From the NCBI GenBank assembly GCA_927362715.1, contig CAKMIX010000006.1, positions 1 through 64,000 of the forward strand: a stretch of 64,000 bases of DNA, written 5' to 3'. The notes beneath the pieces are model-generated. The model ran no database searches. It saw only the letters and a list, made by a program, of their open reading frames with translations, and was not told where the DNA came from. The translations under genes were made by a program, and so were the position numbers. This document shows, one piece after another, positions 1 to 64,000 of the stretch (its first letter is position 1; each line of letters starts with the position of its first letter). The DNA comes from an uncultured Clostridia bacterium (lineage in GTDB: Bacteria > Bacillota > Clostridia > Oscillospirales > Acutalibacteraceae).

Positions 1-161
1 CGCCTGTACATTATTTTTATTGTTTACGTTTGAACAGTACAGTCTCCAGTGTTTACTGCGCCGAGCCGCGTTTTTGATTGAATCGCCGGGCATAAAGTCC
101 GGAAGCTTTGGCAGAATATATAGATTTTTCTGTGTTTTACGAAGATTTCTTGTGTGGATGA

Positions 162-190
162 TTGCTTTTTTAATGAAAATACGGTATGAT
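162..190 (+). promoter_or_regulatory. Sigma-A promoter for the phospholipase operon
   Basis: A -35 box TTGCTT (162-167) and a -10 box TATGAT (185-190) are separated by 17 bp. The expected transcription start near 197 falls inside the ribosome-binding site GGGGAGG (194-200) of the next gene, so the untranslated leader would be only about 12 nt. Either the mRNA is nearly leaderless or the operon also uses a promoter outside the window. Confidence 0.55.
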
Positions 191-208
191 ACTGGGGAGG
201 TGTGCGCC

Positions 209-1117
209 ATGGAACGACCATTGGTTTTGTCCGCGCTTGCGGATGACCTTTCTTTGTCCCAAATCAATCTTGCCGGCACGCATGACAGCGCAACGGCGTT
301 TTGCGCGCTTCGTAAAATTGCGCGCTGTCAAAACACAACGATCGAAGAACAGCTGCGGCTCGGCGTGCGGCTTTTGGACATTCGGCTGTACCTGCGCCGC
401 GGTCGGTTTTTCCTTGTGCACAGCCATGCGGACTGCTTTACGGATGACGCGCACAGGACACGCCTGTGCTTTGACGACGTTTTTGCCGCATGTGTTTCTT
501 TTTTAGAGCTGCACCCGCGTGAAACACTTGTCGTAAGCATAAAATCTGACCGCGGGCGTGAAAGCACGGGCTTTTTCCGTGCGTTTTACGAAACTTACAT
601 CCGCCCGAACATGTCGCGTTGGTATTTGGGAAACCGTGTGCCGACGCTTGGAGAAAGCCGCGGGAAGCTCGTGCTGCTGCGCCGCTGCCCGCGCGCGTCG
701 GACTTTGAAAGCAAGGAAGTCTGCGGTCTGGATTTTTCCGATTGGGAAGATCAGGGATCGCACAAACGCACCGAACCCGTGCATATGCGCATGAGTGAAA
801 AACTGTGCGCCGAGGTGCAGGACCGTTATCACCTGCCGCCCGATATCAAATGGGCACGGTGCGCCAAGCCCTTTCTCGACATCTGTGCGCCGACCGCGAG
901 CCGCATTTGTCTGCATTTTTTGAGTACCTGCGGCGGTCACGGGATCCCTGCGCAAAACGCAGGCGCGGTCAATGCCGAATTTGCGGCGTATGCGCTGCGC
1001 GGCGACCGCGCGCAGGGCTGGTTTTTTTTGGATTTCATTGACCGTTCGCTGTGTGATAAGATCATGCGGTCGAATTTACAAATCTACGCAGTAACCGCGT
1101 CAACACGGGAGGAATAG
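209..1117 (+). CDS. Phosphatidylinositol-specific phospholipase C, X-domain family
   Basis: Predicted phosphodiesterase that cleaves phosphatidylinositol or a glycosyl-phosphatidylinositol head group. With the start at 209 it has 302 residues, the size of bacterial PI-PLC. Visible active-site elements are AGTHDSAT (His25-Asp26), LDIRLYL (Asp57, Arg59) and LVHSHAD (His71), matching the general acid/base pair and Arg of the Bacillus enzyme; a GWFFLDFID segment near the C-terminus fits the last barrel strand. The start at 209 is chosen because GGGGAGG lies 8 nt upstream; the open frame reaches back to 20 but that extension lacks a ribosome site. No signal peptide follows this start, which is odd for an enzyme whose relatives are secreted. 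It opens an operon with a hydrolase, a PHP phosphoesterase, a metallophosphoesterase and an alpha-mannosidase. Substrate is inferred, not shown. Confidence 0.85.
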   Translation: MERPLVLSALADDLSLSQINLAGTHDSATAFCALRKIARCQNTTIEEQLRLGVRLLDIRLYLRRGRFFLVHSHADCFTDDAHRTRLCFDDVFAACVSFLELHPRETLVVSIKSDRGRESTGFFRAFYETYIRPNMSRWYLGNRVPTLGESRGKLVLLRRCPRASDFESKEVCGLDFSDWEDQGSHKRTEPVHMRMSEKLCAEVQDRYHLPPDIKWARCAKPFLDICAPTASRICLHFLSTCGGHGIPAQNAGAVNAEFAAYALRGDRAQGWFFLDFIDRSLCDKIMRSNLQIYAVTASTREE

Positions 1118-1119
1118 CC

Positions 1120-2085
1120 ATGGAAGCCTTTTGGGTCGGATTGGGCATCACAGCCGCTGTGATCGCTGTACTTCTCCTATTGCTGTGCGGCTTCATTTTC
1201 AACCAGCTCGTGTGGCGCAGGACGATCCCTTTGCCGCGCTTTCTCGGCAAGATCATTGCGGGCGGCGGGGTACGGGACGATACATACGAAAACGCCGCAG
1301 CGGCGGCGCTTGAACATTTGAAAAGCCTGCCGCTTGAAGAGATCACCCTGACCGCACCCGACGGCGCGCATCTGATCGCACGCCTGCTTGTGCCCGAAAA
1401 CCCAAACGGCAAAGCGGTGCTCGCCTGCCATGGGTCGCGCAGCACGGGGCTTCGGGAATTTCGTTTTACCGCCCCTGACTTATATGAAAAAGGGTATGTC
1501 GTTCTAATGCCGGATCATCGCGGCTGCGGCGACAGCGACGGGAAATACATGGGCTACGGCACGCATGAATCTAAAGATTCATTGTTGTGGGTGCAATATC
1601 TTGAAGAACACTTCCCTGAAATGCCGATCTTCCTGTTGGGTGTGTCCTTGGGCGGTGCGACGGTGCTGATGATGAGTGATCGCACAGAAGGCACGGCGGT
1701 GCGCGGCGTGATCGCGGACTGCGCGTATACCTCGGCGTGGGCGGAATTTTCTTACCAGCTGCATACATCTTTCCATCTGCCTGACTTTCCGCTGCTGCAC
1801 CTTTGCGACCTGTACTGCCGTATTTTCTGCGGGTACTCGTTCCGCGACGCCTCGCCCATTGACGCGGTGCGGCGCGCCAAAGTGCCGATCTTATTCGTCC
1901 ACGGCGGTGACGACCTGTATGTGCCGTACTATATGCAGGGCGAGCTGTACGACGCATGTGTGACCGCAAAAGAAAAGCTGACCGTGCCCGGCGCCGTGCA
2001 TGCGCGGAGTTTCTATACCGCGCCTGAAGCTTATATGGCGGCAATGGAGCGGTTTATGGAGCAATGTCTCGGAGCGAAAGCATGA
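1120..2085 (+). CDS. Membrane-anchored alpha/beta hydrolase
   Basis: A 321-residue serine hydrolase with one N-terminal membrane segment (about residues 7-27) followed by an alpha/beta hydrolase fold. The oxyanion-side motif ACHGSRSTG (about 102-110), the nucleophile elbow GVSLGG (Ser176), an acid region HGGDDLYVP and a late His in GAVHARSF make a full catalytic triad. Such YqkD/BAAT-like hydrolases act as esterases or acyltransferases outside or at the membrane. It starts 2 nt after the phospholipase stop and its stop overlaps the next start (ATGA), so it is translationally linked. In this neighbourhood deacylation of a lipid or ester-substituted glycan is a reasonable guess, but the substrate cannot be told from sequence. 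Confidence 0.85.
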   Translation: MEAFWVGLGITAAVIAVLLLLLCGFIFNQLVWRRTIPLPRFLGKIIAGGGVRDDTYENAAAAALEHLKSLPLEEITLTAPDGAHLIARLLVPENPNGKAVLACHGSRSTGLREFRFTAPDLYEKGYVVLMPDHRGCGDSDGKYMGYGTHESKDSLLWVQYLEEHFPEMPIFLLGVSLGGATVLMMSDRTEGTAVRGVIADCAYTSAWAEFSYQLHTSFHLPDFPLLHLCDLYCRIFCGYSFRDASPIDAVRRAKVPILFVHGGDDLYVPYYMQGELYDACVTAKEKLTVPGAVHARSFYTAPEAYMAAMERFMEQCLGAKA

Positions 2086-2546
2086 ACATACTGTTGGAGA
2101 CCGACGTGCACCTTTTGCGCGCGTGTGAAAAAACAAACGTGACGCTGCCTTTCACCGTTCCAAAAAACACAACGCTTTTGCGCATTTCCTATTCGTATGC
2201 GCCGAAAACGCTGGACGGTGAGGCGGCGCGCCCCATCATTGAAGCCTGCCTGCGGCGTGATACGGGGGAATTTTATTCGGAATATCCCGACTGGACACAG
2301 TATCTGCCGCTGAAAAACCTCGTCACCCTTTCGCTGGATTCGCCCGAGGGCTTTCGCGGCTGTGCGCACCGGCAGGCGGATATGCAAACGCATATTCTAA
2401 GCTCGGCCGAGGCTTCACCGGGATTTTTACCCGGTGCTCTCCCCGCAGGGGAGTGGCGGCTGGTGCTCAATGTACACGCACTTGTCACAAAAATTTGCGA
2501 CTGCCGTATTAAAATCGAAGCGGAGGTGGACTTTTGTGGCGAATGA
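2082..2546 (+). CDS. Detached N-terminal beta-domain of a CehA/McbA-type phosphoesterase
   Basis: A 154-residue protein that alone looks hypothetical. Its second half carries the pattern seen at the N-terminus of many CehA/McbA-family PHP proteins: EGFRGCAHRQAD followed by ASPGFLPGALPAGEWRLVL, which resembles the family's FRGW...PGYLPGPLPAGEW signature (from family knowledge). The next gene encodes the matching PHP catalytic domain without this region. The two are therefore best read as a natural split of one two-domain protein. The start at 2082 overlaps the previous stop (ATGA). The stop at 2544-2546 overlaps the next start at 2536. No frameshift is needed, and both halves have their own start and ribosome site, so they may form a heteromer. 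Confidence 0.7.
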   Translation: MNILLETDVHLLRACEKTNVTLPFTVPKNTTLLRISYSYAPKTLDGEAARPIIEACLRRDTGEFYSEYPDWTQYLPLKNLVTLSLDSPEGFRGCAHRQADMQTHILSSAEASPGFLPGALPAGEWRLVLNVHALVTKICDCRIKIEAEVDFCGE

Positions 2547-3504
2547 ACGCTGGTTTGCCTGCGAGCTGCACTGCCACACCGTCCACAGCGACGGGGATTT
2601 CACCGTCCCCGCGCTTTTGGAGGCCGCGCGCGCACGGTATTTGGACGGTATTGCGCTGACCGATCACAACACGTTTTCGGGGTATATGGAAGCCAAGACG
2701 AGTGTTTTGCCCGTGGTGCTCGGCGGGATCGAATGGACGACCTATTTCGGGCACATGCTTGTGCTCGACTGCGCACGATACATAGATTGGCGCGACGCAA
2801 AGCCCGACACCATTGACGAAAAAATGCGGCTGGTACACGAAAACGGTGGGCTGTGCGGCATTGCGCACCCCTTTCAGCTCGGCACGCCGATTTGCACAGG
2901 CGGGCATTGGGACTACCATGTGCGCGATTGGTCGTTGGTGAATCATCTTGAAATCTGGTCGGAGGGCGCGCCGTATCTCAACACACCGAACCGCCGCGCC
3001 ATTCGGCTTTGGGCATCGCTTTTGGATCAGGGGTACCGCATCGCGCCCACGTTCGGGCGGGATTGGCACCGCACGAAAAACAACCCCCTGCCAAGCGCGT
3101 GCACTTATCTTCGCTGCCCCGCACCCCTGACGCCTGCGGGGATGAAGCACGCGATCGCTTCGGGCAGAACGGTGGTTTCGGTAGGTCCTTTGTTCACGTT
3201 CGAAACCGCAGACGGGAAGACGTCAGGCGACTGCATCCCGGCGGGGGACGTGCAGCTCGTATTTCGGACGGACACGACGCGGCTTTCTGACATGCAGACG
3301 GAAAACACCTTTGTCCCGCGCGAGATCCGGCTTTACACGAACGGGCTTCGCGAAGTCCTGCGGCTGCCCGTTTCGGGAGAAACACAGACAGCACAAATCA
3401 CGCTTGACGCGGCGCGGTGGTACAGCTCCTGTCTTTGGGGCGACACAGACGGCAGACAGGATACCCTGCTCGCCGTTTGCGCACCCCTATATATAAACGC
3501 ATAA
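2536..3504 (+). CDS. PHP-domain metallophosphoesterase, CehA/McbA family (catalytic half)
   Basis: A 322-residue PHP-family metal-dependent hydrolase. The metal-binding motifs are clear: HCHTVHSDGD (His12, His14), LTDHNT (Asp43-His44), a GIEWTTYFGHM segment, GIAHPF and a late GRDWH. PHP enzymes of the CehA group hydrolyse phosphodiesters or related phosphate esters. The open frame extends to an ATG at 2434, but GTG 2536 is preferred because GGAGGTGG sits 6 nt upstream and the extra residues lie inside the previous gene. The usual N-terminal beta-domain of the family is encoded separately just upstream. It may act on a phosphodiester released by the phospholipase or on a phospho-sugar; that is inference. 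Confidence 0.82.
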   Translation: MANERWFACELHCHTVHSDGDFTVPALLEAARARYLDGIALTDHNTFSGYMEAKTSVLPVVLGGIEWTTYFGHMLVLDCARYIDWRDAKPDTIDEKMRLVHENGGLCGIAHPFQLGTPICTGGHWDYHVRDWSLVNHLEIWSEGAPYLNTPNRRAIRLWASLLDQGYRIAPTFGRDWHRTKNNPLPSACTYLRCPAPLTPAGMKHAIASGRTVVSVGPLFTFETADGKTSGDCIPAGDVQLVFRTDTTRLSDMQTENTFVPREIRLYTNGLREVLRLPVSGETQTAQITLDAARWYSSCLWGDTDGRQDTLLAVCAPLYINA

Positions 3505-3528
3505 TCACGGCAAAGGAGAGAATTGCTT

Positions 3529-5004
3529 ATGCAGGATTTGGCAGTTCCAAAGGAACGCCGCTACGTCGGTGTAAAGGAAACGGTGCTGTACGGCGTCGCC
3601 AACGGCGGGCAGGTCATCGGGTATAACCTGGTTCGCGGGCAGCTGACGTTTTACCTCGTCACCGTATTCGGCATACCGAGTGCGGCGGTTACGCTGATGG
3701 TGTTCGTTTTAGGGCTTTGGGACGCCTTCAACGACCCGCTCATGGGCAGCATCGTGGACCGCACACGCACCCGCTACGGCAAGCTGCGCCCGTATCTGCT
3801 GCTCGTGCCCATTCCCTTGGGGATCGCCACCGTCGTCTTTTTCGGCGGGGCGGAGTTTTTGTCCGGCGTAGAAAGCGATGCAGCCAAGATCGTGTATATG
3901 TGGATCACCTATTTTATATGGGAGTTCTTCTATACCATCGGCGACATCCCGTTCTGGGGGCTTTCCGCCGCGATCTCGCCGAGCCCCGGCGACCGCTCGC
4001 GCTGCATCACCTCGGCACGTTTCCTTTCGAGCATCATCGGCGGCGTGGTCGGCATTGCGATCCCGATCTTTATCGACCTGAGCACGGCGGGCACGATCCC
4101 CTGGGACTTAAAGCAGGTATTCCTGTTTATGGGCGCCCTCGCCGCGACGGTCGGCATGCTGCTGTTCTTCCTCGGTGGCGTATCCACGCGTGAGCGCGTT
4201 GTGCAAAGCGCCGACGAACCGAAACTTTTGGACTGCTTCCGCTTTTTATTTAAAAACAAGCCGCTGCTGCTTATCGTGCTTTCCAATATTCTCGGTACGG
4301 TCGGCGGCATTGCGGACGTCTTTACGCAGTATTACTATAAGCTCTCCTTAGGGATCGCAAGCCTTTCGATTTTAGCGGGCATACCCGGCACGATCATGGG
4401 CTTTTTCGCCTATCTTTTGATCCCGTGGTTTGAAAAGCGGTGGACGTCGAAACAGATCGTCATCCGCATTTCGATTATTAAGGCTGTCGTGACCACCTGC
4501 ATCTTCTTCCTGGGCTTTAGAAACTACACCGACGCACGCGTCATCGTGCCGCTTTTGAGCTTGCAGGGCTTTTTTACGAGCGCTGTTGCAAGCATTTCGA
4601 TGGTCGTACCCACCAAAATGGTCGGCGACACGGTGGACTATATGGAGTGGAAAACCGGCGAGCGCAACGAGGGCATGACGTTCAGCCTGCTGACCTTCAT
4701 CAGCAAGCTGACCGGCTCTTTGAGCACGGGTATCGCAACACTCATCTTCCCGCTTATCGGCCTGCAGGAAGTCGGCGCAGACATGGTGCTCGTCGAAGGC
4801 AGCGGTGTCAATACACGGCTGTGGCTGTGGGGTCTTGTGACGATGATCCCGCAGGTCTTGAGCCTGATCTCCCTCATTCCCTATGCGTTCTATGATCTAG
4901 ACGGCGATAAGCTCAAAAAGATCCAGTCGGAGATTCGTGCGCACCGCGAAAAGCTCTCGCAGGAGATCACCGAGCAGCACACGCAGGAGGAAGCCAATGG
5001 ATAA
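3529..5004 (+). CDS. GPH-family sugar:cation symporter (MFS)
   Basis: A 491-residue membrane protein with about 12 hydrophobic segments. The N-terminal GVANGGQVIGYNLVRG, the loop DAFNDPLMGSIVDRTRTRYGKLRPY and the second-half signature DTVDYMEWKTGERNEGM are characteristic of the glycoside-pentoside-hexuronide:cation symporters (melibiose/xyloside/glucuronide type). It would import an oligosaccharide or glycoside. ATG 3529 is preferred over TTG 3523 because AAAGGAGAG ends 8 nt before it. The gene ends inside the start of the next one (8-bp overlap). It sits between the PHP enzyme and the phosphoesterase/mannosidase, so its cargo is probably the mannose-containing product handled by this locus. 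Confidence 0.9.
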   Translation: MQDLAVPKERRYVGVKETVLYGVANGGQVIGYNLVRGQLTFYLVTVFGIPSAAVTLMVFVLGLWDAFNDPLMGSIVDRTRTRYGKLRPYLLLVPIPLGIATVVFFGGAEFLSGVESDAAKIVYMWITYFIWEFFYTIGDIPFWGLSAAISPSPGDRSRCITSARFLSSIIGGVVGIAIPIFIDLSTAGTIPWDLKQVFLFMGALAATVGMLLFFLGGVSTRERVVQSADEPKLLDCFRFLFKNKPLLLIVLSNILGTVGGIADVFTQYYYKLSLGIASLSILAGIPGTIMGFFAYLLIPWFEKRWTSKQIVIRISIIKAVVTTCIFFLGFRNYTDARVIVPLLSLQGFFTSAVASISMVVPTKMVGDTVDYMEWKTGERNEGMTFSLLTFISKLTGSLSTGIATLIFPLIGLQEVGADMVLVEGSGVNTRLWLWGLVTMIPQVLSLISLIPYAFYDLDGDKLKKIQSEIRAHREKLSQEITEQHTQEEANG

Positions 5005-5245
5005 CAAATGCCCGAAATGCGGCGCAAAGCTGCGCCTGTTTGACTTGAAACCCGAATGTCCGAAATGCGGCTGCAACATCATGTATTACAACATGGAGCA
5101 GCGTTTAGACGCCGACGCCGAAAAAGCGGAAGCGGAGTGGGCAAAGGTAGACGCTCTGCTTTATAAGCTGACGCCGAAACGCTTTCGCAAGAGGAAGGAA
5201 ATACAAAACGAAGAGGGAGAGACAAGCCATGAAAAGGATGCATAA
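4997..5245 (+). CDS. Small zinc-ribbon protein
   Basis: An 82-residue cytoplasmic protein beginning with two CPKCG knuckles (MDNKCPKCGAKL ... ECPKCGCNI), a rubredoxin-like zinc ribbon in the first 30 residues, followed by a charged, probably helical segment rich in Ala, Glu and Lys. The start at 4997 overlaps the symporter stop and follows AGGAGGAAG. I do not recognise a specific family. The position between transporter and phosphoesterase suggests an accessory or regulatory role in the operon, but nothing in the sequence specifies it. Its end overlaps the start of the metallophosphoesterase by 17 bp. Confidence 0.7.
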   Translation: MDNKCPKCGAKLRLFDLKPECPKCGCNIMYYNMEQRLDADAEKAEAEWAKVDALLYKLTPKRFRKRKEIQNEEGETSHEKDA

Positions 5246-6470
5246 AATCTTTGCGCTTGTGCTGAGCTTCGCACTGCTTTGCAGCCTGCCGCTTGCCGCG
5301 CATGCACAGAACTCGGAGGGAAATATTTTGCAATTCCATAACGGCAGCTTTAAAATCTTGATTTTGGCGGATCTGCAGGACACCGATACCCCGCAGAAGG
5401 AAACGATCGCCCTGATGACTGCGGCGCTCGACCAAACGCAGCCTGACCTTGTGGTGCTGTTGGGTGACAACATCGCGGGCTATTGGAACGGCGTGGACAA
5501 GGAAGCGACCGAGCGCGCCGTGGATGCGGTCGCCGCCCCCATTGACGAGCGGGGCATCCCGTTCGCGCTCGTGTTCGGCAACCATGACCACGAGGGGCTT
5601 TGCAGCGACGAGGTCGGCATGACGGAGGAAGAGGCAAAGGAATTCCTGCTTGCGTGCTTCCAAAAATATCCCACCTGCCTTGCGATCGAGGGCGAAGAGC
5701 TGACGGGCGTCGGCAACTACAATCTGCCGATCCTCGACAGTGCAGGGGAAAAGACAGCCTTCAATCTGTGGTTCATGGATTCCAACCCCTATACGCCTGA
5801 CGAAGAGGGCGGCGGCTACGGGTATGTACACGCGGATCAAACTGCCTGGTACCAGCGCACCTCCGACGCACTTAAAGCCGAAAACGGCGGCGAGGCTGTG
5901 CCGTCCCTTTTGTTCCAGCACATCATCGTGCCCGAAGTCTATGACATGCTCACCGAGACCGACAAGGGCACCGAGGGCGCAAAACGCGGGCACAGCAGCT
6001 TCTCTGACAAGTACTATGTCGCGGACAATGTATATCAGGGCGCTATGCGTGAAGCGCCCTGTCCGCCCGATGTAAACGGCGGGCAGTTCCAAAGCTGGGT
6101 ACAGCAGGGCGACATCATCGGCGCGTTCTTCGGGCATGACCACGTCAACGACTTTGCCGGCGTATATGAGGGTATCCATTTAGTCGCAACGCCCGCCTGC
6201 ACGTTTTACAGCTACGGCAACCATCGCGGCGTACGTACCGTGACGCTCAGCGAATCGGATCTGACCACCTTCCAAAGCGACCTGCTGTTGTATGACGAGC
6301 TGGTCGGCGAGCGCGTATGGAATCTTTACAAAGCCCAGCACGGCTACTATGAATACCGCTACCGCTTTTTGCCGATCTTCGGCGGCGTTGTGGGTGGTCT
6401 TATCGTGGCGGCGGGCGCCGCTGCCGCGATCGTACACGGCGTGAAAAAACGCAAAGGCAAAGCAAAATAA
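5229..6470 (+). CDS. Secreted, membrane-anchored calcineurin-like metallophosphoesterase
   Basis: A 413-residue phosphoesterase for the cell exterior. Residues 1-26 form a signal peptide (MKRMHKIFALVLSFALLCS... ending AAHA). The two-metal centre is visible: ILADLQD (Asp48; Gln replaces the usual His at 50), LLGDN, FGNHDHEG and a late GHDHVNDF. The C-terminus has one membrane helix (GGVVGGLIVAAGAAAAIVHG) and a basic tail, so the enzyme should stay anchored with the active site outside. It resembles purple-acid-phosphatase-like/PhoD-like phosphatases of Firmicutes. ATG 5229 follows GAGGGAGAG. In context it could strip phosphate or phosphoethanolamine from a glycan before uptake, which is inference. 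Confidence 0.85.
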   Translation: MKRMHKIFALVLSFALLCSLPLAAHAQNSEGNILQFHNGSFKILILADLQDTDTPQKETIALMTAALDQTQPDLVVLLGDNIAGYWNGVDKEATERAVDAVAAPIDERGIPFALVFGNHDHEGLCSDEVGMTEEEAKEFLLACFQKYPTCLAIEGEELTGVGNYNLPILDSAGEKTAFNLWFMDSNPYTPDEEGGGYGYVHADQTAWYQRTSDALKAENGGEAVPSLLFQHIIVPEVYDMLTETDKGTEGAKRGHSSFSDKYYVADNVYQGAMREAPCPPDVNGGQFQSWVQQGDIIGAFFGHDHVNDFAGVYEGIHLVATPACTFYSYGNHRGVRTVTLSESDLTTFQSDLLLYDELVGERVWNLYKAQHGYYEYRYRFLPIFGGVVGGLIVAAGAAAAIVHGVKKRKGKAK

Positions 6471-6501
6471 AAACATTTGAATTTTCAGAAAGGAAAACGC
6501 T

Positions 6502-6537
6502 GTGTATAACACAAAAAATTTCCGCACGGCAGCTTGA
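6502..6537 (+). CDS. Possible 11-codon leader minicistron before the mannosidase
   Basis: After AGAAAGGAAAA (6488-6498), a good ribosome-binding site, comes GTG at 6502 opening an 11-codon frame (VYNTKNFRTAA) that stops with TGA at 6535-6537, only 3 nt before the ATG of the alpha-mannosidase. The mannosidase itself has no good ribosome-binding site. The arrangement would allow re-initiation or translational coupling. It may be chance; no codon-usage signal is possible at this length. Confidence 0.35.
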   Translation: MYNTKNFRTAA

Positions 6538-6540
6538 CTT

Positions 6541-9500
6541 ATGAAACAGAATAAAAAGCCCACCATTTACACTGTAGCAACCGCGCATCTTGACACCGTT
6601 TGGAATTGGGATTTTGAAACGACGGTGCGAAAATACATTCCCGCCACACTGCAGGAGAATTTCCGCCTTTTCGAAAAGTATCCCGACTATGTGTTCAGCT
6701 TTGAGGGCAGCCGCCGTTATGAGCTCATGGAGGAGTATTACCCTGAGGACTTTGAAAAGCTGCGCCGCTACATTGCTGACAACCGTTGGTTCGTCGCAGG
6801 CAGCGCCTACGAAAACGGCGACGTCAACGTTCCCTCGCCCGAAGCGCTGTTTCGCAACATTTTATACGGCAACCATTACTTCCTTGAAAAATTCGGTAAG
6901 ACGAGCATGGATATTTACCTGCCCGACTGCTTCGGCTTCGGCTATGCACTGCCGAGCATCATCAAACATGCGGGGCTTTTAGGATTCACAACGCAAAAGC
7001 TGACATGGAGCTCGGCGTACGGTATCCCGTTCGATTTAGGCCTTTGGCAGGGTGTAGACGGCAGCCGTGTGTATGCTTCGCTTGATGCGCAGGAATACAG
7101 CGCCTCTTTAAACGAAGTCCGCAAGCACAAAAACGCGCCGAACAAGCTCGAAAAAAATATGCGCGAATACGACCTGCCCATGACCTATCTGCTGCACGGC
7201 GTGGGTGACCGCGGCGGCGCGCCGAAGGAAAAATCGGTCAAGACCGTGGTTGCCGAAAAGCAGAAGAATGCGCAAGAAACCGTGCAGGTCGAGCTGACAA
7301 GCACGGACGGCGTGTTCCGCATTATGGAAGATGAACTTTCCGCACAGGATAAGAAAAAGCTGCCCGTTTGGAACAATGAGCTGGTTTCCACCGACCACGG
7401 CGTAGGCGGTTATACTTCGCGCGCTTTAGGCAAGCGCCTCAACAAGCAAAACGAGCAGCTCGCCGACGCCGCCGAACGGTTTTCCGCTGCCGCCGCCTGG
7501 CTCGGCGCCGCCGATTACCCGCAAAATGTACTCGACACCGCATGGAAGCGCGTGATCGCGCACCAATTCCACGACGACCTGCCCGGCACCTCCCTTGCCC
7601 GCGTATATCGCCGCAGCTGGAACGATTACACGCTTTCACTCAACCAATTTGCAGGCGTGTATGAAAGTGCCGTCAAAAGCCTTGCGCGGCAGATGCAAAT
7701 CCCCTTTAAACGCGGCATCACCGTTGCCGTCGCCAATCCGACCGGCTTTGCACGAAAAGGCGCTGTCGCCTATCGCGTATCGCTGCCCACAGGGACAGCT
7801 TATGTTCATGTGAAGACTGCGGCGGGCAAAGCCGTGCCAAGCCAGCTTAATGCGGACGGTACGGTCGTCTTTACGGCAAGCGTTCCCGCAAACGGCATTG
7901 CCGTATACTGCATCACCCCCGCAAACAAGCCCTATGCGGCGGATACAGGCCTGTGCGTAACGGAACGGACACTGGAGAACCGCAAATACAAGGTCACGCT
8001 CGATGACAACGGCGATATTGTATCCGTTCTGGATAAAGCGCTTCAAAAAGAGCTGCTGAAAGCACCCGTTTGTATGGCGCTGCACAAATACAACGGTTCA
8101 AAGCCGTGGCCCGCGTGGGAGCTGGACTACAAGGAGGTCATGGCGCCGCCTGTGGACTTTGCCCGCGCACCGCAATTTACGATCACAGAGGACGGCAGCG
8201 CGCGTGTTTCGATCGTGACGCGCCGTACCGCGGGGAAATCGGTGTTTTTCCAGCGCATCAGCCTTGGCGAACAGGATGAGACTTTGCGCGTGGACAATGA
8301 AATTTTCTGGAACAGCCGGCGCACGCTTTTGAAAACGCCGTTTACGCTGACCGTCGAAAACGAACAAGCGTCCTATGATTTAGGGCTCGGCTTCATCCGC
8401 CGCGGCACGAATACGCCGAAGCTGTATGAAGTTCCCGCACAGAATTGGGCGGATATCAGCGGCAAAGACTACGGCGTTTCGATCTTGAGCGACTGCAAAT
8501 ACGGCTGGGATCACCCCACTGCCGACACACTGCGCCTGACGGGGCTGCACACGCCGCGCTTCGGCTTTTTGCCGGACAGCCACCAGGATCAGCTTGATCT
8601 TGGGCGCAACCGCTACGCATTCGGTATTTTCAGCCACGAAAGCGATAACCTTGCCGCTACACAAGCGGCGGGCATGGAATTCTGCCAGCCGCTGCGGGCG
8701 TTTACCGTGCGCGCCGACCACGACGGGATCCTGCCGGCGGAATATGCCTTTGCTGAAGTAACCAATACTGCGGTGCTGCTGCGCGCCATTAAAAAAGCGC
8801 AGGACAGCGAACAGCTGGTGGTGCGCGTCAACGAGGGCACGGGTACAAAGCAGAGCGACGTGCATCTGCGCATCGGCAGCGGGATTCGGAAAGCCTGGCT
8901 TTGCAACGCGCAGGAACAGCCGCTCAAAGCCTTGCGCGTGCAAAAAGGCGAGCTGGTATTTGACATCGAGCCTTTCGCACCGATGACGTTTTTGATTGAA
9001 CTTAAGCCCTTCGGCAAAACGGCGGATGTGGCGCAGCAGATCCCGGTTCGGCTGCCGTACAATTTGTCTGCCACCTCCCCCAATTCAAACCGCAAAGACG
9101 GTGCTTTGGGTGGGTATTCGATCCCCGAAGAGCTGTTCCCTCGCAAGATCAACTGTAAAGGAATTAACTTTACGCTTTCTGATTCTGCGCCGAATGCATT
9201 GCGCTGCTGCGGACAGACGCTGCTGCTGCCCGAGGGCACAAAGGCTGTTGCGCTGGTGCTGACTTCCACGCAGGAGGACCGGCCGATCACCTTCCCGAAC
9301 GGGGTTCGGGTGGAAGTACCCGACTGTTTGGAAGCGCTCGGCGCGGGCGACCTGTATGAGGGCAAGACCAAGCACACCGGCTATCGCAAGCTGTGCACGC
9401 TCGCGCACGAATTTACGCATATGCACAAGGACGGCGCGGACGAAATCGCCAAACAGGCGTATCTTTTCTTTGAGAAGATCCCTGTAAAGGAGAATCGCTT

Positions 9501-9558
9501 GACGCTTCCTGTTGCGGAAAATATTCTGGTCTTTGCCGCAACGGCGATCGTGGAATAA
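6541..9558 (+). CDS. Alpha-mannosidase, GH38 family
   Basis: A 1005-residue cytoplasmic retaining alpha-mannosidase. Zinc and catalytic motifs of GH38 are present in order: AHLDTVWNWD (His16, Asp18), YLPDCFGFG (Asp129, predicted nucleophile) and HQFHDDLPGT (His344, Asp345). The rest follows the long beta-sandwich layout of the family. No signal peptide is seen, so substrate must be imported, probably by the symporter in the same operon. It would remove alpha-linked mannose from N-glycan, mannan or GPI-type oligosaccharides. The ATG at 6541 lacks a clear ribosome-binding site; an 11-codon leader frame ends 3 nt upstream. It closes the operon and is followed by a strong terminator at 9573. Confidence 0.92.
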   Translation: MKQNKKPTIYTVATAHLDTVWNWDFETTVRKYIPATLQENFRLFEKYPDYVFSFEGSRRYELMEEYYPEDFEKLRRYIADNRWFVAGSAYENGDVNVPSPEALFRNILYGNHYFLEKFGKTSMDIYLPDCFGFGYALPSIIKHAGLLGFTTQKLTWSSAYGIPFDLGLWQGVDGSRVYASLDAQEYSASLNEVRKHKNAPNKLEKNMREYDLPMTYLLHGVGDRGGAPKEKSVKTVVAEKQKNAQETVQVELTSTDGVFRIMEDELSAQDKKKLPVWNNELVSTDHGVGGYTSRALGKRLNKQNEQLADAAERFSAAAAWLGAADYPQNVLDTAWKRVIAHQFHDDLPGTSLARVYRRSWNDYTLSLNQFAGVYESAVKSLARQMQIPFKRGITVAVANPTGFARKGAVAYRVSLPTGTAYVHVKTAAGKAVPSQLNADGTVVFTASVPANGIAVYCITPANKPYAADTGLCVTERTLENRKYKVTLDDNGDIVSVLDKALQKELLKAPVCMALHKYNGSKPWPAWELDYKEVMAPPVDFARAPQFTITEDGSARVSIVTRRTAGKSVFFQRISLGEQDETLRVDNEIFWNSRRTLLKTPFTLTVENEQASYDLGLGFIRRGTNTPKLYEVPAQNWADISGKDYGVSILSDCKYGWDHPTADTLRLTGLHTPRFGFLPDSHQDQLDLGRNRYAFGIFSHESDNLAATQAAGMEFCQPLRAFTVRADHDGILPAEYAFAEVTNTAVLLRAIKKAQDSEQLVVRVNEGTGTKQSDVHLRIGSGIRKAWLCNAQEQPLKALRVQKGELVFDIEPFAPMTFLIELKPFGKTADVAQQIPVRLPYNLSATSPNSNRKDGALGGYSIPEELFPRKINCKGINFTLSDSAPNALRCCGQTLLLPEGTKAVALVLTSTQEDRPITFPNGVRVEVPDCLEALGAGDLYEGKTKHTGYRKLCTLAHEFTHMHKDGADEIAKQAYLFFEKIPVKENRLTLPVAENILVFAATAIVE

Positions 9559-9572
9559 CTGTAAAACATATA

Positions 9573-9607
9573 AAACAGCGGAGGAACTTTCGGTTCCTCC
9601 GCTGTTT
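9573..9607. terminator. Bidirectional terminator between mannosidase and transketolase
   Basis: A perfect 15-bp stem (AAACAGCGGAGGAAC, 9573-9587; complement 9593-9607) with a 5-nt loop. A-rich sequence on one side and T-rich on the other lets it end both the plus-strand mannosidase operon and the minus-strand transketolase operon, which converge here. Confidence 0.92.
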
Positions 9608-9626
9608 GTTTAAGCCGTAAAGATTG

Positions 9627-10574
9627 TTATCCCTTTAAGGCAACAGCTTGTTTTGCCTTTTCGGCAATATGGGCGGCGTCCAGTCCGTAGATGTGCAACA
9701 GCTCCACGGCGGGGCCGGATTTGCCGAACACATCCTCTACGCCGACACGCAGCACCGGAACGGGGACGGTTTCACAGATCACTTCGGTGACCGCGCCGCC
9801 GAGCCCGCCGAGAACGCTGTGTTCCTCCGCCGTGACCAGAGCGCCGGTCTTTTTCGCGGAATCGATCAGAATATCGCGGTCGATGGGCTTGATGGTCGCC
9901 ATATTGACGACGCGCGCTGAGATGCCCTCGCCTTTTAAGGCTTCCGCCGCCATGAGCGCCTCGTTGACCATAAGGCCCGTAGCGACAATCGTAACATCCG
10001 ACCCTTCTGTAAGCACCGCGCCTTTGCCGATCTCGAATTCATAATTCTCATCAAACACGCGCGGCACGGCAAGCCTGCCGAAGCGCATATACACGGGACC
10101 TTCGTGCGCCGCCGCCGCGAAAACGCAGGCGCGCGCTTCGACATCATCTGCGGGATTGAGCACAACCATACCGGGTATGGAACGCATCAAGGCAATATCC
10201 TCACAGCACTGGTGGCTCGCGCCGTCCTCGCCGACGGAAATGCCCGCGTGCGTTGCGCCGATCTTGACGTTCAAGTGCGTGTATCCGATGGAATTGCGCA
10301 CCTGCTCAAACGCTCTGCCCGCCGCGAACATGGCAAACGAGCTTGCAAACACGATGTGCCCCGTAGCGGCAAGTCCCGCCGCAACGCCCATCAGGTTGCT
10401 TTCGGCAATGCCGACGTCGATAAAGCGCTCGGGAAACGCTTTCTTAAACATGCCCGTCTTGGTCGCCGCTGCAAGGTCGGCGTCGAGCACCAGGACCTTA
10501 TCATTTTGCTCGCCCAGCTCCACAAGCGCCTTGCCGTAGGCTTCTCTTGTTGCACATTTGATCGCTTCTGCCAT
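9627..10574 (-). CDS. Transketolase, C-terminal subunit
   Basis: A 315-residue polypeptide equal to the pyrimidine-binding and C-terminal domains of transketolase. It contains the conserved VLDADLAAATKTG and RFIDVGIAESNLMGVAAGLA (Glu for thiamine activation), an ISVGEDGASHQ segment and a C-terminal transketolase domain ending in SGPAVELLHIYGL. With the N-terminal subunit encoded just upstream it forms the split two-chain transketolase common in Clostridia and archaea, transferring two-carbon units in the non-oxidative pentose phosphate pathway. ATG 10574 is preferred over GTG 10580 because GGAGG lies 7 nt upstream. It overlaps the upstream stop region and is the last gene before the terminator. 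Confidence 0.92.
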   Translation of the reverse strand: MAEAIKCATREAYGKALVELGEQNDKVLVLDADLAAATKTGMFKKAFPERFIDVGIAESNLMGVAAGLAATGHIVFASSFAMFAAGRAFEQVRNSIGYTHLNVKIGATHAGISVGEDGASHQCCEDIALMRSIPGMVVLNPADDVEARACVFAAAAHEGPVYMRFGRLAVPRVFDENYEFEIGKGAVLTEGSDVTIVATGLMVNEALMAAEALKGEGISARVVNMATIKPIDRDILIDSAKKTGALVTAEEHSVLGGLGGAVTEVICETVPVPVLRVGVEDVFGKSGPAVELLHIYGLDAAHIAEKAKQAVALKG

Positions 10575-10576
10575 AA

Positions 10577-11419
10577 TCACGCCTCCAATTCCGCCAAAGC
10601 GGCGTTCAGTTGGGCCATTGCCTGTTCATACTGCTCGGTATTCGGTGCGCTGCCGTGCCAGCCGACAGCATTTTCCATGAACGAAACGCCCTTGCCCTTG
10701 ACCGTTTTCATCACGATAGCGGTCGGCTTATCTTTGCACGCATCGGCAGCGGCAAATGCGCTTTCCAGCGCGTCGAAATCATGCCCGTCGATCTCGACCG
10801 TGTTCCAATTAAATGCACGGAATTTTTCAGCGATCGGGTACGGGGCATTGACCTCGTCCATCGTCCCGTCGATCTGTAAATTGTTGTTGTCGATGATCGC
10901 GGTGAGGTTGGAGAGCCCGTGGTTGCCGGCGAACATCGCCGCCTCCCAGACCTGCCCCTCCTGCAATTCGCCGTCGCCGAGGATCGCATACACATGGTAG
11001 TCCGCTTTGTCGAGCTTCGCGCCGAGCGCCATGCCCACTGCGGCGGAAATGCCCTGCCCCAAGGAGCCGGTGCTCATATCCACGCCGGGGACCTTGTCCA
11101 TATTCGGGTGGCCCTGCAGGTAGCTGTCGGACTTGCGCAGCGTTTTGAGATCCTCCACCGGGAAGAAGCCTTTGAGCGCAAGTGCGGCGTACAAAGCGGG
11201 GGCTGCATGCCCTTTGGATAGCACAAGGCGGTCACGGTCGGGCTTTTTCGGATCCTTCGGCTCCACATGCATGCGGACATTATACAGGTAGCTGAGCACA
11301 TCGCAAATGGAAAGCGAACCGCCCGGGTGCCCTGCCTTCGCGTGATACACGCCGTCGAGCACACCCATGCGCGCCTTGGTCGCAAAAATCTGCAGTGCTT
11401 GTTTCGTGGCCTGCTCCAT
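10577..11419 (-). CDS. Transketolase, N-terminal thiamine-diphosphate-binding subunit
   Basis: A 280-residue chain equal to the N-terminal third of transketolase. It holds GHPGGSLSICDVLSYLY, DRLVLSKGHAAPALYAAL, the MSTGSLGQGISAAVGMA turn and the thiamine-diphosphate motif GDGELQEGQVWEA...NNNLQIDG (the GDG...NN type). It needs the C-terminal chain encoded immediately downstream for activity. The gene lies 2 nt after the HAD phosphatase gene. The pair supplies pentose/hexose interconversion in an organism with no visible oxidative branch in this window. Confidence 0.93.
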   Translation of the reverse strand: MEQATKQALQIFATKARMGVLDGVYHAKAGHPGGSLSICDVLSYLYNVRMHVEPKDPKKPDRDRLVLSKGHAAPALYAALALKGFFPVEDLKTLRKSDSYLQGHPNMDKVPGVDMSTGSLGQGISAAVGMALGAKLDKADYHVYAILGDGELQEGQVWEAAMFAGNHGLSNLTAIIDNNNLQIDGTMDEVNAPYPIAEKFRAFNWNTVEIDGHDFDALESAFAAADACKDKPTAIVMKTVKGKGVSFMENAVGWHGSAPNTEQYEQAMAQLNAALAELEA

Positions 11420-11421
11420 GG

Positions 11422-12270
11422 TTAGTCCTCCTTATATTCGTACATGATATATTCCAGCAGATCCGCCACAGCGCCACGGTTGCAGTGGCACGCGTGGAAC
11501 TTGGCGATCTCGTGCATTTTACGCGGCGCCTGCGCGCACACAGCGGGCAGACCCACGGTTTGCAGCATCTCATAATCGTTGAAGTAATCGCCGATGGCGG
11601 CGGTGTGGCTGCGGTCGATACCGTACATTTCCGCAATGTCCATGACCCCAACGCCCTTATGGATGCCTTTTTCAAGCATCTCAAACGAAGAGATGGACGA
11701 GGACATGAAATTCACATTGGGGTCTTTGATGGAAAGCAGATACTGTTTGACCGCAGAAACAAGCGGCGGCATTCCCAAAAAAATGACCTTGCCCCAGTTT
11801 TCCGGCGGTACTTCGTCAATGCGCTTGAACTTGCGGTGCGGCAGATTGTCCGCGCGCAGCATGATGTTTGCAAAAATGTGCGCATTGATAGTATATGCAC
11901 TGTCGTTCGTTAAAATCTCGACTTCCACCGCAGGAAATTTTTTTGTCACCGCCCGCACGAGCTCATAACCTGCGGGATTGATGGGGTGAAAGCGCAGCAT
12001 TTTTTCGTGCTCGTAGTCATAAATGCCCGCGCCGTTGAGCAATACGGCAGGGGTCGAGGTGATCGGAAGGCTTTGGAACGGCTTACGCATGGAGCTGATA
12101 TTCCTGCCCGAAGCAAGGGTAAAATGCCCTTTTTTCTCAAGCACGAATTCACAGATGCGTTCGTAATTGCGCTTCGGCAATCTGCGCAGTTTATTGTTCA
12201 GCGTACCGTCTATGTCCGAAGCGACCAGCCAGTCGGAAAAGTCGGTTTTTCCCCTTGTTTCAACCTTCAC
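11422..12270 (-). CDS. HAD-superfamily Cof-type phosphatase
   Basis: A 282-residue HAD phosphatase of the type IIB (Cof) group. Motif I is VASDIDGTLNN (nucleophile Asp and acid Asp), motif II is the Ser in TLASGRN, and motif IV is IGDYFNDYEMLQ with a preceding GVGVMDIAEMYG. The cap domain lies between residues of about 85 and 190. Cof phosphatases dephosphorylate sugar phosphates or cofactors such as flavin or pyridoxal phosphate; specificity cannot be read. The start overlaps the rluD stop by 11 bp and the stop lies 2 nt before the transketolase start. Confidence 0.88.
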   Translation of the reverse strand: MKVETRGKTDFSDWLVASDIDGTLNNKLRRLPKRNYERICEFVLEKKGHFTLASGRNISSMRKPFQSLPITSTPAVLLNGAGIYDYEHEKMLRFHPINPAGYELVRAVTKKFPAVEVEILTNDSAYTINAHIFANIMLRADNLPHRKFKRIDEVPPENWGKVIFLGMPPLVSAVKQYLLSIKDPNVNFMSSSISSFEMLEKGIHKGVGVMDIAEMYGIDRSHTAAIGDYFNDYEMLQTVGLPAVCAQAPRKMHEIAKFHACHCNRGAVADLLEYIMYEYKED

Positions 12271-13183
12271 ACGTCAAACTCCTTTGAAATTTGGTAAAAT
12301 AGGCGGGCAGCTCGCTGTCAAACGCGACAAACGCCCCCGTTCGCGGGTGTGTAAAGCCCAGCTGCTTTGCGTGCAGGCACTGCCCGCAGAGCGCCTTTTC
12401 TGCCGGTTTTGGATGCCCATACACCGCGTCGCCCGCCAGCGGATGGCCGAGATACGCCATATGCACACGGATCTGGTGCGTCCTGCCCGTTTCGAGCCGG
12501 CAGCGGATGTATGCGTACCCGACGTATTTTTCCAAGGTCTCGTAATGCGTTACCGCAGGCTTTGCGTTTTTATCGGTGACCGCCATTTTTTTGCGGTCCT
12601 TCGGGCTCCTGCCGATGGGCGCGTTGACCGTGCCGCTGTCTTCCCGCAAATGCCCCGTTACGACGGCGCGGTATTCGCGTAAAAATGTATGCGCGGCGAT
12701 CTGCTCGGCAAGCGCGCGGTGGGCAAAATCATTTTTGGCTGCAACCAAAAGCCCGCTTGTATCCTTATCGATGCGGTGGACGATCCCGGGGCGCAGCACA
12801 CCGTTGATGCCGGAAAGCGAATCCCCGCAGTGCCATAAAAGCGCATTGACCAAGGTGCCGTCGGGATTGCCCGGCGCGGGATGCACGACCATCCCCTTTG
12901 GCTTATTGACGACAAGCAAATCGTCATCCTCATACACGACGTCAAGCGGGATGTCCTGTGCCTCTACGCAAAGCGGCTTGGCCTCCGGCAGCTCGAACAC
13001 CAATCGGTCACCTGCGTGCAGGCGGTAATTTTTAGAAGCCGCCCGGTCATTGATGCGTGCCGCGCCCTCTGCAAGCGCCTTTTGCAGCGAGGAGCGCGAA
13101 AGCTCCGGCAGCAATCGAGAGAGGAATACGTCCAGCCTCTCCCCCGCCGACGCGGCATCCACGACGCACTCAAGCGGGTTCAT
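12260..13183 (-). CDS. rluD: 23S rRNA pseudouridine synthase, RluD family
   Basis: A 307-residue RluA/RluD-type enzyme that isomerises uridines in large-subunit rRNA. An S4-like RNA-binding domain occupies about residues 1-80 (AGERLDVFLSRLLPELSRSSLQ...), followed by the catalytic domain with the HRIDKDTSGLLV motif containing the catalytic Asp and the late RTHQIRVHMAYLGHPLAGDAVYG. ATG 13183 is used because AGGAGAAG lies 5 nt upstream; a longer frame reaches 13222 inside lspA. The lspA-rluD pairing is widely conserved in Firmicutes (ylyB in Bacillus). Confidence 0.92.
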   Translation of the reverse strand: MNPLECVVDAASAGERLDVFLSRLLPELSRSSLQKALAEGAARINDRAASKNYRLHAGDRLVFELPEAKPLCVEAQDIPLDVVYEDDDLLVVNKPKGMVVHPAPGNPDGTLVNALLWHCGDSLSGINGVLRPGIVHRIDKDTSGLLVAAKNDFAHRALAEQIAAHTFLREYRAVVTGHLREDSGTVNAPIGRSPKDRKKMAVTDKNAKPAVTHYETLEKYVGYAYIRCRLETGRTHQIRVHMAYLGHPLAGDAVYGHPKPAEKALCGQCLHAKQLGFTHPRTGAFVAFDSELPAYFTKFQRSLTCEG

Positions 13184-13664
13184 TTTGCTTCTCCTGCGCC
13201 GCTTCGCGGCGTTCGCGCACAAGGTCTAAAATCAAATATAAAATCAGAAGCCCTGCGCCGACGCACACGAGCATATCGGCGAAGTTAAACACGGCGAAAT
13301 CCACAAACAGCGGTTCGATATAATCCACCACAAAGCCGCGCGCCACACGGTCGATGAGGTTCCCGGCGCCGCCCGCCAAAATCAACACAGCAGCCGCGCG
13401 CGCAAGATTGTCGCGCAGCCGCCCTGAAAGCAGAAGCGCAAGCCCCACAACTACGACGATCGCCGTAAACACGGATAAAAGCGTGGTATGCTCGCTAAAC
13501 ATGCCAAAGGCGGCTCCCGTGTTTTCGACGTAAGAAAGCTGCAATACACCGTCGAGCACAGGAAAGCTGCCTATGGGTTGTAGATATTCGATTGCAAGAA
13601 ATTTCAAGCCCTGATCGACCGCGATCAGCGCCGCGATTATCAGAACGGCAATCCAACGAAACAT
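13170..13664 (-). CDS. lspA: Lipoprotein signal peptidase (signal peptidase II)
   Basis: A 164-residue integral membrane aspartic protease with four hydrophobic segments. The two catalytic aspartates appear in GGAGNLIDRV and VFNFADM, and the YVENTGAAFGMF motif precedes them. It removes signal peptides from lipid-modified prolipoproteins, for example the lipoprotein encoded at 54933. ATG 13664 follows GAGGTGG by 7 nt, better than the upstream ATG at 13691. Its end overlaps the rluD start by 14 bp. Confidence 0.95.
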   Translation of the reverse strand: MFRWIAVLIIAALIAVDQGLKFLAIEYLQPIGSFPVLDGVLQLSYVENTGAAFGMFSEHTTLLSVFTAIVVVVGLALLLSGRLRDNLARAAAVLILAGGAGNLIDRVARGFVVDYIEPLFVDFAVFNFADMLVCVGAGLLILYLILDLVRERREAAQEKQNEPA

Positions 13665-13703
13665 CCGTTCCACCTCAAACAGGGGGCGCAAAGCCCCCTG
13701 CCG

Positions 13704-14675
13704 TTATTTTTTCTTGAAGAAGCTCTTGAAGGAGACAGCGGAATCATCATCCTTGTCGTCCGCCTCTGCCTCGTCCGCAGATTCTTCGATCGTTGCGTAT
13801 GTATGCCCTGCGGACTCGGTGTCCTCTTCCTCATCTGCAAACGCAGAGAAATCCAGCGTAAAGCCGTCGTCTGCGTCCGCAGCGTCTTCGGATTCGGCGG
13901 GGACAGCTGCTTCCGCAGTTTCCTCCTGCGGCTCTTCTTCATCCGCGTCACCGGAGGAAATATCCTCAAAGGATTCTTGCACATTCTCGGGTTCGTCCGC
14001 CGCTTCGGGCACGGCAGATGCTTCCGCCGTGTTCTCCGCTTCGGCAGCCGCCGGTTCGGACGCTGGTTCCGCTTCCGCAGTCTCGGGCTGCGGCGCCGGC
14101 TTTTCCTCTGCCGGCATTTCCTGCTCGACATATTCGGGGATCGAATTAATCAGATTCAAATGCTCTTTGTAAAGCGAAAGCAGGTTCGCGCGGAATTCGC
14201 CGGCCTTCTTTTGCAGCATTTCAAATTCCAGACTTTCCTTCATCACCTTGCGGTTGACTGCGCCCAAAATTTCGTCCGCGTCCTTTTTGCTTTGCAGCAC
14301 GACCGCGTCCGCTTCCGCTTTTGCATTCGCAACGATCTCATGCGCCTGCGCTTCTGCTTCGGCGCGCTTCTGGTCGGCATCCTTCTGCGCCTGCTCAAAC
14401 GTGCCTGCAACGCTTTCCTTTGCGTCACGGACGATCTTGTCCGCAAGCGTCTGCGCGGAGATGAGCGCCTTTCTGAGGCTGTCCTCTTCCTCCTTATACT
14501 GCTCGACCTTATTGGCAAGCAGGCTGATCTTTTTGATCAGCTCGCCGTTTTCCTTGAACATCTGTTCATAGGAGGACGTGACCTCGGCAAAAAAGCTGTC
14601 CACATCGTCGGCGCGGTAAGCCCCGCGCCCCGTTGCCTGGAAGGACTTCGCCTTCAGAGTTTCCGGAGTAAGCAT
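13704..14675 (-). CDS. divIVA: DivIVA-domain protein with long acidic tail
   Basis: A 323-residue cell-division/polarity protein. The N-terminal lipid-binding DivIVA domain starts MLTPETLKAKSFQ and contains GRGAYRADDVDSFFAEV; a coiled coil of Lys/Glu/Ala/Gln-rich heptads spans roughly residues 25-170. Residues from about 195 to 310 form a very acidic, Ala/Glu/Pro-rich stretch, and the tail ends in SFKSFFKKK. DivIVA proteins are usually 150-230 residues, so the tail is an expansion. ATG 14675 is chosen over 14693 because GGTGG lies upstream at fair spacing and the family starts at this methionine. It lies between sepF and lspA, the normal Firmicutes division cluster. Confidence 0.9.
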   Translation of the reverse strand: MLTPETLKAKSFQATGRGAYRADDVDSFFAEVTSSYEQMFKENGELIKKISLLANKVEQYKEEEDSLRKALISAQTLADKIVRDAKESVAGTFEQAQKDADQKRAEAEAQAHEIVANAKAEADAVVLQSKKDADEILGAVNRKVMKESLEFEMLQKKAGEFRANLLSLYKEHLNLINSIPEYVEQEMPAEEKPAPQPETAEAEPASEPAAAEAENTAEASAVPEAADEPENVQESFEDISSGDADEEEPQEETAEAAVPAESEDAADADDGFTLDFSAFADEEEDTESAGHTYATIEESADEAEADDKDDDSAVSFKSFFKKK

Positions 14676-14706
14676 ACTTCTGATTCCACCCATCACAAAT
14701 TATTGA

Positions 14707-15171
14707 TTAAAAGAATACACCGTTGTTTTCGAGCTCGTCCAAAAGGTCGCCCATAACATCCACATTGTAGGGCGTGATGATGAACGTGCTGTTCGCCACG
14801 CGCTTGAACTGCCCGCCGTTGGCATAGGCAACACCGCTCAAAAAGTCCACGAGCCGCCGCGCGACCTCACGGTTGGCAGATTCCAAATTGAGCACCACCG
14901 TGCGTTTTTCATTGAGATTGTCTGCTACGGCACGCGCTTCCTCGAAGCTTTCGGGCTTGGCAAGCACAACTTGCAGACGCGCCGTGGTGTGGATATTGAC
15001 GACATTGTCCCCGGCATCCCGCTCACGCTCACGCGCGCGGCGCGCGGGACGACGCGGCTCTTCGGGTTCCTCTTCACCCGCATCCGAACGGAAATCATCG
15101 GATTCCAGCTCGTCGTAATACTCGTCCTCCGAAACGTTGACCATGTTTTTGACCTTATCCAAGAAGCTCAT
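14707..15171 (-). CDS. sepF: Cell-division protein SepF
   Basis: A 154-residue FtsZ-binding protein. The first residues MSFLDKVKNMVNV form the amphipathic membrane-binding helix; a variable acidic/Arg-rich linker follows; the C-terminal SepF domain begins near residue 70 with VVNIHTTARLQVVLAKPESFEEA and includes VVLNLESANREVARRLVDFLSGVAYANGG. ATG 15171 follows GGAGGG, whereas the longer frame to 15264 lacks support. It anchors and bundles FtsZ at the septum. Confidence 0.95.
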   Translation of the reverse strand: MSFLDKVKNMVNVSEDEYYDELESDDFRSDAGEEEPEEPRRPARRARERERDAGDNVVNIHTTARLQVVLAKPESFEEARAVADNLNEKRTVVLNLESANREVARRLVDFLSGVAYANGGQFKRVANSTFIITPYNVDVMGDLLDELENNGVFF

Positions 15172-15190
15172 GTTTTTCCCTCCTGTATGA

Positions 15191-15916
15191 TCAGTAAATG
15201 CGCGGACCGAAAATTTTGGAGCCGACGCGAATATGGTTCGAACCCGCGCGAATCGCCTCGGCATAGTCGCCGGACATACCCATGGATAGGATATTCATAG
15301 ATACATTATCTATTTTTTTTGCGCCGATGTCAACATACATATTGTATATATTTTCAAAATATTTACAAAGTTCTGCCGCCCTGTCGCAAATGGGCGGAAT
15401 GGTCATCAGCCCGCAGATGTGCATGCCCTCGATCTCCGCCATTTCCGCGATGCGTTCGGGCGTTTCTTCGGGCATAAAGCCTGTCTTGCTCTCTTCGCGC
15501 CCGATGTTGACCTCTATGAGCACATCGGTCACAAGCCCCTTTTTCACGGACTGCTTGCCGATCTCGCGCGCGACTTTCAGCGAATCGACCGATTCGATCA
15601 TATCCACCTCGCCGACGATCTGCGCGACCTTGTTGGTCTGCAAATGCCCGATCAGGTTCTTGCGCACGCCTTCAAGGTGCAGATTCGGCTTTTTGCGCAG
15701 CAGCTCCTGCACGCGGTTCTCCCCAATGAGGGTAATGCCGCAGTCGATGGCGTGGTTGATGAAACGCTCCTCCACCGTTTTGGTGACCGCCATAAAGTCG
15801 ATGTCCTGCGCTTTTCGGCCCGTGTCTTCGGCAGCGCGGGCGATCTCCTCACGGATGGCCTTCAGGTTATATTCTATGTCCCTAAAGCGCTGTTCATCCC
15901 AGGATTTTTCCGTCAT
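15191..15916 (-). CDS. yggS: Pyridoxal-phosphate homeostasis protein (YggS/PLPBP family)
   Basis: A 241-residue TIM-barrel PLP-binding protein without known catalytic activity. The lysine that carries PLP is in DIDFMAVTKTVEE; other family motifs are GENRVQELLRK, HLEGVRKNLIGHLQTNK, the NIGREESKTGF turn and the phosphate site MSINILSMGMSGDYAEAI-like segment near the C-terminus followed by SNHIRVGSKIFG. It lies upstream of sepF, its usual neighbour in Gram-positives. Its start is inside the end of the HlyD-like gene (23-bp overlap). Confidence 0.94.
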   Translation of the reverse strand: MTEKSWDEQRFRDIEYNLKAIREEIARAAEDTGRKAQDIDFMAVTKTVEERFINHAIDCGITLIGENRVQELLRKKPNLHLEGVRKNLIGHLQTNKVAQIVGEVDMIESVDSLKVAREIGKQSVKKGLVTDVLIEVNIGREESKTGFMPEETPERIAEMAEIEGMHICGLMTIPPICDRAAELCKYFENIYNMYVDIGAKKIDNVSMNILSMGMSGDYAEAIRAGSNHIRVGSKIFGPRIY

Positions 15917-17183
15917 ACAGGTCTGTCCCTTCTATAATGATCTCATCATATAATTCGACATATCCGCTTTGCGGATTGCCGTTATCGTCCGTCGGTGTGA
16001 CGCACACGGAATATTCGCTGTCGGAATAGGCGATCTCCACCTTTTTGAACTCTACAAGATTGCCGCTGACCACGTACACGCCCTGTACGCCGTCCACCTC
16101 GCGGATGGCGCGGTTGTCGACGCGGAATCCCGTGATCTCGTCAAACACAAGCCGCACCTGTTCCTTGCGAAGCGAAGCGTATTGCTGGTTCATCAAATTG
16201 CTTTGCAGCACCAGCACCGTTTGCCCGTCCTCTGCGGGAAGCACCGATACGACCGTCGCACGGACGCTCTCGGCGGAGGTCAAGGGGAATTCGGCGGTCA
16301 GGGTATCGCCCGAAACGACGCTCGCCGCCGTCTGCGTATCCAATACGCAGATCAGATACCAATTAAACGCATCTACGAGCTTGCCCATACAGTTTTGCAG
16401 CTCGCTTTGCGGCGCCGCTTCGGCGGAAAGCACCGCCGCAAGCTCCGGACCCGTCGAAGTCAGCACATCGTCATAGGCGATCACATTTTCATAGCCGTCC
16501 ACGTGGCTGATATAATAGCCGGGATTGTCCGCCGTCACCGTGGTGTAGCCGCCCGACGCGCTTTGCAGTTCAGAAAGCCGCGCGCGCAGCGCAGTGAGCT
16601 TTTCGGTCGGGTCTATGACCGTGCCCGTGGAAAGCTGGCGTGAGGTGATTGCCTCGCATATCGCGTCCTCATAGCTTTCGTATTCATCCATGTTCCCGCT
16701 GCGCATCGCGAGCACATAGCTTTGTGCCGCGCCGTAGATCTGTTCCTCAAGCACATCCACATCCGCCGTACTCGCACCGATCTTATTTTGCAGCGATTCA
16801 AAGTAGGCGATGTCCTCCTCAACCTGCTGCAATTCGGTATAATTGCGCGCAGCTTCTTCGGAACCGAACACCACCGCCACCGCATCGCCGCTTGCCACGC
16901 GGTGCCCGTCCGTCACAAGCGGCACAAGTGTGCCTGCCGCATCGGCACGGATGTAGCTTTCATCGCGTACCACAAAGCCCTCCACCGTCACGGCGTTGTC
17001 TACGGTAGTCTCCAGCGCAATCTCGGTTTCAACGGGTGAATAATTGATGCGGAAGATCTGGTACACACTCACGCCGACCACCAAAACGGCAAGCAGCGCA
17101 TACAAAATATTCATGCTTTTTTTGCGCTTCGGATGCAGCGGCACCACCTTGCCGCCATCCTGTTTTTCTATTCGGTTGGACAT
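15894..17183 (-). CDS. HlyD-like membrane-fusion/adaptor protein
   Basis: A 429-residue protein with a basic cytoplasmic N-terminus (PLHPKRKKS), one membrane helix (about residues 26-45) and a large outside domain. EGFVVRDESYIRADAAGTLVPLVTDGHRVASGDAVAVVFGSEE is a lipoyl/barrel-sandwich hybrid as in HlyD adaptors; a coiled-coil segment and a second beta half follow. HlyD adaptors normally work with an ABC or MFS exporter, yet none is adjacent. Instead the gene sits between miaA and the yggS-sepF-divIVA division cluster and overlaps both neighbours. A role in cell-envelope or division processes is possible; no substrate is evident. Confidence 0.8.
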   Translation of the reverse strand: MSNRIEKQDGGKVVPLHPKRKKSMNILYALLAVLVVGVSVYQIFRINYSPVETEIALETTVDNAVTVEGFVVRDESYIRADAAGTLVPLVTDGHRVASGDAVAVVFGSEEAARNYTELQQVEEDIAYFESLQNKIGASTADVDVLEEQIYGAAQSYVLAMRSGNMDEYESYEDAICEAITSRQLSTGTVIDPTEKLTALRARLSELQSASGGYTTVTADNPGYYISHVDGYENVIAYDDVLTSTGPELAAVLSAEAAPQSELQNCMGKLVDAFNWYLICVLDTQTAASVVSGDTLTAEFPLTSAESVRATVVSVLPAEDGQTVLVLQSNLMNQQYASLRKEQVRLVFDEITGFRVDNRAIREVDGVQGVYVVSGNLVEFKKVEIAYSDSEYSVCVTPTDDNGNPQSGYVELYDEIIIEGTDLYDGKILG

Positions 17184-18112
17184 TCGGTCACCGCCTTTGC
17201 AATATCCAGCGCCTGTTCGAACAGTTCATTGCTCGGGCAGGCATCCGGGTACAGCCAATGGATGGCTTCGTTTCGCTTGAACCACGTGATCTGCCGCTTT
17301 GCGTAGCGGCGCGTGGCGCGTTTGAGATTTTCGACCGCTGTTTCCGGCGGCAATTCGCCGTCTAAAAAAGGTTTCAATTCCTTGTAGCCGATCGCCTGCG
17401 CGGCGGTCGCGGCGCTCGCGGCAAAGAACGCGCGTGCCTCGTCCAGCAGCCCTGCGGCAAGCATGTCGTCCACACGGCGGTCGATACGGTCATACAGTAC
17501 GGCGCGGTCACGGAAATTCAAACCGATATAGGTTGCCGCATACGGTGAGGGCATATTGTGTGAAGCTGCGTCCAGCCGCGAGGGCGGTTCGCCGGTCTGC
17601 ATGAGGACTTCCAAAGCGCGCACGATGCGCTTTTTGTCGTTGGCGTGCAGCCGCCGCGCGGTCTGTTCATCCGATTCGGCAAGTTTTTGCAGCATCGCTT
17701 CGCCGCCCATTTCGTCATACTGCGCTTCAAGCCTTTTACGAAGCGCCGCGTCTGCTGGGACTTCGACAAAAGCCGTACCGGCAAGCAGGTTATCCACATA
17801 CAGCCCCGTGCCGCCCGCTAAAATGACGGTTTTGCCGCGCGAATGGATATCCCGGATACAGGCGGCTGCGTCACGCACATAAGACGCGACGCTATAAGGC
17901 GTTTCGGGGGAAAGAATGCTTAGCATATGATGCGGCACGCCGCGCATTTCCGCCGTTGTGGGCTTTGCGGACGCAATATCCATGCCGCGGTAAATCTGCA
18001 TGGAATCCGCCGATACGACCTCACCGTTCAAGCGCAGTGCAAGCTCGACGGCAAGCGCCGTTTTGCCCGAGGCGGTCGGTCCCACCACGGCGAGCACGGG
18101 GATGCGCGCCAT
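17168..18112 (-). CDS. miaA: tRNA dimethylallyltransferase MiaA
   Basis: A 314-residue enzyme that prenylates A37 of tRNAs reading UNN codons. It has the P-loop VVGPTASGKTALA, the DSMQIYRGMDIASAKPT segment with conserved Asp/Arg, GGTGLYVDNLL, and the RRYAKRQITWFKRN tail. ATG 18112 overlaps the mutL stop (TGATG). It provides the substrate for MiaB, encoded in the same gene run, which adds the methylthio group. Confidence 0.95.
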   Translation of the reverse strand: MARIPVLAVVGPTASGKTALAVELALRLNGEVVSADSMQIYRGMDIASAKPTTAEMRGVPHHMLSILSPETPYSVASYVRDAAACIRDIHSRGKTVILAGGTGLYVDNLLAGTAFVEVPADAALRKRLEAQYDEMGGEAMLQKLAESDEQTARRLHANDKKRIVRALEVLMQTGEPPSRLDAASHNMPSPYAATYIGLNFRDRAVLYDRIDRRVDDMLAAGLLDEARAFFAASAATAAQAIGYKELKPFLDGELPPETAVENLKRATRRYAKRQITWFKRNEAIHWLYPDACPSNELFEQALDIAKAVTECPTE

Positions 18113-20037
18113 CACTGCACCCTCCCGAACTGCTTTTCAAGCTCCGTGCGTGAAAGCGTGATGAGCACGGGCCTGCCGTGCGGGCAATAGCGCACATCGG
18201 GATCGGCAAGCAGACGCTTTGTGAAATCGTAAAGCTCGTAATCCGTCGTGTGGTCGCCCGCCTTGACCGCGGCGCGGCACGCTACGGAGTGATACAGCCA
18301 GTCGAGCTTTTCCGAAAGCACCTCGCGGTGGTATTTGAGCAAATGCCCTGCAAATTCGGTCACGAGCGCGGTGATGTCCTCGCGCTCCAAATTGAGCGGG
18401 CAGGCGCGCACCAAAACCGTGCCGCCGCCGAAATCCTCCGCCGCAAAGCCTGCTTTTGTGAGCACCTCCATGTGCGCAAGCACGGCGGCATATTCCTCCT
18501 TGCTCAAGGTGACGGAAACAGGAACGAGCAGCATCTGGCTGCCCGACGCACCGTTGTCCTTTTGCAATTCGTTATACAGCATCCGCTCGTGGGCGGCGTG
18601 TTTGTCGATGATCAAAAGCCGGTCGCCCTGCTCGGCAAAAATATACGTCCGGAACGCCTCGCCCAAAATGCGGAAGTCCTCGGCGGGCTCCGCCGCAGGC
18701 GCGGTTTGTGTGCTTTGCACCGGGGATGTTTCGGCAGGCGGCGCGGATCCCGTCCCTGCCGGTGCTGCCGTTTTTGTCTGCACGGCGGTGGGCACGCTCA
18801 AGTCCGGCAAATCATCCTCATCCGTAAAAGCCGTTTCGATGTCGCGCAGCAGCGCGTTGTATGCGGAGATCTGCTGCGGGGTCTCGGCGGGTGCCACGGG
18901 TTTGGGCTGTACCGGTGCCGGCGTTACGACCTGCGGAGCGGTCGGCGCAGCAGTACGCGGCATGGCAAGCTGTTCGCCCTCCAAGCTCTTAGGACGCAGC
19001 ACCGAAGGATCCGCAGACGGCGGTGTGAGCTTTGCTTCGGGGCGGGAGGTGTCCGCCGCAAGCGCGGATTTCGCCGCACGATACACCACATCAAATACAC
19101 TTTTTTCGTTCGAGAAGCGTACCTCGATCTTCGCAGGGTGAACGTTGACATCCACGGCGGCGGGGTTGACGGTCAAAAACAATACACACGCCGGATATTT
19201 GCCGACCATGACGCTGTTTTTATAGGCTTCCGAGAGCGCCGCAGCGCCCGAACGTGATTTGATATAGCGGTTGTTGACGAAAAAGTGCTGCATGGCGCTT
19301 GAACCCCGCGAGCAATAGGGCTTGGAAACGAACCCGCGCACAGAAACGCCGTTCTGCTCGCTTTCGGCGGGCAGCAGCGTTTCGGCAAAGTCGCGCCCGT
19401 ACACGGCGTGGATACACGAAAGCAGGTCGCCGTTCCCGGGTGTGCACATCTGCTCGCGGCCGTCTTTGATAAAGCGCAGGGATACCTCGGGGTGCGACAG
19501 CGCGATATGGTCTGCCACAGACGCAACGGCAAGCCCTTCTGCGCGGTCGGACTTCAAAAATTTCATGCGGGCGGGCGTATTGAAAAACAGGTCACGCACA
19601 ATGAGCGTGGTACCCACGGGGCAGCCCGCGTCGTCAAACGAAATTTGTTCGCCGCCTTCCAGCACGATGCGCGTACCGACAAATTCGGACGTCTCGCGGG
19701 TCATCATCTCCACACGCGAGACTGCCGCGATAGAAGGCAGCGCTTCCCCGCGAAAGCCGAGTGTCAAAATCGCGTCGAGGTCGTCCGCTTCGCGGATCTT
19801 GCTGGTGGCATGGCTTAAAAACGCCGTCGGCACATCCTCGCGCGCAATGCCGCAGCCGTCGTCGGTAATGCGAATATAGCGTATGCCGCCGTGCTGGATC
19901 TCCAGCGTGATGTTTTTCGCACCCGCATCGATCGCGTTTTCCAAAAGCTCCTTGACCACGGAGGCAGGCCGTTCCACGACCTCCCCTGCGGCGATGCGCT
20001 GGGCAATGCTTTTGGGCAGCTTGTTGATCTTTGCCAT
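18112..20037 (-). CDS. mutL: DNA mismatch repair protein MutL
   Basis: A 641-residue mismatch-repair coordinator. The GHKL ATPase domain shows NAIDAGAKNI, RITDDGCGI and TLGFRGEALPSI; a Pro/Ala/Thr-rich linker spans about residues 330-445; the C-terminal dimerisation/endonuclease domain has IIDKHAAHERML, ACRAAVKAGD and CPHGRPV. The metal motif is D-K-H-A-A-H-E, with Asn at the position of the second Glu in the consensus. A nicking endonuclease is expected, as no MutH exists in Firmicutes. ATG 20037 matches the family N-terminus (MAKINKLPKSIAQRIAAGE). It follows mutS by 70 nt. Confidence 0.96.
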   Translation of the reverse strand: MAKINKLPKSIAQRIAAGEVVERPASVVKELLENAIDAGAKNITLEIQHGGIRYIRITDDGCGIAREDVPTAFLSHATSKIREADDLDAILTLGFRGEALPSIAAVSRVEMMTRETSEFVGTRIVLEGGEQISFDDAGCPVGTTLIVRDLFFNTPARMKFLKSDRAEGLAVASVADHIALSHPEVSLRFIKDGREQMCTPGNGDLLSCIHAVYGRDFAETLLPAESEQNGVSVRGFVSKPYCSRGSSAMQHFFVNNRYIKSRSGAAALSEAYKNSVMVGKYPACVLFLTVNPAAVDVNVHPAKIEVRFSNEKSVFDVVYRAAKSALAADTSRPEAKLTPPSADPSVLRPKSLEGEQLAMPRTAAPTAPQVVTPAPVQPKPVAPAETPQQISAYNALLRDIETAFTDEDDLPDLSVPTAVQTKTAAPAGTGSAPPAETSPVQSTQTAPAAEPAEDFRILGEAFRTYIFAEQGDRLLIIDKHAAHERMLYNELQKDNGASGSQMLLVPVSVTLSKEEYAAVLAHMEVLTKAGFAAEDFGGGTVLVRACPLNLEREDITALVTEFAGHLLKYHREVLSEKLDWLYHSVACRAAVKAGDHTTDYELYDFTKRLLADPDVRYCPHGRPVLITLSRTELEKQFGRVQ

Positions 20038-20107
20038 AGGGTCTGCACGGATTCCTTTCCCGAACGGACGGCTGTGCCGTTTCATCCGAATTTATATGTA
20101 AAGTGAT

Positions 20108-22729
20108 TTAGCTTTCCTGCCTGGCGCGGGCGGCAAGCTCGTAGAGCTTGGTCATTGCCTCGATCGGCGTTAAGGTGTTGACGTCGAGCACCTTCAATTC
20201 GTCTGCGATCTCCTGCGCGGCGTTGCCGGCAAGGCTTGTTTGCAGGGCGGGTTCTTCTTCGGCGGGCGCGGGCGCTGAAGATTTCGGCGCGCGCACCGTG
20301 TCGTTTTCTTCGAGCGCTTTTAAGATCACCTTTGCGCGGCGCACGACGGTATCCGGCACGCCGGCGAGCTTTGCCACATCGATGCCGTAGCTGCCGTCCG
20401 CCCCGCCGCGCACGATGCGGCGCAGAAAAGTGATGTCGTCGCCGTGCTTTTTGACGGCGATGTTATAGTTCTTCACGCCCTGCACGGTGTCTTCAAGCTC
20501 GGTCAATTCATGGTAGTGCGTGGCGAACAGGGTTTTTGCGCCCAACCGCTTGCGGTCGGCGGTGTATTCGAGCACCGCGCGCGCGATGCTCATGCCGTCG
20601 TAGGTAGAGGTCCCGCGCCCGATCTCATCGAGAATAATCAGGCTTTTGGATGTAGCATTCTCTAAGATCTCCGCCACCTCACGCATTTCGACCATGAAGG
20701 TGGACTGGCCGCTTGCCAGATCGTCCGACGCACCGACACGGGTGAAAATGCTGTCGCAAAGCCCGATCTCGGCATGTGCGGCAGGGACAAAGCTGCCCAT
20801 CTGCGCAAGCAGCACGATGAGAGCCACCTGGCGCATATAGGTGGATTTGCCCGCCATGTTGGGGCCTGTTAGGATCATGGTGCGGTTGTCGCCGCAGTCC
20901 AAAAGCGTATCGTTCGGGACGAACGGTGCGCCGTCGAGCATTTTTTCAATGACGGGGTGCCGACCCTCGGTGATGTGGATGCGGTCGGAGTCGTTGACTT
21001 CGGGGCGCGTATAGCGGTTCGCCGCCGCCACCGCTGCAAGCGAACAAAGCGTGTCGAGCGTGGCAAGGGCGCGCGCCGTGCGGCGGGTGCGGTCATACTG
21101 CGCGGCGATTTTTTTACGCACCGCGCAGAACACCTCATACTCCAAGCTCACGATGCGCTCCTGCGCGCCGAGCACCTTGGATTCGAGTTCTTTAAGCTCC
21201 TCAGTGATGTACCGCTCGCAGTTCGTCAGTGTCTGCTTGCGGATGTATGTATCGGGAACAAGCTCCTTAAAGGAATTGGACACCTCGTAGTAATAGCCGA
21301 ATACGCGGTTGTAGCCGACCTTTAATTTTTTGATGCCGGTCTTTTCCTGCTCCCTGCGTTCGAGCTCGCTTAAATACCCCTTGCCGCCCTCGACGATCTC
21401 GCGCAGCTCGTCAAGCTCCGCATTAAACCCGCTTTGGATCATACCGCCCTCACGCACGGAAAACGGCGCATCCTCGCGGATGGCGTCGCACACGAGCTTG
21501 TACACGTCCTCGAGCAGATCAAGGTCGCGGCAGACGTCGCACAAAAGCTGAGATTTACAGCTTTCCAACCGTTTTTTGATTTCCGGGAGAGGTTCGAGCG
21601 TGGTTTTTAAGGAAAGCAGCTCCTTGGCATTCGCTGTATTGTAGACGACGCGCGTCATCAGCCGTTCAAGGTCATAAATCCCCGAAAGGCGATCTGTAAA
21701 GTCTTTTAGCCTTACGGAGTCGCGCAGCAATTCCTCCACGGCGTTCTGCCGCCGGGAAACGGCGGCGCAGTCGCAAAGCGGGCATTCCACCCAGGCGCGC
21801 AGCATGCGCTTGCCCATGGCAGTCTTTGTTTTATCAAGCACCCACAACAGCGAGCCGCGCTTTTCGCGGTCGCGCATGGTTTCGGTCAGTTCCAGATTGC
21901 GCCGCGTGGTTAGGCTTAATTTCATGAGCCGCGCGTCGGCGTACACCTGCACGCTGCGCAGGTTCTGTAAATCGCTTTTTTGCGCTTCATGCAGATATTG
22001 GAGTGTAGCCGAAAGCGCCAGCACTGCGCTTTTGTATGCTTCCCCCTGCAAGTCCTCTGTTCCTGCCGCGCCGAACTGTTCACGTGCACGCAGGAGTGCC
22101 GCATCGTAATCCGCCGTTTCGGCAGGCAGCATTTCGACCGAGGCTTCGAGCTTCTTCGTCACAAAGGTGCGCACACGCGACAGTGACGCCGCCTGCGGAT
22201 TCATCAGAAGCTCGCGCGGGGCAAAACGGGCGAGCTCGTCCACGGTGCGCTCATCGATATTCTCTGAAAAAGCAGTCACCTGCACCTCGCCCGTGGAGAC
22301 GTCCGCAAAGCAGAGCCCCATTTGGTCGAAGCACAGGTACAGGCACGCAAGGTAATTGTTTTTGGTCTCGTCGAGCATACTGCTCTCGATCACGGTCCCC
22401 GCTGTGATCACACGGATGACATCGCGCTTGACGATCCCCTTGGCGGCTTTCGGATCCTCCATCTGCTCGCAGACGGCGACCTTGTACCCGCGCGAGACGA
22501 GCTTGGCGATGTAGCTGTCCGCGCTGTGGAACGGCACGCCGCACATCGGCGCGCGCTCCTCCTGCCCGCAGTCGCGCCCCGTCAATACGAGTTCCAGCTC
22601 GCGCGACGCGGTTTTGGCGTCCTCAAAGAACATTTCGTAAAAGTCCCCGAGCCGGAAAAACAGGATCGCATCCGGATATTCTTTTTTGATCTCAAAATAT
22701 TGCTGCATCATCGGGGAAAGTTCCGCCAT
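20108..22729 (-). CDS. mutS: DNA mismatch recognition protein MutS
   Basis: An 873-residue MutS1 protein. The mismatch-reading motif GDFYEMF lies near residue 30, core and clamp domains follow, and the ABC-type ATPase has the Walker A TGPNMAGKSTYMRQ and Walker B LIILDEIGRGTSTYDG. The C-terminal region after about residue 800 carries the usual variable linker and a short helix that mediates dimer/tetramer or beta-clamp contact. It starts the mutSL pair; ylbF-like and miaB genes lie upstream in the same orientation. Confidence 0.97.
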   Translation of the reverse strand: MAELSPMMQQYFEIKKEYPDAILFFRLGDFYEMFFEDAKTASRELELVLTGRDCGQEERAPMCGVPFHSADSYIAKLVSRGYKVAVCEQMEDPKAAKGIVKRDVIRVITAGTVIESSMLDETKNNYLACLYLCFDQMGLCFADVSTGEVQVTAFSENIDERTVDELARFAPRELLMNPQAASLSRVRTFVTKKLEASVEMLPAETADYDAALLRAREQFGAAGTEDLQGEAYKSAVLALSATLQYLHEAQKSDLQNLRSVQVYADARLMKLSLTTRRNLELTETMRDREKRGSLLWVLDKTKTAMGKRMLRAWVECPLCDCAAVSRRQNAVEELLRDSVRLKDFTDRLSGIYDLERLMTRVVYNTANAKELLSLKTTLEPLPEIKKRLESCKSQLLCDVCRDLDLLEDVYKLVCDAIREDAPFSVREGGMIQSGFNAELDELREIVEGGKGYLSELERREQEKTGIKKLKVGYNRVFGYYYEVSNSFKELVPDTYIRKQTLTNCERYITEELKELESKVLGAQERIVSLEYEVFCAVRKKIAAQYDRTRRTARALATLDTLCSLAAVAAANRYTRPEVNDSDRIHITEGRHPVIEKMLDGAPFVPNDTLLDCGDNRTMILTGPNMAGKSTYMRQVALIVLLAQMGSFVPAAHAEIGLCDSIFTRVGASDDLASGQSTFMVEMREVAEILENATSKSLIILDEIGRGTSTYDGMSIARAVLEYTADRKRLGAKTLFATHYHELTELEDTVQGVKNYNIAVKKHGDDITFLRRIVRGGADGSYGIDVAKLAGVPDTVVRRAKVILKALEENDTVRAPKSSAPAPAEEEPALQTSLAGNAAQEIADELKVLDVNTLTPIEAMTKLYELAARARQES

Positions 22730-22787
22730 AATCCGCCTCTCTCACATCCGTTGCTGTTTTGCCGCGCAAGCCCTGCGCGGCAGGTTC

Positions 22788-23195
22788 TCAGTGGCAGCCG
22801 CCGCAGGAACCGCAGTCGCCGCTGCAGTTGTGCGCCGCAGGGTCACAGGTCTGGGGATCTTCGCCGTTGACGCACATGGCAAGGATGCCCGTGATGCGGT
22901 TCATCATGTCATCCACGGCCTGACGCGCAGTCTCGAACGCCTGCATATGCTCGTTTGCCATGATCTGATTGTAGACCGCCTGAAATTCGCGGTTGTATTC
23001 GTTCATCTTCTGCTCGTCGGGCGACTCTTTTGCCGCTTCCTGCTGGTAATTGAGCTGCACCAAGCGGATCTTGCCCATCAGGGCATTCAGCGCCTCGTCC
23101 GCGTCGTTTGCCTCTTTGGCAGCGGCGTAGGCAAGGTAGGTCTCATCCTGCTGGATGGCGGCGCCAAGCTGTCTGGTCAGAGTTTCGATGTCCAT
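22788..23195 (-). CDS. YlbF/YmcA-family protein with cysteine-rich tail
   Basis: A 135-residue helical protein of the YlbF/YmcA (Com_YlbF) family, which in Bacillus forms a complex with YaaT that controls RNase Y-dependent mRNA processing, competence and sporulation. The helical part covers about residues 1-105 (MDIETLTRQLGAAIQQDE...). The last 30 residues carry seven cysteines and two histidines, ending GDCGSCGGCH. The Bacillus complex is known to hold iron-sulfur clusters, and this tail is a good candidate ligand. ATG 23195 follows AGGAGAAA; the longer frame to 23267 overlaps miaB without a ribosome site. It lies 27 nt after miaB and 58 nt before mutS. Confidence 0.83.
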   Translation of the reverse strand: MDIETLTRQLGAAIQQDETYLAYAAAKEANDADEALNALMGKIRLVQLNYQQEAAKESPDEQKMNEYNREFQAVYNQIMANEHMQAFETARQAVDDMMNRITGILAMCVNGEDPQTCDPAAHNCSGDCGSCGGCH

Positions 23196-23221
23196 TTTTG
23201 TTTCTCCTGTCTGTATATTTT

Positions 23222-24655
23222 TTATTTGGATTCGTTTTCCGGTACGGCCTCGCCGAAGATCGTCCACTTGCTGGTCTCGGTAACGCGCACATCACAGTAT
23301 GTGCCGATTTGTTCGGGAGAGCCTGCGAATTCGATCATCACGTTGCCGTCCGTGCGCCCTGCCAAGCGGCTCGCGTCCGTTTTGGAACGCCCCTCGACAA
23401 GCACGGTATAGGTCTTGCCGACGCTTTCGGCAATGCGCTTTGCGGCGATCTCCTCCTGCGCGGCGGTGAGCTCTGCGAACCACTGTGTTTTCTCTTTATG
23501 GGAAACGGGGTCGGGCAGTTCGGCCGCCGCCGTGCCCTTGCGCGGGGAATAGATGAAGGTGAACAGCGACGTGTATTCCACCTCGCGCACGAGCGAGACG
23601 GTATCCTGAAATTCCTCGTATGTCTCACCGGGGAAGCCAACAATGATGTCGGAGGTCAGGGAAAGCCCGGGCACGGTCGCCTTTGCATCCGCCACAAGGT
23701 CAAGGTACTGCTGCCGCGTGTAGCGGCGGTTCATGGCGCGCAGCACGCGGTCGTTGCCCGACTGCACGGGCAAATGCAGGTGCTTCGAGACCTTGTCGCA
23801 CCGGGCGATGGTTTCCAAAAGCTCGTGCGTGCAGTCCTTCGGATGCGAGGTCATAAAGCGGATCTTGAAATCGCCGGGGAGCGCGTTGATCTCGCGCAGC
23901 AGCCCTGCAAAGTTCAGATCGCTTTTGTTGCCCTTTCCGTAAGAATTGACATTCTGGCCCAAAAGCGTGATCTCGCGGCAGCCCGCGCCGATGATTTCGC
24001 GCGCCTCGCGAAGCACATCCTCAGGCTCGCGCGAACGTTCGCGTGCGCGGACATACGGCACGATGCAATAGGTGCAGAAGTTGTCGCAGCCATACATGAT
24101 CGGCAGCCACGCCTTCACGCCGCCGCTGCGGCGCACGGGCAGGTGCTCGGCGATCTCGCCGAAGCCATCCGGCGCGCAGACTACGCGCTTGCCGCCGGTG
24201 AGCGTTTGATACAGAAGCTCGGGCAGGCGGTGGAGCACATGCGTGCCAAACACCAGATTTACGAACGGATAGCTTTTGTAAATTCGCTCACGCACATGCG
24301 CCTGCTGCATCATGCAGCCGCACAGCGCCACGATCAGATCGGGGTTGTCCTGCTTGTAATTTTTAAGCTTGCCGACATTGCCGAACACGCGGTCCTCGGC
24401 GTGCTCACGCACGGCACAGGTGTTGTAAAGCACCAAGTCCGCTTTTTCGGGACTGTCGCAGAAGTCGTAGCCCATTTCGGAGAGAAGCCCCTCGATGCGC
24501 TCGCCGTCCGCCACGTTGCCTTGACAGCCGTAGGTGTGCACGTAGGCTAAGGGCTTTGCGGTGGGATATTTTGCCGAAAGGATCTCGCGCACCTTTAACG
24601 CATACTGCCGCTGGCGTTCGAGCTCCTCCGGGGGGATATTATGCAGCTTTGCCAA
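23222..24655 (-). CDS. miaB: tRNA methylthiotransferase MiaB
   Basis: A 477-residue radical-SAM methylthiotransferase that converts i6A37 to ms2i6A37 in tRNA. The N-terminal cluster ligands are in VHTYGCQGN, YNTCAVREHAEDR and ALCGCMMQQ; the radical-SAM motif CDNFCTYC is followed by IVPYVRARERSREPEDV; the C-terminal TRAM domain covers about the last 65 residues (TYTVLVEGRSKTDASRLAG...). It is the first housekeeping gene of the run and works with MiaA, encoded downstream. Confidence 0.96.
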   Translation of the reverse strand: MAKLHNIPPEELERQRQYALKVREILSAKYPTAKPLAYVHTYGCQGNVADGERIEGLLSEMGYDFCDSPEKADLVLYNTCAVREHAEDRVFGNVGKLKNYKQDNPDLIVALCGCMMQQAHVRERIYKSYPFVNLVFGTHVLHRLPELLYQTLTGGKRVVCAPDGFGEIAEHLPVRRSGGVKAWLPIMYGCDNFCTYCIVPYVRARERSREPEDVLREAREIIGAGCREITLLGQNVNSYGKGNKSDLNFAGLLREINALPGDFKIRFMTSHPKDCTHELLETIARCDKVSKHLHLPVQSGNDRVLRAMNRRYTRQQYLDLVADAKATVPGLSLTSDIIVGFPGETYEEFQDTVSLVREVEYTSLFTFIYSPRKGTAAAELPDPVSHKEKTQWFAELTAAQEEIAAKRIAESVGKTYTVLVEGRSKTDASRLAGRTDGNVMIEFAGSPEQIGTYCDVRVTETSKWTIFGEAVPENESK

Positions 24656-24670
24656 AGTGTTTCACCGTAT

Positions 24671-25615
24671 TCAAGTGTTTTTCAAATAGATCGAATGCAG
24701 CCATGCGAGGACATCGCGGAACACAAGCTCGTGATCCGCTTCAAACAGGATCTCGTGGCGGTCGCCCGGATACAGGATGACGGTCGGGTCATGCCCTGCA
24801 AGCACCAGATTGTCCGCGACGCTCAAAGCGCCCTTGCCGTTGAAGCCGACAGGGTCTTTTGCGCCGGAAATCACCATGATCGGTAAACTCTGCGGCACAA
24901 GCGATGCCCACTCGCGGCTCGAGCACTCGACCGCGAGTGCAAACAGATCGCGATAGCCGCCGAGCTTGAACGGGAAACCGCAAAGCGGGTCTTCGAGATA
25001 CGCCGTCTGATTTTCGACATTGCAGCTGAGCCACGCGACGGGCGACGCACCCTTTTCCCGCGCCATGAGGTTGCACGCCGCGTTGAAAAGCGTGCCGAGC
25101 TTATCCACATCCGCTCGCGGACCAAAGCGCTCGCACGCCGCGTTGATTGCAGGCTGCAAGACCTCCGCCGCAGCGGGCAGCTCGACTGTGCCGCAGTAGA
25201 TCACGCCGTTCAGCTCTTCGCCGAAGTGCGCGGTATAGACCCGCGCGCACAAAGAACCCATGCTGTGCCCGAACAGGAAATATGGTAGGTCGGGATACTT
25301 CTTTTTCATGATCTTGGTGAGGATGTGCATGTCATCCACAAGCCGCTTATCGCCGTTCATATCGGCGAAAAAGCCGTAATCCGCAGGTGAATTGACAGAT
25401 TTGCCGTGTCCGAGGTGGTCATTGCCGCAGACTACGAAACCATTGGACGCAAGGAAACGGGCGAACGCATCATAGCGGTCGATGTGCTCCGCCATACCGT
25501 GCGCCATTTGGAACACGCCGATGGGCGACAGCTCCTCTTCACGCCAGATGAGCGTGCGAATATTATGCTGTCCGGTCGAGGAATGGAAATACGCTTCTGT
25601 TTTTACGATCGCCAT
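24671..25615 (-). CDS. Alpha/beta hydrolase, monoacylglycerol-lipase-like
   Basis: A 314-residue soluble serine hydrolase of the Hydrolase_4/S33 group. It shows GVFQMAHGMAEHIDRYDAFARFL, the nucleophile elbow LFGHSMGSLCARV, an acid region ISGAKDPVG and a late His in YPGDRHEILFE. Such enzymes act as monoacylglycerol lipases or lysophospholipases. No signal peptide is visible. It has its own promoter at 25660-25688 and lies 15 nt upstream of miaB, so it may lead the long minus-strand run. Substrate unknown. Confidence 0.87.
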   Translation of the reverse strand: MAIVKTEAYFHSSTGQHNIRTLIWREEELSPIGVFQMAHGMAEHIDRYDAFARFLASNGFVVCGNDHLGHGKSVNSPADYGFFADMNGDKRLVDDMHILTKIMKKKYPDLPYFLFGHSMGSLCARVYTAHFGEELNGVIYCGTVELPAAAEVLQPAINAACERFGPRADVDKLGTLFNAACNLMAREKGASPVAWLSCNVENQTAYLEDPLCGFPFKLGGYRDLFALAVECSSREWASLVPQSLPIMVISGAKDPVGFNGKGALSVADNLVLAGHDPTVILYPGDRHEILFEADHELVFRDVLAWLHSIYLKNT

Positions 25616-25659
25616 GCCGCACCTCCGTAAAAAATACTATGGATTTTGGATTACATTGT

Positions 25660-25688
25660 ATTGTACCACAAAAGCAAAGCTTTGTCAC
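25660..25688 (-). promoter_or_regulatory. Sigma-A promoter for the hydrolase-miaB-mutSL run
   Basis: On the minus strand, GTGACA (25688-25683) and TACAAT (25665-25660) are 17 bp apart, with TGG directly before the -10 as an extended element. It is the only clear promoter found upstream of the 16-kb run of minus-strand genes. Confidence 0.75.
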
Positions 25689-25811
25689 GTCCTTTCTCGC
25701 GGGAAGACTTTTCCTTTCGCATTACCGCCTCATAAGGGCGCAAAAGTGTATTTTTTAACAACTTCTGCGCGCAGGGCGTCGAAAAAACCGTCTTTTTCAC
25801 GATGAAAAAGC

Positions 25812-25840
25812 ATTGCGCGAAAAAAGGCACTGTGATAAAA
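25812..25840 (+). promoter_or_regulatory. Sigma-A promoter for the SCP2 gene
   Basis: TTGCGC (25812-25817) and TAAAAT (25835-25840), 17-bp spacer with TGA before the -10. A small perfect hairpin (CTTTTTCA ... TGAAAAAG, 25792-25810) lies just upstream of the -35. The rest of the 289-bp gap 25616-25904 shows no gene or recognised RNA. Confidence 0.7.
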
Positions 25841-25904
25841 TAAAGGTAGCCCCGACAGCGCGGGGCGTTTTCCGAATCACGCAGACGAAAGGAGGCAGTT
25901 ATCC

Positions 25905-26231
25905 ATGACTTACGAACAGGTCGTTGCCAAGGTCAAGGCAAAGTATGAAAACACAGACGCTTCTTCCGTCAACGGAACGCTTGCCATTCAGGTGAATCTG
26001 CTCGGCAAAAACGTCGAGGGTGTTTTCTATATTGAAGCCAAAGACGGCCGCGTCAACGTGGAGCCGTATGATTATCACGACAACAAGGCGGTCGTGACCG
26101 TTGCGCCGACAAATCTGATGAAGATCCTTGAAGGCAAAATGGATCCGATCATCGCCTACACCACCGGCAAGGTCTCCGTTTCCGGCGACCCCGGCGCCGT
26201 TCTGACGCTCATCAAGCTGGCAAAGAAATGA
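25905..26231 (+). CDS. SCP2 sterol-carrier-domain protein
   Basis: A 108-residue single-domain SCP2-like protein (YEQVVAKVKAKYENTDASSVNGTLAIQVNLLGKNVEGVFYIE...). The fold forms a hydrophobic pocket that binds lipids or fatty-acyl groups; stand-alone versions are common in Clostridia and their role is unknown. The C-terminal KLAKK-type end is typical of the domain. It has a strong ribosome site (AAAGGAGG), its own promoter and terminator, and so forms a monocistronic unit. Good ribosome site and promoter suggest high expression. Confidence 0.85.
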   Translation: MTYEQVVAKVKAKYENTDASSVNGTLAIQVNLLGKNVEGVFYIEAKDGRVNVEPYDYHDNKAVVTVAPTNLMKILEGKMDPIIAYTTGKVSVSGDPGAVLTLIKLAKK

Positions 26232-26245
26232 GCATTTTGCTTGCG

Positions 26246-26278
26246 AAACACGCTCGGCAGAATTGCCGAGCGTGTTTT
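26246..26278 (+). terminator. Terminator of the SCP2 gene
   Basis: A 14-bp stem (AAACACGCTCGGCA, 26246-26259, with complement 26264-26277) and a GAAT loop, followed by a T-rich run (TTTTGTTTTAT). Confidence 0.92.
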
Positions 26279-26310
26279 GTTTTATGCTGTATTTTCAAGC
26301 GGGCGGCGAA

Positions 26311-26347
26311 CAAAAGGCGGCTGCCGCAAAGCGACAGCCGCCTTTTG
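26311..26347. terminator. Terminator of the cohesin/anchor gene (bidirectional)
   Basis: A 13-bp stem CAAAAGGCGGCTG (26311-26323) with CAGCCGCCTTTTG (26335-26347) and an 11-nt loop that can pair internally (CGC/GCG). It lies 29 bp below the stop of the minus-strand gene that ends at 26376. Confidence 0.9.
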
Positions 26348-26375
26348 TTTAGTTCAGAAATGATTGTAGAGCGAA

Positions 26376-27602
26376 TCAGCCTTCACGCTTTTTCTTCAGC
26401 GTGACCGCCGCAACGCCGGCCGCCATGGCAAGCATAGCCGCAGCTGCGATGCCGCCGGCAACCGCGCCGCTGGTCTGCGGGATCTCCGGGTTCGCCGTGC
26501 CGGTCGTACCCTCTTCCGCTTCCGTCGTCAGGACGGGGATCACTTCGGTTTCCACCTCGCCGCAGCGTGCGCAGGTTCTCTGGCGCTCGCCTTCCTCGGT
26601 CTCGGTAGCTTCCTTCACAACAACCCACTCGCCGAAGTCATGCCCGAGTGCCGGGATCTCTTCGGTAACGGTCTCCTCGCAGCGCGCGCAGACGCCGGTT
26701 CTGGAACCCGCCTCGGTGCAGGTGGCTTCCTTGGTGACTTCCCATTCTGCAACGTCATGACCGAGCGCAGCAACAGGTTCGGTCACCGTCTCGCCGCAGC
26801 GTGCGCAGACGCCGGTCTGTACGCCTTCTTCGGTGCAGGTCGGCTCATCCGTTACAGTCCATTCGGACACATCGTGGCCGAGCGCAGCAATCTCGCGGGA
26901 ATTCACTTCCGCATCGCAGACCGTGCACTTTTGGATCTCCTCGCCAGCCTCGGTGCAGGTGGCAGGTGTCTTCACTTCCCAGTCGCCCGCCGTGTGGCCG
27001 GTAGCGGCGATGGTATGGCTTCCAACGACTTGCCCGCAGACTGTGCAGATAATATTCTCGTTACCCGCTTCCGTGCAGGTGGGATATTTTGTAATTTCAG
27101 ACAACTGCGTCGCATGGCCGCAGGCAATCGTCACGGATTTTGTGGAGTTTGCAACGACCTGATCCGTAACGTCTTCGCCGTCCAGCGTGGTGCCGTCAGA
27201 AGCCAAACCAATGTTCAAGCTCAACGCAGAACCGGGTTTTACAACTTGGAGCTGGAATGTAAGCAAAGCGCCGCCTTCTGTAATCGCGCCCGCTGTCGCG
27301 CCTGTATAGCGCACACCGGTTGCATAGTCCAGATTCACTGTCGGGTTCAATGCCACAACCGGCGTGGTTGCAGAATTCGCAACAGGTGTATATGCGGTCC
27401 TGTCGAACTCCACATTGAACTCCAACGCACCAAGATTAGAATTCTCAGACACGGACACCGTCACTGTGATAATATCGCCGGCGTTTGCCGTGGTCTTGTC
27501 CGCAGAAAGCGTGAGCGCCGCCGTGGTATTTACCGCAAACACCGGAACGGCGCACAGGCACACCAGAGCAAAAACCGTCAAAATGCTGACAATCTTTTTC
27601 AT
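26376..27602 (-). CDS. Secreted cohesin-like protein with Cys/His repeats and C-terminal sorting-type anchor
   Basis: A 408-residue surface protein. Residues 1-23 are a signal peptide ending VFA. Residues of about 24-155 resemble a cohesin module: TLSADKTTANAGDIITVTVSVSENSNLGALEFNVEFD, GGALLTFQLQVVKPGSALSL and DGEDVTDQV. Five repeats follow (about 158-365), each with PTCTEAG...C-x2-C...ALGH, giving three Cys and one His per unit. The C-terminus has NPEIPQTSG, a hydrophobic stretch and KKKREG, like a sortase signal with a variant motif. It is paralogous to the protein at 29024. It may be a cell-bound scaffold that holds a dockerin partner. Ribosome site AAGGAAGG. The repeat function is unknown. 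Confidence 0.8.
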   Translation of the reverse strand: MKKIVSILTVFALVCLCAVPVFAVNTTAALTLSADKTTANAGDIITVTVSVSENSNLGALEFNVEFDRTAYTPVANSATTPVVALNPTVNLDYATGVRYTGATAGAITEGGALLTFQLQVVKPGSALSLNIGLASDGTTLDGEDVTDQVVANSTKSVTIACGHATQLSEITKYPTCTEAGNENIICTVCGQVVGSHTIAATGHTAGDWEVKTPATCTEAGEEIQKCTVCDAEVNSREIAALGHDVSEWTVTDEPTCTEEGVQTGVCARCGETVTEPVAALGHDVAEWEVTKEATCTEAGSRTGVCARCEETVTEEIPALGHDFGEWVVVKEATETEEGERQRTCARCGEVETEVIPVLTTEAEEGTTGTANPEIPQTSGAVAGGIAAAAMLAMAAGVAAVTLKKKREG

Positions 27603-28035
27603 AGTTTGTCCTTCCTTTTTTTAGATTTTTGTTTTTATTATAACTCCCCTCCGTACGCACATGGTTTATATCAAAAGCGCAACACTTCCGATATAAGACC
27701 CGCACCCCTCCAAACGGAACGATCCGCACTTGCGTGCACAAAACGGATTTATAATACAATTTCCTGCAAGTGTCGCAATGTAAGCAAAAAGGGCATAATT
27801 ACAGACAACTATACATTATATTTTCTATATTATAGAAGAAATTCTGCATTTTGTCAACGAAATTTTTGAAGATTTACAAAATTATATTGAGCAGTATGTA
27901 CAGATTTTCCGGGCGTCTGAAAATTTTTCCACGTTTTTCTTCAAAACGTGATATTCAGCAACTTTAACTTTCTCGACATATCCGCGAATTGCCCGCATAT
28001 TGTCTCGATTTGCAGACCGCAGCAAAACGGCAGAT
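27603..28035. other. Long gap upstream of the cohesin gene
   Basis: A 433-bp stretch without a convincing gene. On the minus strand it holds TATAAT (27642-27637, in AGTTATAATAAA) with a poor -35, and further upstream TTGCGA with TATTAT 16 bp later (within about 27747-27778), either of which could start the cohesin gene. The 27780-27900 part is very AT-rich compared with its surroundings. Small frames here have no ribosome site or homology that I recognise. Confidence 0.5.
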
Positions 28036-28476
28036 TCATGTTTTTTGCCGATCCATTTCCGCAAGCGGGTGATCGCGGTAGACAAGGTCTGCACGGGGTG
28101 AAAAGCCCATTTTCTGCCAAAAGCGGTTGCCCGCTTCGTTATCGGCGAACACGACCAGAGACGCCTTGTTTACCCCTGCCCGCCGCAGTGCTTGCAGCAC
28201 TGTTTCCACCAGCTGCACCGCAATACCCCGCCGGCGATATTGCGGGTGCACCGCCGTGTGATAGATATACCCCCTGCGTCCGTCGCTGCCTGCCAGGATC
28301 ACGCCCACGATCCGCCCGCTTTTCTCTGCAACAAAGCAGGTGTCGGGATTGCGTCGCAAGAAGCGCGCAATGCCGTCTTGGGAGTCATCCAAATTGTTCA
28401 GACCCATGCCTTTACAGGAACACCACAGTTTATAAACCGCGGTATAATCGTCCAAATGCATTTTCCGAATGTCCAT
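28036..28476 (-). CDS. GNAT-family N-acetyltransferase
   Basis: A 146-residue GCN5-related acetyltransferase. The acetyl-CoA loop is HPQYRRRGIAVQLVETVLQ, after VGVILAGSDGRRGYIYHTAV; the C-terminal ADNEAGNRFWQKMGFSPR is typical. Start MDIRKMHLDDYTAVYKLW with AAGGGGAAA upstream. Substrate unknown: RimI-like protein acetylation or small-molecule acetylation are both possible. It is alone between the cohesin gene and tRNA-Thr. Confidence 0.85.
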   Translation of the reverse strand: MDIRKMHLDDYTAVYKLWCSCKGMGLNNLDDSQDGIARFLRRNPDTCFVAEKSGRIVGVILAGSDGRRGYIYHTAVHPQYRRRGIAVQLVETVLQALRRAGVNKASLVVFADNEAGNRFWQKMGFSPRADLVYRDHPLAEMDRQKT

Positions 28477-28501
28477 GGTTTCCCCTTAGCAAAAATGCTG
28501 T

Positions 28502-28540
28502 AAAAAGCAAAAGCCCGCAATGCGGATTGCGTTGCGGGTT
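28502..28540 (-). terminator. Terminator of tRNA-Thr
   Basis: On the minus strand a 9-bp stem AACCCGCAA/TTGCGGGCT (28540-28532 with 28520-28512) is followed by TTTTGCTTTTTA. It lies 7 nt beyond the tRNA 3' end. Confidence 0.82.
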
Positions 28541-28546
28541 CTTAGC

Positions 28547-28622
28547 TGGAGCTGCTGGGCGGACTCGAACCGCCGACCTGCTGATTACGAATCAGCTGCT
28601 CTACCAACTGAGCCACAGCAGC
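28547..28622 (-). tRNA. tRNA-Thr (anticodon CGT)
   Basis: A 76-nt cloverleaf with encoded CCA. Acceptor GCTGCTG pairs with CAGCAGC, D arm is GCTCAGTTGGTAGAGC, the anticodon stem GCTGA/TCAGC encloses TTCGTAA with anticodon CGT (complement of 28587-28589), and the T arm is GGCGG-TTCGAGT-CCGCC. It reads ACG threonine codons. A consensus-like promoter lies 63 bp upstream and a terminator follows directly. Confidence 0.98.
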
Positions 28623-28684
28623 ATATTGGGTTTTGAGGCTGTTTATATGTGCGTTTCTTCCGAATCGCCCGTGACAGCTTTTAT

Positions 28685-28713
28685 ATTATATCGGATAAAT
28701 ACGGGAATTGCAA
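28685..28713 (-). promoter_or_regulatory. Sigma-A promoter of tRNA-Thr
   Basis: Minus-strand TTGCAA (28713-28708), 17-bp spacer, TATAAT (28690-28685). It fits a strong stable-RNA promoter; transcription would start near 28678. Confidence 0.88.
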
Positions 28714-28833
28714 GAGAAATTTTTGCTTTTTTGACTTTTTGTGTGAGCGGCAGGAAAAAGGTACAAAGGAAGCCTGTAGAAAAACAGGAGCCGACAGCCC
28801 ACAAGTCGGTTGTGAGCCGGAAGCGTATACCCA

Positions 28834-28874
28834 AAACCCGCAGGGCGCGAGCAGCGTCTGCGCTCTGCGGGTTT
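28834..28874 (-). terminator. Terminator below the dockerin gene
   Basis: A 10-bp stem CTGCGGGTTT/AAACCCGCAG (28865-28874 with 28834-28843) whose long loop can pair further through GCGC segments; TTTTGGG follows on the minus strand. The other parts of the 401-bp gap 28623-29023 hold the tRNA promoter and no visible gene. Confidence 0.7.
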
Positions 28875-29023
28875 GTTCAGATTGTCGGTCGCCGTGCATT
28901 GGTTCCTTACCGCACGCTGCTCGAACGGGCACAGAGACTCACCCGCCCTGCGGGGCATAGCATTCTTAACTTTGTGCGAACCTTCCGCACCACTTCTGAT
29001 TTCCGGCGCCCGGTACGCCGCTC

Positions 29024-30283
29024 TTACAGCGTCCGCAGCCCTGCCGCCGCCTGCAGGATCCAACGGGCGTCAACAACACTGACCGTGCCGTCACCATTGA
29101 CATCGGCAAGGGTGGAATACCGAAGCACCCGCAGATCCGCTGCGGTCTGCAAAGCCCAACGCGCATCGATCGCGTTAAGCATGCCGTCTTCGTTTACATC
29201 CCCGACAAGTCCCGTGAGAACATCGATTTCTTCGGTTGCAAGCACTTCGCCGCAGACCTCACAAGATTGGGTGCGCAGCCCTGTTTCTGTGTGGGTAGGC
29301 TCTTTTGTTACAGCCCACTCGCCCGCTGTATGCCCCATTGCGGGAACGATGCTGTCGATATAGCTGTCGCCGCAGGTCGTACAGGTGTGCGTGGTGAAAC
29401 CGTCCTTTGTGCAAGTCGGCGCAGTAACAACCGCCGTGTAGCTGTGCCCGAGCGCTGCCTTATATTCATCCGTGTAGGAATCTCCGCAAATCGAACAGGT
29501 GTGCGTTGTATACCCCTGCTTGGTGCAGGTCGGCGCGGTAACAACCGCCGTATAGTCGTGTCCCGTTGCGGCCAGCACGCGGGTTTCCGTCGCTTTGCAG
29601 GCGGCGCAGACGCGCGTCTCCATGCCGTCCTGCGTGCAGGTCGGCGCAGAGGTCTGTTCCCATTCCCCAAAGCTATGCCCGGACGCCGGGATCTGCTCAA
29701 TCGAGGTTTCGCCGCACACGCTGCAGGTGTAGATCCGCTCTCCGTCCTGTGTACAAGTCGGGGCGGTATACTCCGTTTCCACCATGGTTCCTGCGTGGCT
29801 GCATGCAATCTTTAAAGAATCTGTGGAATTGGCAACGACCTGCTGCGTCACATCCTCACCGTCAAGCGTAGTACCGTCGGTCGCCTGAATCACGGAAAGG
29901 GTCAGCTCACTGCCGGGCTTGAGCGCCCGAAGCTGGAATGTGACCAGCGTGCCGCCCTGCGTGATAAAGCCCGCCGTAGCTGCGCTGTAATACAAACCGT
30001 TCGCGTGGTTTGGGTTGACCGTAGACGCCCACAGGGAGTCCTGCGTATAAGAACCGTCTACATACTGAAATGCAGAACGGTCAAAATCCACGGAAAACTC
30101 CAACGCACCAAGCTTGGAATTTTCAGAGACTGCCACCGTGATCGTGACAATCTCGTTGACACTGACCGTGGTCTTGTCCGCAGACAGCGTGAGTGCCGCT
30201 GTGGTGTTCGTCACCGCGAGTGCAGGCGCCGCACACAGGCACGCCAGCGTAAAGATCAGCAGAATACTTATGACCTTTTTCAT
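29024..30283 (-). CDS. Secreted cohesin-like protein with Cys/His repeats and C-terminal dockerin
   Basis: A 419-residue paralogue of the protein at 26376. A signal peptide (1-23, ending ALA) is followed by a cohesin-like module (about 24-157; TTAALTLSADKTTVSVNEIVTITVAVSENSKLGALEF... is near identical in layout), then five repeats of the type APTCTKQGYTTHTCSICGD...ALGH (about 160-350). The C-terminus (361-419) is a two-repeat type I dockerin: DVNEDGMLNAIDARWALQ and DVNGDGTVSVVDARWILQ, both with complete Ca-binding Asp/Asn loops. It could therefore both offer a cohesin and dock to another cohesin. Ribosome site AAAGGAG. It starts only 20 bp after uxaC, with no terminator between. Confidence 0.88.
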   Translation of the reverse strand: MKKVISILLIFTLACLCAAPALAVTNTTAALTLSADKTTVSVNEIVTITVAVSENSKLGALEFSVDFDRSAFQYVDGSYTQDSLWASTVNPNHANGLYYSAATAGFITQGGTLVTFQLRALKPGSELTLSVIQATDGTTLDGEDVTQQVVANSTDSLKIACSHAGTMVETEYTAPTCTQDGERIYTCSVCGETSIEQIPASGHSFGEWEQTSAPTCTQDGMETRVCAACKATETRVLAATGHDYTAVVTAPTCTKQGYTTHTCSICGDSYTDEYKAALGHSYTAVVTAPTCTKDGFTTHTCTTCGDSYIDSIVPAMGHTAGEWAVTKEPTHTETGLRTQSCEVCGEVLATEEIDVLTGLVGDVNEDGMLNAIDARWALQTAADLRVLRYSTLADVNGDGTVSVVDARWILQAAAGLRTL

Positions 30284-30303
30284 TGCTATTGCTCCTTTGC
30301 ATT

Positions 30304-31710
30304 TTATATATTTAAGTTAAAATAACGTTCCGCATTATAAAACGCGATGTCCGCAACCATTTGGGAGAGGAAATCGAGCTCGCAGGGATATTTGCCCTCC
30401 TCTACCCAATCGCCGATCAGTTCGCAAAGGATGCGGCGGAAATACTCGTGACGCGGATAGGAAAGAAAGCTGCGCGAATCCGTGACCATGCCGACAAATT
30501 TGCCGAGCACGCCGAGGTTCGCAAGCGTTTTCATCTGCTCGCGCATACCGTCGTAATTGTCGTTGAACCACCACGCCGAACCGAACTGGATCTTGGATGC
30601 GATCTCGTCGTTCTGAAAATTGCCGAGCATCGCGCCGAGGACATAGTTGTCTTTCGGATTGAGCGTGAACAGCACGGTCTTCGGCAGATCCCCCTTGCGT
30701 TCAAGCGCGTCCAAGAGCCCGGAGAGCCCCTCGGCGATCTCGCGGTCGTCAATGGAATCAAAGCCCGTGTCGGGGCCGAGGCGGTCGAACATGCGGCTGT
30801 TGTTGTTGCGCATGGCGCCGATGTGCAGCTCCATGACCCAGCCGCGGCGGGCATACTCCGCGCCGAGGAACCGAAGCAGCGCTGTGCGATATTTGTCCGT
30901 CTCTTCCGTGGTGAGCGTCCCGCCGATGAGCCCGATCTTAAAGATCTTCTCCACCTCGGAATCCGTTGCGGGGCGATAGGGCACATACGCGAATGCGTGG
31001 TCGCTCGCGCAACAGCCCAGCGAATCAAACAGATCCATGCGCTCTGAGAGCGCGGCTTTCAGCTCGGCAAAGGTATGGATCTCGCGGCGCACCGCCTTTT
31101 CCATGGCGGCGATCCACGGGATGAACGCGGGCAGTTCGATGCCGAGCGCCTTGTCGGGACGGAATGCAGGCAGCACGCGGCATTTGAAATTCGTTTCGTT
31201 TTGCAGCAGCTTATGGTATTCAAGCCCGTCGGCGGGGTCGTCCGTCGTACAGACGCAGCGCACGTTGGACTTTTCGATCAGCTCGCGCGGGGTAAAGCCG
31301 CCCGCGCGGATCTTTTCGTTGCAGCGGCGGTAAATGTCCTCCGCCGTTTTTTCGGACAGCGTTTCCTCCACGCCGAAGTAGCGCTGCAACTCCAAGTGCG
31401 TCCAGTGATACATCGGGTTGCCGACAGCATAAGGCAGACAAGACGCGAACGCCTTGAATTTTTCGTGATTCGGCTTTGTGCCGGTGATATAGTCTTCCGA
31501 AATGCCGCAGGAGCGCATCAGACGCCACTTGTAATGGTCGCCAGAAAGCCACAGCTCGGCGATATCGGCGGGCCGCTTATTTTCATAAATCTCCTTCGGG
31601 GACAGATGGCAGTGCCAATCGAAGATCGAGGTTTTTTCCGCACCGCGGCGGTAAAGCTCCTTCGCCGTTTTGGTGGTCAGCAAAAAATCCTTATCCATAA
31701 ATCGTTTCAA
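30304..31710 (-). CDS. uxaC: Glucuronate isomerase UxaC
   Basis: A 468-residue uronate isomerase (E. coli enzyme 470) that converts D-glucuronate to fructuronate or D-galacturonate to tagaturonate. It has the amidohydrolase-like metal ligands FDWHCHLSP and the family N-terminus KRFMDKDFLL; later segments VCTTDDPADGLEYH and MELHIGAMRNNNSRMFDRLGPDTGFDSI are typical. The frame extends to 32409 through the neighbouring gene, but TTG 31710 is the best start: GGGGCG lies 8 nt upstream and it gives the family N-terminus. It has a strong promoter at 31745 and may be transcribed with the dockerin gene. No uxaA/B or kdg genes are nearby. Confidence 0.95.
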   Translation of the reverse strand: MKRFMDKDFLLTTKTAKELYRRGAEKTSIFDWHCHLSPKEIYENKRPADIAELWLSGDHYKWRLMRSCGISEDYITGTKPNHEKFKAFASCLPYAVGNPMYHWTHLELQRYFGVEETLSEKTAEDIYRRCNEKIRAGGFTPRELIEKSNVRCVCTTDDPADGLEYHKLLQNETNFKCRVLPAFRPDKALGIELPAFIPWIAAMEKAVRREIHTFAELKAALSERMDLFDSLGCCASDHAFAYVPYRPATDSEVEKIFKIGLIGGTLTTEETDKYRTALLRFLGAEYARRGWVMELHIGAMRNNNSRMFDRLGPDTGFDSIDDREIAEGLSGLLDALERKGDLPKTVLFTLNPKDNYVLGAMLGNFQNDEIASKIQFGSAWWFNDNYDGMREQMKTLANLGVLGKFVGMVTDSRSFLSYPRHEYFRRILCELIGDWVEEGKYPCELDFLSQMVADIAFYNAERYFNLNI

Positions 31711-31744
31711 AACGATCGCCCCTTTCATTTCCATGCGCTTATAT

Positions 31745-31773
31745 ATTGTAAAGCAAAACCCGCAAGCGGTCAA
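31745..31773 (-). promoter_or_regulatory. Sigma-A promoter of uxaC
   Basis: Minus-strand TTGACC (31773-31768), 17-bp spacer, TACAAT (31750-31745). One base off consensus in each box. No obvious operator palindrome overlaps it. Confidence 0.85.
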
Positions 31774-31814
31774 GGCGCACAGGCAAATTTCGGGCAGGAA
31801 TTTCCCGTTCGCTA

Positions 31815-31843
31815 TTGTATACCCGACAGCGGCATGGTATGAT
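31815..31843 (+). promoter_or_regulatory. Sigma-A promoter of the PH-domain pair
   Basis: TTGTAT (31815-31820), 17-bp spacer ending in TGG, TATGAT (31838-31843); divergent from the uxaC promoter. Confidence 0.72.
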
Positions 31844-31878
31844 ACAAAAAAGACTTCACCATATAGGGAGAGAAATAC

Positions 31879-32379
31879 ATGGAACTGCAAGCACAAAAGG
31901 GAGAGGGACTGACCCCGAACGCGCTGCGGCTCATGCGGTTGACGACGGGCATCAAAGCGCTGATTTTGTTTGCGCTGTTCGCTGTCGCGGGCGGCGTCAC
32001 GCTCGGTACGGGGTACACGGTTGCCGGCATTGTGCTGTTCACTGTTGGTGCGGCGGTCTGCCTGATCTACTGGCTGCTCATGCCGCGGTTTCGCTTTCGC
32101 CGCTATCGGTATCTGCTCACACAAGACCGTCTGGAGATCACCGAAGGCGTCCTGTTCGTGCACCGCACCGTCGTACCCGTAGACCGCATCCACCAGATCG
32201 AGGTCAGCCGCGGGCCGCTTGACAGCTTTTGCGGGGTGGCGTGCGTAGAAGTCACTACGGCGGGCGGCACGGCGAAGCTCAAATTTTTGGATGCGCAAAA
32301 GGCAGACGCCGTTGCCGCGCTTTTGCACAGCCGTTTGCAAGCGCGTATCGGTACGGCGCAGGAGGGGTCGGATGTTTGA
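31879..32379 (+). CDS. Bacterial PH-domain membrane protein, YdbS-like
   Basis: A 166-residue protein with two close membrane helices (about residues 22-75) followed by one bacterial PH domain (DUF304): FRRYRYLLTQDRLEITEGVLFVHRTVVPVDRIHQIEVSRGPLDSFCG. It matches the YdbS member of the Bacillus ydbST pair, which is linked to resistance to antimicrobial peptides or the amylolysin bacteriocin. ATG 31879 follows GGGAGAG. The stop overlaps the start of the larger partner gene. Confidence 0.85.
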   Translation: MELQAQKGEGLTPNALRLMRLTTGIKALILFALFAVAGGVTLGTGYTVAGIVLFTVGAAVCLIYWLLMPRFRFRRYRYLLTQDRLEITEGVLFVHRTVVPVDRIHQIEVSRGPLDSFCGVACVEVTTAGGTAKLKFLDAQKADAVAALLHSRLQARIGTAQEGSDV

Positions 32380-33892
32380 CAAGCCCACACGCAACCACCC
32401 GTATTTCATCTTCGAGCGCGGCGGGGCGCTGGCGCTTTTGCTGCTGTTTTATTTGGGCTCGAACGTCGTCGGCGAGCAGCGGGCAGACGTTTGGAAACAG
32501 CTGTTTTCTTCCGACTACAAAGCGGCGCTCGCCTTCATTTTAGAGGAAAATCTCTCCGCGCTGCTGCTGGCGGCGGTAGGGATCCCCGTGCTTTGCCTTA
32601 TTGTCATTGCGGTGAGTTTCCTCATTTGGCGCCGGACGACGTTTTATATCGACAAGGACGATAATTTCCGCTACGACCACCGTGGATTGGTGCGCAAGGA
32701 GATTCGCGTGCCGCTGCGCGGCATTTCCACGGTAAACATCCGCCGTTCGCTTTTTAAGCGCCTGTTCGGGCTTGCGGCGGTTCGCTTAGACGTAAATTCC
32801 GCCGTGACCAGCGAAAAGGCGGATTTCTCCCTCGTCATGACCGCCGCACAAGCGGAGGTCTTCGCACGCACCATTGAAGCGAAAAAGGCGGAAGCGGCAG
32901 GTACTGCGGCTGTTTCGGCTGCGCCGTCTGCCGAAGCCGCAGCGTCCGTCGCGACGGATGCTGCGCAGCGGCGGGAGATCCGCTATACGCCGGGGCAGGT
33001 GTTTGTGCATATTCTGCTGACCGCTTCGTTTGCCGCGCCGGTCGTCATCCTGCTGATGTGGCTCGCGCAGTTTTTGCCGGTTTTCGCAGGCGAGGCAGAA
33101 ACGATCTCGCTCCTGCCTCTGCTTGTGATCGTCGCCGCAGGCATTTTGTTCGCGGCACTCAAGCAGTTTCTGACGCTGTACGGTTACACGGTGAGCGCCG
33201 ACCGCGAGCGCGTGACGCTTTCCCACGGGCTTTTGAATCGGCAAAGCTACACGTTTGAGCTCAAAAAAATCAACGCCGTGGTCGTGCACCAAAGCCTGCT
33301 CGCACGGCTTTGCAAGCGTGCGTATGTGGAGGTGGTCGTGATCGGTTACGGTGACGCCAAGGCGCGACCGCGGCTTTGCCTGTACGCCCCGCTCGCCGAA
33401 GTGGAACGCATCCGCGACGCGCTTACGGGCGATTTCGGCGATTTTGAAGCGCCGCAAAAACTTGCGCGCGCAGGCTTTTGGCAAAAGCAGCTCGTGCTCC
33501 TGCTCTGGGCGCTGGCGGCGTTCGGCTTAATCGGCTCGTTCTCCCCGCTTTGGGGCGCGGCGGCAGCGGTATTTTTGCTGCTGTGGGGCACGCTTTCGCA
33601 TAAGCTCGCTTCCGCCGCGACATCGCTCGCCTTTGCAGAGCGCGGGTTTCAATACACCTGCGGTATTTTCAAAAAAGCTACGCGCTTCGTGCGCTACGGC
33701 GACGTGCAGCAGACGGAATTTCGCGCGAACCGCGTACAGCAGCGGCTCGGCAATGCGAAGCTCTCCTTTGTCATCCTTTCTGCTGCCGCCGAGCGGCGCA
33801 CCGCAACGGGCTATTTCCCCGAAAGCGCGTTAGAAACGCTCGCCGCGCGCGCCGTGGACGCGCGCGACACCTCGACCAGGCTGTGGGAATAG
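32372..33892 (+). CDS. Bacterial PH-domain membrane protein, YdbT-like
   Basis: A 506-residue partner of the YdbS-like protein, with about six membrane helices and three PH (DUF304) units: TTFYIDKDDNFRYDHRGLVRKEIRVPLRGISTVNIRRSLFKRLFGL near residue 90, YTVSADRERVTLSHGLLNRQSYTFELKKINAVVVHQSLLARL in the middle, and FQYTCGIFKKATRFVRYGDVQQTEFRANRVQQRLGNAKL near the C-terminus. An Ala-rich linker spans about 185-220. ATG 32372 follows GGAGGGG and overlaps the previous stop; the longer frame to 32291 is not used. Function in the envelope is inferred from the family. Confidence 0.85.
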   Translation: MFDKPTRNHPYFIFERGGALALLLLFYLGSNVVGEQRADVWKQLFSSDYKAALAFILEENLSALLLAAVGIPVLCLIVIAVSFLIWRRTTFYIDKDDNFRYDHRGLVRKEIRVPLRGISTVNIRRSLFKRLFGLAAVRLDVNSAVTSEKADFSLVMTAAQAEVFARTIEAKKAEAAGTAAVSAAPSAEAAASVATDAAQRREIRYTPGQVFVHILLTASFAAPVVILLMWLAQFLPVFAGEAETISLLPLLVIVAAGILFAALKQFLTLYGYTVSADRERVTLSHGLLNRQSYTFELKKINAVVVHQSLLARLCKRAYVEVVVIGYGDAKARPRLCLYAPLAEVERIRDALTGDFGDFEAPQKLARAGFWQKQLVLLLWALAAFGLIGSFSPLWGAAAAVFLLLWGTLSHKLASAATSLAFAERGFQYTCGIFKKATRFVRYGDVQQTEFRANRVQQRLGNAKLSFVILSAAAERRTATGYFPESALETLAARAVDARDTSTRLWE

Positions 33893-33917
33893 CACCGGGG
33901 ATTTTTTACGCCAGCCC

Positions 33918-33946
33918 TTGCGCAAAACGGATTCCTGTGCTACACT
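33918..33946 (+). promoter_or_regulatory. Sigma-A promoter of yebC
   Basis: TTGCGC (33918-33923), 17-bp spacer ending TGC, TACACT (33941-33946), 34 bp before the start codon. Confidence 0.75.
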
Positions 33947-33980
33947 ATTGTGCGTAATTTCTGAAGAAGGTGAAACAGTT

Positions 33981-34718
33981 ATGTCCGGACACTCCAAATG
34001 GAGCACCATCAAGCGCAAAAAGGAAAAAACCGATAACGCGCGCGCCAAGGTGTTCACCAAAATCGGGCGGGAGATCGCCGTTGCCGTAAAATCGGGCGGT
34101 CCCGACCCTGCGGCAAATTCCAAGCTCAAAGACGTCATTGCCAAGGCAAAGGCTAATAATGTGCCGAACGATAATATCGAGCGCATCATCAAAAAGGCGG
34201 CAGGCGAAGGCAACGCCGACAACTATGAGGATGTTGTCTACGAGGGCTACGGGCCTTCGGGGATCGCCGTCATCATTGAGGCGCTGACCGACAACCGCAA
34301 CCGCACCGCTGCAGACGTGCGCCATGCGTTCGACAAGTTCGGCGGCAACATGGGCACAACGGGCTGCGTTTCGTTTATGTTCACGCGCCAGGGCGTGCTC
34401 ATCCTCGAAAAAGAGGACATCGACGAGGACAAACTCATGGAGGATGCGCTGGAAGCAGGCGCCGCCGACTTCCTTTCGGACGGCGACGTTTATGAGATCC
34501 GCACCGAGCCTAACGATATGGGCGCTGTGCGCGACGATCTGACCGACAAGGGCTACAAACTCCTGTCCGCTGAGGTGGAATATATCCCCTCGACCTACAC
34601 GAAGCTCGAAAAGCCCGAGGACATCCAGAACATGGGCAGGATGCTGGAGATGTTTGAGGAAAGCGACGACATCCAGTCCGTGTACCACAACTGGGAAAAC
34701 GAGGACGACTACGAATAA
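33981..34718 (+). CDS. yebC: YebC/PmpR family transcription or translation factor
   Basis: A 245-residue member of the TACO1/YebC family. The signature MSGHSKWSTIKRKKEKTDNARAKVFTKIGREI opens it; GGPDPAANSKLKDVIAKAKANNVPNDNIERII and the acidic later domains follow. Some members are DNA-binding regulators, others have been linked to relief of ribosome stalling. ATG 33981 is set by the invariant N-terminus and AAGGTGA upstream. Monocistronic, with promoter and terminator. Confidence 0.95.
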   Translation: MSGHSKWSTIKRKKEKTDNARAKVFTKIGREIAVAVKSGGPDPAANSKLKDVIAKAKANNVPNDNIERIIKKAAGEGNADNYEDVVYEGYGPSGIAVIIEALTDNRNRTAADVRHAFDKFGGNMGTTGCVSFMFTRQGVLILEKEDIDEDKLMEDALEAGAADFLSDGDVYEIRTEPNDMGAVRDDLTDKGYKLLSAEVEYIPSTYTKLEKPEDIQNMGRMLEMFEESDDIQSVYHNWENEDDYE

Positions 34719-34730
34719 GCGGCACTTTTT

Positions 34731-34765
34731 AGCGGCGCGCTCCGTTTGGAGTGTGCCGCTTTTTG
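34731..34765 (+). terminator. Terminator of yebC
   Basis: A 13-bp stem with two G-U pairs (AGCGGCGCGCTCC, 34731-34743; GGAGTGTGCCGCT, 34748-34760), GTTT loop, then TTTT. Confidence 0.9.
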
Positions 34766-34767
34766 CA

Positions 34768-34796
34768 TGGACTTTTTGTGTACGGTGTGCTACAAT
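34768..34796 (+). promoter_or_regulatory. Promoter of the EEP-hydrolase operon
   Basis: TGGACT (34768-34773), 17-bp spacer ending TGC, TACAAT (34791-34796). It starts three bases after the yebC terminator T-run. Confidence 0.7.
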
Positions 34797-34826
34797 GCAG
34801 ATAATAAATAAAGGGGTGTCTTTGGT

Positions 34827-35759
34827 ATGAAGCTTTGGAAACGCATCGTGCTTGGCATTGCGGGTATAATTCTCGCATTGCTTTTGGCGTTCGGCGCATC
34901 GTTTGTCTGGTACTATCCGCATTACCGGGCAAGCAAAGCGCCTGTGGACATCGCGGTGCAGACCGCGCCCGGCGAGGTACAGGTGATGAGCTGCAATCTG
35001 CGGTGCATCAATCCGCTTGATTTCGGCAAGAAAAGCTGGTTTTACCGCGCCGATCTGCTTGTAGACGGCGTTGCCGAAGCTGCGCCCGGTGTCGTCGGCT
35101 TTCAGGAAGCAACCAAGTGGCAGTACAACTACCTTTGCGACGTACTGACCGGGTACGGTTCGGTAATCGAATACCGTGACAACGCCGTGAATTCCGAGGG
35201 TTGTCCCATATTTTACCGTACCGATCTGTATGACCGGATCGACTCCGGCTCGTTTTGGCTTTCCGAAACGCCTGAGCAGATGAGCAAAAGCTGGGACGCG
35301 GCATTCAGCCGCATTTGCAGCTATGTGATCTTAGAGGATCGTGCGACAGGCGCGCAGTTCGCCGTATTTAACACGCACCTTGACCATGAAAGCGAAGAAG
35401 CGCGTATCAACGGCATCGGTGTCGTGCTGGACAAAATAGAGGAATTCGGCGGCATCCCCGCCGTGCTCATGGGGGACTTGAACGCCGAGGAGGACTCCGA
35501 AACGTATCAAAGCGCGACGGAGAGCTTTTTTGACGTGAAGTACCAAACCGAGGACACCATGCAAGGCGCGACCTATCAAAACTGGGGTACGGAATTGGAT
35601 CGGGACTGCATCGACTATATCCTTATTTCCAAGACCGGTTTTGCGGTAGAGTCCTACCGTGTGCTGAACGAAACGCGCGACGGCGTGTATACCAGCGACC
35701 ATTTCCCCATCTGCGCGCTTTTGCGACTTACGGAAACGGAGACGGATACAGATGCCTAA
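34827..35759 (+). CDS. Endonuclease/exonuclease/phosphatase-family hydrolase, membrane-anchored
   Basis: A 310-residue protein with one N-terminal membrane helix (about 5-27) and an EEP-fold catalytic domain outside. Motifs: VMSCNLRCINP (Asn), VVGFQEATKWQ (catalytic Glu), FNTHLDHESEEAR (His/Asp), LMGDLNAEEDSETY (Asp/Asn), DCIDYILIS and a late TSDHFPI. The family covers DNases, sphingomyelinases and inositol phosphatases; secreted clostridial versions usually act on phosphodiesters or phospholipid head groups. Strong ribosome site AAAGGGGTG. The stop overlaps the next start. Confidence 0.87.
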   Translation: MKLWKRIVLGIAGIILALLLAFGASFVWYYPHYRASKAPVDIAVQTAPGEVQVMSCNLRCINPLDFGKKSWFYRADLLVDGVAEAAPGVVGFQEATKWQYNYLCDVLTGYGSVIEYRDNAVNSEGCPIFYRTDLYDRIDSGSFWLSETPEQMSKSWDAAFSRICSYVILEDRATGAQFAVFNTHLDHESEEARINGIGVVLDKIEEFGGIPAVLMGDLNAEEDSETYQSATESFFDVKYQTEDTMQGATYQNWGTELDRDCIDYILISKTGFAVESYRVLNETRDGVYTSDHFPICALLRLTETETDTDA

Positions 35760-36891
35760 GATCATGGAAGCCAAAGCGGATCTGCTCGCCGTCGTTCGTG
35801 CGGCGCTGCACGGCACTGCTGCGCCCGACGCAAATACATTTTCGGATTTTTCCGCCGTTTGCAGGCTTGCGCGGCGAAACTGTGTGCAAAGCATGGTGTA
35901 TCTGGCGCTGAAAAGCCAAAAGGACGCGCTGCCCGCCGAAGACTTTGCAAGACTCGGGAAATCCTTTCAGGCGGCGGTTCTGCGCGAGACGGCGCAGCAG
36001 TCTTTCCTATGCGCCCTGCGCGAAAAGTTTGATGCGGCGGGCATCGATTTTATGCTGCTCAAGGGTACACATGTAAAAGCGCTGTATCCGGCGGCGGAAA
36101 TGCGCTTTATGGTGGACATGGATGTGCTCGTGCGTGAAGCGGACGTCGAGCGCGCGCAGGAGATCCTGCTTGGGTGCGGTCTTTCCCTGCATCTGGACAA
36201 CGGCAAGGATATCATCTATATGCGCCCGCCCTTTTTGACGGTGGAACTGCACCGTGCGCTGTTTCAAAAGGAGGACGATTTGTACCCGCATTTCCTCGAC
36301 GTGTGGGAACGCGCCGTGCCCTTAGGCGCGCACGAATACAAAATGTCCGACGAGGAACTGTATATCTACACGCTCGCGCATTTGGCGGAGCATTACACCA
36401 CGGCGGGTTCGTGCTTCCGCCCGGTGATGGACCTGTATTTGCTCGAACAAAAAACGGCGCTCGATTTTTCTGCCCTTGACGCGCGGTTTCGGAAAATGGG
36501 GCTTGACGCCTTTGCCGAAAAGGTGCGCGCGCTGTACCATGCAATGTTCGACGGCGCGCCGAAGGGCGAAACGCTTTTGCTTATGGAAAATTATATCCTG
36601 TTAGGCCCGCCCGTGCAGCACGCGGACGCAGCCGCCGCTGCCGCGCGCACACATAAATCCAAACTGCGCCGGCTGTTTGCCGCTGCGTTCCCCGCGTTTT
36701 CGCATATGCGTTTGAAATATCCGATTCTAAAAAAAGCGCCGTTTCTGCTGCCCGTTTTCTGGTTTGTGCGGCTGGTGCAATACGCCTTTACAAAAGACAA
36801 AAGCATTGCCCGCAAGCGCGAAGCGCTCATGAACGCGGACGAAAAAAGCGCCGCAGTGATGGAAAAGATCTTTAAAGCATCGGGGCTGTGA
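35752..36891 (+). CDS. Nucleotidyltransferase-fold protein (NTP_transf_5 type)
   Basis: A 379-residue cytoplasmic protein. The central DFMLLKGTHVKALYPAAEMRFMVDMDVLVREADVERA matches the uncharacterised nucleotidyltransferase family with the MxDxD metal pair (MVDMDVLV). Helical N-terminal and C-terminal regions flank it; a conserved VELHRALF lies about 30 residues after. Such proteins often sit in polysaccharide or peptide-modification loci, and their substrate is not known. The start overlaps the EEP gene by 8 bp, so the two are coupled. Confidence 0.8.
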   Translation: MPKIMEAKADLLAVVRAALHGTAAPDANTFSDFSAVCRLARRNCVQSMVYLALKSQKDALPAEDFARLGKSFQAAVLRETAQQSFLCALREKFDAAGIDFMLLKGTHVKALYPAAEMRFMVDMDVLVREADVERAQEILLGCGLSLHLDNGKDIIYMRPPFLTVELHRALFQKEDDLYPHFLDVWERAVPLGAHEYKMSDEELYIYTLAHLAEHYTTAGSCFRPVMDLYLLEQKTALDFSALDARFRKMGLDAFAEKVRALYHAMFDGAPKGETLLLMENYILLGPPVQHADAAAAAARTHKSKLRRLFAAAFPAFSHMRLKYPILKKAPFLLPVFWFVRLVQYAFTKDKSIARKREALMNADEKSAAVMEKIFKASGL

Positions 36892-36910
36892 GCGTACAGA
36901 TTCGAATCTC

Positions 36911-36944
36911 AAAGGAAAGGCAGTGCATTGCCTTTCCTTTTTTG
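36911..36944 (+). terminator. Terminator of the EEP/nucleotidyltransferase pair
   Basis: Perfect 12-bp stem AAAGGAAAGGCA (36911-36922) and TGCCTTTCCTTT (36929-36940), 6-nt loop, then TTT. Confidence 0.9.
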
Positions 36945-37013
36945 TCGATTGCACGAAAGAAAGCTGTGCATATCTTCCGCCGCGGCGGGCATACTGCTTG
37001 TGAGGTGAGAACA

Positions 37014-37151
37014 ATGGCAAAGAACAAATCTCAAAAAAAGAAATCCGACAACAAGAGCGCAACGAACAACCAGTGGACCTCCACAGGGATGGAAAACCCG
37101 CCCGCCGGCAGCGACCGGCGTGACGGCCCCGGCGGCGAAAACAAGAAATAA
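37014..37151 (+). CDS. 45-residue hydrophilic small protein
   Basis: A short basic then Gly/Pro-rich protein: MAKNKSQKKKSDNKSATNNQ, ending DGPGGENKK. ATG 37014 follows GTGAGGTGAGA. It has its own terminator and lies after the terminator of the preceding operon. I do not recognise the family; composition (Lys, Asn, Ser, Gln; no Cys, one Trp) is reminiscent of small acid-soluble or minor spore proteins, but no signature confirms this. It may be an expressed orphan. Confidence 0.6.
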   Translation: MAKNKSQKKKSDNKSATNNQWTSTGMENPPAGSDRRDGPGGENKK

Positions 37152-37171
37152 ACAACCAACAGCAAAGCAAG

Positions 37172-37203
37172 TCCCCGTGCGAAACTGCACGGGGATGTTT
37201 TTG
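37172..37203 (+). terminator. Terminator after the small protein
   Basis: Stem TCCCCGTGC (37172-37180) / GCACGGGGA (37187-37195), 6-nt loop, then TGTTTTTGTG. Confidence 0.88.
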
Positions 37204-37223
37204 TGTATACCGTTTCCTGTGTT

Positions 37224-38642
37224 TCAGCGGCCGGTGCGTTTACAAACGGGGAAGGTCATTTCCGCGCAAAAGCCGCCGCCTGCCTTCCCGTGCGCGAATG
37301 TGACCGCGCCGCCGTGCGAAAGCACGATCTGCCGCACGATCAAAAGTCCGAGTCCGTGCCGCGGCTCCGTCGTGCCGCCGTCGCTCATCATATAATGCGG
37401 CGTATTTTGCAGCGCCTCAAGCTGCTCATCGGAAAGCCCTGCGCCGTCGTCCTCCACCGCAATACGGCAGGTGCTTTCGTCCGCCGCGACACGGACAAAT
37501 ACGCGGCAGCCGTCCGGATTGTGCGCCTGCACGTTGGAAAGCAGATTCTGCACGGCACGGCACAGCAGATCCTTGTCTCCATTTATACGCGCGGCATCCG
37601 CTTGGGCGTCGCAGGTGTATTCGAGAGGATAATCTCCCTCCAGATCGGCGTTGACAAAGTCTGCAGCGCATTGCCGCGCCAGCGCGACGGGGCTGATCGC
37701 TTCAAGGTGCAGCGGCTGCATGTTGTATTCGAGCTTCGAGGCAAGGTTCAGATCATTGACTAAATTTCTGATACGGACGCTCTGTTGACGGATCACGGCG
37801 GCTTTTTTGCGGTCCTCCGGTGCGAGACGGTCGCTTTCCTCCAGCTGCCCGGCATAGCCCATCACCATGGAGAGCGGCGTGCGGATATCGTGCGACACAC
37901 CGGTGATCCAATTTGCCCTTGCGCGCTCCGTCTTGCGCAGCTCCTGCCTTTGCGTGCGCAGCAGCTCGGAGGTTCCGTTGATATCTGCGGCAAGATCCGA
38001 TAAAAGCCCTTTTTCCTTTACATAAACATCCTTGCCCGACGGCAGCGCCCGAATACCGTCGGCGATGGGCTTGACCGAACGAAGCAGCTTGGAATTGGCG
38101 ACGACATAGATCAATAAAATCAGCGTGATATTGATAACAAGCACCGCCAGCAGAAGATACGGCGCGTTGCGGATCAGCTCCATGTCCCACAGCGGGTACA
38201 TGTGTTTCCAGTAGCGGTCTTTCGGGAAGCCCACCACCAAAAGCCCGGTTTCCGATTCGCCTGTTGCGGTCGGGTAATCCTGCAAATACCCGCGTGTGAG
38301 CGCCGCGATGTCGGATGCGGTGTATGCGGTCGGGATCTCGGCGGGCAAATTTTCCGAATGCCACACCACGGTCATCGTCGTGTTATCGATATAGATCGCC
38401 CAGGCATTTTCCGCCTGCAAGGCTGCTGCGGCTTCGTCGGGCAGCACGTAGCCGTTCTGTGTTTTTTGCAGTGCCGCCGCAGTTTCGCGCGCGAGTGTCC
38501 ACGGGCCTGTCGAGGAGCCCGTTGCGGAGGTCTGCTGCCAGGCGACAAGCAGCAAAAGCAGCAGATTGACCACGAACAGCAGCAGTGTGCTCAACGCGAG
38601 AATGGCGGCAAACCGCCGGATCAGTTTGGCAATACTGCGCAT
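37224..38642 (-). CDS. Membrane sensor histidine kinase
   Basis: A 472-residue two-component kinase. Membrane helices at about 12-34 and 155-177 enclose an extracellular sensor of about 120 residues. The HisKA box is WITGVSHDIRTPLSMVMGY (phospho-His), followed by the ATPase with N-box VQNLLSNVQAHNPDG, G1 VEDDGAGL and G2 GLGLLIVRQI. It lies 6 bp after its response regulator gene and faces a lantibiotic-immunity-type ABC transporter. This arrangement, common in Firmicutes, points to sensing a peptide antibiotic or cell-envelope stress; the sensor domain is larger than in the BceS type. Confidence 0.93.
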   Translation of the reverse strand: MRSIAKLIRRFAAILALSTLLLFVVNLLLLLLVAWQQTSATGSSTGPWTLARETAAALQKTQNGYVLPDEAAAALQAENAWAIYIDNTTMTVVWHSENLPAEIPTAYTASDIAALTRGYLQDYPTATGESETGLLVVGFPKDRYWKHMYPLWDMELIRNAPYLLLAVLVINITLILLIYVVANSKLLRSVKPIADGIRALPSGKDVYVKEKGLLSDLAADINGTSELLRTQRQELRKTERARANWITGVSHDIRTPLSMVMGYAGQLEESDRLAPEDRKKAAVIRQQSVRIRNLVNDLNLASKLEYNMQPLHLEAISPVALARQCAADFVNADLEGDYPLEYTCDAQADAARINGDKDLLCRAVQNLLSNVQAHNPDGCRVFVRVAADESTCRIAVEDDGAGLSDEQLEALQNTPHYMMSDGGTTEPRHGLGLLIVRQIVLSHGGAVTFAHGKAGGGFCAEMTFPVCKRTGR

Positions 38643-38648
38643 GCGGCT

Positions 38649-39359
38649 TCACCTCGCCTTTTCCTTTAAGATCAGCTTATAGCCCAAGCCCTTTACCGTG
38701 AGAAGCGAAACGGGCTTAGAGGGGTTTTTCTCGATTTTTTCGCGGATGCGGCGGATGTGCGCCATCAGGCTGTTTTCATAACCGTACGGGTTATCGCCCC
38801 ACGCCGCTTCACAAAGCCCGTCGATCGTCACGATGCGCCCCGCATTGCGGCAAAGCGCCTGCAAAATGGAAAATTCCTTTGCCGTCAGCGGCAGGTGCTC
38901 GCCGTCTTTTACGACCTCGGCGCGTTCAAAGTCGATCCTGCTGTCTGCAAGCTGCACCGCTTCGGGCGTTTCCTTATAATACCGCCGCAAAATATTGGCG
39001 ACACGCAAAAGCAGCTCCTGCGGCAGAAACGGCTTGACCATATAATCGTCCGCGCCGAGTCCCAGCCCGCGCAGCCTGTCCGCATCCTCGCCGCGCGCGG
39101 TCAAAAACAGCACGGGTGCATCCGTAAAGCGGCGCAACGCTTCAAACAGCGTAAAGCCGTCGCCGTCCGGCAGCATGACATCCAAGATCACAAGCTCCGG
39201 CTGCCAATCCCGTACGGTCTTGAGCGCCTCGGACACCGTCCCGACAGCGCGTATGTTACCAAAGCCGCCTTCCTTTAAAAAAGAGGACACCATATCACGC
39301 AGCGCCTGCTCGTCATCCACCAGCAAAAGCCTTTTTTGCCGAATCGAATTTTGTGTCAT
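38649..39359 (-). CDS. OmpR-family response regulator
   Basis: A 236-residue regulator with a receiver domain (LLLVDDEQAL, phospho-Asp in VILDVMLPDGDGF, LTARGEDADRLRG with the Lys in MVKPF) and a winged-helix DNA-binding domain ending NPYGYENSLMAHIRRIREKIE...LLTVKGLGYKL. It most likely controls the divergent ABC operon through the TGTAAGG direct repeat at 39435. Confidence 0.95.
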   Translation of the reverse strand: MTQNSIRQKRLLLVDDEQALRDMVSSFLKEGGFGNIRAVGTVSEALKTVRDWQPELVILDVMLPDGDGFTLFEALRRFTDAPVLFLTARGEDADRLRGLGLGADDYMVKPFLPQELLLRVANILRRYYKETPEAVQLADSRIDFERAEVVKDGEHLPLTAKEFSILQALCRNAGRIVTIDGLCEAAWGDNPYGYENSLMAHIRRIREKIEKNPSKPVSLLTVKGLGYKLILKEKAR

Positions 39360-39391
39360 GGAGACACCCCTTTTCTTTCTTGACCGCTTCT

Positions 39392-39420
39392 ATTGTAGCA
39401 TGGAAAACCCCATTTGTATG
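39392..39420 (-). promoter_or_regulatory. Promoter of the two-component system
   Basis: Minus-strand -10 TACAAT (39397-39392) preceded by TGC (extended) with a weak -35 CATACA (39420-39415), 17-bp spacer. Confidence 0.5.
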
Positions 39421-39434
39421 CACGGAACAAAATT

Positions 39435-39452
39435 TGTAAGGAAAATGTAAGG
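39435..39452 (+). promoter_or_regulatory. Candidate response-regulator operator (direct repeat)
   Basis: Two copies of TGTAAGG (39435-39441 and 39446-39452) start 11 bp apart, one helical turn, as OmpR-family regulators prefer. They sit between the divergent promoters; the ABC operon has only a poor -35 upstream of TACCAT (39484-39489), which fits an activated promoter. Confidence 0.5.
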
Positions 39453-39518
39453 GAGAGGGAAGGTTTTTGCAAGGCAGCAGGCGTACCATGAAGGCATCCA
39501 AGGAAAGGAGACAGAAGC

Positions 39519-40274
39519 ATGAACATGATTGAAACACAGAATTTATGCAAATCCTACGGGAATTTCGCGGCGGTCTCAGACTTGAACCTGCACATCCGAA
39601 AAGGGCGCGTATATGGCTTTCTGGGCCCAAACGGCGCAGGGAAATCGACCACGATGAAGCTGTTTTTGGGGTTGACGCAGCCGACCTCTGGCAGCTTTCA
39701 AATCGACGGGATGCAGTATCCGGCCGACCGCGTCGCCATTCTCAAGGAGATCGGCTCGTTTATAGAAGCGCCCGCCTTTTACGGAAACCTGAGCGGCGAG
39801 GAAAACTTAGAGATCATCCGTCAAATTTTAGGTCTGCCGAAAAGCAGCGTTTCGGACGCACTGGAGCTTGTGGGGCTGACACAGTTTCGGAAGCGCGCGG
39901 CAAAAAAATATTCGCTCGGTATGAAACAACGGCTCGGCCTTGCCGGAGCGCTGCTCGGGCAGCCGCCCATTTTGATCCTCGACGAGCCGACCAACGGGCT
40001 TGACCCCGTGGGCATCCACGAAATCCGCACGCTCATTCGCTCACTGCCGCAGCAGTACGACTGCACGGTGCTCGTTTCCTCCCACCTGCTTGCCGAAGTC
40101 GAGCTGATGGCGGACGACATCGGCATTTTAAACCACGGACGGCTGCTGTTTGAGGGAACGGCGAACGACCTGAAGATCCGCGCGCACGATGCGGGATACT
40201 CGACCGACAATTTAGAGGAAATTTTCCTGTCCATGATCGACGAGGACAACCGAAAGCGGGGCGCGGAACGATGA
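39519..40274 (+). CDS. ABC transporter ATP-binding protein, lantibiotic-immunity/bacitracin type
   Basis: A 251-residue ATPase with Walker A GPNGAGKSTTMK, signature YSLGMKQRLGLAGALLG and Walker B ILDEPTNGLDP. The N-terminal NLCKSYGNFAAVSDLNLHIRKG is typical of the BcrA/NisF group, which expel peptides from the membrane. Ribosome site AAAGGAGA. It forms a half-transporter with the two permeases that follow. Confidence 0.93.
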   Translation: MNMIETQNLCKSYGNFAAVSDLNLHIRKGRVYGFLGPNGAGKSTTMKLFLGLTQPTSGSFQIDGMQYPADRVAILKEIGSFIEAPAFYGNLSGEENLEIIRQILGLPKSSVSDALELVGLTQFRKRAAKKYSLGMKQRLGLAGALLGQPPILILDEPTNGLDPVGIHEIRTLIRSLPQQYDCTVLVSSHLLAEVELMADDIGILNHGRLLFEGTANDLKIRAHDAGYSTDNLEEIFLSMIDEDNRKRGAER

Positions 40275-40996
40275 TCTTACGGCTGGAAGCAAAAAAATGC
40301 AGGCGCACGGGATTTTTCCCCGCCGTGCTGCTTGCCGCATGCGCGGCGTCGGCATTCCCGATTTTGAACATGCTCGTGCGCGCCGAGACTTTCACCGCAA
40401 TGGCGGGCGCCCCGTTTGACATTTTAACGGACGCCAACTGGCAGATGATGGCGATGCTCAACATCCTGCTTGCCGTCTGCGGGGCGTGCCTGCTGTATCA
40501 CACGGAATTTGCGGATAACGGGATGCAGAAAATGGACGTTTTGCCCGTGCGCGCGGGAAGCCTCTTTTTCGGGAAATTCGTGCTGCTCATGCTCGCGCTG
40601 TTTGGCGTGCTTTTCCTGGAAACCGCCGTCCTCGGCGCGTGCGCCGCACACTGGTTTTCGGCATACGATTGGTCGCCGCAAGACCTGCTTGCAAGCGTCG
40701 GCTTTCAGTGGGCAATTACCTTTCCGACCGTAATGCTGATGCTTGTGATCGCCTCCGCCTGCAAAAACATGTGGGTGTCGCTCGGCATCGGCGTGATCTT
40801 GGTCTTTACAACGACCGTTTTCCCGCAGGGTAGCTTGGGGCTGCAGCTTTGCCCGTTCAGCGCGCCGTACCAAACGCTTGCCGCCGTGCAAAGCGCGGGC
40901 AAAGTGCCGCTGTTTTTGGGCGTTTGCGCCGCCGAAACGGTCGTATTCGGGCTTTGCGAACTTATATATCTGAAAGTAAGGAGGCGGTTTGCGTGA
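40271..40996 (+). CDS. ABC permease, lantibiotic-immunity type (first subunit)
   Basis: A 241-residue membrane protein with six hydrophobic segments. MILRLEAKKCRRTGFFPAVLLA and the CLLYHTEFADNGMQKMDVLPVRAGSLFFGKF loop match ABC-2-like permeases such as those of lantibiotic immunity systems. It overlaps the ATPase stop (ATGA) and the second permease start. Confidence 0.87.
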   Translation: MILRLEAKKCRRTGFFPAVLLAACAASAFPILNMLVRAETFTAMAGAPFDILTDANWQMMAMLNILLAVCGACLLYHTEFADNGMQKMDVLPVRAGSLFFGKFVLLMLALFGVLFLETAVLGACAAHWFSAYDWSPQDLLASVGFQWAITFPTVMLMLVIASACKNMWVSLGIGVILVFTTTVFPQGSLGLQLCPFSAPYQTLAAVQSAGKVPLFLGVCAAETVVFGLCELIYLKVRRRFA

Positions 40997-41766
40997 ACTT
41001 TATTACCCTGCTGAAAGTAGAGCTTTTGAAGCTGCGCCGCTCAAAAATTTTCTGGATCCTGCTCGCCCCGATCGTCATGATGTGGGTGCCGAGCATTGTA
41101 AACGCCGACATGAGCTTTGACATCCGCGGCATACACATATCGCCCGAAGACAATTTTTTCATACAGGGCTTTATGGGCATGATGTGGTTCATGCTCCCGG
41201 CAACGCTTGTGATCTGCACGGTGCTGCTCACGCAGACCGAACGGGCAAACCGCGGGCTTTTGAAAATGCTGTCGCTGCCCGTAAGCCCCGCAAAGCTCTG
41301 CCTTGCGAAATTCACGGTCTTGCTGCTGCTGGCAGTGTTGCAGATGTGCATGACGATCGGGGCGTATTTCATCAGCGCAGCGGCCGCGTCGCACATACAA
41401 AGCTATGATTTTATGCTGGATCCCCTGTATGTCTTTCGCAGTGCGCTCGCGATGTATGCGAGCGCGATCCCCATGGCGGCGGTGTTTTGGCTGCTTGCAA
41501 CGCTGATCTCCACACCTGTGTTTTCGGTGGGCGCAGGGCTTGCCTCCATCGTACCGTCTGTTTTGGTTTTGAACACCAAGATCTGGTTCTTGTATCCGAT
41601 GTGTTATCCGTTTTATGTTTTAATGACCGAATACGGCAAAGCGGCTGAAGGCATGTTCACAACCACTGCGGATCTGCTGCCGTGGCTGCCCGTCGCCGCC
41701 GCGGTCACGATCATTTCCCTTGCCGTTTCGTGCAAATGCTTCGGCGCCGCCGAAAGGAGAATGTAA
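40993..41766 (+). CDS. ABC permease, lantibiotic-immunity type (second subunit)
   Basis: A 257-residue permease with six hydrophobic segments and the N-terminus VNFITLLKVELLKLRRSKIFWILL, plus LTQTERANRGLLKMLSLPVSPAKLCLAK, as in NisE/NisG-like proteins. GTG 40993 is chosen: TAAGGAGG lies 8 nt upstream, and the extra frame back to 40849 is within the first permease. Confidence 0.88.
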   Translation: MNFITLLKVELLKLRRSKIFWILLAPIVMMWVPSIVNADMSFDIRGIHISPEDNFFIQGFMGMMWFMLPATLVICTVLLTQTERANRGLLKMLSLPVSPAKLCLAKFTVLLLLAVLQMCMTIGAYFISAAAASHIQSYDFMLDPLYVFRSALAMYASAIPMAAVFWLLATLISTPVFSVGAGLASIVPSVLVLNTKIWFLYPMCYPFYVLMTEYGKAAEGMFTTTADLLPWLPVAAAVTIISLAVSCKCFGAAERRM

Positions 41767-41768
41767 CC

Positions 41769-42053
41769 ATGAAAGCCAAAATCTATACCGCCATATCCAC
41801 CTTGATGCTGTTTATCCCGTGGACGATCTTTCCGTTGCGCACCTTTGGCTGGGCGCTGGAATCGCCCGCCGCAGAGATCATCATTTACAGCTACGCCGTG
41901 TTTATGTTTCTGTCCGGCGTATTCACCCTGTGGGCATACACAAAAGGCGGCGCGAAATCGAAATGGATGCAGGTCTGCACCGTTGTAAACTGCGTTTATG
42001 CGGCAGGCGCGCTCGCCATCGCCGTGATGATCGCGGTCAGCAATTTTTCATAA
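41769..42053 (+). CDS. Small three-helix membrane protein of the ABC operon
   Basis: A 94-residue hydrophobic protein with three likely membrane helices, MKAKIYTAISTLMLFIPWTIFPLR opening it. It starts 2 nt after the permease stop (GGAGAATGTAACC region) and resembles the small membrane proteins often placed last in lantibiotic-immunity ABC operons. It may assist immunity or be a sensor partner; no motif decides. Confidence 0.72.
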   Translation: MKAKIYTAISTLMLFIPWTIFPLRTFGWALESPAAEIIIYSYAVFMFLSGVFTLWAYTKGGAKSKWMQVCTVVNCVYAAGALAIAVMIAVSNFS

Positions 42054-42061
42054 TTTTAGAA

Positions 42062-42090
42062 AGCGCCCCGCCGAGTGTCGGCGGGGCGCT
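42062..42090. terminator. Terminator between ABC operon and asparaginase gene
   Basis: Perfect 12-bp GC-rich stem AGCGCCCCGCCG (42062-42073) / CGGCGGGGCGCT (42079-42090) with a 5-nt loop; the minus-strand side continues TTTCTAAAATT, and the plus side is weaker. The two operons converge here. Confidence 0.75.
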
Positions 42091-42107
42091 GTATGCGTTT
42101 GAGATTT

Positions 42108-43121
42108 TTATACAGATGCGGGGACTTCCTCGTAATACAGGACTTCTTCGGCGAGGGCTTCGGGGGATACGGCGCTTTGGTTATAGGCGATTTTCAGGCG
42201 CGCGAGCGCAGACGGCGCGGTGAGCGCGTACATTGGGCGCACGCCGCAGGCGAGCAGCGCGTTCGTACTGGCATACTGCTCTGCCGCACGCTTGACCGGC
42301 GCTAAATACACCGCGCGGTTTTGCGCGCGCATTTGTGCGGCAAAATCGGCGAGCGCCTTTTGCGGCGCAGTGCCCGAATGGTAGCCCCAAAGAAGCGCCG
42401 CCGCATAGTCTGCGGAAAGCGCGTCTGCCTTCGGCGCCATGCCGGGAAAGCAGGAGATCAGCGCAATTTTCTTTTGCAGACACAGGGGGGCTTCTGAACA
42501 TGCACGCAAAGGGATTCGGAGTTCCTCCTGCGTCGGGAGCTGGGGTGACGCGGAAAAGCGGATCTCGTCGCCGCAAAGCACGGCGAGCGGTGCACTTGCT
42601 GCGGAAGAAAAGCAGTCGGTAAAGGGATCGGCTTCGAGCAGACGGGTGGCGAGGTGGAGCTCGGTCGTATCGCCTGTGTTGTGAAACGGGACGGCAAAGC
42701 CCGCGCCGCCCGCTTCGATATACCGTACCGCCGCGCGCAGGTTCAGAAGCCCGTTTTGGCGCGGATCTGTGAGTACATATGCCGAGGACACAAAGCAGAC
42801 GGGAACGCAAAGCTGGCGGCACGCCATCGCGCACAGCGCGGCGGTGTAGGGCAGCGTATCCGTACCGTGCAGCACGATAACGCCGTCGAACCGCGCCGTT
42901 TCGGGCGCGCACAGCGCAGCACAGAGGGTCTCATAAAAGCTGTCCTCGATGTTTTCCGAAAGCACGGTGCAAAGCTGCCGCACGGTAAAACGCGCGTGTT
43001 CCCCGTATTGCCTGCGGTACATCTGCAAAAGCAGCGGGGTCTGCGCCGCATCCGTGTCAAGCCCCGTACCTTTGGGGGCGCTGCCGATGGTGCCGCCTGT
43101 TGCGAGTACCAGCAGATTCAT
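42108..43121 (-). CDS. ansA: L-asparaginase (type I, AnsA family)
   Basis: A 337-residue asparaginase that hydrolyses asparagine to aspartate and ammonia. First catalytic Thr in LVLATGGTIGSAPKGTG, second in VLHGTDTLPYTAAL; YIEAGGAGFAVPFHNTGDTTEL follows the family. No signal peptide, so cytoplasmic. It overlaps the RNase M5 gene start region (ATGA style) and is the last gene of the alaS-comEC-holA run, an unusual place for it. Confidence 0.88.
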   Translation of the reverse strand: MNLLVLATGGTIGSAPKGTGLDTDAAQTPLLLQMYRRQYGEHARFTVRQLCTVLSENIEDSFYETLCAALCAPETARFDGVIVLHGTDTLPYTAALCAMACRQLCVPVCFVSSAYVLTDPRQNGLLNLRAAVRYIEAGGAGFAVPFHNTGDTTELHLATRLLEADPFTDCFSSAASAPLAVLCGDEIRFSASPQLPTQEELRIPLRACSEAPLCLQKKIALISCFPGMAPKADALSADYAAALLWGYHSGTAPQKALADFAAQMRAQNRAVYLAPVKRAAEQYASTNALLACGVRPMYALTAPSALARLKIAYNQSAVSPEALAEEVLYYEEVPASV

Positions 43122-43723
43122 GTCTCTTCCTCCTCAGCTAGGCGTTCCACCGCCGCCTTATATTCCGCATAGGTCATGCAAGTGTTGATGAGCTTTAGCA
43201 TCGCGTTGGCGTTCATGCGCTCGGGGAAATCCAGCGCCCGCAACAGGCGGCGGCGTTTCCGGGCGCTGTCCTGCCCGCCCGAAAGCCCGTCTTCATACAG
43301 GTCGGTCTTCGTCACTTCACGGCGTTCGTGCGGTGCATCACCCGTCTCGGCAGTGACGCCCGCTTTGCGGAACGCTTCCAAAAGCTGCTCGGTGCGCATC
43401 CCCTCCACACCGAGCTTGCCCTCCTTGGAGGGCGCGGCTTTACGCTTTTCTTTGCCGAACACGTCGGGGATATACACGTTCGTGATATACTGCGGCTCGA
43501 CGATGCCGTTTAAAAACGAGCGGATCACGAAGCCCGACGAATCGCTGTCGGTCAAGACGACAAGCCCGCGCTCATATGCGAGGCGCCGCAGCAGCTTCTG
43601 TTTTTCCTTATCCTTGAACACGCCGAAGCCTTCTGTCGTGAGGATCACGGTATCTACAAGCGAGGAAAGGCGGATCTGGTCGTATTTCCCCTCCACGATC
43701 ACCGCCTGCCGGATGCGGATCAT
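43118..43723 (-). CDS. rnmV: Ribonuclease M5
   Basis: A 201-residue Toprim nuclease that matures 5S rRNA. The Toprim motifs are VIVEGKYDQIRL (Glu), LTDSDSSGFVIRSFL (DxD) with QYITNVYIPDVFGKEKRKA following; MRTEQLLEAFRKAG is typical of the C-terminal part. ATG 43723 overlaps the holA stop (ATGA), and the longer frame to 43828 lies in holA. Often next to ksgA in other Firmicutes, here after holA. Confidence 0.93.
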   Translation of the reverse strand: MIRIRQAVIVEGKYDQIRLSSLVDTVILTTEGFGVFKDKEKQKLLRRLAYERGLVVLTDSDSSGFVIRSFLNGIVEPQYITNVYIPDVFGKEKRKAAPSKEGKLGVEGMRTEQLLEAFRKAGVTAETGDAPHERREVTKTDLYEDGLSGGQDSARKRRRLLRALDFPERMNANAMLKLINTCMTYAEYKAAVERLAEEEET

Positions 43724-44772
43724 TGCAGTGTCCCCGCGCGGATGGCGGCGAGCTGCACAAGCAGCCGTTCGAGCACGAGCGGCGCAGGCGTACTGCCCGA
43801 TTTCAATGCACGGTCCGCCGCCGTGCACAGATCCAGCGCCTGCCGCAGGTCGCGCTTGTCATAGCGCGAGGCATCGCGCGAAGCGTTGCGCAGACGGAAC
43901 TCCTTGCCTTTATAGTTGAAGAATTTTGCGGGTGCTTCGGCGCGCTCACCCGCCTCAAGCGCGAGCTTGACACGGTACATATCCACATATACGCTGCAGA
44001 GCGTGCCGAGGATGAGTTCCGGCTTTTCCTTTTCCTGCAAAAGCTGTGAGAGGATTTCCAGTGCGCGCGCGCAGTTGCCCGACGACAGCGCCCGTGACAG
44101 ATCGAATACGTTGGCTTCGAGCGACCGCGTGGCGACCGCATCGATGTCCGCTTTGGTGATCGTGCCGCTCTGCTTGTAGCTGCACAGCTTTTCAAGCTCG
44201 CCGAGCAGACGGTTCAGATCGTTGCCGACCGTTTCCGCAAGATAGCGCGCCTCTGTCTTTTCCAGCTGACAGCCGCGCTTTGCCGCACCGGCAGACAGCG
44301 TTTTGCAAAGCGTTTGCATATCCATGCGGTCAAACGCAACTGTTGCACCGCATTGGGAAATTTCAGAAAGCACCGCACGCCATTTGGCGCTTTTTTTCGC
44401 GTTGACCTCCACGGTATCCTGCCAAAAAAGGAGCACCGTGCTTTCGGGCGGGTCTGCTAAAAATTCTTCCAGCCGCGCCTTGTCCACCGTGTTGAGCGCA
44501 TCGAGCGCATAGTCGCGCGCGAGAACGCACATATACCCGCCGAACGCGGGAAGCGTTTCGGCAGCTTCGAGCACCTCAGAAAGCGGCACGCCGTCGGACG
44601 CTTCGTATTTCTTGAAATTGAAGCCCTCCATGCCGGGCGTAACACACGCTTTCGCAAGGCGCTCGGCATAATGCTGCTTCAAGTAGCCTTCCGCCCCGTA
44701 AAACAGATATACGCGGGAAAAATCGCCGCTTTTGAGCTGTTGCTTGAGCTGCACTTCGTTGAGCTGGGGCAT
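43720..44772 (-). CDS. holA: DNA polymerase III delta subunit
   Basis: A 350-residue clamp-loader subunit. MPQLNEVQLKQQLKSGDFSRVYLFYGAEGYLKQ is the standard opening; a RFC-like fold follows without Walker residues, ending in the helical collar region KGKEFRLRNASRDASRYDKRDLRQAL and KSGSTPAPLVLERLLVQLA. ATG 44772 is preferred to GTG 44781 as AAGGATG lies at the right distance. It follows comEC with a 6-bp overlap at the frame level, the common comEC-holA arrangement. Confidence 0.95.
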   Translation of the reverse strand: MPQLNEVQLKQQLKSGDFSRVYLFYGAEGYLKQHYAERLAKACVTPGMEGFNFKKYEASDGVPLSEVLEAAETLPAFGGYMCVLARDYALDALNTVDKARLEEFLADPPESTVLLFWQDTVEVNAKKSAKWRAVLSEISQCGATVAFDRMDMQTLCKTLSAGAAKRGCQLEKTEARYLAETVGNDLNRLLGELEKLCSYKQSGTITKADIDAVATRSLEANVFDLSRALSSGNCARALEILSQLLQEKEKPELILGTLCSVYVDMYRVKLALEAGERAEAPAKFFNYKGKEFRLRNASRDASRYDKRDLRQALDLCTAADRALKSGSTPAPLVLERLLVQLAAIRAGTLQ

Positions 44773-44777
44773 AAAAG

Positions 44778-46973
44778 TCACATCCTTCTGTATTGAAACG
44801 CGCCGTCTTGGAACACGAGCAGGGAAATGCTGCCGTTTTCGGCAGTGGTACAGACGGTTTGGCTGCGCAGCGCGGGCACGTCCGCCGCACCCGGATCGGC
44901 GACGGAAAACACGGTCAACTCGAAATCCGCAGCATCCGTATTCCTCGGCAGCTCCCCTGCGGCACAGAGCACCGAGGCGCTGTCGCCGTGAAAATCATTT
45001 TCTTCCGTAAAAGAAACCAGCGCGCGGAAGCTGCCGTATAAGATCTCAGCGTAACAGTAATCCCCGCTGCTTTGCACCGCAACGGTCAATGCGCCGTCTG
45101 CAAAGGTGAGTACGGTTTTGTCGATCGGCGTTTTCGTCTCGCCTACGGGCAGGGTCTCCGGCTTGATGGTCTGTGCGTAATACACGGTTTTCACGGGAAG
45201 CTGCCCACCGACGGAAAGCGCTGCGGAAAACAGCTCATCCGTCTCGTCCGGCAGGATGAGCGCGTCGATATATGTTGCGCCGTATGCCGAAAGTATAGCA
45301 CAAATTTCGGAATCCGCAAAGTAGTCGCCGCCGCAGCCGAGCACGACCGTTTCGCCGCGGCAGGAAAGAACCACGGACATCCCGTTGCCGACATCCGCCA
45401 CCGCCATTTGCAGCGCGCTGCGGCTGCGCAAATATACCGCCGTGTTGCACACGAGAAATGCGCAGCAAAGGACGGCTGCCGTCAGGCGCATCATGCGCTT
45501 GTTCGGCTTCTTCAGGAATACGAACACGGCGCACGCAAAAAACGCAAGCGCCAAAAGGAGCTTTGCAAAGTTCGAATTGATGGGCAGCAGCACACCCGGC
45601 AGCTGCGCGAGCCTTTCCGTGACCGTGATAAGATACTGCGCCACCCAGCCCGCCAACAGCAGCACAGGCTGCCCAAAGACGCCTGCAAGTGTGAGCAGCG
45701 CGCCGAAGGAACCAAGCACCATAGCGGCGTTCCCTGCCGTAAGCAGCAGGAGGTTCGCCAGAAGCGTCACGGTGGACATATTCCCGATCGCCCAAAGCTG
45801 TACGGGCAGAGTGAACACGGTTGCGGCCGCCGTGACCGCAACGGCGGAAAAGCCCGCGCTGCACAGACGGAAAAGCAGCCCCTGCCGTACTTTTGCAAAC
45901 GGACGCATCAACACGCGCTCGATCGGCTTTCCCAAAAGCAGGATGCCGAGCGTCGCAAACACGGACAGAAGCAGTGACAGCGAACGCGCGGCGTAAGGAT
46001 TCAGAAGCAGCATCCCCGTCAGGGCAAGCCCGATGGAATTTAAGGAATCCGATTCCCGGCGGAAGAATTCGGCGGCATAGACCGTACAGAGCATGACAGC
46101 CGAACGCAGAATAGAGGGCGCGGCGCCCGTTAAAACCGTAAAGAAGCAGACAAAGGCGATGCCGACCGCCGCAGATAGGCGTCTGCGCACCCCAAGCGTT
46201 CGAAAGACCGCGAACAAAAGCATCGTCCAAACGGTCAGATGCAGTCCCGAGACCACCAGAATATGGGAAATGCCCACGGCGCGAAAGGCGTTGTTGACAC
46301 GGTCCGGGAGCGTATCCTCCGCGCCGAAGGCAATGGCGGCGAGAAGCGCGCCGTTGTCGTTCGGCAGCGCGGTCAAAAGCGCGTCGGAAAGGGCAAGCCG
46401 GAACTGCAAAATGTAGCCGGGCAGATCGGTGCGCACGCCCTTTTCCACCTGCAAGTCGTCCGCGGGATAGCCGCCCATCGTGATGCCTATGGAACGGTAA
46501 TATTCCGATACGCCGTCTTCGCCGGAAGCGCCGAGCACAAAGGTTTTCACCGTGCAGGTGACGCGGTCGGCGGGGGTAATGTCCAGCGGCGCACGGGAGA
46601 CGAGCCGCAGCTTTTCGTCGCAGGGCTCGCCGTCCGCCGTATCGAGCTGCAAAACGTAATAATTCCTGCCATCCTGCTGCCACGGAAGCTGTGCCAATAC
46701 GCCTCGGATCTCTACCTCGCGGTCGGCGTACCGTTCGGCAAATGTTGTCTGCTGTTGTCCGGCGGCAATCAGCAGCCCCGTGGAAAGCACGACAGCCAAG
46801 AAAGCTGTCGGCAGCGTCCGGTCACGGCGGGAGGCGCGAAAAGCGAGAGAAAGCGCAAAGGCGATGAGCGCGGCGCAAAGCACCGCACGCACCGCCTTTT
46901 CCGACGCGTTCGCACCAAGCACGAACAGCGTAAACAGCATGGTAAAGCCCGTGACGCAAAACGGCCTGGTCAT
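44778..46973 (-). CDS. comEC: ComEC-type DNA-uptake channel with degenerate beta-lactamase-like domain
   Basis: A 731-residue polytopic protein of the competence family. It has an N-terminal DUF4131-like outside domain (about 60-180), the competence core of roughly eight membrane helices with GISHILVVSGLHLTVW, and a C-terminal metallo-beta-lactamase-like domain. In the last, VADVGNGMSVVLSCRGETVVL replaces DVGQGD, and the metal motif THPDADH is LPDETDEL, so metal binding and nuclease activity look lost. ATG 46973 starts 1 nt after the HIT stop (TGATATG); the frame back to 47090 overlaps the HIT gene. Single-stranded DNA transport across the membrane is the family role. Confidence 0.92.
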   Translation of the reverse strand: MTRPFCVTGFTMLFTLFVLGANASEKAVRAVLCAALIAFALSLAFRASRRDRTLPTAFLAVVLSTGLLIAAGQQQTTFAERYADREVEIRGVLAQLPWQQDGRNYYVLQLDTADGEPCDEKLRLVSRAPLDITPADRVTCTVKTFVLGASGEDGVSEYYRSIGITMGGYPADDLQVEKGVRTDLPGYILQFRLALSDALLTALPNDNGALLAAIAFGAEDTLPDRVNNAFRAVGISHILVVSGLHLTVWTMLLFAVFRTLGVRRRLSAAVGIAFVCFFTVLTGAAPSILRSAVMLCTVYAAEFFRRESDSLNSIGLALTGMLLLNPYAARSLSLLLSVFATLGILLLGKPIERVLMRPFAKVRQGLLFRLCSAGFSAVAVTAAATVFTLPVQLWAIGNMSTVTLLANLLLLTAGNAAMVLGSFGALLTLAGVFGQPVLLLAGWVAQYLITVTERLAQLPGVLLPINSNFAKLLLALAFFACAVFVFLKKPNKRMMRLTAAVLCCAFLVCNTAVYLRSRSALQMAVADVGNGMSVVLSCRGETVVLGCGGDYFADSEICAILSAYGATYIDALILPDETDELFSAALSVGGQLPVKTVYYAQTIKPETLPVGETKTPIDKTVLTFADGALTVAVQSSGDYCYAEILYGSFRALVSFTEENDFHGDSASVLCAAGELPRNTDAADFELTVFSVADPGAADVPALRSQTVCTTAENGSISLLVFQDGAFQYRRM

Positions 46974-46974
46974 A

Positions 46975-47310
46975 TCAAACGAGCCGTTCGCCGAGATTGG
47001 GACCCGAAAGCACGTGGAAATGCAGATGCATGACCGTCTGCCCCGCGCTCGCACCGCAGTTGTTGATGATGCGATAGCCCGAAAGTCCAAGCTCTTTGCA
47101 AAGCTGCGGGATCACCTCGAAGATATGCGCCACAACGGGCGCGGTCTCGGCGGTGATGTCCTGCGCCGAGGCGATATGGGTTTTGGGGACAACGAGGAAA
47201 TGCGTTTCCGCCTGCGGGTTCAGGTCATAAAAGGCGCAGCACAGCGCATCCTCATAGAGTTTTTTCGAGGGGATCTCACCCGCGATGATCTTACAAAAAA
47301 CGCAGTCCAT
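46975..47310 (-). CDS. HIT-family nucleotide hydrolase (HinT-like)
   Basis: A 111-residue histidine-triad protein. MDCVFCKIIAGEIPSKKLYEDA opens the HinT subgroup; HFLVVPKTHIASAQDI and the triad MHLHFHVL near the C-terminus are present. It hydrolyses adenosine phosphoramidates, including aminoacyl-AMP, which fits its place between alaS and comEC. It begins 12 nt after alaS. Confidence 0.95.
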   Translation of the reverse strand: MDCVFCKIIAGEIPSKKLYEDALCCAFYDLNPQAETHFLVVPKTHIASAQDITAETAPVVAHIFEVIPQLCKELGLSGYRIINNCGASAGQTVMHLHFHVLSGPNLGERLV

Positions 47311-47322
47311 AAGCCTTCCTCC

Positions 47323-49962
47323 TTATTTAAGCTGTGCGCGGACGATCTCATCCGCACGCATGAGCGCGTCATCCACCTTGGAAACGTCCTTGCCGCCCGC
47401 CATAGCCATATCGGGCTTGCCGCCGCCGGAACCACCCGCGATCTTTGCAACTTCGCGCACAATGTTGCCCGCATGTGCGCCGAGCTTCACGGCATCTGCG
47501 GCACAGGCACACGCAAACGTGACCGTGCCTTTTTCGGAGTTCGTTCCCGCGACGACCGCTACGGCGTTGTCGGCAAGGCCGCGTGCCGTTTCGGCGATGG
47601 AACGCAGGTTTTCGGGCGTTTCATCGCCCGCATAATAGACGATCAGCTTAACGCCGCCAACGTCCACCGCACCTGCAAGCAGCCCGGCAGTCTTATAGGT
47701 GTTGATCTCCCCATGGAGCTTTTCAACTTCCTTTTCCGCAGCCTTCTGCTCTGTGAGGAGCGCTTCGGCGCGCGCGGGGATCTCCTGCGGGGAGGTCGCC
47801 TTGAGCACCGCAGCCGTTTTCGCAAGCAGGGCGTCCGTCTCATGCAGATACGCAAGAAGTCCCGTGCCTGTTACAGCGGTGATACGCCGCACACCCGCAG
47901 CGACGGATGATTCGGACGTAATCTTGAAAAGCCCGAGCATCGCCGTATTTTCCACATGCGTACCGCCGCAAAGCTCGGTCGAGAAATCGCCGACTTTGAC
48001 AACACGCACAACGTCGCCGTATTTTTCACTGAACAGCGCCATGGCGCCCATTTTCTTGGCTTCCTCGATCGGCATTTCCGCCGTGGAGACGGGCAGCGCT
48101 TCAAAGATAACGCGGTTGACCGTTTCCTCCACGCGCGAAAGTTCTTCGCTTGTAAGCGCAGAAAAGTGTGTAAAGTCAAAGCGCATTTCGTGGGCGCTCA
48201 CCAACTGGCCGGCCTGTTCGACATGCGTGCCGAGCACCTGCCGCAGCGCCGCCTGCAAAAGGTGTGCCGCCGTGTGGTTGCGCATGGTTGCGCGCCGCGT
48301 TTCTTTATCGATCTTCGCGGTCACCGCCGCGCCGACGGCAATCTCTTCACCGGCCGTCAGCTTGCCTTGGTGCAGGTAAACGCCCTGTGCGGTCTTGGTG
48401 GTGTTGGTGACGGTAAAGGTGAAGCCGTCGCCGACGATCTCACCGATGTCGCCGACCTGCCCGCCGCCCTCGCCGTAAAACACGGTTTTGTCAAGCACGA
48501 GCACAGCTTCTTTGCCTGCTGCTACGGATTCGGCGCGTTCGCCGTCGGTCAAAACGGCAAGCACTTTGGCGTCGCAGTCGAACGCCGTATAGCCTGCAAA
48601 TTCCGTCGCGGTAAGATCCTTTACCGCGTCGTCCGAGCCGATCCACGCCTCCTTGCCCGCATCCTTGTGGGCGTTTCTTGCGCGCTCGCGCTGCTCGGCG
48701 ACGAGCTTGTAAAAGGCATCCTCGTCCACGGTCATGCCGCGTTCCTCGAGCAGGTCTTTTGTGAGATCCAGCGGGAAGCCGAACGTGTCGGACAGCAGGA
48801 AAGCGTCCTTGCCGGAGAGCACCTTTCCATTCGCGGCGTCCGCCATTTTTTCAAACCGCTGTACGCCCGCATCAAGCGTGCGCGCGAAGTTTTCCTCCTC
48901 GGCACGGATGACATTGACGATATAGTCATGCTTTTCGACGAGCTCGGGATAGGCGTTTTTGTTCTCCTGAATGACCGTCTCGGCAACCTCGTACAGGAAC
49001 GGGCGGTCAATGCCCAGCAGCCTGCCGTGCCGCACCGCGCGGCGCAGAAGCCGGCGCAGCACATAGCCGCGTCCCTCGTTCGAGGGCATCACGCCGTCGC
49101 CGAGCATCATCGTGGTGCTGCGCACATGGTCGGTGATGACGCGCAGCGACACGTCGGTGTGCTCGTTTTCGTGGTACTGCACGCCCGCAATCCGCATAAT
49201 GTGCTTCATGATGTTCTGGACGGTATCGACCTCAAACAGGTTGTCCACGTCCTGCGCGATGCACGCAAGACGCTCGAGCCCCATGCCCGTGTCGATGTTC
49301 GGGTGCGCAAGGCGGGTATAGTTGTCGCTACCGTCATTTTCAAACTGCGTGAACACAAGGTTCCAGAATTCAATATAACGGTCGCACTCGCAGCCGACCT
49401 TGCAGTCGGGCTTGCCGCAGCCGTATTTTTCACCGCGGTCATAGTAGATCTCCGAGCACGGCCCGCACGGACCTGCGCCGTGCTCCCAGAAGTTGTCTTC
49501 TTTACCGAAGCGCACCATATGCGATTCCTTTACGCCGACGTCCTTCGTCCAGATGTCATACGCCTCGTCGTCGTCGAGGTACACGCTGATATACAGCTTT
49601 TCGGGGTCCATTTCCATGACCTTGGTGCAGAATTCCCACGCCCACGGGATGACCTCTTTTTTGAAATAGTCGCCGAACGAGAAGTTGCCGAGCATCTCAA
49701 AATACGTGCCGTGGCGCGCGGTTTTGCCGACGTTTTCGATGTCGGGCGTGCGGATGCACTTTTGGCAGGTGGTCACACGCTTGCGCGGCGGCGTCACCTC
49801 GCCCGTGAAGTATTTTTTCATCGGCGCCATGCCGGAGTTGATCAGCAGCAGGCTTTTGTCGTCGCGCGGGACAAGCGAAAAGCTCGGCAGCCGCAGATGC
49901 CCCTTGCTTTCAAAGAAAGAGAGATATTTCTCCCGCAGTTCGTTAAGCCCTGTCCATTCCAT
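47323..49962 (-). CDS. alaS: Alanyl-tRNA synthetase
   Basis: An 879-residue class II synthetase. N-terminal catalytic domain with LREKYLSFFESKGH, SLLLINSGMAPMKKYFTG and RKRVTTCQKCIRTPDIENVGKTARHGTYFEMLGNFSFGDYFK; editing domain with NHTAAHLLQAALRQ and CGGTHVENTAMLG; C-terminal C-Ala region ending KVDDALMRADEIV with GGSGGGKPDMAMAGG. All zinc/editing ligands (HxxxH, CxxxH) are visible. Transcription from a perfect promoter at 50037 leaves only about 70 nt of leader, so no T-box. Confidence 0.97.
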   Translation of the reverse strand: MEWTGLNELREKYLSFFESKGHLRLPSFSLVPRDDKSLLLINSGMAPMKKYFTGEVTPPRKRVTTCQKCIRTPDIENVGKTARHGTYFEMLGNFSFGDYFKKEVIPWAWEFCTKVMEMDPEKLYISVYLDDDEAYDIWTKDVGVKESHMVRFGKEDNFWEHGAGPCGPCSEIYYDRGEKYGCGKPDCKVGCECDRYIEFWNLVFTQFENDGSDNYTRLAHPNIDTGMGLERLACIAQDVDNLFEVDTVQNIMKHIMRIAGVQYHENEHTDVSLRVITDHVRSTTMMLGDGVMPSNEGRGYVLRRLLRRAVRHGRLLGIDRPFLYEVAETVIQENKNAYPELVEKHDYIVNVIRAEEENFARTLDAGVQRFEKMADAANGKVLSGKDAFLLSDTFGFPLDLTKDLLEERGMTVDEDAFYKLVAEQRERARNAHKDAGKEAWIGSDDAVKDLTATEFAGYTAFDCDAKVLAVLTDGERAESVAAGKEAVLVLDKTVFYGEGGGQVGDIGEIVGDGFTFTVTNTTKTAQGVYLHQGKLTAGEEIAVGAAVTAKIDKETRRATMRNHTAAHLLQAALRQVLGTHVEQAGQLVSAHEMRFDFTHFSALTSEELSRVEETVNRVIFEALPVSTAEMPIEEAKKMGAMALFSEKYGDVVRVVKVGDFSTELCGGTHVENTAMLGLFKITSESSVAAGVRRITAVTGTGLLAYLHETDALLAKTAAVLKATSPQEIPARAEALLTEQKAAEKEVEKLHGEINTYKTAGLLAGAVDVGGVKLIVYYAGDETPENLRSIAETARGLADNAVAVVAGTNSEKGTVTFACACAADAVKLGAHAGNIVREVAKIAGGSGGGKPDMAMAGGKDVSKVDDALMRADEIVRAQLK

Positions 49963-50036
49963 ATGCCGTATGCTCCTTAAGCCGCAGCGCTGCGCGCCGC
50001 GTTTCTAATAGATTGTCCAAAAAAAGTGTTGAAACG

Positions 50037-50065
50037 ATTATACATTTCTGCCTTTCGCTTGTCAA
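50037..50065 (-). promoter_or_regulatory. Consensus sigma-A promoter of the alaS operon
   Basis: Minus-strand TTGACA (50065-50060), 17-bp spacer, TATAAT (50042-50037): both hexamers perfect. It is divergent from the fhs promoter 21 bp away. Confidence 0.92.
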
Positions 50066-50085
50066 CTTTATTTCCCCGAAAATGC

Positions 50086-50114
50086 TTGTTTTACGGCGGC
50101 AAATTCAGTATAAT
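50086..50114 (+). promoter_or_regulatory. Sigma-A promoter of fhs
   Basis: TTGTTT (50086-50091), 17-bp spacer, TATAAT (50109-50114). The leader to the start at 50180 is about 60 nt without recognised riboswitch features. Confidence 0.85.
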
Positions 50115-50179
50115 AAAACTTGTATAAAGGATACGCCACCAAAGTGTGGGAAAATCGAAAATATCGGGAGGAAGAGTTC

Positions 50180-51850
50180 ATGCGTTCAGACATTGAAATC
50201 GCACAAGCGGCAGAGATGCTGCCCATTTCGGAAATCGCCCGTGAAATCGGCGTAGATGCGGACGATCTCGAGCTTTACGGCAAATACAAGGCGAAGCTGC
50301 CGCTTTCCTTGCGCGAGAAGCTGCGCGATAAACCGGACGGAAAATTGATCCTCGTCACCGCCATCAACCCCACCCCCGCCGGCGAGGGCAAAACGACCGT
50401 GACGGTGGGCTTAGGCGAAGCGATGCAGAAGATCGGCAAAAACGCGATCATCGCGCTGCGCGAGCCCTCCATGGGGCCCGTATTCGGCGTGAAGGGCGGC
50501 GCTGCGGGCGGCGGCTATGCGCAGGTCGTACCGATGGAGGACATCAACCTGCATTTTACGGGCGACATGCACGCGCTCACCGCTGCGAACAACCTGCTGT
50601 GCGCGATGCTTGACAACCACCTGCAGCAGGGCAACGCACTGCGCATAGATCCGCGCCGCGTGCTTTTGAAGCGGTGTCTCGATATGAACGACCGCGCACT
50701 GCGCAACGTCGTGGTGGGCTTGGGCGGCAAGGTCAACGGTGTGCCGCGTGAGGACGGGTTCATGATCACCGTCGCAAGCGAGGTCATGGCGATTTTGTGC
50801 CTTGCTTCGGATATGGAGGACTTAAAAGAACGCCTTGGAAGAATCCTTGTCGCCTACACCTATGGCGGCGAACCCGTATATGCACGCGACCTCGGTGCGG
50901 TGGGTGCGATGGCGGCGCTGCTGCGCGACGCGATCAAGCCGAACCTTGTACAGACGCTTGAAAATACGCCTGCGCTCATGCACGGCGGACCGTTTGCCAA
51001 TATCGCCCACGGGTGCAACTCTGTCACGGCGACAAAGCTCGGGCTAAAGCTCGCCGACTACTGCATTACGGAGGCGGGCTTCGGTGCAGATCTCGGCGCA
51101 GAAAAATTCCTGGACATCAAATGCCGTGTCGCGGGGCTTAAGCCCGCCTGCGTGGTGCTGGTCGCGACCATTCGCGCACTCAAATACAACGGCGGCGTGG
51201 CGAAAACGGATTTGGGCGAAGAAAACGTCGGTGCGCTTGAAAAAGGCATTGTCAATTTGAAAACGCATCTGGAAAACATGCGCAAATACGGCGTGCCCGT
51301 AGTGGTGGCAATCAACCGCTTCCACACCGATACCGATGCGGAGATCGCCGTAGTGGAGCGGGTCTGCAAGGAGCTGGGCGCGCCCGTTTCGCTTACCGAA
51401 GTGTTCGCAAAGGGCGGCGAAGGCGGTGCAGATCTCGCACAAAAGGTCTGCCGCACCATCGACGAACAGCCGTCTGCATACCATCCGCTCTATGACACAG
51501 CGCTTACCATCCCCGAAAAGATCGAAACCATCGCCAAAGAGATCTACCGTGCAGACGGCGTGACGTTTACGGCGGCAGCAAAAAAATCCATCGCCGAGAT
51601 CGAGTCGCTCGGAGAAGATAAGCTGCCCGTGTGCATTGCCAAAACACAGTATTCGCTTTCGGACAATCCCGCCCTGCTCGGGAAGCCCGAGGGCTTTACG
51701 CTGACCGTGCGCGAGGTGCGCCTGTCCGCAGGCGCCGGCTTCGTTGTGGCGCTGACGGGGGACATCATGACCATGCCGGGGCTGCCGAAGGTCCCCGCTG
51801 CGGAAAACATCGACGTGGACGAAAACGGCGTGATCTCGGGGCTGTTCTGA
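50180..51850 (+). CDS. fhs: Formate--tetrahydrofolate ligase
   Basis: A 556-residue ATP-dependent enzyme of one-carbon metabolism making 10-formyl-tetrahydrofolate. [18 protein letters not shown] is the ATP-binding loop, [40 protein letters not shown] is the family signature, and the C-terminus holds [26 protein letters not shown] 50180 follows GGGAGGAAG; the frame reaches 50120 without ribosome site. In anaerobic Firmicutes it feeds purine synthesis or, if a full pathway exists, acetogenesis; no partner genes lie here. Confidence 0.97.
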
Positions 51851-51870
51851 TTTTTTTAGTGTAATCAACA

Positions 51871-52030
51871 CAGGCACGGGGAACCCCCGGCGAGGGTTCC
51901 CCGGATGGAACAGTCCGCCGGACTGTTCCATCTCCCCTCCTGCGCTTTGGCAGAAAAAGGATTTCGCGTCCTGCGGGACGCGACGAGGGCTCTGCCCCTC
52001 GACCCCGCCACCTTTTGTAAAAGGTGGGCG
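51871..52030 (+). repeat. Multi-hairpin extragenic element
   Basis: A run of five successive hairpins in the 297-bp gap after fhs: GGGGAACCC/GGGTTCCCC (51878-51902), ATGGAACAGTCC/GGACTGTTCCAT (51905-51931), TCGCGTCC/GGACGCGA (51964-51983), CGAGGGC/GCCCCTCG with a bulge (about 51984-52001) and CCACCTTT/AAAGGTGG (52008-52028). The pieces resemble the mosaic extragenic repeats of Clostridia, in which GGGCTCTGCCC...ACCCCGCCACCTTTT...GGTGG modules recur between genes. Only one copy is in the window, so the repeat nature is from recall and inference. No coding potential. Confidence 0.6.
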
Positions 52031-52079
52031 AAAACTTTTGTGTCGCTTTTGCCTTAAAAGATTTCGTAATAAACTAATA

Positions 52080-52110
52080 CACGGGCAAGCCGCAGCGGCT
52101 TGCCCGTGTT
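52080..52110. terminator. Terminator between fhs region and nagB
   Basis: Perfect 14-bp stem ACACGGGCAAGCCG/CGGCTTGCCCGTGT around a 3-nt loop; the minus-strand side is followed by ATTAGTTTATT, ending nagB. Confidence 0.85.
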
Positions 52111-52147
52111 ATTTGGTCTGTTGCTTATTTCGGAAAGCCGCTTGCCT

Positions 52148-52867
52148 TTACAGCAGCCGTGCCGCTTCCTTGTCCATATACACCACAACGTCGTGGTGGA
52201 ATTGGAGAATCGACGCCGGGCAGACCGGCGTGACCTCGCCCTTGATCATCGCCGCCATGGCGTCCGCCTTGGCAGCGCCCGTGGCGATCATCACGATCTT
52301 TTTCGCCTTCATAATGGAACCGACGCCCATGGTCAACGCATAGTGCGGCATGGGGTTTTCATCGAAATACTGCGAATTTGCCTCGATCGTGCTCTCCGTC
52401 AGCTTGACCTTGAACGCGCCGCGCGTGAAGCAAATGGACGGCTCGTTAAAGCCGATGTGCCCGTTTCTGCCCACGCCCAAAAGCTGGATGTCCACACCCG
52501 CGCGGTCAAGCTCCGCATCATAGCGCGCGCACTCCGCCTCGGCATCCTCGGCGTTGCCGTCTAAGAAATGCACGTTTTCCTCGCGGATGTCGGTATGGTC
52601 AAACAGCTCGCGGTGCATGAAGGTGTAGTAGCTGTTTTTATCGGACTTCGGCAGCCCGACGTATTCGTCAAGATTATAGGTCGTCACATCGCGCAGGCTC
52701 ACTTCGCCGCGTTCATACGCCTTGTATATGTACTGATACGTCGGCACGGGCGATGCCCCCGTCGCAAGCCCAAGTACGATATTCGGTTTTTTATTGATGG
52801 CATCCACAAACAATTTTCCCGCCGCTTCGCCGATTTGGGCGGCATTTTCCATAATGATCAGTTGCAT
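52148..52867 (-). CDS. nagB: Glucosamine-6-phosphate deaminase
   Basis: A 239-residue enzyme that turns glucosamine-6-phosphate into fructose-6-phosphate and ammonia. Motifs: VLGLATGASPVPTYQYI (phosphate loop), TYNLDEYVGLPKSDKNSYYTFM (catalytic Asp of the NLDEY box) and LLGVGRNGHIGFNEP (His, Glu). ATG 52867 follows AGGGTG; the frame to 53323 lies in acpS. nagA is not adjacent, so it may serve recycling of cell-wall or dietary amino sugar. Single gene with its own promoter. Confidence 0.95.
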   Translation of the reverse strand: MQLIIMENAAQIGEAAGKLFVDAINKKPNIVLGLATGASPVPTYQYIYKAYERGEVSLRDVTTYNLDEYVGLPKSDKNSYYTFMHRELFDHTDIREENVHFLDGNAEDAEAECARYDAELDRAGVDIQLLGVGRNGHIGFNEPSICFTRGAFKVKLTESTIEANSQYFDENPMPHYALTMGVGSIMKAKKIVMIATGAAKADAMAAMIKGEVTPVCPASILQFHHDVVVYMDKEAARLL

Positions 52868-52908
52868 TTTTTCACCCTGTTCCTTAACTTTCCTATCTGT
52901 GCGAGAAC

Positions 52909-52936
52909 ATTGTACCATATTTTGCCCGGATTTCAA
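52909..52936 (-). promoter_or_regulatory. Promoter of nagB
   Basis: Minus-strand TTGAAA (52936-52931), 16-bp spacer ending TGG, TACAAT (52914-52909). Confidence 0.8.
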
Positions 52937-52942
52937 CAAATA

Positions 52943-52971
52943 TTTTCTTTCCGGCAAAAATGTGGTACAAT
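52943..52971 (+). promoter_or_regulatory. Promoter of acpS operon
   Basis: TTTTCT at the -35 position (52943-52948) is weak, but TGG precedes TACAAT (52966-52971), making an extended -10. Divergent from nagB with a mirrored TGGTACAAT core. Confidence 0.65.
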
Positions 52972-53002
52972 GCACATAAAGCGCTTGAAAGGAGACGGAC
53001 AT

Positions 53003-53383
53003 ATGCTGCGAAACGGCATAGACCTTGTGGAGATCGAACGCATCCGCCGCTCGGCACAGTCCCCTGTATTCTTGGAACGTGTATTCGGTGCACGCGAGCG
53101 TGCAGAATGGATACAGCGCGGCGAAAAGGCGGAGCACCTGGCGGGTGCGTTCGCCGCAAAAGAGGCGTTTGCGAAAGCACTGGGTATCGGGATCCGCGGC
53201 TTCGCGCTTTGCGAGGTCGAGGTACTGCATGATCCGCTCGGCGCGCCGTATTTTGCACTTTCGGGAAAGGCCGCGGCGCTCGCCGAAGCGCGCGCGCTCG
53301 AATTCACATTGAGCATCACGCACACAGGCACACTCGCGGCGGCGATGGTCACAGCGATTGAGAAAGGAGACGCAACCCTATGA
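53003..53383 (+). CDS. acpS: Holo-[acyl-carrier-protein] synthase
   Basis: A 126-residue phosphopantetheinyl transferase activating acyl carrier protein. GIDLVEIERI holds the metal-binding Asp; HLAGAFAAKEAFAKALG holds the KEA motif; LSITHTGTLAAAMV ends it. ATG 53003 follows AAGGAGA. It overlaps nnr by ATGA, the common acpS-nnr pair. Confidence 0.95.
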   Translation: MLRNGIDLVEIERIRRSAQSPVFLERVFGARERAEWIQRGEKAEHLAGAFAAKEAFAKALGIGIRGFALCEVEVLHDPLGAPYFALSGKAAALAEARALEFTLSITHTGTLAAAMVTAIEKGDATL

Positions 53384-54918
53384 TGCGTATTTTGAATTCC
53401 GAACAGATCAAGGCGGTGGAGGCCGCTGCCGACGAAAGCGGCATCTCCTACCTGCGGCTGATGGAAAACGCGGGCGCCGCCTGCGCCAAGGTCATCCGGA
53501 CGCGCTTTGATGCGACGGACAAGCGGCATGTCGTCGTGCTGTGCGGCAAAGGGAAAAACGGCGGCGACGGCTTTGTCGCGGCGCGCAAGCTGTTTGAAAA
53601 CGGTTATGACGTACATGTGCTGCTTGTTGCGGGCGAGCCGAAGGCCGATAATGCACAGGAAATGTTTATTCGTCTTCAGGAACTGGACATCCCCGTTGAA
53701 AGCTACATGCCGCAAAGCGAGCGCCAGCGCGCGCTGCTGCAAAAGGCGGACATTCTCATTGATGCGGTATTCGGCACGGGCTTTGCGGGTTCACTGCCCG
53801 AAAATCTGCAAGCGTTATTTGCGTTTGCGGAAACCTGCGGTGGGTTTGTGGTCTCCATCGACCTGCCCAGCGGCGTGTGCGCCGACACCCCGCAGCTGCA
53901 AAGCCGTCCGCTCAAAGCCGACCTGACTGTTTCGGTCATGGCGCTTAAGCCTGCGCTGGTTTCCTTCCCTGCGCGGGAATTTGCAGGAGAAATCCAAGTG
54001 GTGTCTATCGGCATACCGGACGAGCTTTATAAAGCCTATAACAAGGCGTTCGCTTTTTCGGACAAAGATATTGCCGCGCTGTTCCCGAAGCGCGCCGCTG
54101 ACGCGAACAAGGGCGATTTCGGCAAGGCGCTGGTGATCGCGGGCAGCTATGAGATGCCCGGTGCCGCGCTGCTCGCCTGTGGTGCCTGTGTGGAATGCGG
54201 CGCGGGGCTGGTGCGGCTGGCCTTTCCGGAGCAAGCATACGCGGCGGTCACGGCAGCCGTGCCCGAAAAGGTGCTTCTGCCGCTTGCTTCCAACCGCTTC
54301 GGTCGGATCTCGGCGCAGGAGGAAAAACGGCTTCTGGATGCGCTGTCCAATGCAACGGCTTGCCTCATCGGCTGCGGGTTGGGGCTCGATTATGATACGA
54401 AGGCCATCGTGCGCGCCGTGCTGCAAAGCACAAGCGTTCCCGTGGTTTTGGATGCGGACGGCATAAACGCCGTATGCGATGACATAGATATGATACGGGA
54501 AGCGAAAGCCCCGGTCATCCTGACCCCGCACCCGGGTGAAGCCGCGCGCTTGCTTGGCTGTACAGCGCGGGAGATCCAGGCAGACCGCATGGGGGCATGC
54601 GCCGCGCTTTGCGAAAAGACGGGCGCGACGGTGGTGCTAAAAGGTGCCGGCACGGTGATCTCGGCGGACGGCAAACGGTTTTCGGTCAACATGACCGGCA
54701 ATGCAGGCATGGCGACCGCCGGCAGCGGCGATGTGCTTGCGGGGATGCTGCTCGGCTTTTTGTGTTTGGGCCTTTCGCCGCTGGAAGCGGCAGTTGCCGC
54801 CGCACATATCCACGGGCTTGCAGGCGATGCCGTTGCCGCACAATCGGCGATGTGCTCGGTCACGCCGTCGAAGATGCTTTATGCACTGCCAAGTGTGCTT
54901 TCCCGATTTGATCTTTAA
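53380..54918 (+). CDS. nnr: Bifunctional NAD(P)H-hydrate epimerase/dehydratase
   Basis: A 512-residue repair enzyme. The N-terminal YjeF_N epimerase half (about 1-215) has YLRLMENAGAACAKVI, VLCGKGKNGGDGFVAARKL and IDAVFGTGFAG; the C-terminal ADP-dependent dehydratase half (about 225-512) has ANKGDFGKALVIAGS, LTPHPGEAARLLG and NAGMATAGSGDVLAGML. It restores NADH hydrate (NADHX). Ribosome site GAAAGGAG. Translationally coupled to acpS. Confidence 0.95.
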   Translation: MMRILNSEQIKAVEAAADESGISYLRLMENAGAACAKVIRTRFDATDKRHVVVLCGKGKNGGDGFVAARKLFENGYDVHVLLVAGEPKADNAQEMFIRLQELDIPVESYMPQSERQRALLQKADILIDAVFGTGFAGSLPENLQALFAFAETCGGFVVSIDLPSGVCADTPQLQSRPLKADLTVSVMALKPALVSFPAREFAGEIQVVSIGIPDELYKAYNKAFAFSDKDIAALFPKRAADANKGDFGKALVIAGSYEMPGAALLACGACVECGAGLVRLAFPEQAYAAVTAAVPEKVLLPLASNRFGRISAQEEKRLLDALSNATACLIGCGLGLDYDTKAIVRAVLQSTSVPVVLDADGINAVCDDIDMIREAKAPVILTPHPGEAARLLGCTAREIQADRMGACAALCEKTGATVVLKGAGTVISADGKRFSVNMTGNAGMATAGSGDVLAGMLLGFLCLGLSPLEAAVAAAHIHGLAGDAVAAQSAMCSVTPSKMLYALPSVLSRFDL

Positions 54919-54932
54919 GGGAGCGCGATGCC

Positions 54933-55454
54933 ATGCGGCGGATTCGGTGTATTTTGGCGGCGGTTTTGCTGCTGCTTTGCTGCGGATGTCAAAACGCAAG
55001 CCCCGAAACAGACGACACGCCGCTGCCCGCTGCGTTCACGGCAAAAATCGCCGTCACGCACGGCGCGCTGGAGTTTGAAGCGGATCTTACCGTTTCGGCG
55101 GACGGTACGGCGCAAACGGCGCTGACTGCGCCTGAGGCGGTCGCATCGCTCTCGATCACACAAAATGCGGACGGCTGCTGTTTTTCGTTCTTGGGGCTGA
55201 CACTTGAAACCCCGCCCGCCTTTCTGCCCGACGCCTCGTTTGCCAACCTTCTGTATGCGGCGGTGAACACGCTGCGCTCGGATACGGCAGATCGCACCGT
55301 CGCGGGCTACGGCAACAGCACCATATACACAAGCAAGACAGAGGCGGGGGATATTTTTTCCCTCACCTGCACACAAGACGGTACCCCGCAGTCCCTCTCC
55401 ATGGAGGGGCAGGATCTGCACGTGACGTTTTCGGACTTCACCGTATCGGAATAA
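54933..55454 (+). CDS. Putative lipoprotein of unknown function
   Basis: A 173-residue exported protein. Residues 1-18 are a hydrophobic leader with the lipobox LLCCGC, so Cys of position 19 or so is the likely lipidation site, processed by the LspA encoded at 13170. The mature part is Thr/Ala-rich with a beta-sandwich look (AKIAVTHGALEFEADLTVSADGTAQTALTAPEA...). No family is recognised; similar small lipoproteins follow acpS-nnr in related Clostridia, as far as I recall. The start follows nnr by 14 nt. Confidence 0.75.
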   Translation: MRRIRCILAAVLLLLCCGCQNASPETDDTPLPAAFTAKIAVTHGALEFEADLTVSADGTAQTALTAPEAVASLSITQNADGCCFSFLGLTLETPPAFLPDASFANLLYAAVNTLRSDTADRTVAGYGNSTIYTSKTEAGDIFSLTCTQDGTPQSLSMEGQDLHVTFSDFTVSE

Positions 55455-55463
55455 AAGAAAACA

Positions 55464-55506
55464 AAAGGCGCCCCCTGCTGCGTTGCACGCAGCAGGGGGC
55501 GCCTTT
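55464..55506. terminator. Very strong bidirectional terminator
   Basis: Perfect 20-bp stem (55464-55483 with 55487-55506) and TGC loop, flanked by AAAA and TTTA. It ends the acpS operon on plus and rubredoxin on minus; the rubredoxin stop is only 11 bp away. Confidence 0.93.
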
Positions 55507-55516
55507 ATTGCCGTTT

Positions 55517-55636
55517 TCAGTCTTCTACTTTTTCAAACTGGTCGGCGCCTACGCCGCACAGCGGGCAGACGTAATCCTCGGGCAGCTCGTCGCCCTCATA
55601 CACATAACCGCAAACGGTGCATACATATTTTGCCAT
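55517..55636 (-). CDS. Minimal rubredoxin (39 residues)
   Basis: A very short iron protein: [17 protein letters not shown], then [20 protein letters not shown] and ED. Both C-x2-C-G knuckles needed for the single iron site are present, but the usual middle loop of about 15 residues found in 52-54-residue rubredoxins is absent, so it resembles the rubredoxin domain of rubrerythrin. ATG 55636 follows AAAGGA. It lies 29 bp after rubrerythrin in the same direction and probably donates electrons to it in peroxide reduction. Confidence 0.92.
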
Positions 55637-55665
55637 AATTCAATTCCTTTCAGACAATACAGAGA

Positions 55666-56205
55666 TCAATAGTTTTCCGCACGCAGGCAGAAATAAGACT
55701 GCGGATGTGCGCACACGGGGCAGACCTCGGGCGCTTTTTTGCCGATGACGATGTGGCCGCAGTTCATGCACTGCCAGACCATGTCGCCGTCGCGTGAGAA
55801 TACGAGCCCGCCTTCGATATTGGCAAGCAGCTTTCTGTAGCGTTCCTCGTGCTCCTTTTCGATCGCAGCAACGCCGTCAAACAGCTCGGCAATGTGGTCA
55901 AAGCCCTCTTCGCGTGCCGTTTTGGCAAAACCCGCATACATATCGGTCCATTCGTAATTTTCGCCCGCTGCCGCGTCTTTCAGGTTTTCAGGCGTGGAAG
56001 GCATACCGCCGTTGAGCAGCTTGAACCAGATCTTCGCGTGCTCTTTTTCGTTCTTCGCAGTTTCTTCAAACAGCGCGCCGATCTGCACATATCCGTCCTT
56101 TTTTGCCTTGGACGCATAATACAGATATTTCGTGTGCGCCTGCGATTCGCCCGCAAATGCCGCCAGCAGGTTCTTTTCGGTCTTGGAGCCTTTCAATTCA
56201 GCCAT
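55666..56205 (-). CDS. rbr: Rubrerythrin
   Basis: A 179-residue non-heme di-iron peroxidase of anaerobes. The four-helix domain supplies Glu/His ligands in [43 protein letters not shown] and IEKEHEERY; the C-terminal rubredoxin domain has [19 protein letters not shown]. It reduces hydrogen peroxide using the rubredoxin encoded next. ATG 56205 follows AAAGGGTG. A consensus-like promoter lies at 56263. Confidence 0.96.
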
Positions 56206-56262
56206 GCAAATCACCCTTTCCGTTTATCATTTTTTCCTATTTGCAGTTTCTGCTGCAAGGTA

Positions 56263-56291
56263 ATTATAGGATATACAGGAAAATTTTTCAA
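56263..56291 (-). promoter_or_regulatory. Sigma-A promoter of rubrerythrin
   Basis: Minus-strand TTGAAA (56291-56286), 17-bp spacer, TATAAT (56268-56263). An imperfect inverted sequence (TTGCAG...CTGCAA, 56241-56258) covers the start of the transcript; it might be a repressor site or chance. Confidence 0.85.
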
Positions 56292-56391
56292 GCTTTCGCT
56301 GAAAAAATTGAATCTTCCCAAGAAAAATGCTACAATGGACAGGCAAAACAAATAAAAGGAGTTGCGGTGCGGTGCGCCGCGTGTGCAAAGC

Positions 56392-57054
56392 ATGTATATC
56401 AAGAACAAACACATCAAACAGATTTACCGTTTGCTGTTCCTGCTTGTCTGTGAGGCAGGGCTGATTTTGGAATTCGTGGGCGTCGGATCCTTGGGCGGCG
56501 CAAAAATGCTGCTGTGCTATTACACGGTGTTAAGCAATCTCGTCTGCTTTTTGTATTTCGCCTTTCTCGTCATCGTACAGCCCGCACGGGAAAACGCACT
56601 GATAAAAGGCGCCGTTACCATGTGCATCACGGTGACGGGACTTGTATACCATTTCATGCTCACAGGCGTGATGGAAGCGAGCGTCGGCGCAGTTTCACAG
56701 ACCTTACTCATCGGCAACACATTGGTGCACTATGTTGTCCCGATCGGCGTTGTGCTCGACTATTTCCTGTTTTTCCCAAAAGGCAACTATAAACCCCTGC
56801 ACCCGTTGGCATGGTTGGCGCTTCCCTTTGCGTATTTTGTATTCATCCTGATCCGCGCCGAGGTCAGCACCGCGACCTTTACGGGCTACGGCGGGCAAAG
56901 CCGTTTCCCGTATCCGTTTTTGGACGTAGATGCTTACGGCTGGGGCCGTGTGCTTTTGATGGTCTTTGCGATCACGGTCGTGTTCACAGCGCTCGGCTAT
57001 CTTTCCTTTGTGCTTGACCGGCTGCTGGGCAGAACGCGCAAGGGCGCGCGGTGA
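56392..57054 (+). CDS. Pr6Pr-family six-helix membrane protein
   Basis: A 220-residue integral membrane protein with six or seven helices. CYYTVLSNLVCFLYF and the central YHFMLTG...LVHYVVPIGVVLDYFLF match Pr6Pr proteins, a widespread family of unknown function (FAR-17a/AIG1-like appearance). The start is not certain: AAAGGAG (56355-56361) points to TTG 56362 or a GTG shortly after, but no codon at proper spacing in frame exists; ATG 56392 gives the natural N-terminus MYIKNKHIKQIYRLL. Monocistronic. Confidence 0.8.
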   Translation: MYIKNKHIKQIYRLLFLLVCEAGLILEFVGVGSLGGAKMLLCYYTVLSNLVCFLYFAFLVIVQPARENALIKGAVTMCITVTGLVYHFMLTGVMEASVGAVSQTLLIGNTLVHYVVPIGVVLDYFLFFPKGNYKPLHPLAWLALPFAYFVFILIRAEVSTATFTGYGGQSRFPYPFLDVDAYGWGRVLLMVFAITVVFTALGYLSFVLDRLLGRTRKGAR

Positions 57055-57063
57055 TATCCCCTT

Positions 57064-57627
57064 TTACAGTTTACAGCCCATGCATAAGCCGCCGGGGAGC
57101 GTGCGCAGCACGGCAAATCCGTGTTTTTTATAAAAAGCGACGGCGCGTGTATTGTCGGACGACACGCACAGAAATACACCGGGTACGCCGCTTTCTGTGA
57201 GCTTTTCTTTGAGCGCTTGCATAAGCTGTGACCCGATTCCCCTGCTTTGGATCTCAGGCAGCAGGTCGATGTGCAGGTGCGCAGGATATTCTTTTGCAAA
57301 CGGGGCTTGCAGCTTAAACGAACCGCGTGCGTTTAGGGCGCGGAACAGCCCGAGCTTCCTGATCTCTTTGAGCTCCCTTTCGGCAAACGCCGCGCGGTAG
57401 CGCGCAAGATCGGGCGCGCAAAGGATATACCCCCTGGCGCAGTCTGTTTCATCCGCTGCGACAAAGCAGAAATCCCGTTCGGTGCGCGTGTAGCAGCGGT
57501 TGTATAGCAGCAGTGTATTCTCCTGCTCGCGTGTGTTCTTGCGCCGGGCAGGGGCTGCGGTCATAAGGCAGATGTGCTCGACGGCAGGGATGTCCGTTTC
57601 ACAAAGCGGACGGATGCGGATCTGCAT
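57064..57627 (-). CDS. GNAT-family N-acetyltransferase
   Basis: A 187-residue acetyltransferase. The acetyl-CoA loop is PEIQSRGIGSQLMQALKEK, followed by GVFLCVSSDNTRAVAFYKKHGFAVL. The first 110 residues carry the longer N-terminal region of the protein-O-GlcNAcase-like/HAT type (YILCAPDLARYRAAF), used for larger substrates. ATG 57627 follows GAGAGGAG; a longer frame reaches 57666. It has a good promoter at 57655. Substrate unknown. Confidence 0.85.
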   Translation of the reverse strand: MQIRIRPLCETDIPAVEHICLMTAAPARRKNTREQENTLLLYNRCYTRTERDFCFVAADETDCARGYILCAPDLARYRAAFAERELKEIRKLGLFRALNARGSFKLQAPFAKEYPAHLHIDLLPEIQSRGIGSQLMQALKEKLTESGVPGVFLCVSSDNTRAVAFYKKHGFAVLRTLPGGLCMGCKL

Positions 57628-57654
57628 AAGCGCGCTCCTCTCTCCGTTTTCTGC

Positions 57655-57683
57655 ATTGTAGCACAAATGGCATCTGCCCGCAA
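57655..57683 (-). promoter_or_regulatory. Promoter of the GNAT gene
   Basis: Minus-strand TTGCGG (57683-57678), 17-bp spacer ending TGC, TACAAT (57660-57655). Confidence 0.78.
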
Positions 57684-57728
57684 GGCGCTCCGCACAGACG
57701 GTCTTACACTTTTGATAAAGGAGTCTTT

Positions 57729-59387
57729 ATGAAAACAAGGTGGTACAAGGACGCGGTGGTCTATCAGATCTATCCGCGCAGCTTTACGGATTCCGACGGC
57801 GACGGCATCGGCGATCTGCCCGGCATCCTGCAAAAGGTCGATTACTTAAAAGAACTCGGCGTGGATGCCGTTTGGCTTTCGCCCTGCTATAAGTCTCCAA
57901 ATGACGATAACGGGTATGACATCAGCGATTACCGCGACATCATGGATGAATTCGGCACCATGCAGGATTTTGAACGGATGCTTGAGGCGTTCCACAGCCG
58001 CGGCATCCGTGTGCTGATGGATCTGGTTGTCAACCACACCTCGGATGAACACCCGTGGTTCCGGGAGAGCCGAAAGAATAAAGCGAACCCGTACCGCGAC
58101 TACTATATTTGGCGCGACGGCACTGGTCCCGATAAAAAAGACCCGCCCAACCGCTGGCGCGCCTGTTTCGGCGGGTCGGCGTGGGAATACGACGAGACGA
58201 CCGGACAGTTCTATCTGCACCTGTTCAGCAAAAAGCAGCCCGACCTGAATTGGGACAACCCGAAGGTGCGCGCCGAAGTGGCGGACATCTGCAACTTTTG
58301 GCTGCAAAAGGGTGTGGACGGCTTTCGCTGCGATGTGATCACCTATATTTCCAAGCCTGACGACCTATATCATGCCGCGCAAAAGGATGTCGTGGTCGGC
58401 CCGCACTGGAAAGCCTATATACACGAGCTGTCCGAGCGCGCCTTTGCCCGCTTTGATACCCTGATCGTCGGCGAGGCGGCGGGGATCGATTTTCGGCGTG
58501 CATGCGAGATCACGCGCGAAGACGCAGGGCTTTTGGACATGCTGTTCCATTTTGAGCACACAGATGTGCGCACCATGTTCGCACGCGACCAAAGGTCCAT
58601 GCCCCTTCGCCGCTTCAAGGAGGTCCTGTTCCGTTGGCAGACGCTGCCGAAAAACTGCTGGGGCGCACTGTACTATGAGAATCACGATCAGCCCCGCAGT
58701 ATGCCGCGCTTTGCGCCTGCCGGCGAGCACCGTGCCGCTGCGGCAAAAAGCCTTGCGGTTTCGCTGCTGTTTCAAAAGGGTACGCCGTTTCTGTATCAAG
58801 GACAGGAGCTTGGCATGACCAACTGCGTGTTTTCAAAGGCGGATTACCGAGATATCCAATCGGTCAATCAGCTTGCCGACGCATGCCGTAAGCCCTTCGG
58901 CAGAATCGTCGAGCATTTTGCCGAACGGTATTTACAGCGATACGCCCGCGATCATGCCCGCACGCCGATGCAGTGGAGCGACGCGCCGAACGCCGGCTTC
59001 ACAAGCGGCACGCCGTGGATGAAGGTCAATGAAAATTACAAGCAGATCAACGCAGCCGACCAGCAAAAAGATCCGCGATCCGTTTTTCATTTTTATAAAA
59101 CGGCAATTTCCCTGCGCAAGGCATATGCCGACATCGTGCGCGACGGAGAAGTCCTTCCGATCGGCAAAAAAGATAAGAATGTATTTGCGTTTGCACGCAG
59201 GCTCGGCAGAGAGCAGCTGCTCGTCGTATGCAGCCTTTCCCCGAAAGCGGTGCGCTTTTCCGTACCCGCGGAATTCCGGACAGGCAGTGAACAGCTGCTG
59301 CTGTGCAACGCCGAGACGCCGCCCGCGCTCGGTGCGGACTTACAGCTCGCGCCCTGCACCTGCGCGGTGTGGCTTATAGAGTCCTAA
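57729..59387 (+). CDS. GH13 alpha-glucosidase (oligo-1,6-glucosidase/trehalose-6-phosphate hydrolase type)
   Basis: A 552-residue cytoplasmic glycoside hydrolase. KTRWYKDAVVYQIYPRSFTDSDGDGIGDLPGI is the family opening; region I DLVVNHTSDEHPWF, region II GFRCDVITYI (nucleophile Asp), region III VGEAAG (acid Glu) and region IV YENHDQPRSM (Asp) are complete. The C-terminal beta domain ends PCTCAVWLIE. It hydrolyses isomaltose-like or sucrose/maltose oligosaccharides. No transporter or regulator lies beside it. Ribosome site AAAGGAG. Confidence 0.93.
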   Translation: MKTRWYKDAVVYQIYPRSFTDSDGDGIGDLPGILQKVDYLKELGVDAVWLSPCYKSPNDDNGYDISDYRDIMDEFGTMQDFERMLEAFHSRGIRVLMDLVVNHTSDEHPWFRESRKNKANPYRDYYIWRDGTGPDKKDPPNRWRACFGGSAWEYDETTGQFYLHLFSKKQPDLNWDNPKVRAEVADICNFWLQKGVDGFRCDVITYISKPDDLYHAAQKDVVVGPHWKAYIHELSERAFARFDTLIVGEAAGIDFRRACEITREDAGLLDMLFHFEHTDVRTMFARDQRSMPLRRFKEVLFRWQTLPKNCWGALYYENHDQPRSMPRFAPAGEHRAAAAKSLAVSLLFQKGTPFLYQGQELGMTNCVFSKADYRDIQSVNQLADACRKPFGRIVEHFAERYLQRYARDHARTPMQWSDAPNAGFTSGTPWMKVNENYKQINAADQQKDPRSVFHFYKTAISLRKAYADIVRDGEVLPIGKKDKNVFAFARRLGREQLLVVCSLSPKAVRFSVPAEFRTGSEQLLLCNAETPPALGADLQLAPCTCAVWLIES

Positions 59388-59415
59388 TTTACAATTTCCG
59401 TCCAAGCTTCGATAC

Positions 59416-59447
59416 AAAAGCCGTCCTCTGTTCGGAGGGCGGCTTTT
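59416..59447. terminator. Terminator shared by GH13 gene and sigF
   Basis: 13-bp stem with one G-U pair (59416-59428 with 59435-59447), AAAA on one end and TTTT on the other. It touches the sigF stop codon (59446-59448), so the two genes converge on a single hairpin. Confidence 0.85.
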
Positions 59448-60099
59448 ATCCGGTCAGGCGTTTGCGCATTTCGAGCAGGATGCCGCGCTCGCGCCGCGAG
59501 ACCTGCACCTGCGAAAGCCCCAGAGCTTCGGCGGTCTTGACCTGCGTTAATCCTTGAAAATAGCGTAATTCAATGAGTTTCCGATCCGCTTCAGGCAGTG
59601 TTTCAAGCACCTCGCGCAGCGCCAGCGCGTTTTGGATTTCATCCTCGCCCGATTCCACAGGGATATCCAGCTGGCGCTCGCCGTCCTCATCCGCCGCCGT
59701 TAAGGAAACGGTCGGCTGCGCGAGCCCTAAAAGCTCGGTCATTTCATATTCCGAAACGCCCATTTTTTCGGCGAGCTCGCAAAGACGCGGCTCGCGCCCG
59801 AGCGATGCCGTCATCTCTTCCCGCACGTGCGCGGCGGTGCGGGCGCGTTCTTTTAAGGCACGGCTGATCTTCACACTGCCGCCGTCACGGAACAGGCGTT
59901 TGATCTCGCCTAAGATCGCCGGGACGGCATAGGTCGAAAACGCAAAGCCCAATTCCGCACGAAAGCCGTCCGCCGCCTTGACAAGGCCCAGACAGCCCGC
60001 CGAAAACAGATCGTCATATTCGATGCCCTTCCCGCGGAAGCGGTTGGCGCAGGCATGCACGAGTCCTAAATTTTCGGCGATCAGGCGGTCACGGTTCAA
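59446..60099 (-). CDS. sigF: Sporulation sigma factor F
   Basis: A 217-residue sigma-70 family factor that directs early forespore transcription. Region 2 is ENLGLVHACANRFRGKGIEYDDLFSAGCLGLVKAADGF... and FSTYAVPAILGEIKRLFRD; region 3 SRALKERARTAAHVREEM; region 4 LPEADRKLIELRYFQGLTQVKTAEALGLSQVQVSRRE. The place after spoIIAA and spoIIAB identifies it as SigF, not SigG. It overlaps the spoIIAB end by 11 bp. Confidence 0.96.
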   Translation of the reverse strand: MNRDRLIAENLGLVHACANRFRGKGIEYDDLFSAGCLGLVKAADGFRAELGFAFSTYAVPAILGEIKRLFRDGGSVKISRALKERARTAAHVREEMTASLGREPRLCELAEKMGVSEYEMTELLGLAQPTVSLTAADEDGERQLDIPVESGEDEIQNALALREVLETLPEADRKLIELRYFQGLTQVKTAEALGLSQVQVSRRERGILLEMRKRLTG

Positions 60100-60535
60100 G
60101 GCTTGCCTCTCTGCCGTGCAGCAGCTTCACGAGTGTTACAGTCGTGCCTTTTCCAACGGCGGAGCGCACGCGCACCTTATCGCAAAAGCTCTCCATGACG
60201 GAAAAGCCCAACCCCGAGCGGTCGCCGCCGCGCGTCGTGAACAGCGGTTCGCGCGCCTTTTTCACGTCTGCGATACCGCAGCCGCGGTCACGGATGCGGA
60301 TCTCCATGCGGCCGCGTTCAAACAGGCGCACCTGTATGTAGATTTTCCCAACCTCGTTCGGGTACGCGTGCACGATGCAGTTTGTCACCGCCTCGCTGAC
60401 CGCCGTTTTGATGTCGTTGACCTCTTCGAGCGTCGGATCAAGCGCAGCGGCGAAGGCGGCGACCGCCACACGCGCGTAGGCCTCATTGACAGAACGGCTC
60501 TCGATCTGCAGCCGCATCTCATTGATGGGTCTCAT
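60089..60535 (-). CDS. spoIIAB: Anti-sigma F factor and SpoIIAA kinase
   Basis: A 148-residue GHKL kinase that holds SigF inactive and phosphorylates SpoIIAA. RLQIESRSVNEAYARVAVAAF is the standard N-terminus; the N box is DIKTAVSEAVTNCIVHAYPNEVG, G1 IRDRGCGI and the lid/G2 GGDRSGLGFSVMESFCD. ATG 60535 follows AAAGGAGG. Coupled with its neighbours by overlaps of 11 and 17 bp. Confidence 0.96.
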   Translation of the reverse strand: MRPINEMRLQIESRSVNEAYARVAVAAFAAALDPTLEEVNDIKTAVSEAVTNCIVHAYPNEVGKIYIQVRLFERGRMEIRIRDRGCGIADVKKAREPLFTTRGGDRSGLGFSVMESFCDKVRVRSAVGKGTTVTLVKLLHGREASLEP

Positions 60536-60866
60536 GCTTTTCTGCCTCCTTTTTGTCTGCGCGGGAAAGCGCGGCGATCCGGTCGAGCCCCGCCAGGCGC
60601 ATCACTTTATAGGCGTGCGCGGAAAGATTGCGGATCTCCAGCGTGCAGGAAAACTGTACGAGCAGCTTATAGCGCCCCATGACAAGCCCAATACCGGAGC
60701 TGTCCATGAATGTGACACCGCCGAAATCCAAAATGGTGTGCGCCGGGTGAAAACCAACGGCAAATTCGTCGATCTTTTCGCGTGCGGCGGGCGCGTTGTG
60801 GTGGTCAAGCTCGCCGTCGAGATAGACTGTCATGACCTGCCCGTCCGTCTCAATGCGTGTGTGCAT
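60519..60866 (-). CDS. spoIIAA: Anti-sigma F factor antagonist
   Basis: A 115-residue STAS protein that frees SigF when unphosphorylated. LDGELDHHNAPAAREKID and ILDFGGVTFMDSSGIGLVMGRYK contain the phospho-Ser (first Ser of DSSGIG). Ribosome site AAGGAGG. The -10-like TGCTACAAT (60905-60897) upstream has a poor -35 and no clear SigH site, so the promoter class is unsettled. Confidence 0.95.
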   Translation of the reverse strand: MHTRIETDGQVMTVYLDGELDHHNAPAAREKIDEFAVGFHPAHTILDFGGVTFMDSSGIGLVMGRYKLLVQFSCTLEIRNLSAHAYKVMRLAGLDRIAALSRADKKEAEKHETHQ

Positions 60867-60960
60867 ATCGATTCCTCCTTTTCGGGATCGGCTTGTATTG
60901 TAGCAAGCAAGCGGTAAAAAATTTGTCGCAATGCGGTAGCAAAAGTGTTCGGGAAAACAG

Positions 60961-60994
60961 AAAAAGGCGCCCCGACCGAATTGGTCGGGGCGCC
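60961..60994 (-). terminator. Terminator of hflX
   Basis: Perfect 12-bp stem GGCGCCCCGACC/GGTCGGGGCGCC (60966-60977 with 60983-60994), 5-nt loop, then TTTTT on the minus strand (60965-60961). Confidence 0.92.
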
Positions 60995-61020
60995 CTGCCG
61001 TTTATATGCTGTATTCTGTT

Positions 61021-62268
61021 CTATTCGATATAGGCTTGCAGCGTATCAAGCAGTGCCGCGTCGGCTGCAACATCGGCACGCACACCGTCGGGCAGGTATT
61101 CCTCCGAAAGTACGCGGCCGCGGCGGCGCACCTCGGCGAGCACGCCGACCTTATCGAAAGGCAGACGCAGTACGGCGTGCGCGCTTCTTTGCTGCAAGCG
61201 CTGTTCCACTGCCTGCAAAAGGCGGTCAAGCCCCTCGCCCGTGCGCGCACTGATGCAGACGGTATCGCGGCTTGGTACGGGCAGGAAATTCGGATGCGGC
61301 GTATCGCACTTGTTGAGGACATGCAGCACGGGCGTCCCGGCACAGCCGAGTTCATGAAGCAGCTTTGCCGTTACCTCGACGTGCTCTTCCACTGCCGCGT
61401 CGGACACGTCACAGACATTGAGAATGAGATCTGCATCCGCCGCTTCCTCCAAGGTTGAGTGGAACGCCTCCACAAGCTTGTGCGGCAGGCGGCGCACAAG
61501 ACCTACGGTATCTATAAGCAGCACCGAAAGCCCGCTTGGCAGCGTCAGGCGGCGGGCGGTCGGGTCGAGCGTGGCAAAAAGCTTGTCCTCGGCGAGCACA
61601 CCCGCATTCGTTAGTGCGTTCATCAAGGTCGATTTGCCCGCGTTCGTGTAGCCCATGAGCACCACGGTCTGCACGCCGTCCTTTTTGCGGCGGGTACGGT
61701 AGGCGCTGCGGCGCTTTTCGATCTGTAAAAGCTGCGCGCGCAAACTCTGGATGCGGCGGTGGATATGGCGGCGGTCACTTTCGAGCTTGCTTTCGCCCGG
61801 GCCGCGCGTGCCGATGCCGCCGCCGAGTCTCGAAAGGCTCTTCCCCTGCCCCGCAAGGCGCGGCAGGCGGTATTGCAGCTGCGCGAGCTCCACCTGGATC
61901 TTGCCCTCGCGGCTGCGTGCATGCTGCGCGAAAATATCCAGAATCAGCGTCGTGCGGTCGATCACACGCGTTTTTGTCTCTCTTTCAAGATTCCTTTGCT
62001 GTGCCGGCGACAGCTCGCCGTCGGCAATGAGCAGTTCCACTTCGTTGTCCGCACAAAAGGTACAGATCTCCCCGAGCTTTCCGCTGCCGATATACGTGGC
62101 GGGGCTCGGGGCTTCGAGCTTTTGCGAAACAACGCCCACGACTTCGGCACCGGCGGTTTTGGCGAGCGCTTCCAGTTCCGTAAGCGACGTTTCGCAATCG
62201 TATTCGCCCGTGTCCACGCCGACGAGCAGCGTGCGTTCGGGAGCATTTTCAAGTGTATGCAGCACCAT
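61021..62268 (-). CDS. hflX: Ribosome-associated GTPase HflX
   Basis: A 415-residue GTPase that splits stalled ribosomes. The N-terminal HflX domain has ATYIGSGKLGEI and DRTTLILDIFAQHARSREGKIQVELAQLQYRLPRL; the G domain has G1 GYTNAGKSTLMNAL, G3 LIDTVGLVRRLPH and G4 NKCD. Glycine-rich GGIGTRGPGESKLE is intact. Ribosome site AGAGGGT. It lies 71 bp after the serine hydrolase gene. Confidence 0.96.
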   Translation of the reverse strand: MVLHTLENAPERTLLVGVDTGEYDCETSLTELEALAKTAGAEVVGVVSQKLEAPSPATYIGSGKLGEICTFCADNEVELLIADGELSPAQQRNLERETKTRVIDRTTLILDIFAQHARSREGKIQVELAQLQYRLPRLAGQGKSLSRLGGGIGTRGPGESKLESDRRHIHRRIQSLRAQLLQIEKRRSAYRTRRKKDGVQTVVLMGYTNAGKSTLMNALTNAGVLAEDKLFATLDPTARRLTLPSGLSVLLIDTVGLVRRLPHKLVEAFHSTLEEAADADLILNVCDVSDAAVEEHVEVTAKLLHELGCAGTPVLHVLNKCDTPHPNFLPVPSRDTVCISARTGEGLDRLLQAVEQRLQQRSAHAVLRLPFDKVGVLAEVRRRGRVLSEEYLPDGVRADVAADAALLDTLQAYIE

Positions 62269-62290
62269 AAGGACCCTCTTGCATTCGATG

Positions 62291-62328
62291 CGGAAAGCCC
62301 GCGTCCCATGCAGAGCGCGGGCTTTCCG
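62291..62328 (-). terminator. Hairpin after the serine hydrolase gene
   Basis: Perfect 13-bp stem CGGAAAGCCCGCG/CGCGGGCTTTCCG (62291-62303 with 62316-62328) with 12-nt loop. The T-run after it is short, so termination before hflX may be partial. Confidence 0.65.
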
Positions 62329-62339
62329 TATGTTGTATT

Positions 62340-63935
62340 TTAATCGATAAATTTGCCGTAGTGCTTCGGCTCGGCCAGCGGCGGTGCAAAGCGGATAAGA
62401 ATCTGCGCCGCTTTAGAAAGGATCGGGTTTTTGATGACGTCGCCGAGGTTGACGACCAGCGTATCGCAGATCTTGTAGACAGACGGCGTAGACGACGGGG
62501 TCATGGTCACGCGGTCGCGGCGCTTAAACAGGAAATTGAGGTCGCGTTTGCCGATCGTCTCGATCGGCCGGATGGACAGCTTCAGATTGAAGTCGTCGAG
62601 CCACTCGGCATTCGCACAGACCTTGAATTTAACGTGCCCGAGCGTCAGGGTGCCGTAGCGATAATGTCCGTCCATGCCGCAGGCGACGGTGTTGCGCTCG
62701 TCGCCCTCGCTCCAGCTGAAGCTGCACTCGTGCTCCTTAAAACGGAAAGAAACGCGGTCAATGTTGCCGGCGCGGTCGGACATCATAAAGGTCACGGCAA
62801 GCGGCAGAACGCTCATGGGGAAGCCGATGAGGTTCAGCAATATCTTGCGGCGCATTTTGATCGTCCTGCCCTCGATCTTCGGCTCAAGCGGCGAATGCGG
62901 CGAAACGGCAGGGCGGGTGAACAGGGTGCTTTCGGGCTTGGGCGGCTCTTTCGCCGCATTTTCATTGATGAACGCCGCAGGGAAAAATTTCCAGATCGTC
63001 TCGCGTGCCTGCGGTTCGCTGGGAACCGCTGCGGTGGTGATGATGCTTGCGTCGTAATCGGGCAGATTGATCGCAAATTGCGAGAACATACCGTCCGCAC
63101 GATAGGAGTTCGGGACGCAGCCGTTCATCCAAAAGCAGTAGCCGTAGCCGGCGTTGCTGTCCGCATCTTCCCCGGGCTGGTGAACGTCGCCGAGCTGGTT
63201 GACGGTCGCTTCTTTCACCCATGCCTCCGGGATGACCTGCCGCCCGCGGTATTTGCCGCCGTGCAAGTAGCAATCCGCGAATTTTGCAAGATCCTCGGTC
63301 GTGATATATAAGCCCCAGCCGCCGGCTTCAACCCCGTTTCGGTCGGTCTCCCAAAACGGGATATCAATACCCAGAGGTTCAAACAGGCGCGGGGTGAGAT
63401 AGTCGATCACACTCATCCCCGTGACGCGGTGCAAAATCGCGCAGAGCATATAAATGTTTTCATTAACATATAAGAAATCCGTACCCGGTTCAAACACCCA
63501 CGGAGAATTGATAAAATCAGCGATCCAGTCGATCTTGCCCTTGTCCGCCATCAAGTCGGTCTGCTTGCCCGAGGTCATGGTCAGCAGGGTGCGCACCGTC
63601 AGCTTATCAAAATAGGGGTGCGGCGTTTTCGGCGGGTAATCCGGGAAAAAGTCCAAAACCTTGTCCGTAAGCTGCACAAGCCCTTCGCTGACGGCAAAGC
63701 CCACCGCCGTAGCGGTGAAGCTCTTGCTGACGGAGTACATGGTATGCTTGGTATGCGCGTCATACGGCTCATTATACCATTCGACCGCAACTTTACCATG
63801 GCGCAGCACCATCAGGCTGTGGAACTCCAGCTGCTCGCGCTGTATGTAATCCACAAACTGCTCGGCAACATCGGCATAGACGCCCACCTCTTCGGGGGCA
63901 GCGGCACGCGGGAGATCGGTTTTCGCAGTATTCAT
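62340..63935 (-). CDS. Class C beta-lactamase-like serine hydrolase with extra C-terminal domain
   Basis: A 531-residue protein. The beta-lactamase-like domain (about 1-350) has the SxxK motif in YSVSKSFTA (nucleophile Ser) and the Tyr-x-Asn motif in LYVNENIYMLC; the overall pattern is that of penicillin-binding-protein-like esterases. A C-terminal domain (about 365-531) rich in beta segments is present that such esterases often carry but is not recognised. No signal peptide is seen, so it is cytoplasmic. Ribosome site GAAAGGGCG. It is the last complete gene of the window; its promoter lies at the edge. Confidence 0.88.
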   Translation of the reverse strand: MNTAKTDLPRAAAPEEVGVYADVAEQFVDYIQREQLEFHSLMVLRHGKVAVEWYNEPYDAHTKHTMYSVSKSFTATAVGFAVSEGLVQLTDKVLDFFPDYPPKTPHPYFDKLTVRTLLTMTSGKQTDLMADKGKIDWIADFINSPWVFEPGTDFLYVNENIYMLCAILHRVTGMSVIDYLTPRLFEPLGIDIPFWETDRNGVEAGGWGLYITTEDLAKFADCYLHGGKYRGRQVIPEAWVKEATVNQLGDVHQPGEDADSNAGYGYCFWMNGCVPNSYRADGMFSQFAINLPDYDASIITTAAVPSEPQARETIWKFFPAAFINENAAKEPPKPESTLFTRPAVSPHSPLEPKIEGRTIKMRRKILLNLIGFPMSVLPLAVTFMMSDRAGNIDRVSFRFKEHECSFSWSEGDERNTVACGMDGHYRYGTLTLGHVKFKVCANAEWLDDFNLKLSIRPIETIGKRDLNFLFKRRDRVTMTPSSTPSVYKICDTLVVNLGDVIKNPILSKAAQILIRFAPPLAEPKHYGKFID

Positions 63936-64000
63936 ATGGTTGTGCGCCCTTTCTTTTTCCTTTGTCGGAATTGATGATATATTTTAGCATATTTTCGCAA

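Follow-up and report, generated by a model that had tools for sequence, protein, structure and literature searches.

Modules, relatives and promoters of two paralogous single-cohesin genes that look like a small docking station in an uncultured Clostridia bacterium

Cohesin–dockerin pairs are known chiefly from complexes that degrade fibre, starch and mucin. In the parts of the literature drawn on here, the anchored ScaE protein of R. flavefaciens is bound by symmetrical group-4 dockerins (including those of ScaF, ScaH, ScaI and a peptidase), and most dockerins of leucine-rich-repeat (LRR) proteins failed to bind the cohesins tested (PMC5301203). The sortase-anchored single-cohesin protein cSca5 of Limousia is described as the top expressed gene on mucin (PMC12997984), and a non-SLH anchoring scaffoldin is defined as having at least one cohesin together with a cell-wall motif or a C-terminal transmembrane (TM) helix (PMC11557425). 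Here we describe two genes, P1 and P2, in a 64,000-nucleotide stretch of contig CAKMIX010000006.1 (the window) from an uncultured Clostridia bacterium. Judged by their modules, P1 and P2 have the look of a small station where secreted proteins dock, and not of a classical cellulose-digesting machine. The better reading of P1 is that of a docking site used beyond the pair, with P2 as an optional addition, because P1-type anchors occur without P2 and because the genome holds more P2-like dockerins. Among open-licence PMC papers none paired Fimenecus with dockerin, Fimenecus and cohesin stood together in none of the best-ranked matches, and the combination of scaffoldin, zinc-binding domain and cohesin returned only off-topic papers, as judged by title and start of abstract.

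Module content of the two paralogues

P1 (26376–27602, minus strand; 408 aa) was delimited by its open reading frame, Pfam and TIGR01167 matches and a structure model, and it runs from a signal peptide through a single cohesin and Cys/His repeats to a hydrophobic, sorting-like C-terminal tail. P2 (29024–30283, minus strand; 419 aa; open reading frame, Pfam, structure model) has the same front but carries a type I dockerin of two repeats at its C terminus; the signal peptides of both were called by reading of the sequence. Pfam Cohesin (PF00963) scores 33.7 bits on P1 (aa 31–158; 27129–27512, minus strand) and 38.5 bits on P2 (aa 32–150; 29834–30190, minus strand) at a cut-off of 24.1, and the two cohesins are 63% identical, diverging most in the stretch preceding the fifth strand. 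The fold search with the P2 model (pLDDT 86.6) agrees with the profiles: 75 PDB matches reach E ≤ 0.001, and each of the 50 listed is an entry containing a cohesin. A carbohydrate-binding fold for the N-terminal domains, the alternative that the initial annotation had named to its own assignment of cohesins, is rejected on the cohesin profiles and the predicted fold of P2.

Behind the cohesin, each protein carries four complete C-x9-CxxC-x11-14-GH units and a partial one, at 26565–27077 in P1 (minus strand; by pattern, model and sequence match) and at 29252–29755 in P2 (minus strand; by pattern and model), with pLDDT mostly ≥90 in the P1 model. The repeat sequence matches that of chain 9qa6_A (923–980, E 1.4e-6). 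Entry 9QA6 belongs to a study of the Thomasclavelia ramosa IgA protease, in which, as far as the part used here goes, the domains ZBD1 and ZBD2 have putative zinc sites and a sortase motif follows further on (PMC12237041). The likeness lies in the Cys/His repeat sequence of P1 and P2, where both sequence similarity and the Cys/His ligand pattern were found, and it suggests that these repeats may bind zinc. By contrast, the T. ramosa domains, which are known from predicted models, lie behind a peptidase, and the P1 and P2 repeats form a spacer between the cohesin and the anchor or dockerin.

The P1 tail (26379–26483, minus strand) consists of IPQTSG, a hydrophobic stretch and KKKREG, and is modelled as a C-terminal helix (385–407) at low confidence. 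The sorting-type anchor proposed for this tail is less firm than the other modules: the motif departs from LPXTG, with Ser in place of Gly, and TIGR01167 gives 12.9 bits on the protein alone and 16.5 bits in a genome scan at a cut-off of 15.9. The genome encodes four sortases. With its cohesin and either a putative cell-wall motif or a C-terminal TM helix, P1 corresponds in architecture to a non-SLH anchoring scaffoldin. The P2 dockerin (29027–29212, minus strand; repeats GDVNEDGMLNAIDARW... and ADVNGDGTVSVVDARW...; Pfam, reading and model) scores 29.1 bits with Dockerin_1 (PF00404; cut-off 22.9). Type I dockerins have two calcium loops of the form D-x-N-x-D...D, and by reading both are intact in P2. 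The architecture of P2 is that of a monovalent adaptor, as defined in the part of PMC11557425 used here, and P2 looks like a duplicate of P1 in which the dockerin has replaced the tail. The initial description of two paralogues with a common cohesin and Cys/His repeats, one partner anchored and the other carrying a dockerin, is thus borne out by the open reading frames, the profile scores and the module content.

Dockerin proteins and other cohesins of the genome

The initial annotation had stated that the window holds no enzyme with a dockerin, and indeed P2 is the sole dockerin match on the contig by profile search. It had also proposed a genome search for other dockerin proteins, which found 12 besides P2, a complement as recovered by two profiles in which dockerins escaping both would be missed. 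No catalytic glycoside hydrolase family was found in the 13 dockerin proteins (Pfam, E ≤ 0.01; E ≤ 1 for P2). Pfam finds a chitobiase C-terminal accessory domain (CHB_HEX_C_1) in one, and one is a SagB-like glucosaminidase by NCBIfam, at a value far below the E ≤ 0.01 cut-off. A classical cellulosome is rejected on cargo, since no glycoside-hydrolase dockerin protein was found in the genome with the two profiles, as the initial annotation had anticipated from the window.

Dockerins of the P2 type ('DARWxLQ') were grouped by reading in five proteins of the genome and then built into a profile, on which these five score 108–116 bits by construction. The profile added one protein, C2:114369 (59 bits), whose two repeats each contain DAR. 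At its low end (an alpha/beta-hydrolase protein at 48.8 bits, the C12 dockerins at 45.8) the types are not separated, and up to six further proteins of the genome have P2-like dockerins. Such dockerins occur on LRR, glucosaminidase-like and transglutaminase-like proteins, and two proteins carry the P2-type dockerin near the N terminus. Beyond P1 and P2, the genome has four PF00963 matches in three proteins, together with a weak cohesin match accompanied by a dockerin on contig C8. The largest cohesin protein found (C10, 736 aa) carries two PF00963 cohesins but lacks a dockerin, against one cohesin each in P1 and P2, and the C10 and C12 cohesins adjoin dockerins of another sequence type than that of P2.

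Locus, promoters and relatives in the genus

P1 and P2 are not adjacent, as a GNAT-like acetyltransferase gene (28036–28476, minus strand; named by reading), which stands outside the assembly, and a tRNA-Thr (cgt) gene (28547–28622, minus strand; tRNA search and Rfam) intervene; the Rfam search gave no match besides the tRNA. An operon of P2 and P1 is unsupported because the tRNA gene intervenes and P1 has a promoter match of its own, a perfect sigma-70 consensus TTGACA-N17-TATAAT 226 nt before its start (27829–27857, minus strand; sequence match). With start codons set by rule (in G309 the expected position lacks an ATG), a perfect (12/12) site lies ≤450 nt upstream of 11/12 anchor genes of the genus and the remaining one matches at 11/12 positions, whereas the best matches of the adaptor genes (n = 3) are 7, 8 and 10 of 12, with P2 at 7 and none perfect. 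For background, there are 22 perfect sites per 561,871 bases, anchor genes counted in, and 1/47 window open reading frames has one, P1 being outside these 47, its place taken by a longer antisense frame. Perfect sites also occur at G307_C, which has neither tail nor dockerin, and at one dockerin gene of the own genome (C2b), and the cohesin gene on C10 whose product has a TM tail matches at 8 of 12. The pattern suggests that the anchor is produced in excess of the adaptor. The 12 anchor genes in this count are related to each other.

The genus comprises gut bacteria, and by profile search cohesin and dockerin are both present in 39/39 of its genomes. Anchors of the P1 type were found in at least 12/39, a lower bound in that the best-scoring window-type cohesin was inspected in 35/39 (without G300, G098, G200 and G319) and most loci were judged only by length, CxxC count and the last 60 residues. 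Their sorting motif is off-consensus, and in 6/12 anchors unrecognisable. P2 was found in two genomes (G000/G324), and a further adaptor, separate on the cohesin tree, in G307. G301 and G334, and also G323 as far as its contig extends, have the anchor without P2, and a closed two-protein system is rejected for this reason. The initial interpretation is supported in part: its two architectures stand, but a pair is too narrow.

In G315 and G304 a gene with LRR_5 and a DARW dockerin lies directly upstream of the P1-type anchor on the same strand. The two loci are 82–88% identical in DNA and are one common locus, so that they count as one case and not two; the own LRR_5-dockerin protein is 51% identical to this neighbour over residues 1–224 and 66% in the dockerin. 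DARW dockerins number a median of 7.5 per genome with a Cys/His anchor versus 2 without, in a comparison that ignores relatedness and uses a profile derived from own and G324 sequences. They also reach 54, 16 and 12 in G332, G327 and G313, where no Cys/His anchor was seen, and 30 in G200, whose cohesin was left out of the anchor reading.

Proposed docking and described systems

We consider it somewhat probable that P1 is a surface receptor displaying DARWxLQ-dockerin proteins, P2 included, and that P2 is a P1 duplicate extending the docking site. P1 would be strongly transcribed and present one cohesin at the cell surface on a rigid stalk of Cys/His repeats, probably zinc-stapled, held by a C-terminal membrane or sortase anchor. 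Its cohesin would capture secreted proteins with P2-type dockerins, namely P2, a BspA-type LRR protein, the SagB-like glucosaminidase, a transglutaminase-like protein and the two function-unassigned N-terminal-dockerin proteins. P2, with its dockerin instead of a tail, would when docked on P1 move the docking site outward and add reach.

It is unlikely that P2 instead docks on another cohesin (C10, C12 or C8) and collects other clients, leaving P1 and P2 as parallel, unlinked receptors. The other cohesins of the genome, the tRNA gene between the two, their very dissimilar promoters and the anchors without P2 would all fit, but the dockerins of different type beside the C10 and C12 cohesins suggest partners of their own, and in the G315/G304 lineage a P2-type dockerin adjoins a P1-type anchor. 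Under the docking of cargo on P1, we infer that the P2 dockerin binds the P1 cohesin, and the cohesin of P2 may then stay free for others, as first proposed; the dockerin might equally bind P2, because the two cohesins are 63% identical. Chains begun at P1, with one zinc-stapled stalk per unit, are nonetheless distinctly improbable. The ScaH dockerin of R. flavefaciens is reported to recognise its own cohesin (PMC5301203, used in part), but the P1 and P2 cohesins differ most just before the fifth strand, and the poor P2 promoter match speaks against a long polymer. More speculative still is a receptor duplication whose anchor was swapped for a plug to its own socket, giving a self-extending surface fibre that P1 seeds, P2 may lengthen and the glucosaminidase-like protein of the cell wall, the transglutaminase-like protein and LRR adhesins cap. 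If true, this would be a cohesin–dockerin polymer that has nothing to do with polysaccharide digestion, and anchor and adaptor would be paired at no fewer than two places of the genus cohesin tree (G000/G324 and G307). Although cohesins and many carbohydrate-binding modules have common beta-sandwich folds, it is very improbable that the N-terminal domains are cohesin-like folds whose ligand is a carbohydrate or a host molecule, the dockerin being a calcium-stabilised ornament, given the profiles, the fold search and the joint presence of cohesin and dockerin throughout the genus.

Receptor docking on P1 would matter in that this genome retains cohesin and dockerin without recognised catalytic glycoside hydrolase cargo, that the P1/P2 pair suggests a route from anchor to adaptor through a tail swap, and that a repeat predicted to bind zinc in gut surface proteins acquires a testable role as a stalk.

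Among described systems, the microbes of Minor et al. 2024 likewise have few cohesins, C-terminal TM helices on single-cohesin proteins, and many non-cellulase dockerin proteins; they are other organisms, and section 15 of that paper contains neither a Cys/His stalk nor a tail-swapped pair (PMC11557425). Limousia cSca5, of the mucinolysome, has like P1 a single N-terminal cohesin, together with a sortase anchor where P1 has its sorting-like tail, and its very high expression parallels the strong transcription proposed for P1. That system, in the part of the source used, also includes scaffoldins with several cohesins and as many as 22 dockerin CAZymes (PMC12997984), compared with a single-cohesin locus and no such cargo found here. 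R. flavefaciens ScaE serves a large plant-fibre cellulosome and has a canonical LPXTG motif and type III cohesins, while our locus has Cys/His stalks and an off-consensus tail, with no glycoside-hydrolase dockerin protein found. That species also has transglutaminase-like and LRR dockerin proteins, and its anchored single cohesin takes symmetrical dockerins, some of them on scaffoldins (ScaE with ScaF, ScaH and ScaI; PMC2930009 and PMC5301203, each used in part). In architecture, P1 resembles ScaE and P2 resembles ScaH.

Modules and predicted folds of the pair

P1, the anchored protein (408 aa; 26376-27602, minus strand), and P2, which ends in a dockerin (419 aa; 29024-30283, minus strand), both start with a signal peptide (by reading), followed by a single cohesin (33.7 bits in P1 and 38.5 bits in P2, Pfam cut-off 24.1; 63% identity to each other) and then, in P1 and P2 alike, by four complete and one partial C-x9-CxxC-x11-14-GH units. 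After the repeats P1 closes with IPQTSG, a hydrophobic stretch and KKKREG, and P2 with a C-terminal type I dockerin that scores 29.1 bits against a cut-off of 22.9. The initial annotation had described paralogues sharing signal peptide, cohesin and Cys/His repeats, with a dockerin in P2, and this description holds, cohesins and dockerin being above the Pfam cut-offs. Because a GNAT-like gene and a tRNA-Thr stand between the two genes, they do not form a simple operon.

The AlphaFold2 model of P2 has a mean pLDDT of 86.6 (ten-residue blocks: cohesin 82-95, repeats 83-91, dockerin 84-94), and that of P1 reaches 83.4, its tail beyond residue 360 being unreliable. All 50 PDB matches listed for the P2 model, of 75 at E <= 0.001, are cohesin-containing entries, and the 22 solved chains matched by the cohesin profile at E <= 0.001 are cohesins or cohesin-bearing by molecule name or known entry, with antibody chains among the weaker matches. 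A carbohydrate-binding fold of the N-terminal modules, named beforehand as what would refute their identity as cohesins, was not seen in these profile or fold searches.

Among PDB chain sequences, the P1 Cys/His repeat has one match, to an IgA protease (9qa6_A, residues 923-980, E 1.4e-6), in a region of predicted zinc-binding domains (PMC12237041). That paper gives putative zinc sites with Cys2His2 or Cys3His ligands, reports no disulphides seen in these domains and terms the fold possibly novel. The likeness is one of chain sequence, to domains known as predictions rather than solved. Because of this match, the stalks of P1 and P2 are probably zinc-stapled spacers, the zinc being putative.

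Distribution and history in the genus

Cohesin and dockerin both occur in 39/39 genomes of the genus. Counting as a window-type anchor any cohesin protein that has two or more CxxC units and ends in a hydrophobic tail, we found such anchors in 12 genomes (the own genome G000, and G324, G323, G301, G334, G271, G307, G311, G315, G304, G329 and G309); five of these carry IPQTSG or IPKTSG as tail motif and G334 carries PRTNG, whereas no motif is recognisable in the other six. Adaptors of the P2 kind, combining cohesin and dockerin, were seen in G000, G324 and G307.

P1 and P2 can be aligned as far as the last repeat extends (...VLT), beyond which one has the anchor and the other the dockerin; duplication with a tail swap would be the simplest account of the pair. 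G324 has the gene order of the window (identity 92% for P2, 97% for P1). G323 keeps the P1 side; P2 is absent from the 1.6 kb between its GNAT-like gene and the contig end, where an M48-like peptidase (by reading) is encoded, and a second P1/P2-type cohesin was not found in that genome, where other matches score 46 and 32 bits. G301 and G334 carry a single anchored gene between uxaC and a lipase-like gene (names by reading), and P2 was not found at this locus. On the cohesin tree, P2 and its G324 counterpart fall outside a 99/99 group of P1 and the G324, G323, G301 and G334 anchors. Read literally, this would place the duplication before the split from G301/G334 and imply that those two genomes and G323 lost P2; the same picture would result if P2 had changed faster. 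Since the G307 adaptor lies across a 99/99 branch from P2, the adaptor label would need at least two changes, of unfixed direction, on this tree, in which 9/16 inner branches are open.

Promoters of the anchor genes

Scored by matches out of 12 to sigma-70 TTGACA/TATAAT, the P1 promoter is perfect (TTGACA-N17-TATAAT, 27829-27857). A 12/12 site lies within 450 nt in 11/12 anchor genes of the genus, that of G329 scoring 11/12 (homologous loci with perfect sites: L120, L121, L122, L125, L128, L132, L151, L217, L218, L219). These 11 promoters are not independent because the anchor genes are related, but the distance from site to start codon varies (11 to 232 nt). The background is 22 perfect sites in 561,871 bases (both strands, anchor genes counted in), and random upstream sequences of P1 nearest-neighbour composition held one in 26/200,000. 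Among the 47 window ORFs scored, which do not include P1, a single one reaches 12/12; by reading, it encodes alanyl-tRNA synthetase. A further 18 cohesin genes from the genus, all with fewer than two CxxC units, include no 12/12 site, and seven of them have 11/12. Adaptors score lower (P2 7, G324 P2 8, G307 adaptor 10), and the LRR-dockerin genes of G315 and G304 score 10. Three genes tell against a strict anchor-promoter rule: G307_C, the third gene of the G307 cluster, has neither tail nor dockerin and a perfect site 100 nt upstream; C2b, a 335-aa dockerin protein, is the one gene scoring 12 among 13 other own cohesin/dockerin genes (three score 11); and a C10 gene with a TM tail scores just 8. 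Strong anchor promoters would fit the expression of an anchored single-cohesin gene in Limousia, which PMC12997984 ranks first (mucin) and second (glucose) of all genes.

The P1 5' leader is long (27603-27828, 226 nt) and partly conserved in G324, G323, G315 and G304; Rfam gave no match in it.

Dockerin proteins and the likely role of the pair

The assembly (2.17 Mb) has six PF00963 cohesins in five proteins, with 5/6 matches above cut-off; the cohesin of a 392-aa C10 protein, at 26.4 bits in the genome search, was unconfirmed by a Pfam scan of the protein. The genome search for other dockerin proteins, proposed at the outset, gave 13 in total including P2, 12 by PF00404 and one by a window-type profile (C2:114369). 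Their Pfam matches include LRR_5 (BspA type), Transglut_core, a chitobiase C-terminal accessory domain, Big_2 and List_Bact repeats and, below cut-off, an alpha/beta hydrolase; one protein is SagB-like (glucosaminidase) at 56.8 bits, far under the cut-off of 425. Two secreted-looking proteins carry the dockerin near the N terminus, one with no other Pfam match (L032:8946-10058) and one with no Pfam match whatever at E <= 0.01 (L031:2265-3269).

By reading, dockerins with the motif DARWxLQ occur in P2 and the LRR, glucosaminidase-like and transglutaminase-like proteins, and in one repeat only of a C4 protein whose dockerin is near the N terminus; C2:114369 was later added, and DAR is also present in one of the repeats of the alpha/beta hydrolase protein. 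The remaining types comprise two identical dockerins on contig C12, a single dockerin on contig C10 and a set of three whose second repeat has GFD. With a profile from the DARWxLQ dockerins, the alpha/beta hydrolase protein scores 48.8 bits and the C12 pair 45.8, so that the two are not separated. Because the C10 and C12 dockerins stand close to cohesin genes of their own, separate partner sets are suggested for them. The C10 cluster (L023:9682-18610), the second cohesin-dockerin cluster, encodes a 736-aa protein with two cohesins, a repeat protein of 1746 aa whose dockerin is of another type, and the TM-tailed 392-aa protein, in which only the PF00963 genome search found a cohesin; on C12, a dockerin stretch of 65 residues near the end of a 1693-aa protein (L025:4355-9436) recurs unchanged near that of a 338-aa cohesin-dockerin protein (L025:12179-13195).

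Of the genetic evidence, the best hint that DARWxLQ-type (DARW) dockerins belong with the P1-type cohesin comes from G315 and G304, loci of one lineage (82-88% DNA identity). There the gene directly upstream of the anchor, on the same strand, encodes a large LRR_5 protein, 873 aa in G315 and 1057 aa in G304, that carries a DARW dockerin. The own-genome LRR_5-dockerin protein is related to this neighbour (51% across residues 1-224, 66% in the dockerin). DARW-profile dockerins number a median of 7.5 in the 12 anchored genomes versus 2 in the other 27 (one-sided Mann-Whitney p 0.0009; p 0.003 minus G000, G324 and G323; relatedness uncorrected in both), with a profile built from own and G324 sequences. 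G332, G327 and G313 have 54, 16 and 12 DARW dockerins, and the cohesin examined there lacks a Cys/His anchor; G200 has 30, its cohesin lying outside the anchor survey. Against docking of DARW-LRR proteins on the P1-type cohesin speaks, by analogy, R. flavefaciens, where PMC5301203 reports that the majority of LRR dockerins failed to bind the cohesins tested.

Dockerin sets can be far larger within this genus: G332 and G200, genomes of ~2 Mb, have 54 and 30 dockerins of window type, with PF00963 tallies of 3 and 1.

In the terms defined in PMC11557425, P1 corresponds to an anchoring scaffoldin and P2 to a monovalent adaptor; P2 may dock on P1, on itself or elsewhere. P1 would display dockerin proteins at the cell surface, and the pair probably serves to present cell-wall-active proteins and adhesive ones there. 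The difference from classical cellulosomes predicted from the window extends to the genome, with a catalytic glycoside hydrolase family in 0/13 dockerin proteins (Pfam scan of all 13); judged by its cargo, the P1/P2 assembly is not a cellulosome.
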